The notes under the pieces are model-generated. The model saw nothing but the letters and a program-made list of their open reading frames with translations. It did not search any database and was not told where the DNA came from. Made by a program: the position numbers and the translations under genes. Positions 1 to 31,268 of a DNA stretch of 31,268 bases are shown here, one piece after another. The first letter of the stretch is position 1. Every line of letters starts with the position of its first letter. Source of the stretch: a virus; IMG/VR virus record IMGVR_UViG_3300032242_002427, positions 1 to 31,268 of that record; one strand, 5' to 3'.

Positions 1-43
1 AGAGAAATCGAACCCGTGGCACTGGTGGCCGCTGGGGTTCCTG
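1..43. repeat. Terminal direct overlap identical to 31226-31268
   Basis: The first 43 bases equal the last 43. Collapsing them makes a 31,225-bp circle and restores an uninterrupted reading frame across the junction. The overlap lies within the 75-bp repeat array, so it could also be a repeat-induced assembly end; the preserved frame and gene order favour a genuine circle. Confidence 0.8.
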
Positions 44-178
44 GGGTCACTGTTCCAGTGGCCAGAACAGATCCCAGAGAAATCGAACCAGTGGCACTGG
101 TGGCCGCTGGGGTTCCTGGGGTCACTGTTCCAGTGGCCAGAACAGATCCCAGAGAAATGGAACCCGTGGCGCTTGTGG
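1..178. repeat. 75-bp tandem repeat, first part
   Basis: Units starting AGAGAAATCG begin at 1, 76 and 151 (the last partial), with a 75-bp period. They continue the array at the other end of the window (31076, 31151, 31226). The period is a multiple of three and the array is in frame in the tail terminator gene. Copies here carry GTCACTGTTCC (Thr-Val) where the other-end copies carry GTCACTCTTCC (Arg-Val), so the array has two sub-variants. Confidence 0.95.
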
Positions 179-284
179 CCAGGTTCGGTTGGACGGCGCC
201 CGCAATGGAATTGGTGGTTCGACGGTCCACCGTGGAGCCTGGTTGAAACGCACCTGCAATTCGGTAATTCGTCAAGGTTGCCAT
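1..284 (-). CDS. Tail terminator-like protein (DUF3168), N-terminal part with 25-residue repeats
   Basis: This is the 5' part of the gene continued at 30547-31268. The window ends share 43 identical bases; joining them keeps the frame open, giving 963 nt and 320 residues. The ATG at 284 lies 3 nt after the stop of the beta-helix gene, with only a weak ribosome site. After about 35 unique residues the protein enters Ser/Thr/Gly-rich 25-residue repeats with the core SATGSISLGSVLATG, encoded by 75-bp DNA units. The tail terminator domain is in the other half. The repeats are expected to form beta structure and could project from the tail, but that is inference. The copy number may be wrong, because short-read assemblies collapse or break in such repeats. 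Confidence 0.75.
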   Translation of the reverse strand, partial: MATLTNYRIAGAFQPGSTVDRRTTNSIAGAVQPNLATSATGSISLGSVLATGTVTPGTPAATSATGSISLGSVLATGTVTPGTPAATSATGSIS

Positions 285-287
285 ATG

Positions 288-1622
288 TCAGGGCATCTCA
301 TAAACGAATGTTTGACTGAACACCGTGGCCGTAGAAATGACAGTGAAATCATTGGAACCCGCGGCCGTGAATGGACTGGATGATTCCGTCAGGGCCGCGT
401 GTTGATAACTTTCATAAACCCCATTCAATTGGCCGCTTGTGATTGAACTATAGTCATTTCCGGCCAGTCTGATTCCGGAATAGGAAGAATTTGTTACGTT
501 GATTGCATAACGTTTGATTTGGTGAAAAATGCAAAACGAAATCGAATGGAAATTTGTGTTTGACGCTATAAGTATAGCGTCTGAACTGGTTCCCGAATTA
601 TAGAAAACGCATCGATGAAAACTGGTTCCCTGGTTCACCGTGGAAGCTAGAACCACATGAGACGTAGAATTTTTGAAAACGCATTCCTTCGCGTTGATTT
701 GATAACTGGCCGTAACGCAATAAAGACCACCATCCACGACACATTCGGTAAGATTGGCCATTCCACCGTTTGAACTCGAAACAATATTGGCCACCGTTGT
801 GGATGTGGTGGCAAAATAACAGGCCCACGAATCAAACCCCGCGCCAGAGATGTTCAAAACCCCAGAGGTTCCGGTAAACCTACATCTGGTTAACTGAACG
901 TTCAAACCACTGGCCGAAATTAACGGGTTCGCGGTTCCGCTGGTAGAAACATCGATGTTCTCTAATCGGCAATAATTCGGAATGGTCAGATTAGCCGTGG
1001 AACTGAACGATAACAATGGATGGGTTCCAGGGTTTGCCACGTTATCCAGATCACCTGCGGTAGAATTGTAGCCTCTTAAAAACAGAGGTTTCCCGATAGT
1101 TGTGGGAGTAACCAGAGTAATGGAACTTGAACTGGAATAGGTTCCGGTTTTGATATTAATTCGAATACTGTAGCCAGTGGCGCTTCCCATTTTGGCCAGT
1201 GGTTGATATAGCGCGGATAATGTGGTCATGGGAACAATACTGGCCCAGGCCCCACCCACACGAATATTGACGGTATTGGCTCCCAGTCCGAAGTTCCCGT
1301 TATTGCTGGTCGAATACTGGCCAAAAAACGTGATGGCCGCGGAGTTTTCATTTGAACATGTGACACTGGAACCGCCGCCATTGATCGCAGTAATTTGCGA
1401 AATAAACGATGTGGCCGTATCACTGGAAAACGATACGGCCACCCACTGGCCCACGGACACCGCGGAAAACGGGGTTCCACTGGCCGCGGTAATGGTCAGA
1501 ACCCCTGTACTGGTTTCGTTGATACTTGCGCCGGTAACGGATAGCGTTGGAGAATCGCTATCCGTGGTTCCCGCGTTCAGATTCGAACCGCCAGTTCGAA
1601 CGTACAAATCAAAGTAGGCCAT
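288..1622 (-). CDS. Beta-helix (pectin-lyase-like) structural protein
   Basis: The 444-residue protein is Ser/Thr/Asn/Gly-rich with short recurring strands such as LTRCRFTGTSG, LTECVVDGG, INAKECVFKNS and SFHRCVFYNS. This is the usual look of a right-handed parallel beta-helix from about residue 190 to 400. The N-terminal 120 residues look like a separate beta-rich domain. Such proteins usually act as tailspikes, fibres or host-binding decorations. The gene sits between head-tail connector genes and the tail terminator, not at the tail-fibre end of the operon, so a head decoration or whisker role is possible. No glycosidase active site is evident. Confidence 0.6.
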   Translation of the reverse strand: MAYFDLYVRTGGSNLNAGTTDSDSPTLSVTGASINETSTGVLTITAASGTPFSAVSVGQWVAVSFSSDTATSFISQITAINGGGSSVTCSNENSAAITFFGQYSTSNNGNFGLGANTVNIRVGGAWASIVPMTTLSALYQPLAKMGSATGYSIRINIKTGTYSSSSSITLVTPTTIGKPLFLRGYNSTAGDLDNVANPGTHPLLSFSSTANLTIPNYCRLENIDVSTSGTANPLISASGLNVQLTRCRFTGTSGVLNISGAGFDSWACYFATTSTTVANIVSSSNGGMANLTECVVDGGLYCVTASYQINAKECVFKNSTSHVVLASTVNQGTSFHRCVFYNSGTSSDAILIASNTNFHSISFCIFHQIKRYAINVTNSSYSGIRLAGNDYSSITSGQLNGVYESYQHAALTESSSPFTAAGSNDFTVISTATVFSQTFVYEMP

Positions 1623-1628
1623 GGAAGA

Positions 1629-1949
1629 TTATCCCTGGGGAATTCCGTTAACCTGAATTGCCATGGCTTTCTGAATGACGCCAGTATTCGCTAGAGATGT
1701 GGAGGCCGTTCGAACGAGCGCCACAAAATCAAGGAAACCCTGAACCGTTAGCGCGGGCCGGCCGTCCTGAGGAGAACCATCCTGAATGAGATCTGTAGGG
1801 TTTGCCGCGGCCAGAATGGCCGGAATTCCCTGAGCATCGATGGACCGCAAAAATCCATCGACCGAATAAGAAAACGAAACCACTTGATCCGCGAGTGGCC
1901 GAACGTTTGAATTCGCCAGTCGAACTATCTGTGGATTACTGAATGGCAT
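1629..1949 (-). CDS. Hypothetical structural-operon protein, 106 aa
   Basis: I do not recognise this family. The start ATG at 1949 has an AAGGAT ribosome site a few bases upstream. The protein starts MPFSNPQIVRLAN, lacks membrane segments and signal peptide, and has a mixed hydrophobic pattern with an Ala-rich middle. It lies between a small beta-rich protein and the beta-helix protein, with 6 nt to the next gene, so it is probably a virion component or assembly helper expressed in the late operon. Codon use resembles its neighbours. Confidence 0.65.
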   Translation of the reverse strand: MPFSNPQIVRLANSNVRPLADQVVSFSYSVDGFLRSIDAQGIPAILAAANPTDLIQDGSPQDGRPALTVQGFLDFVALVRTASTSLANTGVIQKAMAIQVNGIPQG

Positions 1950-1968
1950 GATTGAAAAAATCCTTAAT

Positions 1969-2358
1969 TCAAGGGTTTCCGCCCGTGAGTGTGAAACTGG
2001 TGACAGTTACAGAAAACGCCTGGGCAATGTTGGCCGCGAAATTGAGTTCACCAGACCCCACGGCCGCGGTTCCTTCCACATAAACCGTGGTTCCAGTGGA
2101 ATCGAGAATGCGAAAATATCCTGGAACCCCGTTGGCCGATGCGCTCGAGTTTTGCCAGGTTCCCGTGAGTGATTTGGTTCCGCCAGTGGCGCTGGCCATC
2201 CAGTCCGATGGCAAGGTCAATGAAACCAGAAGGGTTCCCGTGGCCGCATTAGCCACACCTGGGCCGGTTCCCGTATACACGTTCAGTTTCGCGGCCGTTC
2301 CCACCGTGGTTTCGATCACGTCTAAACATGCATTTCTGAGCGTGGTTGAAAACTGCAT
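1969..2358 (-). CDS. Small beta-rich phage structural protein, possible decoration protein
   Basis: The 129-residue protein starts MQFSTTLRNACLDVIETTVG, continues with a KLNVYTGTGPG segment, and ends with alternating hydrophobic/Thr strands (FSVTVTSFTLTGGNP). This layout recalls a small protein often found near head and connector genes of siphophages, sometimes called a head or tail structural protein. Its biochemical role is not established there. It lies 20 bp downstream of the head-closure gene. The call rests on pattern memory and position, not on catalytic residues. Confidence 0.6.
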   Translation of the reverse strand: MQFSTTLRNACLDVIETTVGTAAKLNVYTGTGPGVANAATGTLLVSLTLPSDWMASATGGTKSLTGTWQNSSASANGVPGYFRILDSTGTTVYVEGTAAVGSGELNFAANIAQAFSVTVTSFTLTGGNP

Positions 2359-2378
2359 GAAATCACTTACTTTCTTTG

Positions 2379-2771
2379 TTAGTGGTCAGGTCCACCGGGG
2401 TTCAAAACTTCTTCGCAAATAAACGCCAGTTCCGCGTTTCTATCTGCAATATTGCGAATTTCCACAATGTTAAAATATCGAGTTGTCAAATTTGATTGAT
2501 AAACAATTCGCCATGTGGGCAAGATTTTATATTGGGACCCTGGCCACCGTATCGTAATTTTGTGAGATAGGGTCTGGCGTTGCTGTTTTGCGATGGCCGC
2601 TTCATGGCCCTGGTAGGGATCAAGCGCGGCCCATGCCTGGAACCGATCCGCAAAAAACGGTAAAGACTGGCCGAAACTATCGGAATCATCCACCGGGGCC
2701 TGGAACGTCACGAGCCGGTTTAACTGGCCCGAACGGATGAATGGAACCGCTTGTCCGCCTACGGTTCTCAT
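2379..2771 (-). CDS. Head closure / head-tail joining protein (SPP1 gp16-like)
   Basis: The 130-residue product begins MRTVGGQAVPFIRSGQLNRL and contains VTFQAPVDDSDSFGQSLPFF, then WAALDPYQGHEAAIAKQ and ITIRWPG. These are hallmarks of the small beta-barrel head-tail joining family that closes the connector after packaging. The ATG at 2771 overlaps the TGA of the upstream connector gene (ATGA), which is preferred over an in-frame ATG at 2786. Size and position between the gp6-like connector and tail genes fit the family. Confidence 0.8.
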   Translation of the reverse strand: MRTVGGQAVPFIRSGQLNRLVTFQAPVDDSDSFGQSLPFFADRFQAWAALDPYQGHEAAIAKQQRQTLSHKITIRWPGSQYKILPTWRIVYQSNLTTRYFNIVEIRNIADRNAELAFICEEVLNPGGPDH

Positions 2772-3418
2772 CGAGTCCACCCCCACGATTGACTGGCCAG
2801 AAGCGCTTCGACACCACTAGGGAGATCCACGGCAATGGTGCCGATCACCACCGATTCCCGATTCAGATACCAGTTGCCGATCATCAGGAGCATGGCCGAT
2901 TTGATTGATTCCGGAACTTGATCGGCCGTCCCATATCCACATATAAACTGAATCCAGACCACACCCGGCCGGATATCCAGCGCCGGCCAGGCCGCGGAAC
3001 GGTTCAGAACAATTCGGCCTGGAACCCCTGGGGCCACCCAATACGATGAACTGGGTAGCGTGTTCTGGGTTTGATCTGGCGCCCAATACTTGACAAAATT
3101 CACCGTTTGAAGATTGGGCCTGGGAATCCAGATGGTTCGGCCGTCCGGCCATCCCAGGGGAACCGGCCGTTCGAGTCTTCTGTCTGGGCTGGTGGGCGCG
3201 TATGGAGTTGTTACGGGCCACCAATCCAGGTATAGGTTCCAGGTCTGCGTAACCAGGGCGCGTTCCAGACGTTGTTCCACGACACCGCGCGCCGCCTGAA
3301 TTAGGCCCAAGATCAAACCATCATCATCCGAGTAAGAAACCCGGAGATGGTTTTTCACTCGGACCAGATCCAGGGGTTCATTCACTGGCGGAGTATCTAG
3401 GACCCACACGCCATCCAT
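2768..3418 (-). CDS. Head-tail connector (HK97 gp6-like)
   Basis: The 216-residue protein has the N-terminal pattern of gp6-like adaptors: a strand with a Leu-x-x-Val-Lys-x-His-Leu-Arg-Val stretch, then acidic DDD and a helix GLIQAARGVVEQRLERAL (residues about 18-55). The C-terminal half has a helix IKSAMLLMIGNWYLNRE, also typical. The adaptor forms a ring beneath the portal. The gene follows a small protein downstream of capsid and overlaps head closure by 4 nt, implying coupled translation. No anomalies are seen. Confidence 0.85.
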   Translation of the reverse strand: MDGVWVLDTPPVNEPLDLVRVKNHLRVSYSDDDGLILGLIQAARGVVEQRLERALVTQTWNLYLDWWPVTTPYAPTSPDRRLERPVPLGWPDGRTIWIPRPNLQTVNFVKYWAPDQTQNTLPSSSYWVAPGVPGRIVLNRSAAWPALDIRPGVVWIQFICGYGTADQVPESIKSAMLLMIGNWYLNRESVVIGTIAVDLPSGVEALLASQSWGWTR

Positions 3419-3421
3419 AAA

Positions 3422-3652
3422 TCAGGAACCCTTTTTTCGAACCGAACCGGTTTCGGCCGTTTGTGAACTGGTCTGTCTGGACTCGGCTGTTTCTGGCCCG
3501 CCAGAGGGTAACGCATCCACGGCCACCGCGTGGCCACCCGCCACCATGGCCCTGGCCACCGCGGCCGATACTTCCACCACCTGTTCGGGAAACCCCTGAA
3601 AATCCGGCCCTACGGCCGTATCAACCATTCGAACACGATAACGTTCTACCAT
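3422..3652 (-). CDS. Small hypothetical protein after capsid, 76 aa
   Basis: Starting at ATG 3652 gives a product beginning MVERYRVRMVDTAVG. It has a short beta/alpha domain (EQVVEVSAAVARAMVAGGHAVAV) followed by a Ser/Thr/Gln-rich basic tail ending RKKGS. A longer frame reaches 3733, but that extension would translate a hairpin following the capsid gene and has no better ribosome site. Small proteins of this kind with a VVEVSA.VA..MVAGG.A pattern occur between capsid and connector genes in HK97-like phages. Their function is unknown to me. Confidence 0.65.
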   Translation of the reverse strand: MVERYRVRMVDTAVGPDFQGFPEQVVEVSAAVARAMVAGGHAVAVDALPSGGPETAESRQTSSQTAETGSVRKKGS

Positions 3653-3685
3653 GGAAATTCTCGAAATTTTGTGAAATGAAAACGT

Positions 3686-3716
3686 GAATGGGGGGCCATC
3701 CATGGCCCACCCATTC
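3686..3716 (-). terminator. Hairpin just after the capsid gene
   Basis: Bases 3686-3697 pair with 3704-3716 (12 pairs, one bulged A, 6-nt loop), 20 bp past the capsid stop in the direction of transcription. A weakly T-rich stretch follows. It probably acts as a partial terminator or 3' stabiliser that raises capsid mRNA relative to the connector genes. That role is inference. Confidence 0.5.
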
Positions 3717-3736
3717 CGCCGGGGTTGCATCAAAAA

Positions 3737-5005
3737 TCAGGCCAGTTTGCAACGTGCAAAAGCTTCACCCAGGACTGGGGAACCATCCACATATCGACGG
3801 CCGATAAAACCGATCTGGTTGGTGTCCGCGTAGCGTTCAACGAGTCGTTGAACCTGCAGATCGTCCACGTCTGCAATCCAGTAATAGCGGAGCGCTCCCA
3901 GGGCGCCGACATAAAGACCAGTGGTGAATGTGTTCGGAACCCATTCACTTTCATTCACTGGAATGTTCAAGAGCCGATCCGGAGTTCCCAGTTGTAAGCT
4001 GGGTTCCCAGAGATAACGGCCGTACGAATCTTTCAGGGTCATGATCGAATTGATCGCACTACGGGACCATAACCAGGCGAAACTGGGATCGGTTCGGTAG
4101 GGCGCTTTGATACTGTACTTCATTGCGAACAATGTATCCGCCGTAATGGCGGTGGTGGTGTTCGAGCCAGTCACGTCACGAGACGTAGGAATACCATTCG
4201 CGCTAGCTGTGAAGATTCCCAGGGGTTGGCCAGAACCGGAACCGGTCAAAAACGCCTTTTCTTCAGTCAATGCGAATTTGTAAGCCAGTTCGGTAGTAAT
4301 CAGGCTTTCGATATTGGTTGATCCGTACAACATACGAATTGACACCAGAGAAAGTTTTGAAACCAGGGAGGGGTAAAGATCCCGCCTGTTCAAAATCATT
4401 GTGGTATCTTCGGTAACGGCCTGAACTTCAGTGGTCCAGTTTGCGTCAGCCATACGCGTTGCAAGCTGGGGAATCCCCACCGCCTTGGCTTCCGCGAGTT
4501 GAACCCGCGTGGCGTTTGGCGCGCCAGTGAATGGATTCTTACGGATAAAACAGTAGTCATAAACCTGTTTCACGATTTCCTGGGCCAATTGAATGGGCAG
4601 GCTTAAATAGCCGCCTTTGCTATCCGTTCCCAAAATCGTATCTCGAAACTCTGGCGGAACCGTGGAAAGGTCCATCCGGCCACTCTGGAACCAGTTCCGA
4701 AACAGGTCCCGATATTCCTGCGAACTTCGATATTCGGCCAGGGTCTGGATTCGGCTTCCCCGAGATTCAGACAGGGGAGCGGAAACCCGTTCGCCTGGTC
4801 TGTCCAGATCCCGTTCCGCCAGTTCCATCGATTCGATCCGGCGAATGTCGCCGTTCAATTCATTCGCGGCCGCCAGAACCCGGTCCATTTCGGCCCGGTC
4901 TTCGGCAGTGGCGCCATTCTCGCGAGCCTGGGCCGCGTCCCAGGAAGAACGGGCCTGAGCAATCAGGCCGGCCCGTTTTTCCCTCAGTTCGATTGAGGTA
5001 GGCAT
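3737..5005 (-). CDS. Major capsid protein, HK97 fold
   Basis: ATG 5005 has AAAGGGAA just upstream, so I prefer it to the longer frame starting at 5062; the product is 422 residues. Residues 1-70 are charged, coiled-coil-like (IELREKRAGLIAQARSSW), as in the delta scaffold domain removed by the prohead protease. The mature part shows LGTDSKGGYLSLP, a long spine region, FLTGSGSGQPLGIF and WLWSRSAINSIMTLKDSYGRYLW, all typical of phage_capsid family proteins. It ends with a P-domain strand set and EAFARCKLA. The protease gene lies immediately upstream and the pair fits standard HK97 maturation. Confidence 0.95.
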   Translation of the reverse strand: MPTSIELREKRAGLIAQARSSWDAAQARENGATAEDRAEMDRVLAAANELNGDIRRIESMELAERDLDRPGERVSAPLSESRGSRIQTLAEYRSSQEYRDLFRNWFQSGRMDLSTVPPEFRDTILGTDSKGGYLSLPIQLAQEIVKQVYDYCFIRKNPFTGAPNATRVQLAEAKAVGIPQLATRMADANWTTEVQAVTEDTTMILNRRDLYPSLVSKLSLVSIRMLYGSTNIESLITTELAYKFALTEEKAFLTGSGSGQPLGIFTASANGIPTSRDVTGSNTTTAITADTLFAMKYSIKAPYRTDPSFAWLWSRSAINSIMTLKDSYGRYLWEPSLQLGTPDRLLNIPVNESEWVPNTFTTGLYVGALGALRYYWIADVDDLQVQRLVERYADTNQIGFIGRRYVDGSPVLGEAFARCKLA

Positions 5006-5045
5006 GTGTTCCCTTTCTAGGGGAATGGGGAAAGGCCGGCCGATT

Positions 5046-5957
5046 TTATTCGGCCGAAACAAGATCCAGCGCCGCGTGGATGGGGTCCAAACCGCGCTGG
5101 GGTAAACTCTTCCGGAATGCTTCCAGTTGTCGGATGGCCACGTCCGTGGCCGAATAGGCTGGGTACGTCACCACCGAAACATCATCCACCGCTTCAAACT
5201 GGGTAATTTCTCGAATCACGCCAGTGGGTTCAGAACGCCAGGTCTGGCCCTTGCTGGCATCCGCGGACATATAAAACCGGAAAGAACTTCCAGATATGTC
5301 CCCGCGTTGAATCGAAATCATCAGATCCCGCGCGTATTGGGTATCTGGTGGAGTGATTTCGTATTTCAAACCGCGTGAATCTTCAGAAACCTTGAGGGTT
5401 CCGGCTTTCAATCGTCCCAAAATCAAATTTTTGTCATGGTTGACTAGGGCGCGAATATCTGAACCGGCCAGGGAACTGGCAAACGCGCCAGGTCTGATCA
5501 CTTCGCGGAATCCACCCAGGTCTTCAGACATGGAATTGAACACCGCCGCGTATCCAGTAATCACTGGAACCCCGCTGGATTTGTCCACCCGGACTTCGGC
5601 CAGTGGCAAACTACGCGATTCAGCGCCACCGCGTGGCGCTGAACGGTTTGGCATTCCTGCATTCATCATGGATGGATCGGCCATGATGGACGGATTGATT
5701 CCGAGTCTACATCCACCGCGCATTTCTACCGGCTGTTCAGAGAGTTCACATTCACCGGGCGCTTCGTAGAACGTGCAACATCCACAAACGATTCCCAGTC
5801 CATTGGTGGCCGGTCCCTGGTATCCCAGGCCACCCACACCCTGAGGACTGAATGGCCCGAAGGCTTCCACAATTTCGGACAGTTCGTAGTATTGAGCCAC
5901 TTGTCTGGCCGATAGTCCGGCCATCAATTCCCGTTTGTTTTTCAAATGCTTTTTCAT
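5046..5957 (-). CDS. Prohead protease with N-terminal Cys4 extension
   Basis: Residues about 115-270 match the HK97 prohead protease family (peptidase U35/S78): GYAAVFN, REVIRPGAF, the catalytic His in LVNHD (H174) and the Ser in GDISGSSFRF (S222-S225), with later VDDVSVVTYPAY. It cleaves the capsid delta domain during maturation. The family is usually about 170-220 residues; here there are about 110 extra N-terminal residues. These carry C58, C61, C70 and C83 in a CX2CX8CX12C pattern (C60 also present) that looks like a small zinc or Fe-S site. The start overlaps the portal stop by 4 nt (ATGA). Confidence 0.9.
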   Translation of the reverse strand: MKKHLKNKRELMAGLSARQVAQYYELSEIVEAFGPFSPQGVGGLGYQGPATNGLGIVCGCCTFYEAPGECELSEQPVEMRGGCRLGINPSIMADPSMMNAGMPNRSAPRGGAESRSLPLAEVRVDKSSGVPVITGYAAVFNSMSEDLGGFREVIRPGAFASSLAGSDIRALVNHDKNLILGRLKAGTLKVSEDSRGLKYEITPPDTQYARDLMISIQRGDISGSSFRFYMSADASKGQTWRSEPTGVIREITQFEAVDDVSVVTYPAYSATDVAIRQLEAFRKSLPQRGLDPIHAALDLVSAE

Positions 5958-7276
5958 GCCTGGGATTCCTGTTCCTGTTCCTGGTTTGTTGGTGAAACTG
6001 GTGGGGCCGGCGGAACACCGGTCCCGGCGGTTTCTCCAATTTTGTCCAGAGTGGTTTGATTGAACTGAGTCAGGTATTTATCACCACCTCCGGCTTCCCC
6101 GATGGGGTTCATCCCCTCCGCGTGTCGAACTTCATCACGAGACATCCACCCCAGGGTCAGGGCTTTCGAATAGCTTTCATATCGAGAAACCGAGTCACCG
6201 CGCAGGAGCGCCGCCACATCATGTTCGAAATGGTATCCGGCTTCAAATTCGGCCGGAGTTAAAAGCTTGAGGTTCGCTTCCTGTTCAAGCCCCACGAGCC
6301 AGGGCATGAGCGCCGTAGTCAGATAATCAATATTTGATGCTTCGATATTGGATAAATGGGATTCCGAAAAGTCCCCGAATTTGTGTGGCGGAACACGCCA
6401 GGGCCTGGCCACGTCCTGAACTTGGAACCGCCGGGTTTCCACCAGTTGCGTTTTTGCCGCGTCCCGGTCCATCTGGTTGAATCTTGCGCCCGCCTCCAGG
6501 ACTGCGGTTCCGTGGCGTTTGCCTGGGCCGCGATGGCGCATTTCCCAGGACTTTCGGAAATTCTCGCGGGCCTGATCATTTCCTAAGGTTCCAGGCATTT
6601 CGATCACACCATCTACGTCTGAACCATTGGCGAAAAAATCGGCCGCATAGCCTTCGGACGCCATTCCCACCCCGATGGCCTGTTTTATTAATCGAACGAA
6701 ATTCCACCCGTTCAAACCGTCCCATCCCAGGCCAGCCAGATGGAAAACATTCGCGGCCGGAATTCGCCGGCCACCCGGACCACGAATCAGATAGAACAGA
6801 GCGCCAGATTCATCCCGTTCGGTTTTGGTCAATTCTGGGTCGAGCAAATGGAGCGCGGTAGCCTGGCCACGGCCCGTTCGGACAATTTCGGCCAGGCCAT
6901 TTCCCCACACGGCCGCATGGGTCACTAAGGCTTGTTTCCATTTGAGTGGGGTCGATTCCCCGCCATTGGGAGACCAGTTGAATATCTTGTGAACTGGATG
7001 GCCCGTGGCCACTTCGCGGCCACCAGTGGGAGTTCGGCGCATCGCTCGCAAGGGCAAGAGCGCCACGTCACTGGCCAAAACATTGATAACGGCCAGAAGG
7101 CCAGGAAACTGAAGCGCGGTTCGTTCGGTAACGGTAACGCCGGCGGAGTTCCCAGAATAGTCCATCCAAAGGGCTTCACCAGCAATCATTCGAGATTCGC
7201 CGGAATCGGCCGGTTTGGGGTCCTGGTTCTGGACCAGGCCGGCCGAAACTGAAAACCCAAATTCATTAATATTCAT
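5954..7276 (-). CDS. Portal protein, HK97 type
   Basis: The 440-residue protein matches the HK97-like portal family. It has TALQFPGLLAVINVLASDVALLPL near residues 50-75, GHPVHKIFNWSPN, WKQALVTHAAVWGNGLAEIVR, and the PHKFGDFSESHLSNIEASNIDYLTTALMPW segment around residue 300. It forms the dodecameric DNA channel at the capsid vertex and docks terminase. The C-terminal end is Pro/Gln/Glu-rich and probably disordered. The start overlaps the large terminase stop by 4 nt. Confidence 0.95.
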   Translation of the reverse strand: MNINEFGFSVSAGLVQNQDPKPADSGESRMIAGEALWMDYSGNSAGVTVTERTALQFPGLLAVINVLASDVALLPLRAMRRTPTGGREVATGHPVHKIFNWSPNGGESTPLKWKQALVTHAAVWGNGLAEIVRTGRGQATALHLLDPELTKTERDESGALFYLIRGPGGRRIPAANVFHLAGLGWDGLNGWNFVRLIKQAIGVGMASEGYAADFFANGSDVDGVIEMPGTLGNDQARENFRKSWEMRHRGPGKRHGTAVLEAGARFNQMDRDAAKTQLVETRRFQVQDVARPWRVPPHKFGDFSESHLSNIEASNIDYLTTALMPWLVGLEQEANLKLLTPAEFEAGYHFEHDVAALLRGDSVSRYESYSKALTLGWMSRDEVRHAEGMNPIGEAGGGDKYLTQFNQTTLDKIGETAGTGVPPAPPVSPTNQEQEQESQA

Positions 7277-8817
7277 GGAACGAAAAACACCCCGCGTTCA
7301 ACGTAGGGACTGGTTCCGGAATTGGTCAGATCCCCCGATAATCGAATTCCGCCAATGGCATCAATCAGCGCCGCGACGCCATCGATTCGGCCAGTGGCCT
7401 GGGCCTTATCGGGTAAAATCAGGCCCGTAGAATTTGTGCGGATCACTGCGTTTCCCACACAATATGCGGCCACCGGGTTTCCATCATGTTCCATGGTTCC
7501 GGCCAAAATTCGGCGTTCGAGTTCGCGGGCCGGATCATTCAAATTCAGATAGTTTTGAGTCAGGAACTGAACCCCAGGAATCCCATGAACGTCCCTGAGT
7601 CTTAAACAGAGTTGCAAAGCACCCTGTTTATCGGCCCATAAACCGCGTAGGTCCTGGCCCCTGAACAATTCCACCAAATCTTCTTCAATCCGCTGGTAAT
7701 CAATTACTTCGCCTGGGGTCAGAGTCAAAAAACCTTGCCTGGCCCATTCCTCATAAAGTTCATCGTTTCCCGGTTCTTTCCGCCAGATCCCGTCTTCTGG
7801 CGCCCAAAACCTGAACATCACTTTGAACGTTTGGTCTGGCTTCACCCAGACCAGGGCCACCGCGGAAAGGTCCCTGGTTTGTGACAAATCCAGGCCCGCG
7901 AAACAGGGAGCGCCGGCCAGTTCGGCCGGATTGATTTCGCCAGCCAGGTTTGACCATCGTTCGATTGATAGCCACCGCGTGGCTTGCTGGGTCCACTGGT
8001 TCAGGAATAGCTGGCGGAATGTATTTTCCTCTCTGGGAAGTTCCTTGGCTCTTCTGCATTCATCTTCAATGAATTCCAGGGAACAGAAATCCCCCAAGGC
8101 CGGCATTGCTTTCCGCCAGGTCTTTTCCGCGGTCCAGTCATCTTCGGGTTTCGCGGCCCAGATCACTGGTAGGAATGTAGAATCTTTGATCAGACCATCA
8201 CGAACCCGTTCGGCATATTGCCATTGTTCGTAACAGAGCGAATGACGGTCCCATCCGGCCGTAGTAATACATATGGTCAGGGGTTCCCTTCGAGCGCCGA
8301 ACCCCGTAGTCAGAACCCGGAACAATTCCCGATTTGGTAGAACGTGCAATTCATCAAACAAAACCGCGGACGGTCCTAGACCATGTTTCAAGGGCGCATC
8401 ACTGGAAAGCGCCTCATATGTGTTCCCGGCCGGCTGAAATTCAATCCGCTTGTAACCGTCATAAACCAGACATAATTGAGACAAACGTTTATCGTTTCGA
8501 ATCATCTGGGCCGCGGCCCGAAAAATCAGGGCCGCTTGCGCGCGGTCCCCACTGGCCGAATAAATGGACTGGCCTGTTTTCCCCTGGCCCAGTAACAAAT
8601 AGAGCAACATGGCCGCGGCCAGTTCGGTTTTCCCCTGTTTCCTGGGGAGCGCCATAAACACGCGCCGATATTGCCTGAGTCCATCCGGCCGGATTGTCCC
8701 AAATATCTGGCGAACCGGTTTTTCTTGCCACGGCCTGAGTTTGAACGGTTCGCCGGAAAAATCCCCAGTATGCGTCAAATTTCCGATGAACCGGACCGCG
8801 CGTTCATCCGGTAACAC
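7273..8817 (-). CDS. terL: Large terminase subunit
   Basis: The 514-residue protein is a full-length Terminase_1-type packaging motor. Residues 58-64 (PRKQGKT) form the Walker A-like motif, 151-156 (AVLFDE) Walker B with the catalytic Glu. The nuclease domain begins with GLDLSQTRDLSAVALV (D310), with further acidic residues in LWADKQ and DGVAALIDAIG. It hydrolyses ATP to drive DNA into the prohead and cuts genome ends. The start is GTG at 8817, overlapping terS by 14 nt, with AAAGG upstream. HK97-like relatives pair with an HNH protein for cos cutting, and an HNH gene is present nearby. Confidence 0.95.
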   Translation of the reverse strand: MLPDERAVRFIGNLTHTGDFSGEPFKLRPWQEKPVRQIFGTIRPDGLRQYRRVFMALPRKQGKTELAAAMLLYLLLGQGKTGQSIYSASGDRAQAALIFRAAAQMIRNDKRLSQLCLVYDGYKRIEFQPAGNTYEALSSDAPLKHGLGPSAVLFDELHVLPNRELFRVLTTGFGARREPLTICITTAGWDRHSLCYEQWQYAERVRDGLIKDSTFLPVIWAAKPEDDWTAEKTWRKAMPALGDFCSLEFIEDECRRAKELPREENTFRQLFLNQWTQQATRWLSIERWSNLAGEINPAELAGAPCFAGLDLSQTRDLSAVALVWVKPDQTFKVMFRFWAPEDGIWRKEPGNDELYEEWARQGFLTLTPGEVIDYQRIEEDLVELFRGQDLRGLWADKQGALQLCLRLRDVHGIPGVQFLTQNYLNLNDPARELERRILAGTMEHDGNPVAAYCVGNAVIRTNSTGLILPDKAQATGRIDGVAALIDAIGGIRLSGDLTNSGTSPYVERGVFFVP

Positions 8818-9250
8818 TCAACAAGCCTTTCCAGGGATCGGAATCATCTTTGGTTTCGGCTGGGGCCGCTACTTTAGATCCAGGAGTAAGGCCCAGTTCC
8901 TTCAAAATTCGGGCCAGTCTGGTTTCCGCCTGGGCCGCTACTTTAGATCCAGGATGGGCCATCAATGTCATATTCGGCGCTTCGAAAAACAAACCATCCT
9001 GATCCATGGCCTTATGACAGGCCCGAACCGTGGAATATGCTCGACATGCCAATTCCACCAGCGCCGGATCTGTTCTGGTCAAGGTTCCGGCGGTTCGCAA
9101 TCGAGCCACCAGAACAGACCAGAACATTTTTCCAATCTCATCCAAACTGGATGGAACCCGGACCCCCTTCCAGTCCACCGTGGAACCCGAACTGGTGGAA
9201 CTGGTGGCCGAGTTTAGCGCAGTCAGTTTTTTCCGGCCACGTTGCGCCAC
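8804..9250 (-). CDS. terS: Small terminase subunit, P27 family
   Basis: The 148-residue product begins with a basic, Ser/Thr-rich linker (MAQRGRKKLTALNSATSS). It then has the P27-type helical core (FWSVLVARLRTAGTLTRTDPALVELACRAYSTVRACHKAM) and a C-terminal segment with RLARILKELGLTPGSK as in the family. It should recognise cos DNA and load TerL. The peptide PGSKVAAxAET occurs twice because 35 nt at 8851-8885 recur at 8920-8954 (32/35 identical, 69-bp period), an in-frame duplication. The start overlaps the small secreted-protein gene. Confidence 0.85.
   Translation of the reverse strand: MAQRGRKKLTALNSATSSTSSGSTVDWKGVRVPSSLDEIGKMFWSVLVARLRTAGTLTRTDPALVELACRAYSTVRACHKAMDQDGLFFEAPNMTLMAHPGSKVAAQAETRLARILKELGLTPGSKVAAPAETKDDSDPWKGLLSVTG
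8851..8954. repeat. Direct duplication inside terS, 69-bp period
   Basis: Bases 8851-8885 and 8920-8954 match at 32 of 35 positions. The period is a multiple of three, so the reading frame is kept and a PGSKVAA peptide is doubled near the TerS C-terminus. Confidence 0.9.
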
Positions 9251-9405
9251 GGTTTCCCCTTGAATCGTCGATTATAGGCCACTGGTTTCTGAACAGGAAC
9301 CACCGCCTGAACCGGAACCAGTTGAACCGGAACCACCACACTAGGCCGCGAACAGGTTCCACCCGGACACTGGCCCAGAACCACCGAAATCAAAATCGAA
9401 ATCAT
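9223..9405 (-). CDS. Small secreted or lipoprotein-like peptide, 60 aa
   Basis: The ATG at 9405 is preceded by AAGGAAGG at ideal spacing, one of the strongest ribosome sites in the window. Residues 1-12 (MISILISVVLGQ) look like a very short signal sequence, followed by CPGGTC, Val/Pro/Gln-rich repeats (VVVPVQLVPVQAVVPVQ) and a basic C-terminus. Short proteins with a GQCPxGxC start are, in my memory, common in planctomycetes. The gene lies between the cos candidate and terS and overlaps terS by 28 nt. Function is unknown; envelope modification at lysis or infection is only a guess. Confidence 0.6.
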   Translation of the reverse strand: MISILISVVLGQCPGGTCSRPSVVVPVQLVPVQAVVPVQKPVAYNRRFKGKPWRNVAGKN

Positions 9406-9612
9406 CGAAAACCTTCCTTGAACCCATCAAAGAAAATCAGATAATCAGGGGATTATCTGACAGGGCCTTATATGTCAGGCCCCTATAACCAAAAACCAAT
9501 AGAAAAACGTGCGCGTCCCGCGGTCCGGTCGTGCATGTACGGCCGGACCCCCCAGCCCCCCCCTTTGGCCCATATCCCCGCTGGGATATGGCGCCGTCCA
9601 CATATGGGGCCG
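9406..9612. other. Structured gap between HNH and terS side: cos candidate
   Basis: This 207-bp gene-free stretch lies between the HNH nuclease and the terminase block, the usual position of cos in HK97-type phages. It holds three inverted repeats: 9437-9460 (10-bp stem, 4-nt loop), 9523-9548 (26-bp near-palindrome centred on GCATGTAC with two mismatched pairs) and 9570-9591 (9-bp stem, 4-nt loop). It also has a C-rich run at 9548-9563. The exact cut site cannot be read from sequence alone. Confidence 0.45.
9437..9460 (-). terminator. Perfect inverted repeat followed by T-rich run
   Basis: TCAGATAATC pairs with GATTATCTGA around AGGG. On the minus strand it is followed by TTTTCTTTG, so it could be a weak terminator before the terminase genes, or a protein-binding site at cos. 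Confidence 0.4.
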
Positions 9613-9942
9613 TCAGGGGCCTTCTCGGTTGTGTCTGGCTGTGTGGCAAGAGGAACAGAGCGGAACAAGGTTTGAGTTTTCCAGGGCCAGTTCTGGGGCC
9701 GTCCTGAGTGGTGCAATGTGGTGAACATGTTCGGCCAGAACGATTCGGTTTCGTTTGTGACAGTCATGGCACAATGGAGCCGCGGACAGGATGGACCGTC
9801 TTAAAGTTCGCCAGGCCCGAGAATCGTAGAACCGTTTCGATTGAGGGTCCCGCTTGGTCCGGTCATAGGTTCGGTTGGCCTGGGGTCGATTGTATGGCAC
9901 CAAACCGCCGGCGGTAGGAATGGCATCAGGAATCGGAATCAT
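9613..9942 (-). CDS. HNH endonuclease
   Basis: The 109-residue protein carries a complete zinc-bound HNH motif. C58-x2-C61 (CHDC) is followed by EHVHHI (H74/H75), N91 in ENSNLVPLC, then C96-x2-C99-H100 and H104. The preceding RFYDSRAWRTLRRSIL segment is standard for phage HNH proteins. In HK97-like phages such proteins work with terminase to cleave cos, and the position just before the cos candidate and terminase fits. The start at 9942 overlaps the holin-like gene by 17 nt. A free-standing homing nuclease is the less likely alternative. Confidence 0.9.
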   Translation of the reverse strand: MIPIPDAIPTAGGLVPYNRPQANRTYDRTKRDPQSKRFYDSRAWRTLRRSILSAAPLCHDCHKRNRIVLAEHVHHIAPLRTAPELALENSNLVPLCSSCHTARHNREGP

Positions 9943-10282
9943 CCAGTTCGCTGGGCAGTTCTGGCGTGGCCGGTAGATCAGGGTTGATTTTCCTGGCGCG
10001 TTCTATCCATTCATACGTTCGTTTGATTGCTTTCGAACTGGCGGTTTCATGTTTAATTCGATATTTCGCCAGATCAGTTTGGCGTTGGTCCTTCCTGTCA
10101 TCCCAGAAACCTTTCAGAATTCCGGTAAAGGCCAGGACCAAACCCGCGCCACCCACCAAGGTTCCAGATCCGATACCACTGGGGTCTGGGTTCTGGGCCT
10201 GGGCCAGAAGGATTCCCCCGCCGGCCGTAGTCACAAGGCCACCAATGGATGTAGCAATGGACGAATAAGCATCTTCAAACAC
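9926..10282 (-). CDS. Putative holin, two membrane segments
   Basis: The 118-residue product has two hydrophobic, Gly-rich stretches: residues about 8-28 (SIATSIGGLVTTAGGGILLAQ) and 37-60 (IGSGTLVGGAGLVLAFTGILKGFW). A strongly charged C-terminal half follows (DDRKDQRQTDLAKYRIKHE). This topology and size suit a class II-like holin. It lies directly after the papain-like peptidase gene, with an 8-nt overlap, which supports a lysis role. No family signature is certain, so another small membrane protein remains possible. Confidence 0.6.
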   Translation of the reverse strand: MFEDAYSSIATSIGGLVTTAGGGILLAQAQNPDPSGIGSGTLVGGAGLVLAFTGILKGFWDDRKDQRQTDLAKYRIKHETASSKAIKRTYEWIERARKINPDLPATPELPSELDDSDS

Positions 10283-11096
10283 GATTGATCCCCACCACTG
10301 GCGGAACAGAATCGTCCGATGGGTTTTCCACCGGGGTTCGAATTACATAGGCTTCCCGATATTCCTGGGAATCCCAATGGTCCTGAGTAAGCCAGGCGAA
10401 CCCACCCTGTCCCCACTTCTGGGTCCAGGAGTTTTGCCACTTGATGGCCCATCGACCATCCTTCAAACGTTTGGCGCCATGGCCCGCGCATATGGCGTGG
10501 TTTCCACTTCCTTTTGAAAGAGTCACCACACCTTCGGAATCCAGATCAAACGTGAATCCAACCCGAATTGACAAATCGATTCCACCCAGTCCCAACTGGA
10601 CCGCGGACATAATCTGATTCCAGGTTTCCAGTTTGGCCCCCACTTCACATCGAAAATTCAAACCGGACGCATAGGCCGCGGCCGTTAATCGTGTGGGGTT
10701 TATTGTTCCATAGGGAACGTCAGATTCCGGGGCCAGGCCCTTGGCTTGAATCAGGGTCAGGGCTTCACCAATCGATGAACCCCGATCCCATCCACCGCAC
10801 AAAATCGCATAGGGAAACCACCCGGACAAACCGACATGAGGTTGAAAATGCATCCACCGCGCCAGTTCCATGGCCGTGGCCGTGGCGTGGCCATTGCACG
10901 CCCCTTTGCCGTTTTGGTCTTTAATCTGTAGCGGATAGCCAGGAATGGTTGTACGGTCAAATTCAGCCCAGTATTGTTCGGGAACATCCGGAACAGTGAA
11001 ATTTGCGGCCGGTAGAACTGAACCCATTAACGGCTGGATCAGACCCAATGGCCGCACCAAGCCGAACGGATCACGATGGAAATCCAGTGGCATCAT
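10275..11096 (-). CDS. Papain-like (C1-type) cysteine peptidase, candidate lysis protein
   Basis: The 273-residue protein shows the papain triad in order: Q61 and C67 in KDQNGKGACNG, H200 in GSGNHAICAGHG, and N222 in IKWQNSWTQKWGQGGFAWL. No propeptide or signal peptide is evident. C1-type peptidases are rare among recognised endolysins, which normally cut peptidoglycan. Here it sits between a holin candidate and small secreted or membrane proteins, where an endolysin would be, and no muramidase or amidase gene is seen in the window. It may cleave peptide stems or a proteinaceous cell wall; the substrate is inference. It overlaps the upstream gene by 4 nt. Confidence 0.8.
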   Translation of the reverse strand: MMPLDFHRDPFGLVRPLGLIQPLMGSVLPAANFTVPDVPEQYWAEFDRTTIPGYPLQIKDQNGKGACNGHATATAMELARWMHFQPHVGLSGWFPYAILCGGWDRGSSIGEALTLIQAKGLAPESDVPYGTINPTRLTAAAYASGLNFRCEVGAKLETWNQIMSAVQLGLGGIDLSIRVGFTFDLDSEGVVTLSKGSGNHAICAGHGAKRLKDGRWAIKWQNSWTQKWGQGGFAWLTQDHWDSQEYREAYVIRTPVENPSDDSVPPVVGINRV

Positions 11097-11596
11097 TTGG
11101 GGGCCAAACCTTTCAGATCACAAACGGTTTGAATGATGGCATCTGGATTTGATCCCTTGACGGTTTTGACAATTTTTCCAGCTTGATCCTGAAAAATTGC
11201 CACTGGTGTTCCCAGTTCCTGAACCTTTGAATCCAGTTTCCGCCGGATCAGTTCCTGATCCCCCGCGGTCTGAAATCGGAAGGCCACGGTTTTTCCATCC
11301 ACCAGTTTCCGGAGTTCGGCCGAATCAATCACACTGGTTTCGGCCACCGTGGCCTGGGGACTCATGATATAGGTAATCCAGAGAGTTCCAGGAACCACCA
11401 CCGGAACCGGATCGGGAACTGGTGGCGCGGGGCCAGGTCCAGGACCAGACCCCGCTGGAATTGTCGTTATCTTGAACGGTTCGCCATCCACCACCACCAC
11501 CACATGACGGGGTTCACCACCATCCAGATCAATCACTTGGATTTTTTGGGCCGTCTGGGTTTGACACATTAAAAACAAAACAATGGTGGAAATCAT
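11093..11596 (-). CDS. Secreted protein with Pro/Gly linker and thioredoxin-like end
   Basis: ATG 11596 forms TAATG with the upstream stop, so I prefer it to a start at 11629; the product is 167 residues. Residues 1-12 (MISTIVLFLMCQ) form a short signal or anchor. A beta segment follows, then a linker of Gly-Pro pairs (SGPGPGPAPPVPDPVPVVVPG). The C-terminal part has LWITYIMSPQATVAE, RKLVDGKTVAFRFQ and TPVAIFQDQAGKIVKTVKG, resembling a thioredoxin fold but without a CxxC pair. It belongs to the lysis block; an envelope partner of the peptidase is conceivable. Confidence 0.6.
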   Translation of the reverse strand: MISTIVLFLMCQTQTAQKIQVIDLDGGEPRHVVVVVDGEPFKITTIPAGSGPGPGPAPPVPDPVPVVVPGTLWITYIMSPQATVAETSVIDSAELRKLVDGKTVAFRFQTAGDQELIRRKLDSKVQELGTPVAIFQDQAGKIVKTVKGSNPDAIIQTVCDLKGLAPK

Positions 11597-11793
11597 TATC
11601 CAATCACTCGACACCAGTGAATTTTGCACCCAGAATATTGGGTTTCAATTACATTCCACACGTCATCAATTGACGTAGCCGGAACGGTCAACAAATATTC
11701 TTGATCGTGCCACGTGAAATCAATCCGGTAAAGATGCAAAACACCAGATGAAATCACTACGGCCGGCGGAACTGGCGGTAAAAATGGGATCAT
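11596..11793 (-). CDS. Hypothetical small protein, 65 aa
   Basis: The start ATG overlaps the upstream TGA (ATGA at 11790-11793) and the stop overlaps the next start, so it is firmly placed in the operon. The product has a Pro-rich hydrophobic N-terminus (MIPFLPPVPPAVVISSG) and two cysteines near the end (SGCKIHWC). No family is recognised. The hydrophobic start could be a weak membrane anchor. Confidence 0.6.
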   Translation of the reverse strand: MIPFLPPVPPAVVISSGVLHLYRIDFTWHDQEYLLTVPATSIDDVWNVIETQYSGCKIHWCRVIG

Positions 11794-12080
11794 TGTCCAC
11801 CCGCCACTGGGGCCTGGCCACCAATTGCGTTCAGACGGTCCACAAGGGCTTGCAATGTGGCAGAATCAGACTGGGCCTGGGCCAATTGGGCCTTGAGGTC
11901 CGCGATTTCTTTAGTCTGATTCTGGTTATCGTTTTCCAGTTTGGCCGTGCTGGCTTCCACTTTTGCCACGGCCGCGGATAGATCGGCAATCACTGACATA
12001 TTTTCACCCCGTTGTTTTGTAACCAGGACAGTCACCACACTGGCCAGGAACAGGGCCAGTAAAACGGTTTCGGAGTTCAT
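11790..12080 (-). CDS. Membrane-anchored coiled-coil protein with possible dual start
   Basis: From ATG 12080 the 96-residue product has a membrane segment (residues 5-22, TVLLALFLASVVTVLVTK). A long coiled coil follows (VIADLSAAVAKVEASTAKLENDN and DLKAQLAQAQSDSATLQALVDRL). An internal ATG at 11999 has a good GGGGTGA site and would give the coiled coil alone. The anchored form resembles an inner-membrane spanin subunit in layout, though it is short for one; the short form resembles small soluble coiled-coil proteins of many phages. The start overlaps the upstream stop by one base (TGATG). Confidence 0.65.
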   Translation of the reverse strand: MNSETVLLALFLASVVTVLVTKQRGENMSVIADLSAAVAKVEASTAKLENDNQNQTKEIADLKAQLAQAQSDSATLQALVDRLNAIGGQAPVAGGQ

Positions 12081-12427
12081 CAGACCCCCAGAGCAATTCC
12101 CACGGCCCAGGCCAAAAGTTTCAGAATGAGGGGGCCAGTGATAATCCCTTGAACCTTGCCGGGTTCATCGGCCAGATGAGTTCTGGCGAAATCCTCAGCC
12201 TGGGAATCAGAAAATCGATCCGCCAGTGAAAACGGAATCTGGCTAAGATCAGGATTTCCCGGTCCAGTTGAACCCACCAGACCGCTGGGGGGTCCTGGGT
12301 ACACTGAAAAACACGCGCCCACCAGTTCCCAGGCGAAATAAACCTGGGTTTGTCGATCTTTCGCGGATCGAACTTCCAGGACCAGTTCAAGACTGAGTGG
12401 TAAATAAGTTCTTGGAGCAGTGACCAC
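12080..12427 (-). CDS. Hypothetical late protein with C-terminal membrane segment
   Basis: The product of 115 residues starts at GTG 12427, preceded by AGGTGA at 5-nt spacing. Residues 1-60 look beta-rich (TYLPLSLELVLEV, QVYFAWELVGACF). The middle is Gly/Pro/acidic, and the last 20 residues (GPLILKLLAWAVGIALGV) form one membrane segment. I do not recognise it. Its place in the lysis block suggests an envelope-associated role. Confidence 0.6.
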   Translation of the reverse strand: MVTAPRTYLPLSLELVLEVRSAKDRQTQVYFAWELVGACFSVYPGPPSGLVGSTGPGNPDLSQIPFSLADRFSDSQAEDFARTHLADEPGKVQGIITGPLILKLLAWAVGIALGV

Positions 12428-12431
12428 CGTT

Positions 12432-12644
12432 TCACCTGCGTTTCTTCGAAATTCGAACCGTCAACGTGTCAAGACGTTTCAGAGATTCGGATTCTGGCTG
12501 GGAAAGAAACCATCGGACCCATCGAAACACAGTAACACGCGAGATTGAATACAATCTGGCCACTTGATCGGCCGTCAAACCGCGAACCAAATAGTCCTGG
12601 ACCGCAGATTGAATTTTTCGCGTTTTCGATGGATCTGGTTTCAT
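12432..12644 (-). CDS. Small HTH protein at the head of the late operon
   Basis: The 70-residue protein contains a resolvase/transposase-type helix-turn-helix: IQSAVQDYLVRGLTADQVARLYSISRVTVFRWVRWFL (residues about 11-47). The basic ends are RKIQ and ISKKRR. ATG 12644 follows GGTGAC. It is the first minus-strand gene after an AT-rich divergent promoter region, so it may regulate late transcription or its own promoter. There is no catalytic recombinase domain, only the DNA-binding unit. Confidence 0.7.
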   Translation of the reverse strand: MKPDPSKTRKIQSAVQDYLVRGLTADQVARLYSISRVTVFRWVRWFLSQPESESLKRLDTLTVRISKKRR

Positions 12645-12751
12645 GTCACCAGTTTACAAATTTCCCTATATATAACTCGAAATAGTATCACGTTTTTGAT
12701 ATAACCTTTTGTGACGCTTGATCATAAATTTCTGTCACTGGTATCATTTTC
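12645..12751. promoter_or_regulatory. AT-rich divergent promoter region
   Basis: This 107-bp gap separates the minus-strand late operon from the plus-strand gene at 12752. It contains TATATATA at about 12667-12674, TTTTTGATATAAC (plus strand), and an inverted GTGAC (12711-12715)/GTCAC (12734-12738) pair. Related GTATCA copies lie near 12685 and 12741. No clean -35/-10 pair stands out, which would fit an activated late promoter. Confidence 0.5.
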
Positions 12752-13171
12752 ATGATCGATCCAGACCAGAATCGAATTCTTACTACAATCACCCAGTCCA
12801 AACGAGCTTGGGTTGATCGTTCCAAACTGGAACCGGCCCAACTGGTGGACCAGATGGTTCTGAGTGGGATTCTGGACCCATGGCCAGAAGAACAGGCGGT
12901 AACGCTATCGGCCAGAACGGCCGCGTTTCTGGGGGTCCGCCTGGACGAATTCGGTCTGGCCGAAATTCCGCGCTGGGTTCCCGAATCTGATCCGATCCGG
13001 CCAGTTCGACTATTTACCCGCCTGGGGTCCGCGTTTGTACTACCGCTGGCCCATCCTGAATCCATCCAGGATCAAACCCCAGGCCCGGCCGATATCCTCA
13101 TTGATCATGTATCCGAAAAACCCATCATCCTATTTGGCCGAACTGTCCGGATTGATAGTCGGATCAAATGA
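12752..13171 (+). CDS. Unknown 139-aa protein, one of two plus-strand genes
   Basis: The product starts MIDPDQNRILTTITQSKRAW and has an acidic middle with LSARTAAFLGVRLDEFGLAEIPRWVPES. It ends with SEKPIILFGRTVRIDSRIK. The LTxxxAxxLGV...EIPRWV pattern recalls a protein I associate with planctomycete phages and genomes, with no function known to me. It is divergent from the late operon and its 3' end faces the 1.09-kb gene-free region. Base and codon use match neighbours. It could be a regulator of the late promoter, but no HTH is obvious. Confidence 0.65.
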   Translation: MIDPDQNRILTTITQSKRAWVDRSKLEPAQLVDQMVLSGILDPWPEEQAVTLSARTAAFLGVRLDEFGLAEIPRWVPESDPIRPVRLFTRLGSAFVLPLAHPESIQDQTPGPADILIDHVSEKPIILFGRTVRIDSRIK

Positions 13172-13354
13172 GGCCGGCCGGCGGAAAATGGCCTGGTCCA
13201 CCCTACGGACAAAATGACCAGATCATTCCCGCCGGCCAGAAAATCACCCATGGCCAATGAGTCCACCCAAACTAACAAAACCAAAATTCGATTCAAGTTC
13301 TAAATTAAAATTAACGTATGTTTATTTCATTTATCTAGGTATTTTTTCTATATA

Positions 13355-13370
13355 TACTATAATTATAGTA
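13355..13370. repeat. 16-bp perfect palindrome in AT-rich DNA
   Basis: TACTATAATTATAGTA reads the same on both strands, within the most AT-rich part of the gap. It may be a dimer-binding site or part of an unwinding element. Confidence 0.7.
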
Positions 13371-13385
13371 ATAAATAATAAGATA

Positions 13386-13438
13386 GAGACAGAAACAGAG
13401 AGACATTCAGAGACACCAAACCGGGGCGCATATGGGGC
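13386..13438 (+). repeat. 10-bp repeat block, copy A
   Basis: GAGACAGAAA (13386), GAGACATTCA (13400) and GAGACACCAA (13410) are followed by ACCGGGGCGCATATGGGGC (13420-13438). The block resembles copy B 250 bp downstream. Confidence 0.85.
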
Positions 13439-13629
13439 ATGAATCCCACTGGACCGAACGTAAACCTATAGCCAGTAAGGCTTCCGGCTTGAATCGATCA
13501 ATTGACGGTCGATCAATTGAAACAAAAAACACGAGCCAAGAATATGGATCAGTCTAAAAATATGTGAGAAACGAACTACAAAAATAGAGATTTTGTAAAG
13601 GTGAACACTGAAACACCAGTGGACAAACC

Positions 13630-13688
13630 GAGACATTTAGAGACATTCAGAGACATTCAGAGACATCAAACCGGGGCGCATATGGGGC
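13630..13688 (+). repeat. 10-bp repeat block, copy B
   Basis: Four exactly spaced units, GAGACATTTA, GAGACATTCA, GAGACATTCA and GAGACATCAA, start at 13630, 13640, 13650 and 13660. They are followed by the same 19-bp sequence as copy A, which has CATATG at its centre. Confidence 0.9.
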
Positions 13689-13875
13689 GCGGGCCAAAAT
13701 TGAACTAGTAAGAATTTCTTACAAGTTGAACGGCCACTGGAACCTGGCCATTGATGGCCCTGGGATCGGGTCTGGAACCATTCCATGGGTTTCATCAGTT
13801 CCGAACCAGGGGACGGCCAGGGGGCCACCCAGTGGCCATCCTGGAAGCGTTCAGACAGGACCAAACAGGGGAACG

Positions 13876-13931
13876 AAAAAAATGTCCTCAGATTTCCTCA
13901 AAACAGTGAGGAAATCTGAGGACATTTTTTT
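13876..13931. terminator. Perfect 25-bp-stem hairpin flanked by A7/T7
   Basis: Bases 13876-13900 pair perfectly with 13907-13931 around a 6-nt loop (AAACAG). The stem starts with seven A and ends with seven T, so it would act as an intrinsic terminator in both directions. It would separate transcription from the 14259-14776 unit and from the plus-strand gene at 12752. The stem is much longer than most terminators. Confidence 0.8.
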
Positions 13932-14011
13932 AGAACCATTCGTTTTAAACCTGCCTGGAGCCAGGTTCCGGCCCATCCACGGCCACCAGAGAAATCACAC
14001 AAAACATGATC

Positions 14012-14250
14012 GGGACAGTTGGGACAGTTGGTATAGTTGAACTCTAAAACCAATTATATCAAGGGTTTCCAACTGTACCGATCAACTGTACCAGTGGACC
14101 AAACAAAAAAAATTGGGACAGTTGAACCGAGTGGGTCCAACTGTCCCGATCAATCAACTGTACCGATTATGTCAAAACCGCTGGTACAGTTGTAAACCGT
14201 TATTGTGAAACGGTTTCAAGATCAACTGTACCAACTGTTTCAAGTGTACC
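14012..14250. repeat. Cluster of twelve GGKACAGTTG/CAACTGTMCC motifs
   Basis: Plus-orientation copies (GGGACAGTTG or close) start at 14012, 14021, 14030, 14115 and 14183. Inverse copies (CAACTGTACC or close) start at 14070, 14083, 14138, 14155, 14223, 14232 and 14241. The left end is a triple array with 9-bp spacing and the right end is the same triple inverted, so the whole is roughly mirror-symmetric. 14115-14147 is a 10-bp inverted pair with a 13-bp spacer. These may be iterons for the replication protein, integrase arm sites or a partition site. Confidence 0.85.
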
Positions 14251-14258
14251 AGAGAGAG

Positions 14259-14504
14259 TCAGGGGGCCGGTTTTGGAGCTTTCAATAGCTTCCTGAGTTT
14301 TGCGGCCAGGTCCGGCCCCACCAGCGGTTCAATGGGCCAGGACAAATCCACCGCATATTGAACCAATAGAGTCCACTGGGGTTCCCTGTGGCCAGTTTCG
14401 ATCTGGGAAACCATGCTTGGGGTAATTCCCAGACGTTTAGCCACCGTGGCCTGGGATAGCCCAGAGGAAACTCTCTGGGCTTTGAATCGGTTGGCAAAAT
14501 CCAT
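14259..14504 (-). CDS. XRE-family HTH regulator
   Basis: From ATG 14504 (TGATG overlap with the upstream stop, GGGAGA at proper spacing) the product is 81 residues. Residues about 4-58 form a classic XRE domain: FKAQRVSSGLSQATVAKRLGITPSMVSQIETGHREPQWTLLVQYA. A short basic tail (KLRKLLKAPKPAP) follows and there is no peptidase or sensor domain. It is cotranscribed with the 14504-14776 gene from a promoter packed with 11-bp palindromes, its likely operators. It may be an antitoxin-like or second lysogeny regulator. Confidence 0.85.
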   Translation of the reverse strand: MDFANRFKAQRVSSGLSQATVAKRLGITPSMVSQIETGHREPQWTLLVQYAVDLSWPIEPLVGPDLAAKLRKLLKAPKPAP

Positions 14505-14776
14505 CACCATTCTCCCGGCACTTTGAAAACGCGAATATAGGATTCGTGGATATCTTCGAGTTCTGCAAAATCTGACAGGGTTTTACTGTCCACTTCCACC
14601 ACGTCCAAACCCTCTCGAAACCAATCCGCGGCCGAACTTTTCATGTTGTTGAGTTGATCGAGTTCCCCACCCTGAAACCGTTTGATCACTCGGCCATCGA
14701 CAATTTTGACCGCTTCCACGTCTGAACCATCGGTCCAGATCTGGTAAACCCCGTTCTGAATGTCTTTTGCGCTCAT
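14504..14776 (-). CDS. Hypothetical protein preceding the XRE regulator, 90 aa
   Basis: The product starts MSAKDIQNGVYQIWTDGSDVEAVKIVDGRVIKRF, a small beta-rich start, and continues with helical acidic segments (NNMKSSAADWFREGL, LSDFAELEDIHESYI). AGAGAG lies 6 nt before the ATG. I recognise no family. The pairing with an XRE gene and a self-regulated promoter suggests a two-gene regulatory or toxin-antitoxin-like unit, but no toxin motif is visible. Confidence 0.65.
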   Translation of the reverse strand: MSAKDIQNGVYQIWTDGSDVEAVKIVDGRVIKRFQGGELDQLNNMKSSAADWFREGLDVVEVDSKTLSDFAELEDIHESYIRVFKVPGEW

Positions 14777-14832
14777 TTGATTCTCTCTTTGTTTGCGTCC
14801 ACTGGTTCGCGGTCATCGCGTTCCATGATTCA

Positions 14833-14860
14833 ACTATAGCCTAGCTATTTTTATAGTCAA
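14833..14860 (-). promoter_or_regulatory. Sigma-70-like promoter TTGACT-N16-TATAGT
   Basis: On the minus strand -35 TTGACT is at 14860-14855 and -10 TATAGT at 14838-14833, the best promoter match I found. It drives the 14776-14259 unit with a leader of about 50 nt. One 11-bp palindrome (14837-14847) overlaps the -10 edge and spacer, and another (14861-14871) abuts the -35. Confidence 0.75.
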
Positions 14861-14949
14861 TAGCTTAGCTATATTTTTATTGCAAAAAAATATAGCTAAG
14901 CTAATTTCCCCAGATTTACCCAAAAAAATTGGGTATATTAGCTTAGCTA
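14837..14949. promoter_or_regulatory. Four operator palindromes TAGCTWAGCTA
   Basis: TAGCCTAGCTA (14837, one mismatch), TAGCTTAGCTA (14861), TAGCTAAGCTA (14893) and TAGCTTAGCTA (14939) are 11-bp palindromes about the central base. Two flank the promoter and two lie upstream toward the integrase gene. They are the expected binding sites of the XRE protein encoded just downstream. Confidence 0.75.
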
Positions 14950-14958
14950 TATTTTTTT
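14884..14958 (-). terminator. 22-bp inverted repeat after the integrase gene with inner hairpin
   Basis: Bases 14884-14905 are a perfect inverted copy of 14937-14958 and end in seven A/T. Between them ACCCAA (14918) and TTGGGT (14929) form a smaller hairpin. Lying just past the integrase stop, the structure could end integrase transcription as well as carry two operators. Confidence 0.55.
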
Positions 14959-14973
14959 CGACCATTTTCCGAT

Positions 14974-16152
14974 TCATTTCGGCCCTTCCAGAACTTTCCT
15001 TCCCGCCTCATTCACCGAATCCGAATCCAGATGGGTATAACGGTCCATTGTCAGGGTAATCTTGCTATGTCGGGCCAACATTTGAACCTGTTTCACTGGC
15101 AAGCCAGACGAAACCAGATGGGTAATGAACGAATGTCGAAGCGCGTGGAAATCCAGGACTCCGCCGGCCTGGTCCACGATGGGAAGTCCGGCCAGTTTGA
15201 GATCTTCCTGCAGCATTCGAGCCGTTCGTTCCGGTAGATACCAAATCGGGCCAGTTGGTGGTTTTTTGGTCAGATAGATTTCCAGGACCGCGGCCAGGTC
15301 CTGGGGAAGCGGTTGGAGATCATCCAGACCAGACCGCTTTCCCCGTTTGCTGGCCGAAGCTGGGAGTCTGATCAGTGGTCCCTCAGTATGATCCAGCATG
15401 AAATCCGGTCGAGTCAGGGCGCGAATTTCGCCGGCCCGGAACCCCGTAGCCATCGCCAGTTGATAAACCATGGCCCTGTCTGATCCTGTGAGCCATTGTT
15501 GCGCCTGGGATCGGTTCCCGAGTAGGGTTCGGGCCGTACACATTCGCCGGCCACGTTGGGCCACCACCGCCACCAGATTTTTGATTTCGGCCCACGTCAG
15601 AACCCCGCGAACCCGGCGCCGATCCGATTCCGGCGGATACGGCCGGATCTTCTGGAGTCCCCTGGGAAGATCCAGAATCAAACTGGCATCCCAGGCCCAG
15701 TTCAGGAACCCCAGAACCGCGGCCCTGGAATAGTTCGCGGTCCTGGCTGATTTGGTTTTTCTGAGTTCGGCCAGTCCACATTGGATTGAATCGGCCGATA
15801 GGTTCGCCAGGGTTTCAATGCGGGACAACAAAAACAAACGTGAGACGGCCGCTATCTGGTTTTGGGAATGTTTGACCGCGGCCCCCCTGGCCACGATCAC
15901 CTGGCCCCACCGGTTTAGATGTTCTCGAATTGCCTGGGTTCGGGCCGTTCTGGATTTGACCAGATCCGAAGATATCAAACCTTCCCGGATGGCCTTGCAT
16001 TCATCGTCCTTTTTCTGGGCCAGGGCCAGGGATTGCGCGCGGTCCCTGAACCCTGTTCCCCACCGCCGCTTTCCGGTTTCGTCCATCCACCAGATCACCC
16101 AGACGGCCCCCCTGGTTTTCGATTCCCCTGTTCGTTTCCGAACCCCAGGCAT
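14974..16152 (-). CDS. int: Tyrosine-family integrase
   Basis: The 392-residue protein has all catalytic residues: R239 (ATGFRAGEIR), K269 (SASKRGKRS), H336 and R339 (FHALRHSF), H362 (ARHSKITLTMDRY) and Y372. The N-terminal 60 residues include a WVIWWMDETGKRRWGTGF strand pair, a common arm-binding or AP2-like start, followed by a core-binding domain to about residue 170. It integrates the phage genome into the host chromosome. The gene is last in the early minus-strand operon, 15 nt after a zinc-ribbon protein, so excision and integration may respond to early transcription. Confidence 0.95.
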   Translation of the reverse strand: MPGVRKRTGESKTRGAVWVIWWMDETGKRRWGTGFRDRAQSLALAQKKDDECKAIREGLISSDLVKSRTARTQAIREHLNRWGQVIVARGAAVKHSQNQIAAVSRLFLLSRIETLANLSADSIQCGLAELRKTKSARTANYSRAAVLGFLNWAWDASLILDLPRGLQKIRPYPPESDRRRVRGVLTWAEIKNLVAVVAQRGRRMCTARTLLGNRSQAQQWLTGSDRAMVYQLAMATGFRAGEIRALTRPDFMLDHTEGPLIRLPASASKRGKRSGLDDLQPLPQDLAAVLEIYLTKKPPTGPIWYLPERTARMLQEDLKLAGLPIVDQAGGVLDFHALRHSFITHLVSSGLPVKQVQMLARHSKITLTMDRYTHLDSDSVNEAGRKVLEGPK

Positions 16153-16167
16153 AATCCACCCCCAATC

Positions 16168-16386
16168 CTATCCACATTCCCAGAGCCACCAGACCAGTCC
16201 GGCCAGGATGAACCCAAAACAGATCCGGCGGATTCTGTCTCTATGAATGGCCCGCTGGTTCCAATGTGTCCAGTATTGTTCGGCGCTCCAATGCTCAAAA
16301 CAATCCAGGCAGACTGGCCCATGATCCCCATAACTGATCAGTTCGGCCGGATCGATATCTGATCCGCCGCAAGATGGACAGGTCAT
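16168..16386 (-). CDS. Zinc-ribbon membrane protein, 72 aa
   Basis: Start ATG 16386 overlaps the upstream TGA (ATGA) and is preferred over one 36 nt upstream. The product begins MTCPSCGGSDIDPAEL and has a second pair in VCLDCFEHW, giving CX2C...CX2C, a zinc ribbon. After a His/Arg-rich linker, the C-terminal 18 residues (ICFGFILAGLVWWLWECG) form one membrane segment. Function is unknown. Confidence 0.65.
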   Translation of the reverse strand: MTCPSCGGSDIDPAELISYGDHGPVCLDCFEHWSAEQYWTHWNQRAIHRDRIRRICFGFILAGLVWWLWECG

Positions 16387-17222
16387 ATCGGCCCCCCAGG
16401 TACTCGGCCCAACATGGCCCACACCCGTTCCTGGGATCGAGGTTCCAGGGATTGGATTTCGGCCTGAATTCGTTGAATCGCGCGAATCTCGCGTTCCAGA
16501 ACAAACGTTTCCCGGCTGGGAATGGATGAGTTTTCGTTAGGTCCCTGTCCCCAGGTTTGAACTGGTGATTTTTCCGGACTTCGGGTTTCAGTGGTTTTGT
16601 TTTTTTCATGGCCGGTTTGCCATTCCCAGGTCCACAAACCTAGATTTTTAAGGTTGTGGATGGCTCTAACGAGATAGCTCCCCTGGCCAGAGTATCCGGC
16701 TTCCTTGCATGTTGCGGTCTGAGTCACAATTTGGCCGCGAGATTCCAAACGTTGAGCCGCGCGCAGGAGTTTCACTTCCATGGCATTCAAAACGAGTTGA
16801 ACAGGTTCCGCCGGTTTGGGTTCTGTTTTGAGTTCTGGCATGATCTGGGGTTCTGGTTTGGGTTGTGTTTGGGGTTCTGTTTTGAGTTCTGGCATGGTCT
16901 GGGGTTCTGGTCTGAGTTGTGGTTGTGATTGGGGATTGATCATGCGTGGTGGTATCACGATTTGTGGTGGTCTGGGTTTTGGTGGGGCCGTTTTTACTGG
17001 CTGGGGTTCCGGCCGTGGAAGTGATGTTACTTCCAGTTTCACACGTTGTTCAATTCCGTCCATTTCTGCTGGTGACAGGTTTGGAAATGGATTTTTTTTT
17101 GATCCGGGTTTATTACCCTTTTCAATTCGCGCCGTTCGAATGGCTTCCGTCATTTTTTGAATGAACACCGGATCACATTCAATTTCCTCTGTGGTATTGG
17201 AGTTCTTTGTGGTTGTACTCAT
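16383..17222 (-). CDS. Winged-helix-like protein with Pro/Glu repeats
   Basis: The 279-residue protein has a helical, charged N-terminus (1-65) and a long Pro/Gln/Glu linker (66-140). Residues about 141-200 form an HTH-like domain (VLNAMEVKLLRAAQRLESRGQIVTQTATCKEAGYSGQGSYLVRAIHNLKNLGLW). A helical C-terminus follows. The linker has an 18-residue repeat (PEPQTMPELKTEPQ...), from 40-nt DNA copies at 16818 and 16872 that match at 39 positions. Residues 219-228 (SPVQTWGQGP) nearly match the C-terminal end of the putative ssDNA-binding protein. A replication or recombination accessory role is plausible. Confidence 0.65.
   Translation of the reverse strand: MSTTTKNSNTTEEIECDPVFIQKMTEAIRTARIEKGNKPGSKKNPFPNLSPAEMDGIEQRVKLEVTSLPRPEPQPVKTAPPKPRPPQIVIPPRMINPQSQPQLRPEPQTMPELKTEPQTQPKPEPQIMPELKTEPKPAEPVQLVLNAMEVKLLRAAQRLESRGQIVTQTATCKEAGYSGQGSYLVRAIHNLKNLGLWTWEWQTGHEKNKTTETRSPEKSPVQTWGQGPNENSSIPSRETFVLEREIRAIQRIQAEIQSLEPRSQERVWAMLGRVPGGPI
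16818..16911. repeat. 40-bp direct repeat, 54-bp period, in a Pro/Glu linker
   Basis: 16818-16857 and 16872-16911 match at 39 of 40 positions. The 54-bp period doubles an 18-residue peptide in frame. Confidence 0.9.
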
Positions 17223-17228
17223 GTTGAT

Positions 17229-17705
17229 TCATTGTCCGTTTCTCATCTGAAATTCTGGCCGTAGTTTCCGTAGGGTTTTCCACTGGCGAACGTATCGGTC
17301 AACAATGGACTGAGTGGTTCCGGCCGTGGTGATTTCGCAATTGATCTTGTATCCTTCCCACTGGGGTTCAGGCCCCAGAACAGACTTGGAAACCATGGGT
17401 TCTGGTAGCGTCAGAACCCTGGATTTTTCCGGCGGTTCCGGTTTGATCCGTTTCGAGCTTTCGTATCTTCGCCGTTCGGACTTTTGAGATTTGTGTTTGG
17501 CCACTTCGCGGGCCATGTCAAACCAGTTGATCAGGCAGAACCGAAACGAACCGTTGTTGATATTGGTTCGGCCCTGGGTTCTTACATGGCCCGCCTGAAT
17601 CCACTGTCGAATCTGGTGGTATGGTGTTCCAAATTTGAACCGGGCCAGACGAGCTTCCCCGTATCCGTTTTGGACATATACTGGTTTGTTTTTGGTTTCA
17701 ATCAT
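17229..17705 (-). CDS. Putative DNA-binding accessory protein, 158 aa
   Basis: ATG 17705 follows AAAGGGGAAAC and overlaps the upstream TGA (ATGA). Residues about 17-60 (EARLARFKFGTPYHQIRQWIQAGHVRTQGRTNINNGSFRFCLINWFDMA) look like a winged or MerR-type HTH with the gene's own basic linker behind it (KHKSQKSERRRYESSKRIK). The C-terminus has a helical pattern with SIVDRYVRQWKTLRKL. No precise family is recognised. Confidence 0.6.
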   Translation of the reverse strand: MIETKNKPVYVQNGYGEARLARFKFGTPYHQIRQWIQAGHVRTQGRTNINNGSFRFCLINWFDMAREVAKHKSQKSERRRYESSKRIKPEPPEKSRVLTLPEPMVSKSVLGPEPQWEGYKINCEITTAGTTQSIVDRYVRQWKTLRKLRPEFQMRNGQ

Positions 17706-17881
17706 CGTTTCCCCTTTCTGGTTTCTTGCAAATCACCACTGGCCCATCGGGCCACGTCCTGAATCCGCCACCGTTTGTTCCCCACCTTTCTGGACACTGG
17801 TGGACCCATTCCCAGAGCCACCCACCGGTCCAGGGTTCGCGTGGATATCCCCAGGTAATCCGCCACCATGGCCCTGTTCAT
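17702..17881 (-). CDS. Excisionase-like HTH_17 protein
   Basis: ATG 17881 overlaps the resolvase stop by one base (TGATG). A longer frame to 17983 would only overprint the resolvase gene. The 59-residue product MNRAMVADYLGISTRTLDRW...GPPVSRKVGNKRWRIQDVARWASG is a complete HTH_17/AlpA-type winged domain, as in excisionases and phage regulators. Presence in the same operon as integrase makes an excision-directing role plausible. Confidence 0.75.
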   Translation of the reverse strand: MNRAMVADYLGISTRTLDRWVALGMGPPVSRKVGNKRWRIQDVARWASGDLQETRKGKR

Positions 17882-18480
17882 CAGGACCGCTTTGTTTTGG
17901 TCCTGGCCCTGGATTTGGCCTGGTGCCTTTTGTGTCCCATGCGTTGGCATTTCTGTTCCCATTTCATTTTTTGATACCACCAATCACCCAGACCCACCGC
18001 GTCCGCCGCATCCAATCCTGGATCTTTGTTTTGATGAAAAAAATCCTGATAAATTGGGTAAACCGAACTCATTCGAATGGCCCGGAGCGTTTTGGGAATT
18101 CCGCCGGTCCAGTCCGATTCCAGGACTGGTTCCCAGGGAACTTCCAGGGTTTCGAGAATCCCGATCTGAAAACCCTGGGAATGGCCCAATGTCATCAATC
18201 CGCCCAGTGAAAACCGCGACGATTTCACCGCGCGTTTTGCGTGGCGGTAATTGCTCGCCACTTCCACCAGTACGGCCTGGAACGGTCCCAGTTTGGTCTG
18301 GGTCTGGCGAACCCAGACCGCCAGGTTTCTGGCCAGATAAGTAGTCCGGCGCCAGGAATCCCAGTGGCCTGGGACCGTGAAAACACCACATTCCAGAAGG
18401 GTTCCGTTCTGAAATATGGCCCATCCCGTGGCGCTTGAACTGGGGTCCAGGGCCAAAACTAGGCCGTTCCCGGCCGTCAT
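17881..18480 (-). CDS. RuvC-like Holliday junction resolvase
   Basis: The 199-residue protein carries the RuvC-fold acidic residues: D12 in LALDPSSSATGWAIF, a Glu in AVLVEVASNYR, and the Asp pair in GLDAADAVGLGDWW. The C-terminus is strongly basic (KRHQAKSRARTKTKRS). It should resolve branched DNA before packaging. The gene overlaps its upstream neighbour by 4 nt (ATGA). Confidence 0.85.
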   Translation of the reverse strand: MTAGNGLVLALDPSSSATGWAIFQNGTLLECGVFTVPGHWDSWRRTTYLARNLAVWVRQTQTKLGPFQAVLVEVASNYRHAKRAVKSSRFSLGGLMTLGHSQGFQIGILETLEVPWEPVLESDWTGGIPKTLRAIRMSSVYPIYQDFFHQNKDPGLDAADAVGLGDWWYQKMKWEQKCQRMGHKRHQAKSRARTKTKRS

Positions 18481-18836
18481 GGTTTCACCTGTTTTTCTTT
18501 CGCTAAACGCTGTTCATTGGCAATTTCGAACACAAGTCGGCCCAGATACCACTGGGCCTTTCTGGCGTTCTCAAGCGCGGAATCTTTGGATTCCATTCGC
18601 CAGACATATTTCAAAATTGTTCCACGCAGGAACGCGCGGAATTCTTTGGGGTCCATCATGGCCCGGATAGCTTCGATGGCTTCAATTCCGCGGCCCTTGT
18701 AATGGTCCGGATGATTCACAGAATCCTGGCCAGGCCGTTTCTGTTCTAGGGCCAGGGATTCACATTCTTCCAGAACCGCTTTCATGGCTTCCCCACCCAG
18801 GCCATCGGGAATCCATTTCAATTTTTCTTCAATCAT
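18477..18836 (-). CDS. DUF3310 family protein
   Basis: The 119-residue product has the DUF3310 core: VNHPDHYKGRGIEAIEAIRAMMDPKEFRAFLRGTILKYVWRMESKD...ENARKAQWYLGRLVFE. The family is widespread in phages beside replication genes and is sometimes annotated as nucleotide kinase or SaV-like, without firm function. The N-terminal 38 residues are an extra helical segment. The start overlaps csrA by 8 nt. Confidence 0.85.
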   Translation of the reverse strand: MIEEKLKWIPDGLGGEAMKAVLEECESLALEQKRPGQDSVNHPDHYKGRGIEAIEAIRAMMDPKEFRAFLRGTILKYVWRMESKDSALENARKAQWYLGRLVFEIANEQRLAKEKQVKP

Positions 18837-19011
18837 CTGTGTTTTTGTTTCCTTTCGAGAGAAGTTCCTTCCGCAAAATCTTCACGGTTTCCGGGGCTTT
18901 GATTCCCACCCGAATTCCCCGATGAGAAGAATTCAGGATTTTGATTTCAATGGGTCCATCATTTGTAAACAAGATAATGGATTGATCTAAATTTCGTCCT
19001 AGAACCAGCAT
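18829..19011 (-). CDS. csrA: CsrA-family RNA-binding translational regulator
   Basis: The 60-residue product MLVLGRNLDQSIILF...HRGIRVGIKAPETVKILRKELL aligns with CsrA over its full length. It keeps the MLxLxR start (R6), the RVGIxAP core and the C-terminal strand-helix with the Arg equivalent to R44. CsrA dimers bind GGA motifs in mRNA leaders and block or stabilise translation. The gene's own leader has AAGGA and AGGGA before the ATG, so autoregulation is possible. It lies in the early operon between primase-helicase and DUF3310. Phage-borne CsrA may remodel host metabolism or time phage gene expression; that is inference. Confidence 0.9.
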   Translation of the reverse strand: MLVLGRNLDQSIILFTNDGPIEIKILNSSHRGIRVGIKAPETVKILRKELLSKGNKNTDD

Positions 19012-19035
19012 GGTTTCCCTTTCCTTGGTGTCAAA

Positions 19036-21252
19036 CTAAAACGCGCTCAATGGCGGATCGGACAGTTCCGTCCGCTGTTCCACTGGGGGCCACCCTGGGA
19101 GCGCTTCCCAAACCCACTTAGTCCCCTCTTTTCGGGGTTTAATGGGTAAAACTTTCTTCGCTTCCCAGAGTCCATTCCTGGAAATCCCCTGGGAATGGGC
19201 CAGAACTTCCAGCGCTTCCGATGGCCAGGAACGCGATTCCGAAAACTTCTGGATCAGGAACTGGCCGGCCAGTTCCTTCCTGGGAACCCTGGCCCCACCA
19301 GTGGTTCCCCCCATGGCTTCGTCCGCCGTGGTCGTTATTTCCCCATGCCATTTCACAATGGTCTGGCCTGGGCAATCATCTTCAATGGAGTAGGACAAGC
19401 CGCGGGCCAATGGTCCCAGATTATTTTTCTTGGTCACAAAAACCCGTTTTTTTGGGTCGTCTGGATCTTCCGCGCAAAAATGAATCACCCTGGCCGTGGT
19501 GGTATAGGCCACCGATCCCATGATCCTCATGGATGCATCACCAGAACGCCCCGTGGTTGGTTTGTTGACGTGCGTAATCAAAACCACCGCCACTTTTTTC
19601 CTTTGTTGCATCCAGTCATTGATTCGCGTCAACAAAGCCCGAACTTCCGCGTTCCGGTGTTCGTCGGCTTTCCCGAGAAAATTGGCCGGCGGATCAATAA
19701 TCACCAGTTCCGGTTGGCCGGCTTCAATCCAGGCCCTGTCCAGGGTTTCCACGTCCGCCATGGTCCATGTGGCCATGGCTTTCACGGTCATTCCACAAAC
19801 CCGATCAAGATCGGCCCCCATGTCCAGGAGCCGGGGCGCCAGAACCTGTTCATAGGGATCTTCAGAGAGGATCAGGACTCGGCCAGGATCGAGTGGAAAT
19901 CCGTCTGGCGCTGGAATTCCCCTGGTCAGACATGCCGCGAAACTGGAGAGACAGAACGATTTCCCCACACCGGTACTACCGGCCACAATGGTGATAAACC
20001 CGAAGGGAATTCGATTTTGCCATAGGTAATCCACCGAACTGATTTTGATTTCCGAAAATTTCACCACCAGCGGTTCTGGCGTTTCGCCTGGGGCCTGGCC
20101 CGTCACCTGGGCCACGTTTTGAACCTGGCCAGTGGCCAATGGTTTCAGGGTGCCCGGTAAGGTCCTGGGTTCCTGGGAACCTGATTCAATTCCCGAACGT
20201 ATGGTCGCTTCAATTTCATGCGCGTTCAAACCGGCTTTCTGTCCGGCCAGGGTCAGGGCTTGAACCGCGTCCATCTGGTTCAAACCATGGGCCACTAATG
20301 TCCCCAAGGAAAACGCGGCCCTGTTCAGGGATTTGTTTCGTTCTCCTTCCGGGGCCAGTTCCACCCTGGCTGTTTCCCTGGCCAGAGCAGATTTCAAATA
20401 GGCTTCCAGGGCCAGGGGAGCCGAACCGCCGGCCCGCATGATCCAGGGGTTCAGTGGTTCGATTTCTCTGGGTTCCGGTCTGGAATCGGTTTGGTTTGCT
20501 GGTTCGGTTGCTGGCGGTTTGAGTCTGGCGGTAGTTTCCTGGATCAGATCCAGGGAAACGATTTCCAGCGTTTCGGGACAGGACAGAACCAGAACCGGCC
20601 GATGGGGCCTGTCACCTGTTCCCGGCCCCTTCCGATTCCAGGAGCCTGGAACACGGGCCATTTGTTGGGCGCCGAATAGATCGTTTTCGATCCGGACAGT
20701 GGCCGTGGAAAATACTTCCGAGATGGCCCGCAAAAACTTGGAACAGTGGGCCTTGATCAGTTCGTTTGATGGTAAGGAAATCCGATAGAACAGATGAATT
20801 CCCGAACCGGAATCAATAATCAAAGGTGGGGGCCATCCCAGATCAGATAGAAATTCATCGACGGCCCAGGCCAGGTTCCTGGCCAGATCCTTTTCCTCTT
20901 CCGTGGCGGAAACCCCATCGGGCCGGATGGGGTCAACATCCAGAAACATCCATCGACGTTCGGCCGGATCATTTTTACGGATCGAGTGGTTCAAGGGGGC
21001 CAAAACAGGGTTCACGCTCCAGAACAGATTTTGACAGTGGGCCAATTGGCGCGCCGCGTCGATCGATTCTTCGGGCCGCTGGGCCTGAACCCACCGAATC
21101 CCAAACGGTTCCAGACCGCGCAGTTCATGCCATCCGGAAGGGTCACAAAACGCGGCCAGGGCCGTTTGAAATTGTGTGATATCCAGGCCAGTTCCCTGGC
21201 CTGAATTCCCTTCCACCCGTTGAATCCATATCGGAAACATGCAAACCCCCAT
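19036..21252 (-). CDS. Primase-helicase (AEP primase plus RepA-like AAA ATPase)
   Basis: The 738-residue protein is a fusion. Residues about 1-240 look like an archaeo-eukaryotic primase domain: FLDVDP (D105, D107), DSGSGIHLFYR (147-157), D191 and WNRKG. Residues about 280-360 are a helical linker of PriCT type (IEATIRSGIESG). Residues 400-640 are a RecA/RepA-like ATPase: Walker A GSTGVGKS (425-432), Walker B LVIID (516-520), and VVLITHVNKP. The C-terminus (660-738) is a winged-helix-like region. It is the main replication initiator candidate and might bind the repeats at 14012-14250. Start ATG 21252 has AGGGAC upstream; ATG 21240 is also possible. Confidence 0.85.
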   Translation of the reverse strand: MGVCMFPIWIQRVEGNSGQGTGLDITQFQTALAAFCDPSGWHELRGLEPFGIRWVQAQRPEESIDAARQLAHCQNLFWSVNPVLAPLNHSIRKNDPAERRWMFLDVDPIRPDGVSATEEEKDLARNLAWAVDEFLSDLGWPPPLIIDSGSGIHLFYRISLPSNELIKAHCSKFLRAISEVFSTATVRIENDLFGAQQMARVPGSWNRKGPGTGDRPHRPVLVLSCPETLEIVSLDLIQETTARLKPPATEPANQTDSRPEPREIEPLNPWIMRAGGSAPLALEAYLKSALARETARVELAPEGERNKSLNRAAFSLGTLVAHGLNQMDAVQALTLAGQKAGLNAHEIEATIRSGIESGSQEPRTLPGTLKPLATGQVQNVAQVTGQAPGETPEPLVVKFSEIKISSVDYLWQNRIPFGFITIVAGSTGVGKSFCLSSFAACLTRGIPAPDGFPLDPGRVLILSEDPYEQVLAPRLLDMGADLDRVCGMTVKAMATWTMADVETLDRAWIEAGQPELVIIDPPANFLGKADEHRNAEVRALLTRINDWMQQRKKVAVVLITHVNKPTTGRSGDASMRIMGSVAYTTTARVIHFCAEDPDDPKKRVFVTKKNNLGPLARGLSYSIEDDCPGQTIVKWHGEITTTADEAMGGTTGGARVPRKELAGQFLIQKFSESRSWPSEALEVLAHSQGISRNGLWEAKKVLPIKPRKEGTKWVWEALPGWPPVEQRTELSDPPLSAF

Positions 21253-21273
21253 CCGGTCCCTGGTTCAAAACAA

Positions 21274-22005
21274 TCAGAACGCCATTTTTCCGCCGGGTCC
21301 TTGTCCCCAGTTTTGAATTGGTGAAGTTGCTGGCGCTGGGTCCGGATATCCAAACACGGCCGAGTCCACCGGATGAACTGGTGAAGTTGCTGGCGCTGGG
21401 GAAGCCTGAACTTGAACCTGAGTCTGAGTCTGGCCGGTTGCTTCCAGAGATTTGGCCGCTATATCTTTCAGGTTTTCGCCGTACCATCTGGGGAGCCACA
21501 TAGAAACTGAATCTGGGAATGGGTCCCCCGAGAGAGCGGACCAGGCCCCACCACGCAGGCCCTGAACAGGCGCTGGGAACCCCTTCGGAAATTGAGCCAG
21601 GCCCCCGATCTTGGAATAGGTTTTGGTCCCCTTACTTTCGTTGATCACCTGGGCCATTACGGCCAGGCCCACCACCGAACGAGGATCAAACGATTCCCCA
21701 TCCTGAAAGGTCCGGCCAGTGATAGATTCCACAGTGGATCGCCAGGTAGCGTCCCGATGCATGGTCCAGGCGAACCGTTCAAGCAGAACAAACGGTTTCC
21801 CGGTCGAGTCCTTCGCGTTCAATTCCAGGGCCAAAAACAGATACCTGGAAAACTTGCGATTCCCGGACTTATCGAGGAATCCAGAATCATGAGTCCCCAC
21901 GTCAAACATGGCCACGATAATGGCCCCATAGTTATCTGGGGGGGGAGTTTCAAAATTGCCACCTTCCCCGTTGGTGGCCTTCTGGGTCCAGATCGAATCA
22001 GACAT
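21274..22005 (-). CDS. Putative ssDNA-binding replication protein
   Basis: The 243-residue protein has a beta-rich N-terminal domain (residues 25-150) with RYLFLALELNAK, LLERFAWTMHRDATWRSTVESITGRTF and VVGLAVMAQVINESKGTKTYSKIGGL. This is the usual look of OB-fold phage proteins placed beside helicases. After residue 190 comes a Gln/Pro-rich flexible tail with PAPATSP twice (21-bp direct repeats at 21320 and 21380). It ends SPIQNWGQGPGGKMAF. SSB-type proteins also end in a partner-binding peptide. The same WGQGP peptide occurs in the 16383-17222 protein. Confidence 0.55.
   Translation of the reverse strand: MSDSIWTQKATNGEGGNFETPPPDNYGAIIVAMFDVGTHDSGFLDKSGNRKFSRYLFLALELNAKDSTGKPFVLLERFAWTMHRDATWRSTVESITGRTFQDGESFDPRSVVGLAVMAQVINESKGTKTYSKIGGLAQFPKGFPAPVQGLRGGAWSALSGDPFPDSVSMWLPRWYGENLKDIAAKSLEATGQTQTQVQVQASPAPATSPVHPVDSAVFGYPDPAPATSPIQNWGQGPGGKMAF
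21320..21400. repeat. 21-bp direct repeat, 60-bp period, in the C-terminal tail
   Basis: GGTGAAGTTGCTGGCGCTGG followed by G occurs at 21320-21340 and 21380-21400. The 60-bp period keeps the frame and doubles PAPATSP. Confidence 0.9.
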
Positions 22006-22006
22006 G

Positions 22007-23581
22007 TCATTTCCCTTTCTTAACAGGGATTTGAAGAATCGACAGAAACAAACGCGAACGAGTCAGGGCCACATATTCCAGGTTCCTGCGCTGATCCAGT
22101 TCCCACTGGGGAACAGGTTTCGGAACCCCATCGCGGGCCTTTTTTTCACCGTAGGGAACCACCAGATAATGAACCCGATTTGCTTCGGACCCTTTGGCCC
22201 GATGAATCGTCGAATAGGTAATCCGGTTTGAATCCGTGGAATCAGAAAATAAAGTGGTCAGTCTGGTCAGGACTTCGCCTGGGGACTGACAGGAATCGGA
22301 CACCGCTTCCAGACACTGGGAACGGTCGATCACCGCTTCCTTCTGATCTTCGGACCCTTCGCGGTTTTCGAGCTTCCGAAGTTCCCGATCTTTCCAGGCA
22401 GATAGGGCAAACCGAAATTCGGCCATGGTTCGAGGGGCGCGAAGTTTGGCCACTATCGAACCCAGTTGATCACCCAGAGCGCGGCCGCGGACATAGGCCG
22501 GAACCCCATCGGACAGGCTTTCCAAACAAAGTTTGACCAGTGGCGCATTCGAGCGACACAAAACCAGATCCCCTGGCGCAAACTGTCCAGTATCGTCCAA
22601 CTGGCCACGGTGAACCTGGCCCAGTGGGTTTCTGTCCGACGCCTTGAAATCACTTACAATTTGTCGAGCCAGGACCACGTGAGAATGGGGACACCGGAAC
22701 GAGACAGTGAGCGGTAGAACCACCGGATCGAGTTGTTGTTCCAGGTTTGGCATGGACCGCGCATCAGCGCCACGGAATGCATAGATCGACTGATAAGGAT
22801 CACCCACCGCCACCGTTCTGGCCGAACGGGCCATCGCCAAAATCAATTTGTGCTGGCATGGGTTCAGGTCCTGAACCTCATCTAGAATCAAATCATCCAG
22901 GGACGGAAACCCCATCCCATGAATTACTGGTAGCCAGATCATGTCGTCAAAATCGATCATCATCCCTTCGGCCGAACTTTTGAGAACATCCGCGGCCCAT
23001 GTGGCCAGGTCCGCCGGTTCGAGGTCTTCACCTGGGGAAATGTCAAACCATCGGGACAGTTTGACCAGAGCAGAAACCAGCGTGGCCTGGTCCAGTTCCA
23101 GAGGGTTTAATCCTGAGTTTTTCCCCACCGATACCAGATCCACAATGGACCGCCGGACAGTTCGTTCCAGGAAGTTCCCACCTGGCAGGGTATCCAGAAT
23201 CAAGTAAGATTTTCGTTTATCGATTTCCACCGTCGGCCTGGTCCGCGAGATGGCCTTCAAACCAAACTGGTGAAGGGTCCCAACTTCCGAACCGGCTGGG
23301 GCTTTCTCTCGAAATTCATCGGCCAGGGCGCGGCTGAATGTGGCATAACGAATACGCCGGCCCTTATCGGTTTTCAGTAATCTTTGCATCAATTGGCAAC
23401 AGGCCGTTGATTTTCCGGTTCCGGCCCGCGCTTCCAGAATGATGTTCTGGCCAATAACACTGGTGGCCAGATCATAGAAATCATTCTGTTCCTGGGTCCC
23501 TACCACCAACGGTTTGACATGTTCCGGCGGTTTGGGCCTGGAAGGTCCTATGGACCTTTGAAACCATGCAGCCTGGCTCAT
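22007..23581 (-). CDS. UvrD/PcrA-like superfamily 1 DNA helicase
   Basis: All main motifs are present: Walker A ARAGTGKST (51-59), TLHQFG, motif II LILDEVQD (231-238), motif III VAVGDPYQSIYAFRGAD (257-273), motif IV VSFRCPHSH, motif V STIHRAKGSEAN and motif VI RRNLEYVALTRSR. At 524 residues it is shorter than host UvrD, with reduced 1B/2B domains. It should translocate 3'-5' on ssDNA in replication or recombination. The stop is 1 nt before the ssDNA-binding gene start, so the two are coexpressed. Confidence 0.92.
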   Translation of the reverse strand: MSQAAWFQRSIGPSRPKPPEHVKPLVVGTQEQNDFYDLATSVIGQNIILEARAGTGKSTACCQLMQRLLKTDKGRRIRYATFSRALADEFREKAPAGSEVGTLHQFGLKAISRTRPTVEIDKRKSYLILDTLPGGNFLERTVRRSIVDLVSVGKNSGLNPLELDQATLVSALVKLSRWFDISPGEDLEPADLATWAADVLKSSAEGMMIDFDDMIWLPVIHGMGFPSLDDLILDEVQDLNPCQHKLILAMARSARTVAVGDPYQSIYAFRGADARSMPNLEQQLDPVVLPLTVSFRCPHSHVVLARQIVSDFKASDRNPLGQVHRGQLDDTGQFAPGDLVLCRSNAPLVKLCLESLSDGVPAYVRGRALGDQLGSIVAKLRAPRTMAEFRFALSAWKDRELRKLENREGSEDQKEAVIDRSQCLEAVSDSCQSPGEVLTRLTTLFSDSTDSNRITYSTIHRAKGSEANRVHYLVVPYGEKKARDGVPKPVPQWELDQRRNLEYVALTRSRLFLSILQIPVKKGK

Positions 23582-23829
23582 CGGTCTACCCCCGGTTTGG
23601 GTGGGGCCTGAACCGTAATCCCGTTGCGGGCCAGTTGATCTTCAAGAGAAACTTCGATCATCAGTAGATCCAGATCCACTGGCGTGGTTTTGATTCGAAC
23701 AGTCTGGACCAGATGGAGACAGGCTTTCGCCTGGGCCGGATTTAAACGTTCAAGATTTCCCATGATGGCCACCGTTTCCTTGACAAACTCTGGACTGGGC
23801 AGTTCGAGCGGTTCCGCTTCGGGTTCCAT
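23578..23829 (-). CDS. Hypothetical early protein, 83 aa
   Basis: ATG 23829 has GGGGAAG at good spacing; a longer frame to 23907 is open but lacks a close ribosome site. The product begins MEPEAEPLELPSPEFVKETVAIMGNLERLNPAQAKACLHLVQTVRIKT, two amphipathic helices, and ends with a Pro-rich tail. Its stop overlaps the helicase start (ATGA). No family is recognised. Confidence 0.6.
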   Translation of the reverse strand: MEPEAEPLELPSPEFVKETVAIMGNLERLNPAQAKACLHLVQTVRIKTTPVDLDLLMIEVSLEDQLARNGITVQAPPKPGVDR

Positions 23830-24037
23830 GGTGGCTTCCCCAGATCCAGGGTTCGCGTGGTGAAACAGTTTCGTAATGGCAAACAGCGCATAACGTTTGA
23901 CATGCATTCAGGAAATACACTTCCTGAAACTCAAATTCGTGTTTACATTTTTGGCATTCTGGCGCTGGGTTCAGTTCTACCTGTACCCCCAGAATTTTGA
24001 GGGTTTGAGCTAGTTTGTCTGGCGTGTTTGTAACCAC
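23750..24037 (-). CDS. Possible small zinc-finger protein, 95 aa
   Basis: From GTG 24037 (AAAGG 8 nt upstream) the frame begins MVTNTPDKLAQTLKILGVQVEL. It has CQKCKHEFEF and CQTLCAVCHYE, a CX2C...CX2C zinc-site pattern. The last 27 residues overlap the next gene in another frame by 80 nt and look non-native, so a frameshift error or a shorter functional protein is possible. A perfect 8-bp inverted repeat (23907-23928) lies within it. Confidence 0.45.
   Translation of the reverse strand: MVTNTPDKLAQTLKILGVQVELNPAPECQKCKHEFEFQEVYFLNACQTLCAVCHYETVSPREPWIWGSHHGTRSGTARTAQSRVCQGNGGHHGKS
23907..23928. repeat. Inverted repeat TTCAGGAA-N6-TTCCTGAA
   Basis: An 8-bp perfect inverted repeat lies in the zone where two early reading frames overlap. 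It may be an mRNA hairpin or a regulator site. Confidence 0.6.
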
Positions 24038-24104
24038 TGCGCGTACCTTTCACGTCCTGGGAATGTCCCAACTGTTTCGGATCTGTCTGTTTCGCTACAC
24101 GAAA

Positions 24105-24371
24105 TCACACCGCGTTCTGATAATGGCGAATCTTGCGTTCAAGTTGTCTGTAACTTTGTGGCGCCAAAACCGCGGCCCGTCCTATCGTTTGTGTGGGAAT
24201 CTCATGAGTCCGAACCAGAATCCGCACTAATTCACGATTCACTTTCAGACTTTGAGCAGCCTGGCGCAGTGTGAGCAAATTAGAAACAGAAACAGGTTTT
24301 CGGCTTTTCACTGGGTTCAACATCCGATAGGAAAGAAGATGACAGGTCACATGGCCTGTCACGAACCCCAC
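24105..24371 (-). CDS. Small HTH protein, first gene of the early operon
   Basis: The frame starts at GTG 24371 with AGGGGA 7-8 nt upstream (88 residues); ATG 24323 is the alternative. Residues about 30-80 (LLTLRQAAQSLKVNRELVRILVRTHEIPTQTIGRAAVLAPQSYRQLERKI) form an HTH_17/MerR-like DNA-binding domain. It is divergent from the plus-strand repressor gene across a 72-bp control region, the usual place of a Cro-like protein. It may repress the repressor or act as an excisionase. Confidence 0.65.
   Translation of the reverse strand: MGFVTGHVTCHLLSYRMLNPVKSRKPVSVSNLLTLRQAAQSLKVNRELVRILVRTHEIPTQTIGRAAVLAPQSYRQLERKIRHYQNAV
24340..24361. promoter_or_regulatory. Operator-like inverted repeat TGACAGG-N8-CCTGTCA
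   Basis: A 7-bp perfect inverted repeat with an 8-bp spacer spans the start of the early HTH gene. It is a likely dimer-binding site for the facing repressor or the HTH protein itself. Confidence 0.55.
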
Positions 24372-24443
24372 AATAGTTTCCCCTGGCGAACGAAGTCAAT
24401 CGGGTAGTGAAACTTTTTTTCGACAATAGCGAAAGAGCTTGAA
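24370..24443. promoter_or_regulatory. Divergent control region of the lysogeny switch
   Basis: On the minus strand TTGACT (24399-24394) and TATTGT (24375-24370) form an 18-bp-spaced promoter-like pair for the early operon. If it is used, translation would begin at ATG 24323. Inverted pairs AGTTTC/GAAACT (24375, 24409) and TTTCG/CGAAA (24418, 24430), and a doubled ACAATAG, could be operators. Confidence 0.45.
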
Positions 24444-24863
24444 ATGATACTGGCCATTCCGAACCCTGTTCCTATGGGATATCCTGAAAAACTAATGAAT
24501 GCGCTTGAAATGCGTGGAATGAGCCAGGCCCAACTGGCCCAGAAATCCGGCTTGAGTCCTTCCACGATTTCGCAAATGTTAGCTGGGAACCGCCGGCCTT
24601 ATCTGGACCAGGCCGCGAAGATCGCCAGGGCGCTGGGGGTCACTCTGGACAGTTTGGTTTCAGAGGACCCAGGCCCGCCGATCGAGAGTTTAAGCAGGGG
24701 GGAACGGGCCTTACTGGCTGTATTCAGGGAACTGGGTTCAGATCTGGGCAGGTTTGCGGAATGGGGAATCGAGGTTTCCCGTCCGAAAATGGAGTGGTCC
24801 AGGCCACGTCCCCAGGGCCAGTTAGAGAAACCGGATTCCGATCACGAACGACCCAACAAATAA
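24444..24863 (+). CDS. XRE-family repressor, candidate lysogeny repressor
   Basis: The 139-residue protein has an HTH domain at residues about 12-70: EKLMNALEMRGMSQAQLAQKSGLSPSTISQMLAGNRRPYLDQAAKIARALGVTLDSLV. A Glu/Arg-rich C-terminal part follows and there is no S24 peptidase, so it is not a self-cleaving CI. It is one of only two plus-strand genes and faces the early operon, as expected for the repressor of the lytic programme. An in-frame ATG at 24474 could be the true start. The 3' end overlaps a minus-strand small gene. Confidence 0.85.
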   Translation: MILAIPNPVPMGYPEKLMNALEMRGMSQAQLAQKSGLSPSTISQMLAGNRRPYLDQAAKIARALGVTLDSLVSEDPGPPIESLSRGERALLAVFRELGSDLGRFAEWGIEVSRPKMEWSRPRPQGQLEKPDSDHERPNK

Positions 24864-25001
24864 AAACCACCATTCTGGTGGCCAGACTGTTTTTCGATAT
24901 CGTTTTCGAGTTTGAACCAGGACTTCCAGGGTATATTCCCGGCCACTGGCCCGATCAATGCAATCCCTTTTCCAGCGCCTTTCAGTGTAATTCCCCAACA
25001 T
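24822..25001 (-). CDS. Small basic protein with C-terminal hydrophobic end, 59 aa
   Basis: ATG 25001 is preceded by AAGGAT. The product starts MLGNYTERRWKRDCIDRASGREYTLEVLVQTRKRYRKTVWPPEWW and ends FLFVGSFVIGIRFL, a possible membrane tail. It converges on the repressor gene and overlaps its last 42 nt. Codon use looks native, but the overlap and lack of a family keep confidence low. Confidence 0.4.
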   Translation of the reverse strand: MLGNYTERRWKRDCIDRASGREYTLEVLVQTRKRYRKTVWPPEWWFLFVGSFVIGIRFL

Positions 25002-25058
25002 TTTCAAAAATCCTTGATCCGATACATAAAAATCAAACTAAACCCTTGTGTTAAAATA

Positions 25059-25071
25059 GGGGGGGGGGGGG
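25059..25071 (+). repeat. Run of 13 G
   Basis: A 13-base G homopolymer lies between the small gene at 24822-25001 and the late terminator, next to a 7-bp inverted repeat (GTATCTG 25071, CAGATAC 25094). The length may vary or be miscalled. Confidence 0.85.
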
Positions 25072-25124
25072 TATCTGTAAATAATATAGGTATCAGATAC
25101 TGTAGTTTTACTATGCTTCCAAAA

Positions 25125-25147
25125 AAACCCGCGTTTTGTGCGGGTTT
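25125..25147. terminator. Intrinsic terminator ending the late operon
   Basis: AAACCCGC (25125-25132) pairs with GCGGGTTT (25140-25147) around a 7-nt loop. On the minus strand it is followed by a run of seven T, on the plus strand by TGTTTTTG. It sits 37 bp after the last tail-operon gene and would also stop plus-strand repressor transcripts. Confidence 0.85.
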
Positions 25148-25183
25148 GTTTTTGTGCGGTTTTTTTGGTTTTGCTGTCCAAAA

Positions 25184-25516
25184 TTATTTGGGAATATCCG
25201 GACACTGTAAACAGTCCGCCAGTTCCACGGTTCCATCCAGGCCACGGCCCAGAGCGCATATTCCGGCCGTGGAACCGCAACATCCATTTGACCGATGTTC
25301 ACACCGTTGGACCCTGGCCAGGTCTGGGTTCGAATCGGACCGTGGTTCAGGATCTGATAAACCATTCAAGCCATGGGCCTGAACCAGATCGATCCAGTAA
25401 GAATTCCCGGTCGCGACATGAACGCAAGCGCCGCGGAACCGGAATCCCAGACAGGATTCACCCATGCTCAATTGGCAGGGATTCTGTGGGGAATGAACGC
25501 AAGTCTTTCTAATCAT
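25184..25516 (-). CDS. Cysteine-rich protein, last gene of the late operon
   Basis: The ATG at 25516 overlaps the preceding TGA (ATGA), so the gene is translationally coupled. The 110-residue product has ten cysteines (C6, C14, C22, C31, a group at about 71-87, and two in CLQC near the end) without a clear CxxC zinc pattern. Disulphide stabilisation outside the cell is one reading. No membrane segment or signal is present. Being last in the tail block suggests a tail-tip or receptor-binding accessory. No family is recognised. Confidence 0.6.
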   Translation of the reverse strand: MIRKTCVHSPQNPCQLSMGESCLGFRFRGACVHVATGNSYWIDLVQAHGLNGLSDPEPRSDSNPDLARVQRCEHRSNGCCGSTAGICALGRGLDGTVELADCLQCPDIPK

Positions 25517-26166
25517 GGACAGGGGGCCAAAGAAACGTTTTTGGCGAGGTAATTAAAATACATATAGAGTTGACTGGATGTTGGGCATATACACGTTGAA
25601 CCAGATTTAACAACTGTACCACCCCCATAATTCGCCGATGTACCACCATCCGCGCCCCAAAAAATTCGATTGCCAAACGAAAACGGGGAACATGATATTT
25701 TTAATAATCTTCCATAAGGTCTTTCATCAAAGATATATGAATTTGTTCCATGGTTCCAGGTAATACTATATTCCAGATATTGAGTAGATGAGCTTGAAGT
25801 AAAACCGCCCGCAGTACATGATACACTGATAGAACAGTCTGTCCACCATCCTGTCACAAAATAACGTGATGGCCTTCCAGAATTCCACCACCCCTGTGGA
25901 TCGGATGCATAAGGACCGCTTACATAAAATAGCGCTAATGGGTTTGAAACGAATGAACCGGTCCAGGAACATTTATTACTGGCCAGAGACAGGTTCACAT
26001 GGGCCGTAGATATTTGGCAATCCGTAACAGTTCCATTTGATAAGGTAACAGACGGATAATCAAAACTGATCATAATGCAAGATGGGGGCGCACATGTTTG
26101 ACAGTTCAAGCAAGCCGGAACTGAAACACAACATGGACACCCAGGATTTCCGATTTTGAAACTCAT
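25513..26166 (-). CDS. Cys-rich, beta-rich tail-region protein
   Basis: ATG 26166 forms ATGA with the previous stop, so the apparent extension to 26193 is dropped; the product is 217 residues. The N-terminus is dense in cysteine (GNPGCPCCVSVPACLNCQTCAPPSC, about residues 7-30). A long Ser/Thr/Tyr/Asn-rich beta region follows, and it ends CICPTSSQLYMYFNYLAKN. I recall similar GNPGCPCC-type starts in planctomycete phage tail regions. A host-contact or tail-tip role is inferred from position. Confidence 0.65.
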   Translation of the reverse strand: MSFKIGNPGCPCCVSVPACLNCQTCAPPSCIMISFDYPSVTLSNGTVTDCQISTAHVNLSLASNKCSWTGSFVSNPLALFYVSGPYASDPQGWWNSGRPSRYFVTGWWTDCSISVSCTAGGFTSSSSTQYLEYSITWNHGTNSYIFDERPYGRLLKISCSPFSFGNRIFWGADGGTSANYGGGTVVKSGSTCICPTSSQLYMYFNYLAKNVSLAPCP

Positions 26167-26528
26167 GAGCAGGGAACCACGTTGGCTTCCCAAATGCCAT
26201 TCACATAGAGAATCGAAATCAGGGTCGATCCAGGAATGGCCGCAGCCGTGGAAGGATTGTACACTTTAAGGCTTCCGGTTCCGTTTACCCAGGCCGTACC
26301 AGACCAGTTCTGGAGAGTGCAAACGGCCGAACTGGGAGTGGTGGCCGAACTGGCCGCGGAGATCCCCCCGGATGGCGTCTTGACCTTGAGCGCATGGGGA
26401 ACCCGATCGGCCCCTGGGATTTCTTTCCCTTCGGACTGAGGGGCCGTTTCGAACCCCTCCACGGCCCGCCGGACCCGTTCCAGGCCCTTCGGCGTGAAAT
26501 TGATTTTTCGGATTCCCTGGTTATTCAT
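26163..26528 (-). CDS. Tail-region hypothetical protein, 121 aa
   Basis: ATG 26528 overlaps the preceding TGA (ATGA). Residues 1-50 are basic and helical (KGLERVRRAVEGFE). The C-terminal 70 residues form a beta domain (VCTLQNWSGTAWVNGTGSLKVYNPSTAAAIPGSTLISILYVNGIWEANVV) resembling small baseplate or fibre-attachment domains. No family is named. Confidence 0.65.
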   Translation of the reverse strand: MNNQGIRKINFTPKGLERVRRAVEGFETAPQSEGKEIPGADRVPHALKVKTPSGGISAASSATTPSSAVCTLQNWSGTAWVNGTGSLKVYNPSTAAAIPGSTLISILYVNGIWEANVVPCS

Positions 26529-27451
26529 GTCAGTGGTCTATGGGCCGTGGTGGGAAAATTAAACCCGGTCGTGAAATCCTTGTTCGCTAGAACATTGTAA
26601 GTCAGGAAAACCGGACCAGTGGCCGAACTGGGTAGCACATTCCCCGCGCCATCCAGGGCCACGGGCCTGGTCACTGGTAATCCAGAATAGTTCCGGATTT
26701 CCACTTTATTGAACGAACTGTCCAGGTAATTCAAACCGGCATCCATGATCTTCAGATCATAAGTATCAATATCATATCGAAACTTATATGTCGTCTCAAA
26801 ATAGTCACCTAAAATATTGTGGTACTGGGGAACCGCGTCGATTGCCATGCATTGCATGGTTCTAGCTTTGAACGTATATCCCAGAACGGTCCAGTCTGCA
26901 TTGTTTACCGTGAATAGATAGTTACTTGCAATCGTATCAACAAACGTAGTTTCGTTTCGAACGATTGTCAGAACGCCTATTGGTTTGGGCCGCGTCAATT
27001 GCGTGGTGAATGGATCACCCGCGCTGTTCACAATTTTCTTGGGTGAACTATCTGAAGTCTGGTAGATCGGTTTTTCCGTGGCCTCATGGTTCCACCAGTG
27101 GCGTGGCCAGGCATCAATTGGGGTTGCTGGTGTCAACTGGTCTGGACTGATCGTTTCAAATTCCGCCTGGGCCGTCCATTGCCGTCCATCTGAAGAAGTA
27201 CACTGAAGCGAGATATCCACACACCAGGCCAGAGAATCATATTCATACCATGCCTGTCCGGCCCCCCACACATAGGATTTCCCGATGGTAATTCCCTTTT
27301 GAGAATTCAAGGCTTGCAACATGGAAACCGGCCCCACCCACTGGGTATCTGGGAATATCACTTCCCCCAGAAATGGGATTGAATATTGTCGATTTCCCAT
27401 TCGATCAATTTTCAAAGATCGTCCGGCGGTTTCGTTCCAGGTAATGGCCAT
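26525..27451 (-). CDS. Tail-tip structural protein candidate, 308 aa
   Basis: The gene follows the tape measure by 1 nt, the usual position of the distal tail protein or first tail-tip component. The product is rich in aromatic residues and strands (SYVWGAGQAWYEYDSLAWCVDISLQCTSSDGRQW, YLFTVNNADWTVLGYTFKARTM, TTYKFRYDIDTYDLKIMDAGLN). It lacks catalytic motifs. I infer a tail-tip or baseplate hub role by position only. Confidence 0.65.
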   Translation of the reverse strand: MAITWNETAGRSLKIDRMGNRQYSIPFLGEVIFPDTQWVGPVSMLQALNSQKGITIGKSYVWGAGQAWYEYDSLAWCVDISLQCTSSDGRQWTAQAEFETISPDQLTPATPIDAWPRHWWNHEATEKPIYQTSDSSPKKIVNSAGDPFTTQLTRPKPIGVLTIVRNETTFVDTIASNYLFTVNNADWTVLGYTFKARTMQCMAIDAVPQYHNILGDYFETTYKFRYDIDTYDLKIMDAGLNYLDSSFNKVEIRNYSGLPVTRPVALDGAGNVLPSSATGPVFLTYNVLANKDFTTGFNFPTTAHRPLT

Positions 27452-27452
27452 A

Positions 27453-28964
27453 TCAGAAAGTTTCCCCCATCAAGGCCAGGGCGCTGGTTTGTGTTTTCGC
27501 GGCCAGAATGTTCAGAGCCTCGGCCATCTGTTTCTGGTAATCGGTTTGAATATCTGAATTTGAAAGAAGTTTTTGGCCTTCAGTATCGTTGTGATATCCG
27601 AATTTGGTCTGAAGAAATAGATCCCTGGCTTCCTGGGAACCTTGCGAAATCACACCCGCGAACGGGTTTTCCTGGCGTTCAATGTTTGCCGATTTCATGG
27701 CATCATTGAAACGTTTCTGGCGTTCGTTCGCGGAATTGGATTCATTGGTTTTCTGGATCAGTGAGAGATATTTTCCAGACTGTTTTGGACCCACCGCGCC
27801 ACTGTTCACCAGTTTGGCCAAATCCATCACTTCACTGGAAATTCCCATTTTCGACATGGCCAGGCCCTGAATCAGAGACTGGCCTTTTTCGGTCCCCTGT
27901 TTCGCCAGAGCTTCCTGGGCTTTTGTGTATTCTTCGCGCCGTTTCTTTTCGGCTTCTTGCTGGGCCTTTGTTGCTACGGCCGCTTTTTCTGTGGCTTTTG
28001 CCATGGCTTCCGTTGCCTGGGCCGCTTTGGTCGCGCCATTGGCCTGTTCTTCCCACCACCGATCCACGGCCTTACCATTGATCCCCGCATCCAGTTCCGT
28101 ATAAGTTCGGGCCAATGCGTTATAAAACCACGAAACCGCTGGGGCCGTTTTGTTTCCAATGGTGGCAGAGAGTTTGGCCCATTGCGCCTCAGATCGTTTC
28201 ACGGCCGTGGTGGCCGAATCCATGGTGGCATTTGTGGCGCCAGAGACTTTTTCAGATTGAGCCATGATGATATTGATGGCCGCCAAGGTTTTATCGAGCC
28301 GAGAAAATTCCCCATCCACTTTCTTTGCGCCCATTGCCAGGGCTTCCGCATCGACCGCAGCCGCGTTGATGGTTACACCTACGGAATCAATCGAATCGTA
28401 TTCACCGCGCAGGGCCGCGGAAATTCGGCTGAGTGCATCTTCCGTGGTAGTTCCAAACACCTGGGCCATATCGGCCCCACGTTGGAGCAAGTTTACGGTT
28501 TGTTTGCCAGCCTGCGCACCCAGTCCCACGTTTGATAATGTCGAACCAATCAGAGCCGCGGATTTTGCGGTTTCTGCGCGGGCCGCACCAAACCGGGTCG
28601 CCATTATATCAATGGATTCAGAAACCTTAGCGGCTTGAGTTTCGCCGAAAATAATGTTTAAACCGCGCATTGATCCGGCCAGTTGATCGGACGATTTCGC
28701 GGCCGATGTCATACCATCGGCCGTTTTCTTGACGGCCAGTCCGGCCAGGGCCAGGCCACCGCCGGCCAATAACAGACCCATAGAACCGGACAGTTTGGAA
28801 ACTGATTCGGTTCCTTCTCTGGCGAAACCCCGTTTCATGGACTGGGCCAGGCCGTTCACCTTGGCCTGAACCTGGCCCAGTTGCGCCAGGGCCTGTTTTG
28901 TGGCGTCTGACAGACCGCGCGTATCGCCAGTGAACAGAGTTTTTAGCGAACCTACAAGCGCCAC
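27453..28964 (-). CDS. Tape measure protein
   Basis: The 503-residue protein shows typical tape-measure features: a coiled, Ala/Gln-rich start, a hydrophobic Gly/Leu/Ala segment (LLLAGGGLALAGLAV, about 66-80), and a conserved-looking core GFGAARAETAKSAALIGSTLSNVG-type region. Long Ala/Lys/Glu helices follow (AMAKATEKAAVATKAQQEAEKKRREEY). At about 0.15 nm per residue it predicts a tail near 75 nm, short for a siphophage. It is preceded by the HK97 gp10-like gene. Confidence 0.88.
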   Translation of the reverse strand: MALVGSLKTLFTGDTRGLSDATKQALAQLGQVQAKVNGLAQSMKRGFAREGTESVSKLSGSMGLLLAGGGLALAGLAVKKTADGMTSAAKSSDQLAGSMRGLNIIFGETQAAKVSESIDIMATRFGAARAETAKSAALIGSTLSNVGLGAQAGKQTVNLLQRGADMAQVFGTTTEDALSRISAALRGEYDSIDSVGVTINAAAVDAEALAMGAKKVDGEFSRLDKTLAAINIIMAQSEKVSGATNATMDSATTAVKRSEAQWAKLSATIGNKTAPAVSWFYNALARTYTELDAGINGKAVDRWWEEQANGATKAAQATEAMAKATEKAAVATKAQQEAEKKRREEYTKAQEALAKQGTEKGQSLIQGLAMSKMGISSEVMDLAKLVNSGAVGPKQSGKYLSLIQKTNESNSANERQKRFNDAMKSANIERQENPFAGVISQGSQEARDLFLQTKFGYHNDTEGQKLLSNSDIQTDYQKQMAEALNILAAKTQTSALALMGETF

Positions 28965-28967
28965 TGG

Positions 28968-29429
28968 TTATTTCCCCAGGTTCTGAATGGCCGAATACAT
29001 GGTGGATTGAATTGTGTTCAAAGCTTCCGTGGCCTTCGCCTTGAACGAGTTTTCCAGGTAATGTTTCCCAGAAACCGCGCCGCCGCGAACGCTTATTCGA
29101 CCATATTTTCCGATCCGCTTTCCGGGTTTCCATCCGAATTCCTGGAACGCGCCATAGAACGTTTTGCCTGTAAACATGTTGTCCGTTGCGTTGGTAGACA
29201 ATGCGATGGCCACAACATGTTTATTCCTTGATCCCTTCCAGGCCACCCGGATTTTGAAGGAACGACGTAGCGCGTTGGTTTTCTTGGGCGCTTTGGTTTT
29301 CACTTCCGTCAAAACCAGTTTGGCCGCTTCCCGCAATGCTTTATTCAGGGCCTTTTTCCGGATTCTCGGTTCCAGGTTTGTCAGATTCTCCAGAAGATCC
29401 GGACTGATCGCCATTTGCAAATCGACCAT
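28968..29429 (-). CDS. HK97 gp10-like tail component
   Basis: The 153-residue product matches the HK97 gp10 family: LREAAKLVLTEVKTKAPKKTNALRRSFKIRV, FYGAFQEFGWKPGKRIGKYGR and HYLENSFKAKATEALNTI. The family sits at the head-tail joining or tail completion step. Normally the gene precedes the tail terminator; here it follows the tail chaperones and adjoins the tape measure. The start overlaps the frameshift product's 3' end by 89 nt. Confidence 0.85.
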   Translation of the reverse strand: MVDLQMAISPDLLENLTNLEPRIRKKALNKALREAAKLVLTEVKTKAPKKTNALRRSFKIRVAWKGSRNKHVVAIALSTNATDNMFTGKTFYGAFQEFGWKPGKRIGKYGRISVRGGAVSGKHYLENSFKAKATEALNTIQSTMYSAIQNLGK

Positions 29430-29751
29430 GGCCGGCCCCGCAGAGTTGAGCTTGCAAACTAAAAAACGCTCTGGTCTGGTCCAATGGTGGTTCCACTGGT
29501 GGTTTCCAGTGGATGGGAATAAAGTCCCCTGGTTTGGCCAGTTCCTTCCTGGGGACCGTATTGGCCACTACGGCGCACAATAAACCGGTTTGATCCCAGG
29601 GGGACGGTAGCGGTTCGATTTGGTCAAACGCGAACCAGTCCTTCAGTTCACTGGCCGATAGTCTGGATTCGAGTTCGGCCACGGTCATTCCACCCAGAGC
29701 CAGGGCCAGACGGAACAGGAATCGCTTTACGCTGTCCCCTGGCCCAAATCT
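29341..29751 (-). CDS. T-part of tail assembly chaperone, made by -1 frameshift
   Basis: After the GGGAAAA slip at 29757-29751 the -1 frame reads RFGPGDSVKRFLFRLALA, then LGGMTVAELESRLSASELKDWFAFDQIEPLP. This is the signature of gpT-like chaperone ends (DUF4035). The frame continues to 29341 with a disordered Gly/Asp/Glu tail, giving a G-T fusion of about 247 residues. No good independent start is needed. The 3' end overlaps the gp10-like gene. Confidence 0.85.
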   Translation of the reverse strand, partial: RFGPGDSVKRFLFRLALALGGMTVAELESRLSASELKDWFAFDQIEPLPSPWDQTGLLCAVVANTVPRKELAKPGDFIPIHWKPPVEPPLDQTRAFFSLQAQLCGAGHGRFANGDQSGSSGESDKPGTENPEKGPE

Positions 29752-30083
29752 TTTCCCGGATCAATTTTTTCCGTAGGAACGGACAGTTCCAGAATGGCGT
29801 TCATGATGCGGGAAAACGCTGTGAACGGAATTCCGGCCACGAACTGGCCCGCCTGTTCTGCATTGGCCAGGATCGGTAGACCGTCCTCAGAAACCAGGGA
29901 CATTTGAAGAAAAGCCAGATCCCGATCCGAACCCACCGATTCAGGCATCGATTTAAGTTCGGCCATGGACAGTCGGCGAATAAACACGCACCAATCGGAA
30001 CCGGCTTCTGGAACCGGAACCGATTGGACTGGTAGCAAGAGCGGACGGAGTTGAGCCAGGGCCGCGAGGTCAAGAGTATTCAT
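29727..30083 (-). CDS. Tail assembly chaperone, G-like
   Basis: The 118-residue protein starts MNTLDLAALAQLRPLLLPVQ and has a central DWCVFIRRLSMAELKSMPESVGSDRD segment. Its place between major tail protein and tape measure, and the lambda-like slippery site near its end, identify it as the short chaperone form that coats the tape measure during tail assembly. It terminates at TAA 29729. Confidence 0.85.
   Translation of the reverse strand: MNTLDLAALAQLRPLLLPVQSVPVPEAGSDWCVFIRRLSMAELKSMPESVGSDRDLAFLQMSLVSEDGLPILANAEQAGQFVAGIPFTAFSRIMNAILELSVPTEKIDPGKDLGQGTA
29751..29757 (-). promoter_or_regulatory. Slippery heptamer G_GGA_AAA for -1 frameshifting
   Basis: Read in the chaperone frame as CCG GGA AAA GAT, the heptamer GGGAAAA allows both tRNAs to re-pair one base back (lambda G-T uses GGGAAAG). 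It is 22 nt before the zero-frame stop, and the -1 frame then encodes the T domain. Confidence 0.88.
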
Positions 30084-30096
30084 ATATTAAAATGGA

Positions 30097-30528
30097 TCAG
30101 GTAAAGGTAGGAATGGCCGTGAGAACCAGGGAGAAAACACCCTGAACATTGGATGACACTTCAATTCCAGATTCTTTGAAACTTTCGATATAAGCTGGGA
30201 ACGCCATGGTGGACTTTGTGGTTCCATCGTCTGGATTGAGCAAAACCACTTTGAACCATAACTGGGTTCCCGCGGCCCAGGCCGTAATCAGCGCAGTGTG
30301 AACGGTATCGGTAGGATCGAAAAACACCGTGAAAGACAGTGTGGGGGCTTCTGGAAGCGCGGGTCGTTTGGGTTTGATTGTCGATGACAAAATCACCTGA
30401 TCAATCATTTCCTTGGACAGTTCCACCCCATCCACCGAAACAGCCTGGGGAACCAGGTTATAGGTTCCGGAACTGGTTGTAGCGTAGGACAGCACCGCGC
30501 CTTTTCCGAGAATGATTTGAGTAGCCAT
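30097..30528 (-). CDS. Major tail protein candidate
   Basis: ATG 30528 has AAGGCGG 8 nt upstream; a TTG just before is not used. The 143-residue beta-rich product (ILGKGAVLSYATTSSGTYNLVPQAVSVDGVELSKEMIDQVIL, LSFTVFFDPTDTVHTALITAW, GVFSLVLTAIPTFT) matches small tail-tube proteins in length and strand pattern. Its position between tail terminator and chaperone is standard for the tube protein. Confidence 0.85.
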   Translation of the reverse strand: MATQIILGKGAVLSYATTSSGTYNLVPQAVSVDGVELSKEMIDQVILSSTIKPKRPALPEAPTLSFTVFFDPTDTVHTALITAWAAGTQLWFKVVLLNPDDGTTKSTMAFPAYIESFKESGIEVSSNVQGVFSLVLTAIPTFT

Positions 30529-30546
30529 CAATCAAACCGCCTTTCA

Positions 30547-31268
30547 TCAGTTGGGTTTGTATCTGAGTTCGTAATTCACGGTAGCGAGTCTGGCCGGTTT
30601 TCCGGAACCGTCCCCCAGGTCCACCAGATCCAGCGTGGTTCCGTTGTAGGTTGATTCGGCCACCCATACGCCATTCGATCCACCCAGGAACCGCGTGGAT
30701 GGGTCCAGGACCGTTTGAACCTGGCTGATCAGGGATTTCCTTTCAGCGCTGGATCTGGTCAAAACATCGACGGACACCGTAGCCGTAACGTTTGATCCCG
30801 CGCCGGTTAACCAGTAGGTTTGAGATTCTTCCCCCACCGAGTAAACCAAGAATGGCATGACGGCACTGGCCGGCGCAATTTCTTCATAGATTCGCGGTCC
30901 AATGGCCTGAACCAGATTCTGGTTTGCGCGAAGTGCGGCGACTACGGATTCTTCCAGGGTCAGTTTTCCGGCCGTGGATATCTGGGCCGTAGAGGCCACC
31001 AGAATGGAATCCAGAGAAATGGCCCCACTGGCCAGGACAGATCCCGAACCGGTTCCAGTAACCAGGACAGATCCCAGAGAAATCGAACCGGTGGCACTGG
31101 TGGCCGCTGGGGTTCCTGGGGTCACTCTTCCAGTGGCCAGGACAGATCCCAGAGAAATCGAACCAGTGGCACTGGTGGCCGCTGGGGTTCCTGGGGTCAC
31201 TCTTCCAGTGGCCAGGACAGATCCCAGAGAAATCGAACCCGTGGCACTGGTGGCCGCTGGGGTTCCTG
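30547..31268 (-). CDS. Tail terminator-like protein (DUF3168), main part
   Basis: This is the continuation of the gene begun at 284. Residues about 175-320 form the DUF3168 domain: ESVVAALRANQNLVQAIGPRIYEEIAPASAVMPFLVYSVGEESQTYW, TVSVDVLTRSSAERKSLISQVQTVLD and TVNYELRYKPN. The domain closes the tail tube at the head-proximal end. The family is usually about 120-140 residues, so more than 150 N-terminal residues, including four to five 25-residue repeats, are extra. The stop is 18 nt before the major tail protein start. Confidence 0.85.
   Translation of the reverse strand, partial: GTPAATSATGSISLGSVLATGRVTPGTPAATSATGSISLGSVLATGRVTPGTPAATSATGSISLGSVLVTGTGSGSVLASGAISLDSILVASTAQISTAGKLTLEESVVAALRANQNLVQAIGPRIYEEIAPASAVMPFLVYSVGEESQTYWLTGAGSNVTATVSVDVLTRSSAERKSLISQVQTVLDPSTRFLGGSNGVWVAESTYNGTTLDLVDLGDGSGKPARLATVNYELRYKPN
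31076..31268. repeat. 75-bp tandem repeat, second part
   Basis: Units begin at 31076, 31151 and 31226 and continue as the array at 1-178 once the circle is closed. A degenerate shorter unit lies just before, near 31013-31075. Confidence 0.95.

Follow-up and report, generated by a model that had tools for sequence, protein, structure and literature searches.

A cluster of opposed GGKACAGTTG repeats as the probable replication origin of a temperate phage encoding an AAA_25 primase-helicase

The origin repeats of P4 are bound by the winged helix of its alpha protein, with unwinding and priming following (PMC4234260). The SaPI replication proteins Rep and Cch2 employ a C-terminal domain to recognise iterons located downstream of their gene (PMC7581432). 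The organisation of PICI origins has been described, for these satellites, as one that no other known bacterial replicon shares (PMC6092414). Here, we describe a repeat cluster in an IMG/VR virus record of 31,268 bases, the whole of which was analysed and is referred to as the window. Among the products of this window are a capsid protein, a large terminase, a UvrD-type helicase and two XRE proteins; Table 1 lists the gene of one XRE protein together with further genes. The phage is temperate and, having its own capsid and terminase genes, is a full phage and not a satellite. The record starts (1-170) and stops (31011-31268) within one tandem-repeat gene that contains a 43-bp end repeat and, because both ends fall in this gene, the phage genome may be circular, the repeat having collapsed in assembly.

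A number of other features surround the cluster. A perfect 25-bp hairpin (13876-13931), with A and T runs on either side, is likely to be a two-way transcription terminator. Between 13385 and 13690, a 40-bp sequence is present twice, at 13399 and at 13649, with 98% identity between the copies; both are headed by 10-bp tandem AGAGACATTC units, and this repeat region, which is separate from the iterons, could be a candidate attP or arm-site region. Four TAGCTWAGCTA palindromes (14837-14949; three exact, where shuffles expect 0.01) precede a 90-aa ORF and the XRE gene, and have the appearance of operators through which a toxin-antitoxin-like pair would regulate itself. Immediately after the primase-helicase gene, the phage encodes a 60-aa CsrA-family regulator (18829-19011).

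The cluster is composed of twelve GGKACAGTTG sites in 239 bp, nine exact and three degenerate, which bears out the count given in the original prediction, a reading of the sequence alone. With up to one mismatch allowed, 11 sites are found in these 239 bp, far above the maximum of 2 observed in 1,000 order-2 resamplings of the window, and the only exact GGKACAGTTG outside the cluster is at position 25611. Read along the cluster, the sites comprise three + sites (spaced 9 and 9 bp), an interval of 40 bp and two - sites (13 bp apart), then single +, - and - sites and, finally, a + site followed after 40 bp by three - sites (9 and 9 bp). The opposed, 9-bp-spaced end triples, both of which face inward, and the central inverted pair (14115+/14138-) were all found where they had been predicted, whilst the proposed mirror symmetry takes the form of a 68-nt inverted repeat, 74% complementary, formed by the two arms. 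In each arm, two sites face inward, towards each other, at a distance of exactly 40 bp (14030+ to 14070-; 14183+ to 14223-). The spacers enclosed by these pairs are 67-70% AT, compared with 47.5% for the genome, and that of the right arm contains a perfect 8-7-8 inverted repeat, AAACCGTT-7bp-AACGGTTT (14194-14216). The cluster was also correctly placed downstream of genes, since it stops 8 bp short of the stop codon of a - strand XRE gene.

Table 1. Coordinates of the repeat cluster, its parts and associated genes in the window
Feature	Position	Strand	Remarks
Iteron cluster, probable replication origin	14012..14250	.	12 GGKACAGTTG sites
Exact GGKACAGTTG sites	14012+, 14021+, 14070-, 14083-, 14115+, 14138-, 14155-, 14183+, 14223-		n=9
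Degenerate GGKACAGTTG sites	14030+, 14241-, 14232-		1, 1 and 2 mismatches, respectively
Left arm	14012..14079	+	three + sites (14012, 14021, 14030), 30-bp spacer, facing - site 14070
Left spacer, possible melting site	14040..14069	.	70% AT; putative role
Middle sites	14083..14164	.	14083-, 14115+, 14138-, 14155-
Right arm	14183..14250	-	+ site 14183, 30-bp spacer, three - sites (14223, 14232, 14241) at 9-bp spacing
Right spacer	14193..14222	.	67% AT; putative role
Possible unwinding element	13286..13385	.	84% AT, most AT-rich 100 bp of the genome; 630 bp from cluster; putative role
XRE gene	14259-14510	-	stop codon 8 bp from cluster
Tyrosine integrase	14974-16152		724 bp from cluster
Possible Xis	17702-17983
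AAA_25 primase-helicase, proposed initiator	19036..21252	-	738 aa
C-terminal part of primase-helicase, predicted winged helix	19039..19335	-	proposed iteron reader; putative DNA binding

A scan of IMG/VR for the tandem GGKACAGTTG motif returned 22 contigs. In 17 of these, a primase-helicase gene has its 3' end within ~75 bp of the motif, although contigs of one lineage are not independent and the 17 represent about three lineages, because fifteen belong to a single VapE-type lineage; the others are L010, which encodes an AAA_25+PriCT_2 protein, and L022. The raw number of matches was rejected as evidence, as a scrambled motif with the same 9-bp tandem spacing matched more contigs (106). However, a primase-helicase was present at none of the 80 loci returned for this control, so that only the position beside primase-helicases is informative. 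The same repeats are thus found elsewhere with a homologous primase-helicase, in L022, and with another AAA_25 protein, in L010. On these sequence comparisons, the motif is one that tracks primase-helicases, not integrases. AAA_25 relatives from gut phages and plasmids (L072-L077) had no clear iterons beside the gene in the stretch examined, and single-sequence searches of IMG/VR found no close relatives of the window integrase and primase-helicase. Pattern matches were also seen in Pelagibacter and Chitinophaga, as motif counts only.

L022 is the one close match to the cluster in IMG/VR, with 15 sites in a similar mirrored layout. Its end arms are arranged as in the window (three + sites at 9 and 9 bp, 40 bp, then two - sites 13 bp apart; at the other end a + site, 40 bp, and three - sites at 9 and 9 bp) and form 82-nt inverted repeats that are 80% complementary. 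Across IMG/VR, the pattern of a single arm (a row, then a 30-bp spacer and a facing site) matched the window and L022 only, with two copies in each. When the tandem rows and the strands were kept constant, the other gaps of the two clusters agreed at no more than a borderline level (p 0.07-0.08), and the shared geometry is therefore suggestive; the motif and the partner gene common to both weigh more. In L022, the 3' end of a primase-helicase gene runs into the cluster, and the encoded protein shares 35% identity with the window primase-helicase over 716 aligned positions.

The association of repeats with this gene was also evaluated at 24 Planctomycetota loci that encode the C-terminal part of a homologue of the primase-helicase, using an 8-mer repeat test (p <= 0.01) on a 300-bp stretch starting shortly before the conserved match ends, as the iterons overlap the gene end in L022. 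Significantly repeated 8-mers were present at the gene end of 12 of the 24 homologues, compared with 0/24 mid-gene, 0/24 farther downstream and 1/24 upstream, and the repeat families differ between lineages. A first version of the test, measured strictly from the stop codon, was significant for 3/24, because the repeats often start before the stop codon, as they do in L022. The genomes sampled were exclusively from Planctomycetota, picked after a pattern match there (L029). Although the window integrase and primase-helicase have relatives in this phylum, these do not show the host, as it is the sole phylum sampled. In L029, a Planctomycetaceae contig, positions 467-916 hold a GGTAAAGTTG site cluster between 102-bp direct repeats that contain a tRNA-Leu 3' end, a region that resembles a tiny integrated element with no genes and with iteron-like or arm-like sites.

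Structure prediction of the C-terminal 99 residues of the primase-helicase, together with the L022 counterpart, gave a winged-helix topology with a core pLDDT near 88. The best solved-structure matches listed are mostly winged-helix DNA-binding proteins, with E-values that are non-significant on their own. The fold prediction for the full-length protein was of too low quality for use.

Taken from sequence comparison and prediction, the cluster is very probably the replication origin of the phage, or the main initiator-binding part of it. This agrees with the original prediction, which listed iterons for the primase-helicase among its candidates, a possibility now supported by the comparison across phages (L022; 17/22 contigs). 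In the mechanism that we propose, the AAA_25 primase-helicase would bind the iterons via its C-terminal winged helix and assemble as a ring on each of the two arms. Once loaded, it would melt the AT-rich spacers and start, and probably also prime, replication, perhaps in both directions. Counting against an origin, 4.8 kb of other genes separate the cluster from the primase-helicase gene, and the integrase is nearer (724 bp); no repeats were found directly 3' of the primase-helicase gene in the window. Nevertheless, such a distance is no bar to origin function, because the origin of pRN1 remains functional after being moved (PMC4234260). GC skew, which had been put forward as a check, gave no origin signal along the window and is uninformative here, as nearly all genes lie on one strand.

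The main rival to a replication origin is an attP, because of the nearby integrase gene and the perfect 8-7-8 repeat in the right spacer. Here, the sites would be arm-type sites of the tyrosine integrase, arranged around the core-like repeat at 14194-14216 and split into attL and attR on integration. Direct rows of candidate arm sites do flank this repeat on both sides, in L029 related GGTAAAGTTG sites are flanked by duplicated 3' ends of tRNA-Leu and, in P4, attP and crr adjoin each other. Considered first, on the basis of integrase proximity and the 8-7-8 repeat, attP was dropped as the main reading after the tests on L022 and on integrase homologues. In the 39.8-kb L022 record, the cluster (~4828-5097) sits at the primase-helicase gene, far from the only integrase domain found (37265-37714), and such a cluster is present within 1.5 kb at 0/30 of the best Planctomycetota integrase homologues; in neither comparison do the sites travel with the integrase gene. 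The placement of the tandem motif at primase-helicase genes in the 17 contigs also argues against attP, as does the separate repeat pair at 13399/13649, which could itself serve this role. Moreover, the 8-7-8 repeat arises in 17/100 shuffles at <=3 mismatches and is absent from L022. The arm-site candidate of the original prediction is thus disfavoured, and we consider attP unlikely.

A regulatory array, with operators for the adjoining XRE protein or another phage repressor, is less probable again, despite the 8 bp that separate the cluster from the XRE stop codon and the two XRE proteins encoded by the phage. The operon has the cluster at its 3' end, a search within the cluster for promoter-like sites gave none, and elsewhere the motif accompanies primase-helicases. 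The short operon that ends in the XRE gene already has a different repeated palindrome, the four TAGCTWAGCTA copies, at its own promoter region, in keeping with the earlier remark that the cluster is not a simple promoter operator. Least probable of all, and only barely credible, is a role in partition, with the cluster as the centromere-like site of a plasmid-like prophage. Such sites typically contain arrays of short repeats, and winged-helix folds occur among some centromere-binding proteins. However, no ParA- or ParB-type protein was found among the Pfam-scanned window proteins, which cover part of the ORFs. The phage also has an integrase gene, and it is to primase-helicases that the comparison across phages ties the cluster; this earlier candidate has no positive support.

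As a probable primase-helicase origin, the cluster can be set beside several characterised systems. It resembles the crr and ori of P4, whose record annotates type 1 repeats beside alpha (crr) and again at ori, in that these repeats form GG-led rows 9-11 bp apart that are opposed across 43 bp (40 bp in the window); the opposed repeats are also present in two copies, beside the alpha primase-helicase gene, and are bound by alpha via a winged helix. In contrast, the P4 repeat is GGTGAACA, its orientation across the gap is reversed relative to the window, alpha has another type of both primase and helicase than the AAA_25 protein, and P4 requires crr together with a second ori ~2 kb beyond the start of alpha. 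The pRN1 origin also belongs with a prim-pol/helicase, ORF904, that has a winged helix at its C-terminus, and is movable (PMC4234260), but is a stem-loop and not a set of iterons. In PICIs and SaPIs, two iteron sets flank AT-rich DNA and are read by the replication protein, Rep or Pri-Rep (PMC6092414, PMC7581432). The window shares with the P4 and PICI systems opposed sets of short repeats, an AT-rich stretch and the occurrence of the repeats with a homologous primase-helicase elsewhere. However, a PICI origin is found immediately 3' of its initiator gene, whereas 4.8 kb separate the window cluster from the primase-helicase gene, and the cluster is part of a full phage that has an AAA_25 motor, not of a satellite that lacks capsid and terminase genes. 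The cluster probably belongs to the primase-helicase iteron-origin kind and is not a PICI origin.

Opposed rows of 9-10 bp are also found at the end of the primase-helicase gene in VapE-type prophages, APSE-1 and the Yersinia phage YeP4. One enterobacterial lineage has GGTACAGTTG, and the repeats of APSE-1 and YeP4 differ in sequence from GGKACAGTTG but have the same kind of opposed layout. These elements differ from the window in their VapE-type motor and in having rows that point away from the AT-rich gap. A further, rather doubtful possibility is that one GGKACAGTTG recognition sequence in 9-bp rows serves the origins of both VapE-type and AAA_25-type primase-helicases, either because the winged-helix reader domain is exchanged between replication proteins together with its iterons or because the reader is a host factor common to these phages; if true, PICI-type origins would be a widespread, exchangeable phage module. 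This analysis places a probable origin in a phage whose replication has not been studied and ties it to a testable initiator, and it offers a simple rule for locating phage origins, namely to seek opposed repeats, specific to the lineage, immediately beyond the primase-helicase gene. As far as can be judged from sequence, these comparisons indicate that full temperate phages, with at least two motor types among them, also carry opposed iteron sets where the primase-helicase gene ends, and the statement that this organisation is confined to PICIs (PMC6092414) may consequently need to be widened.
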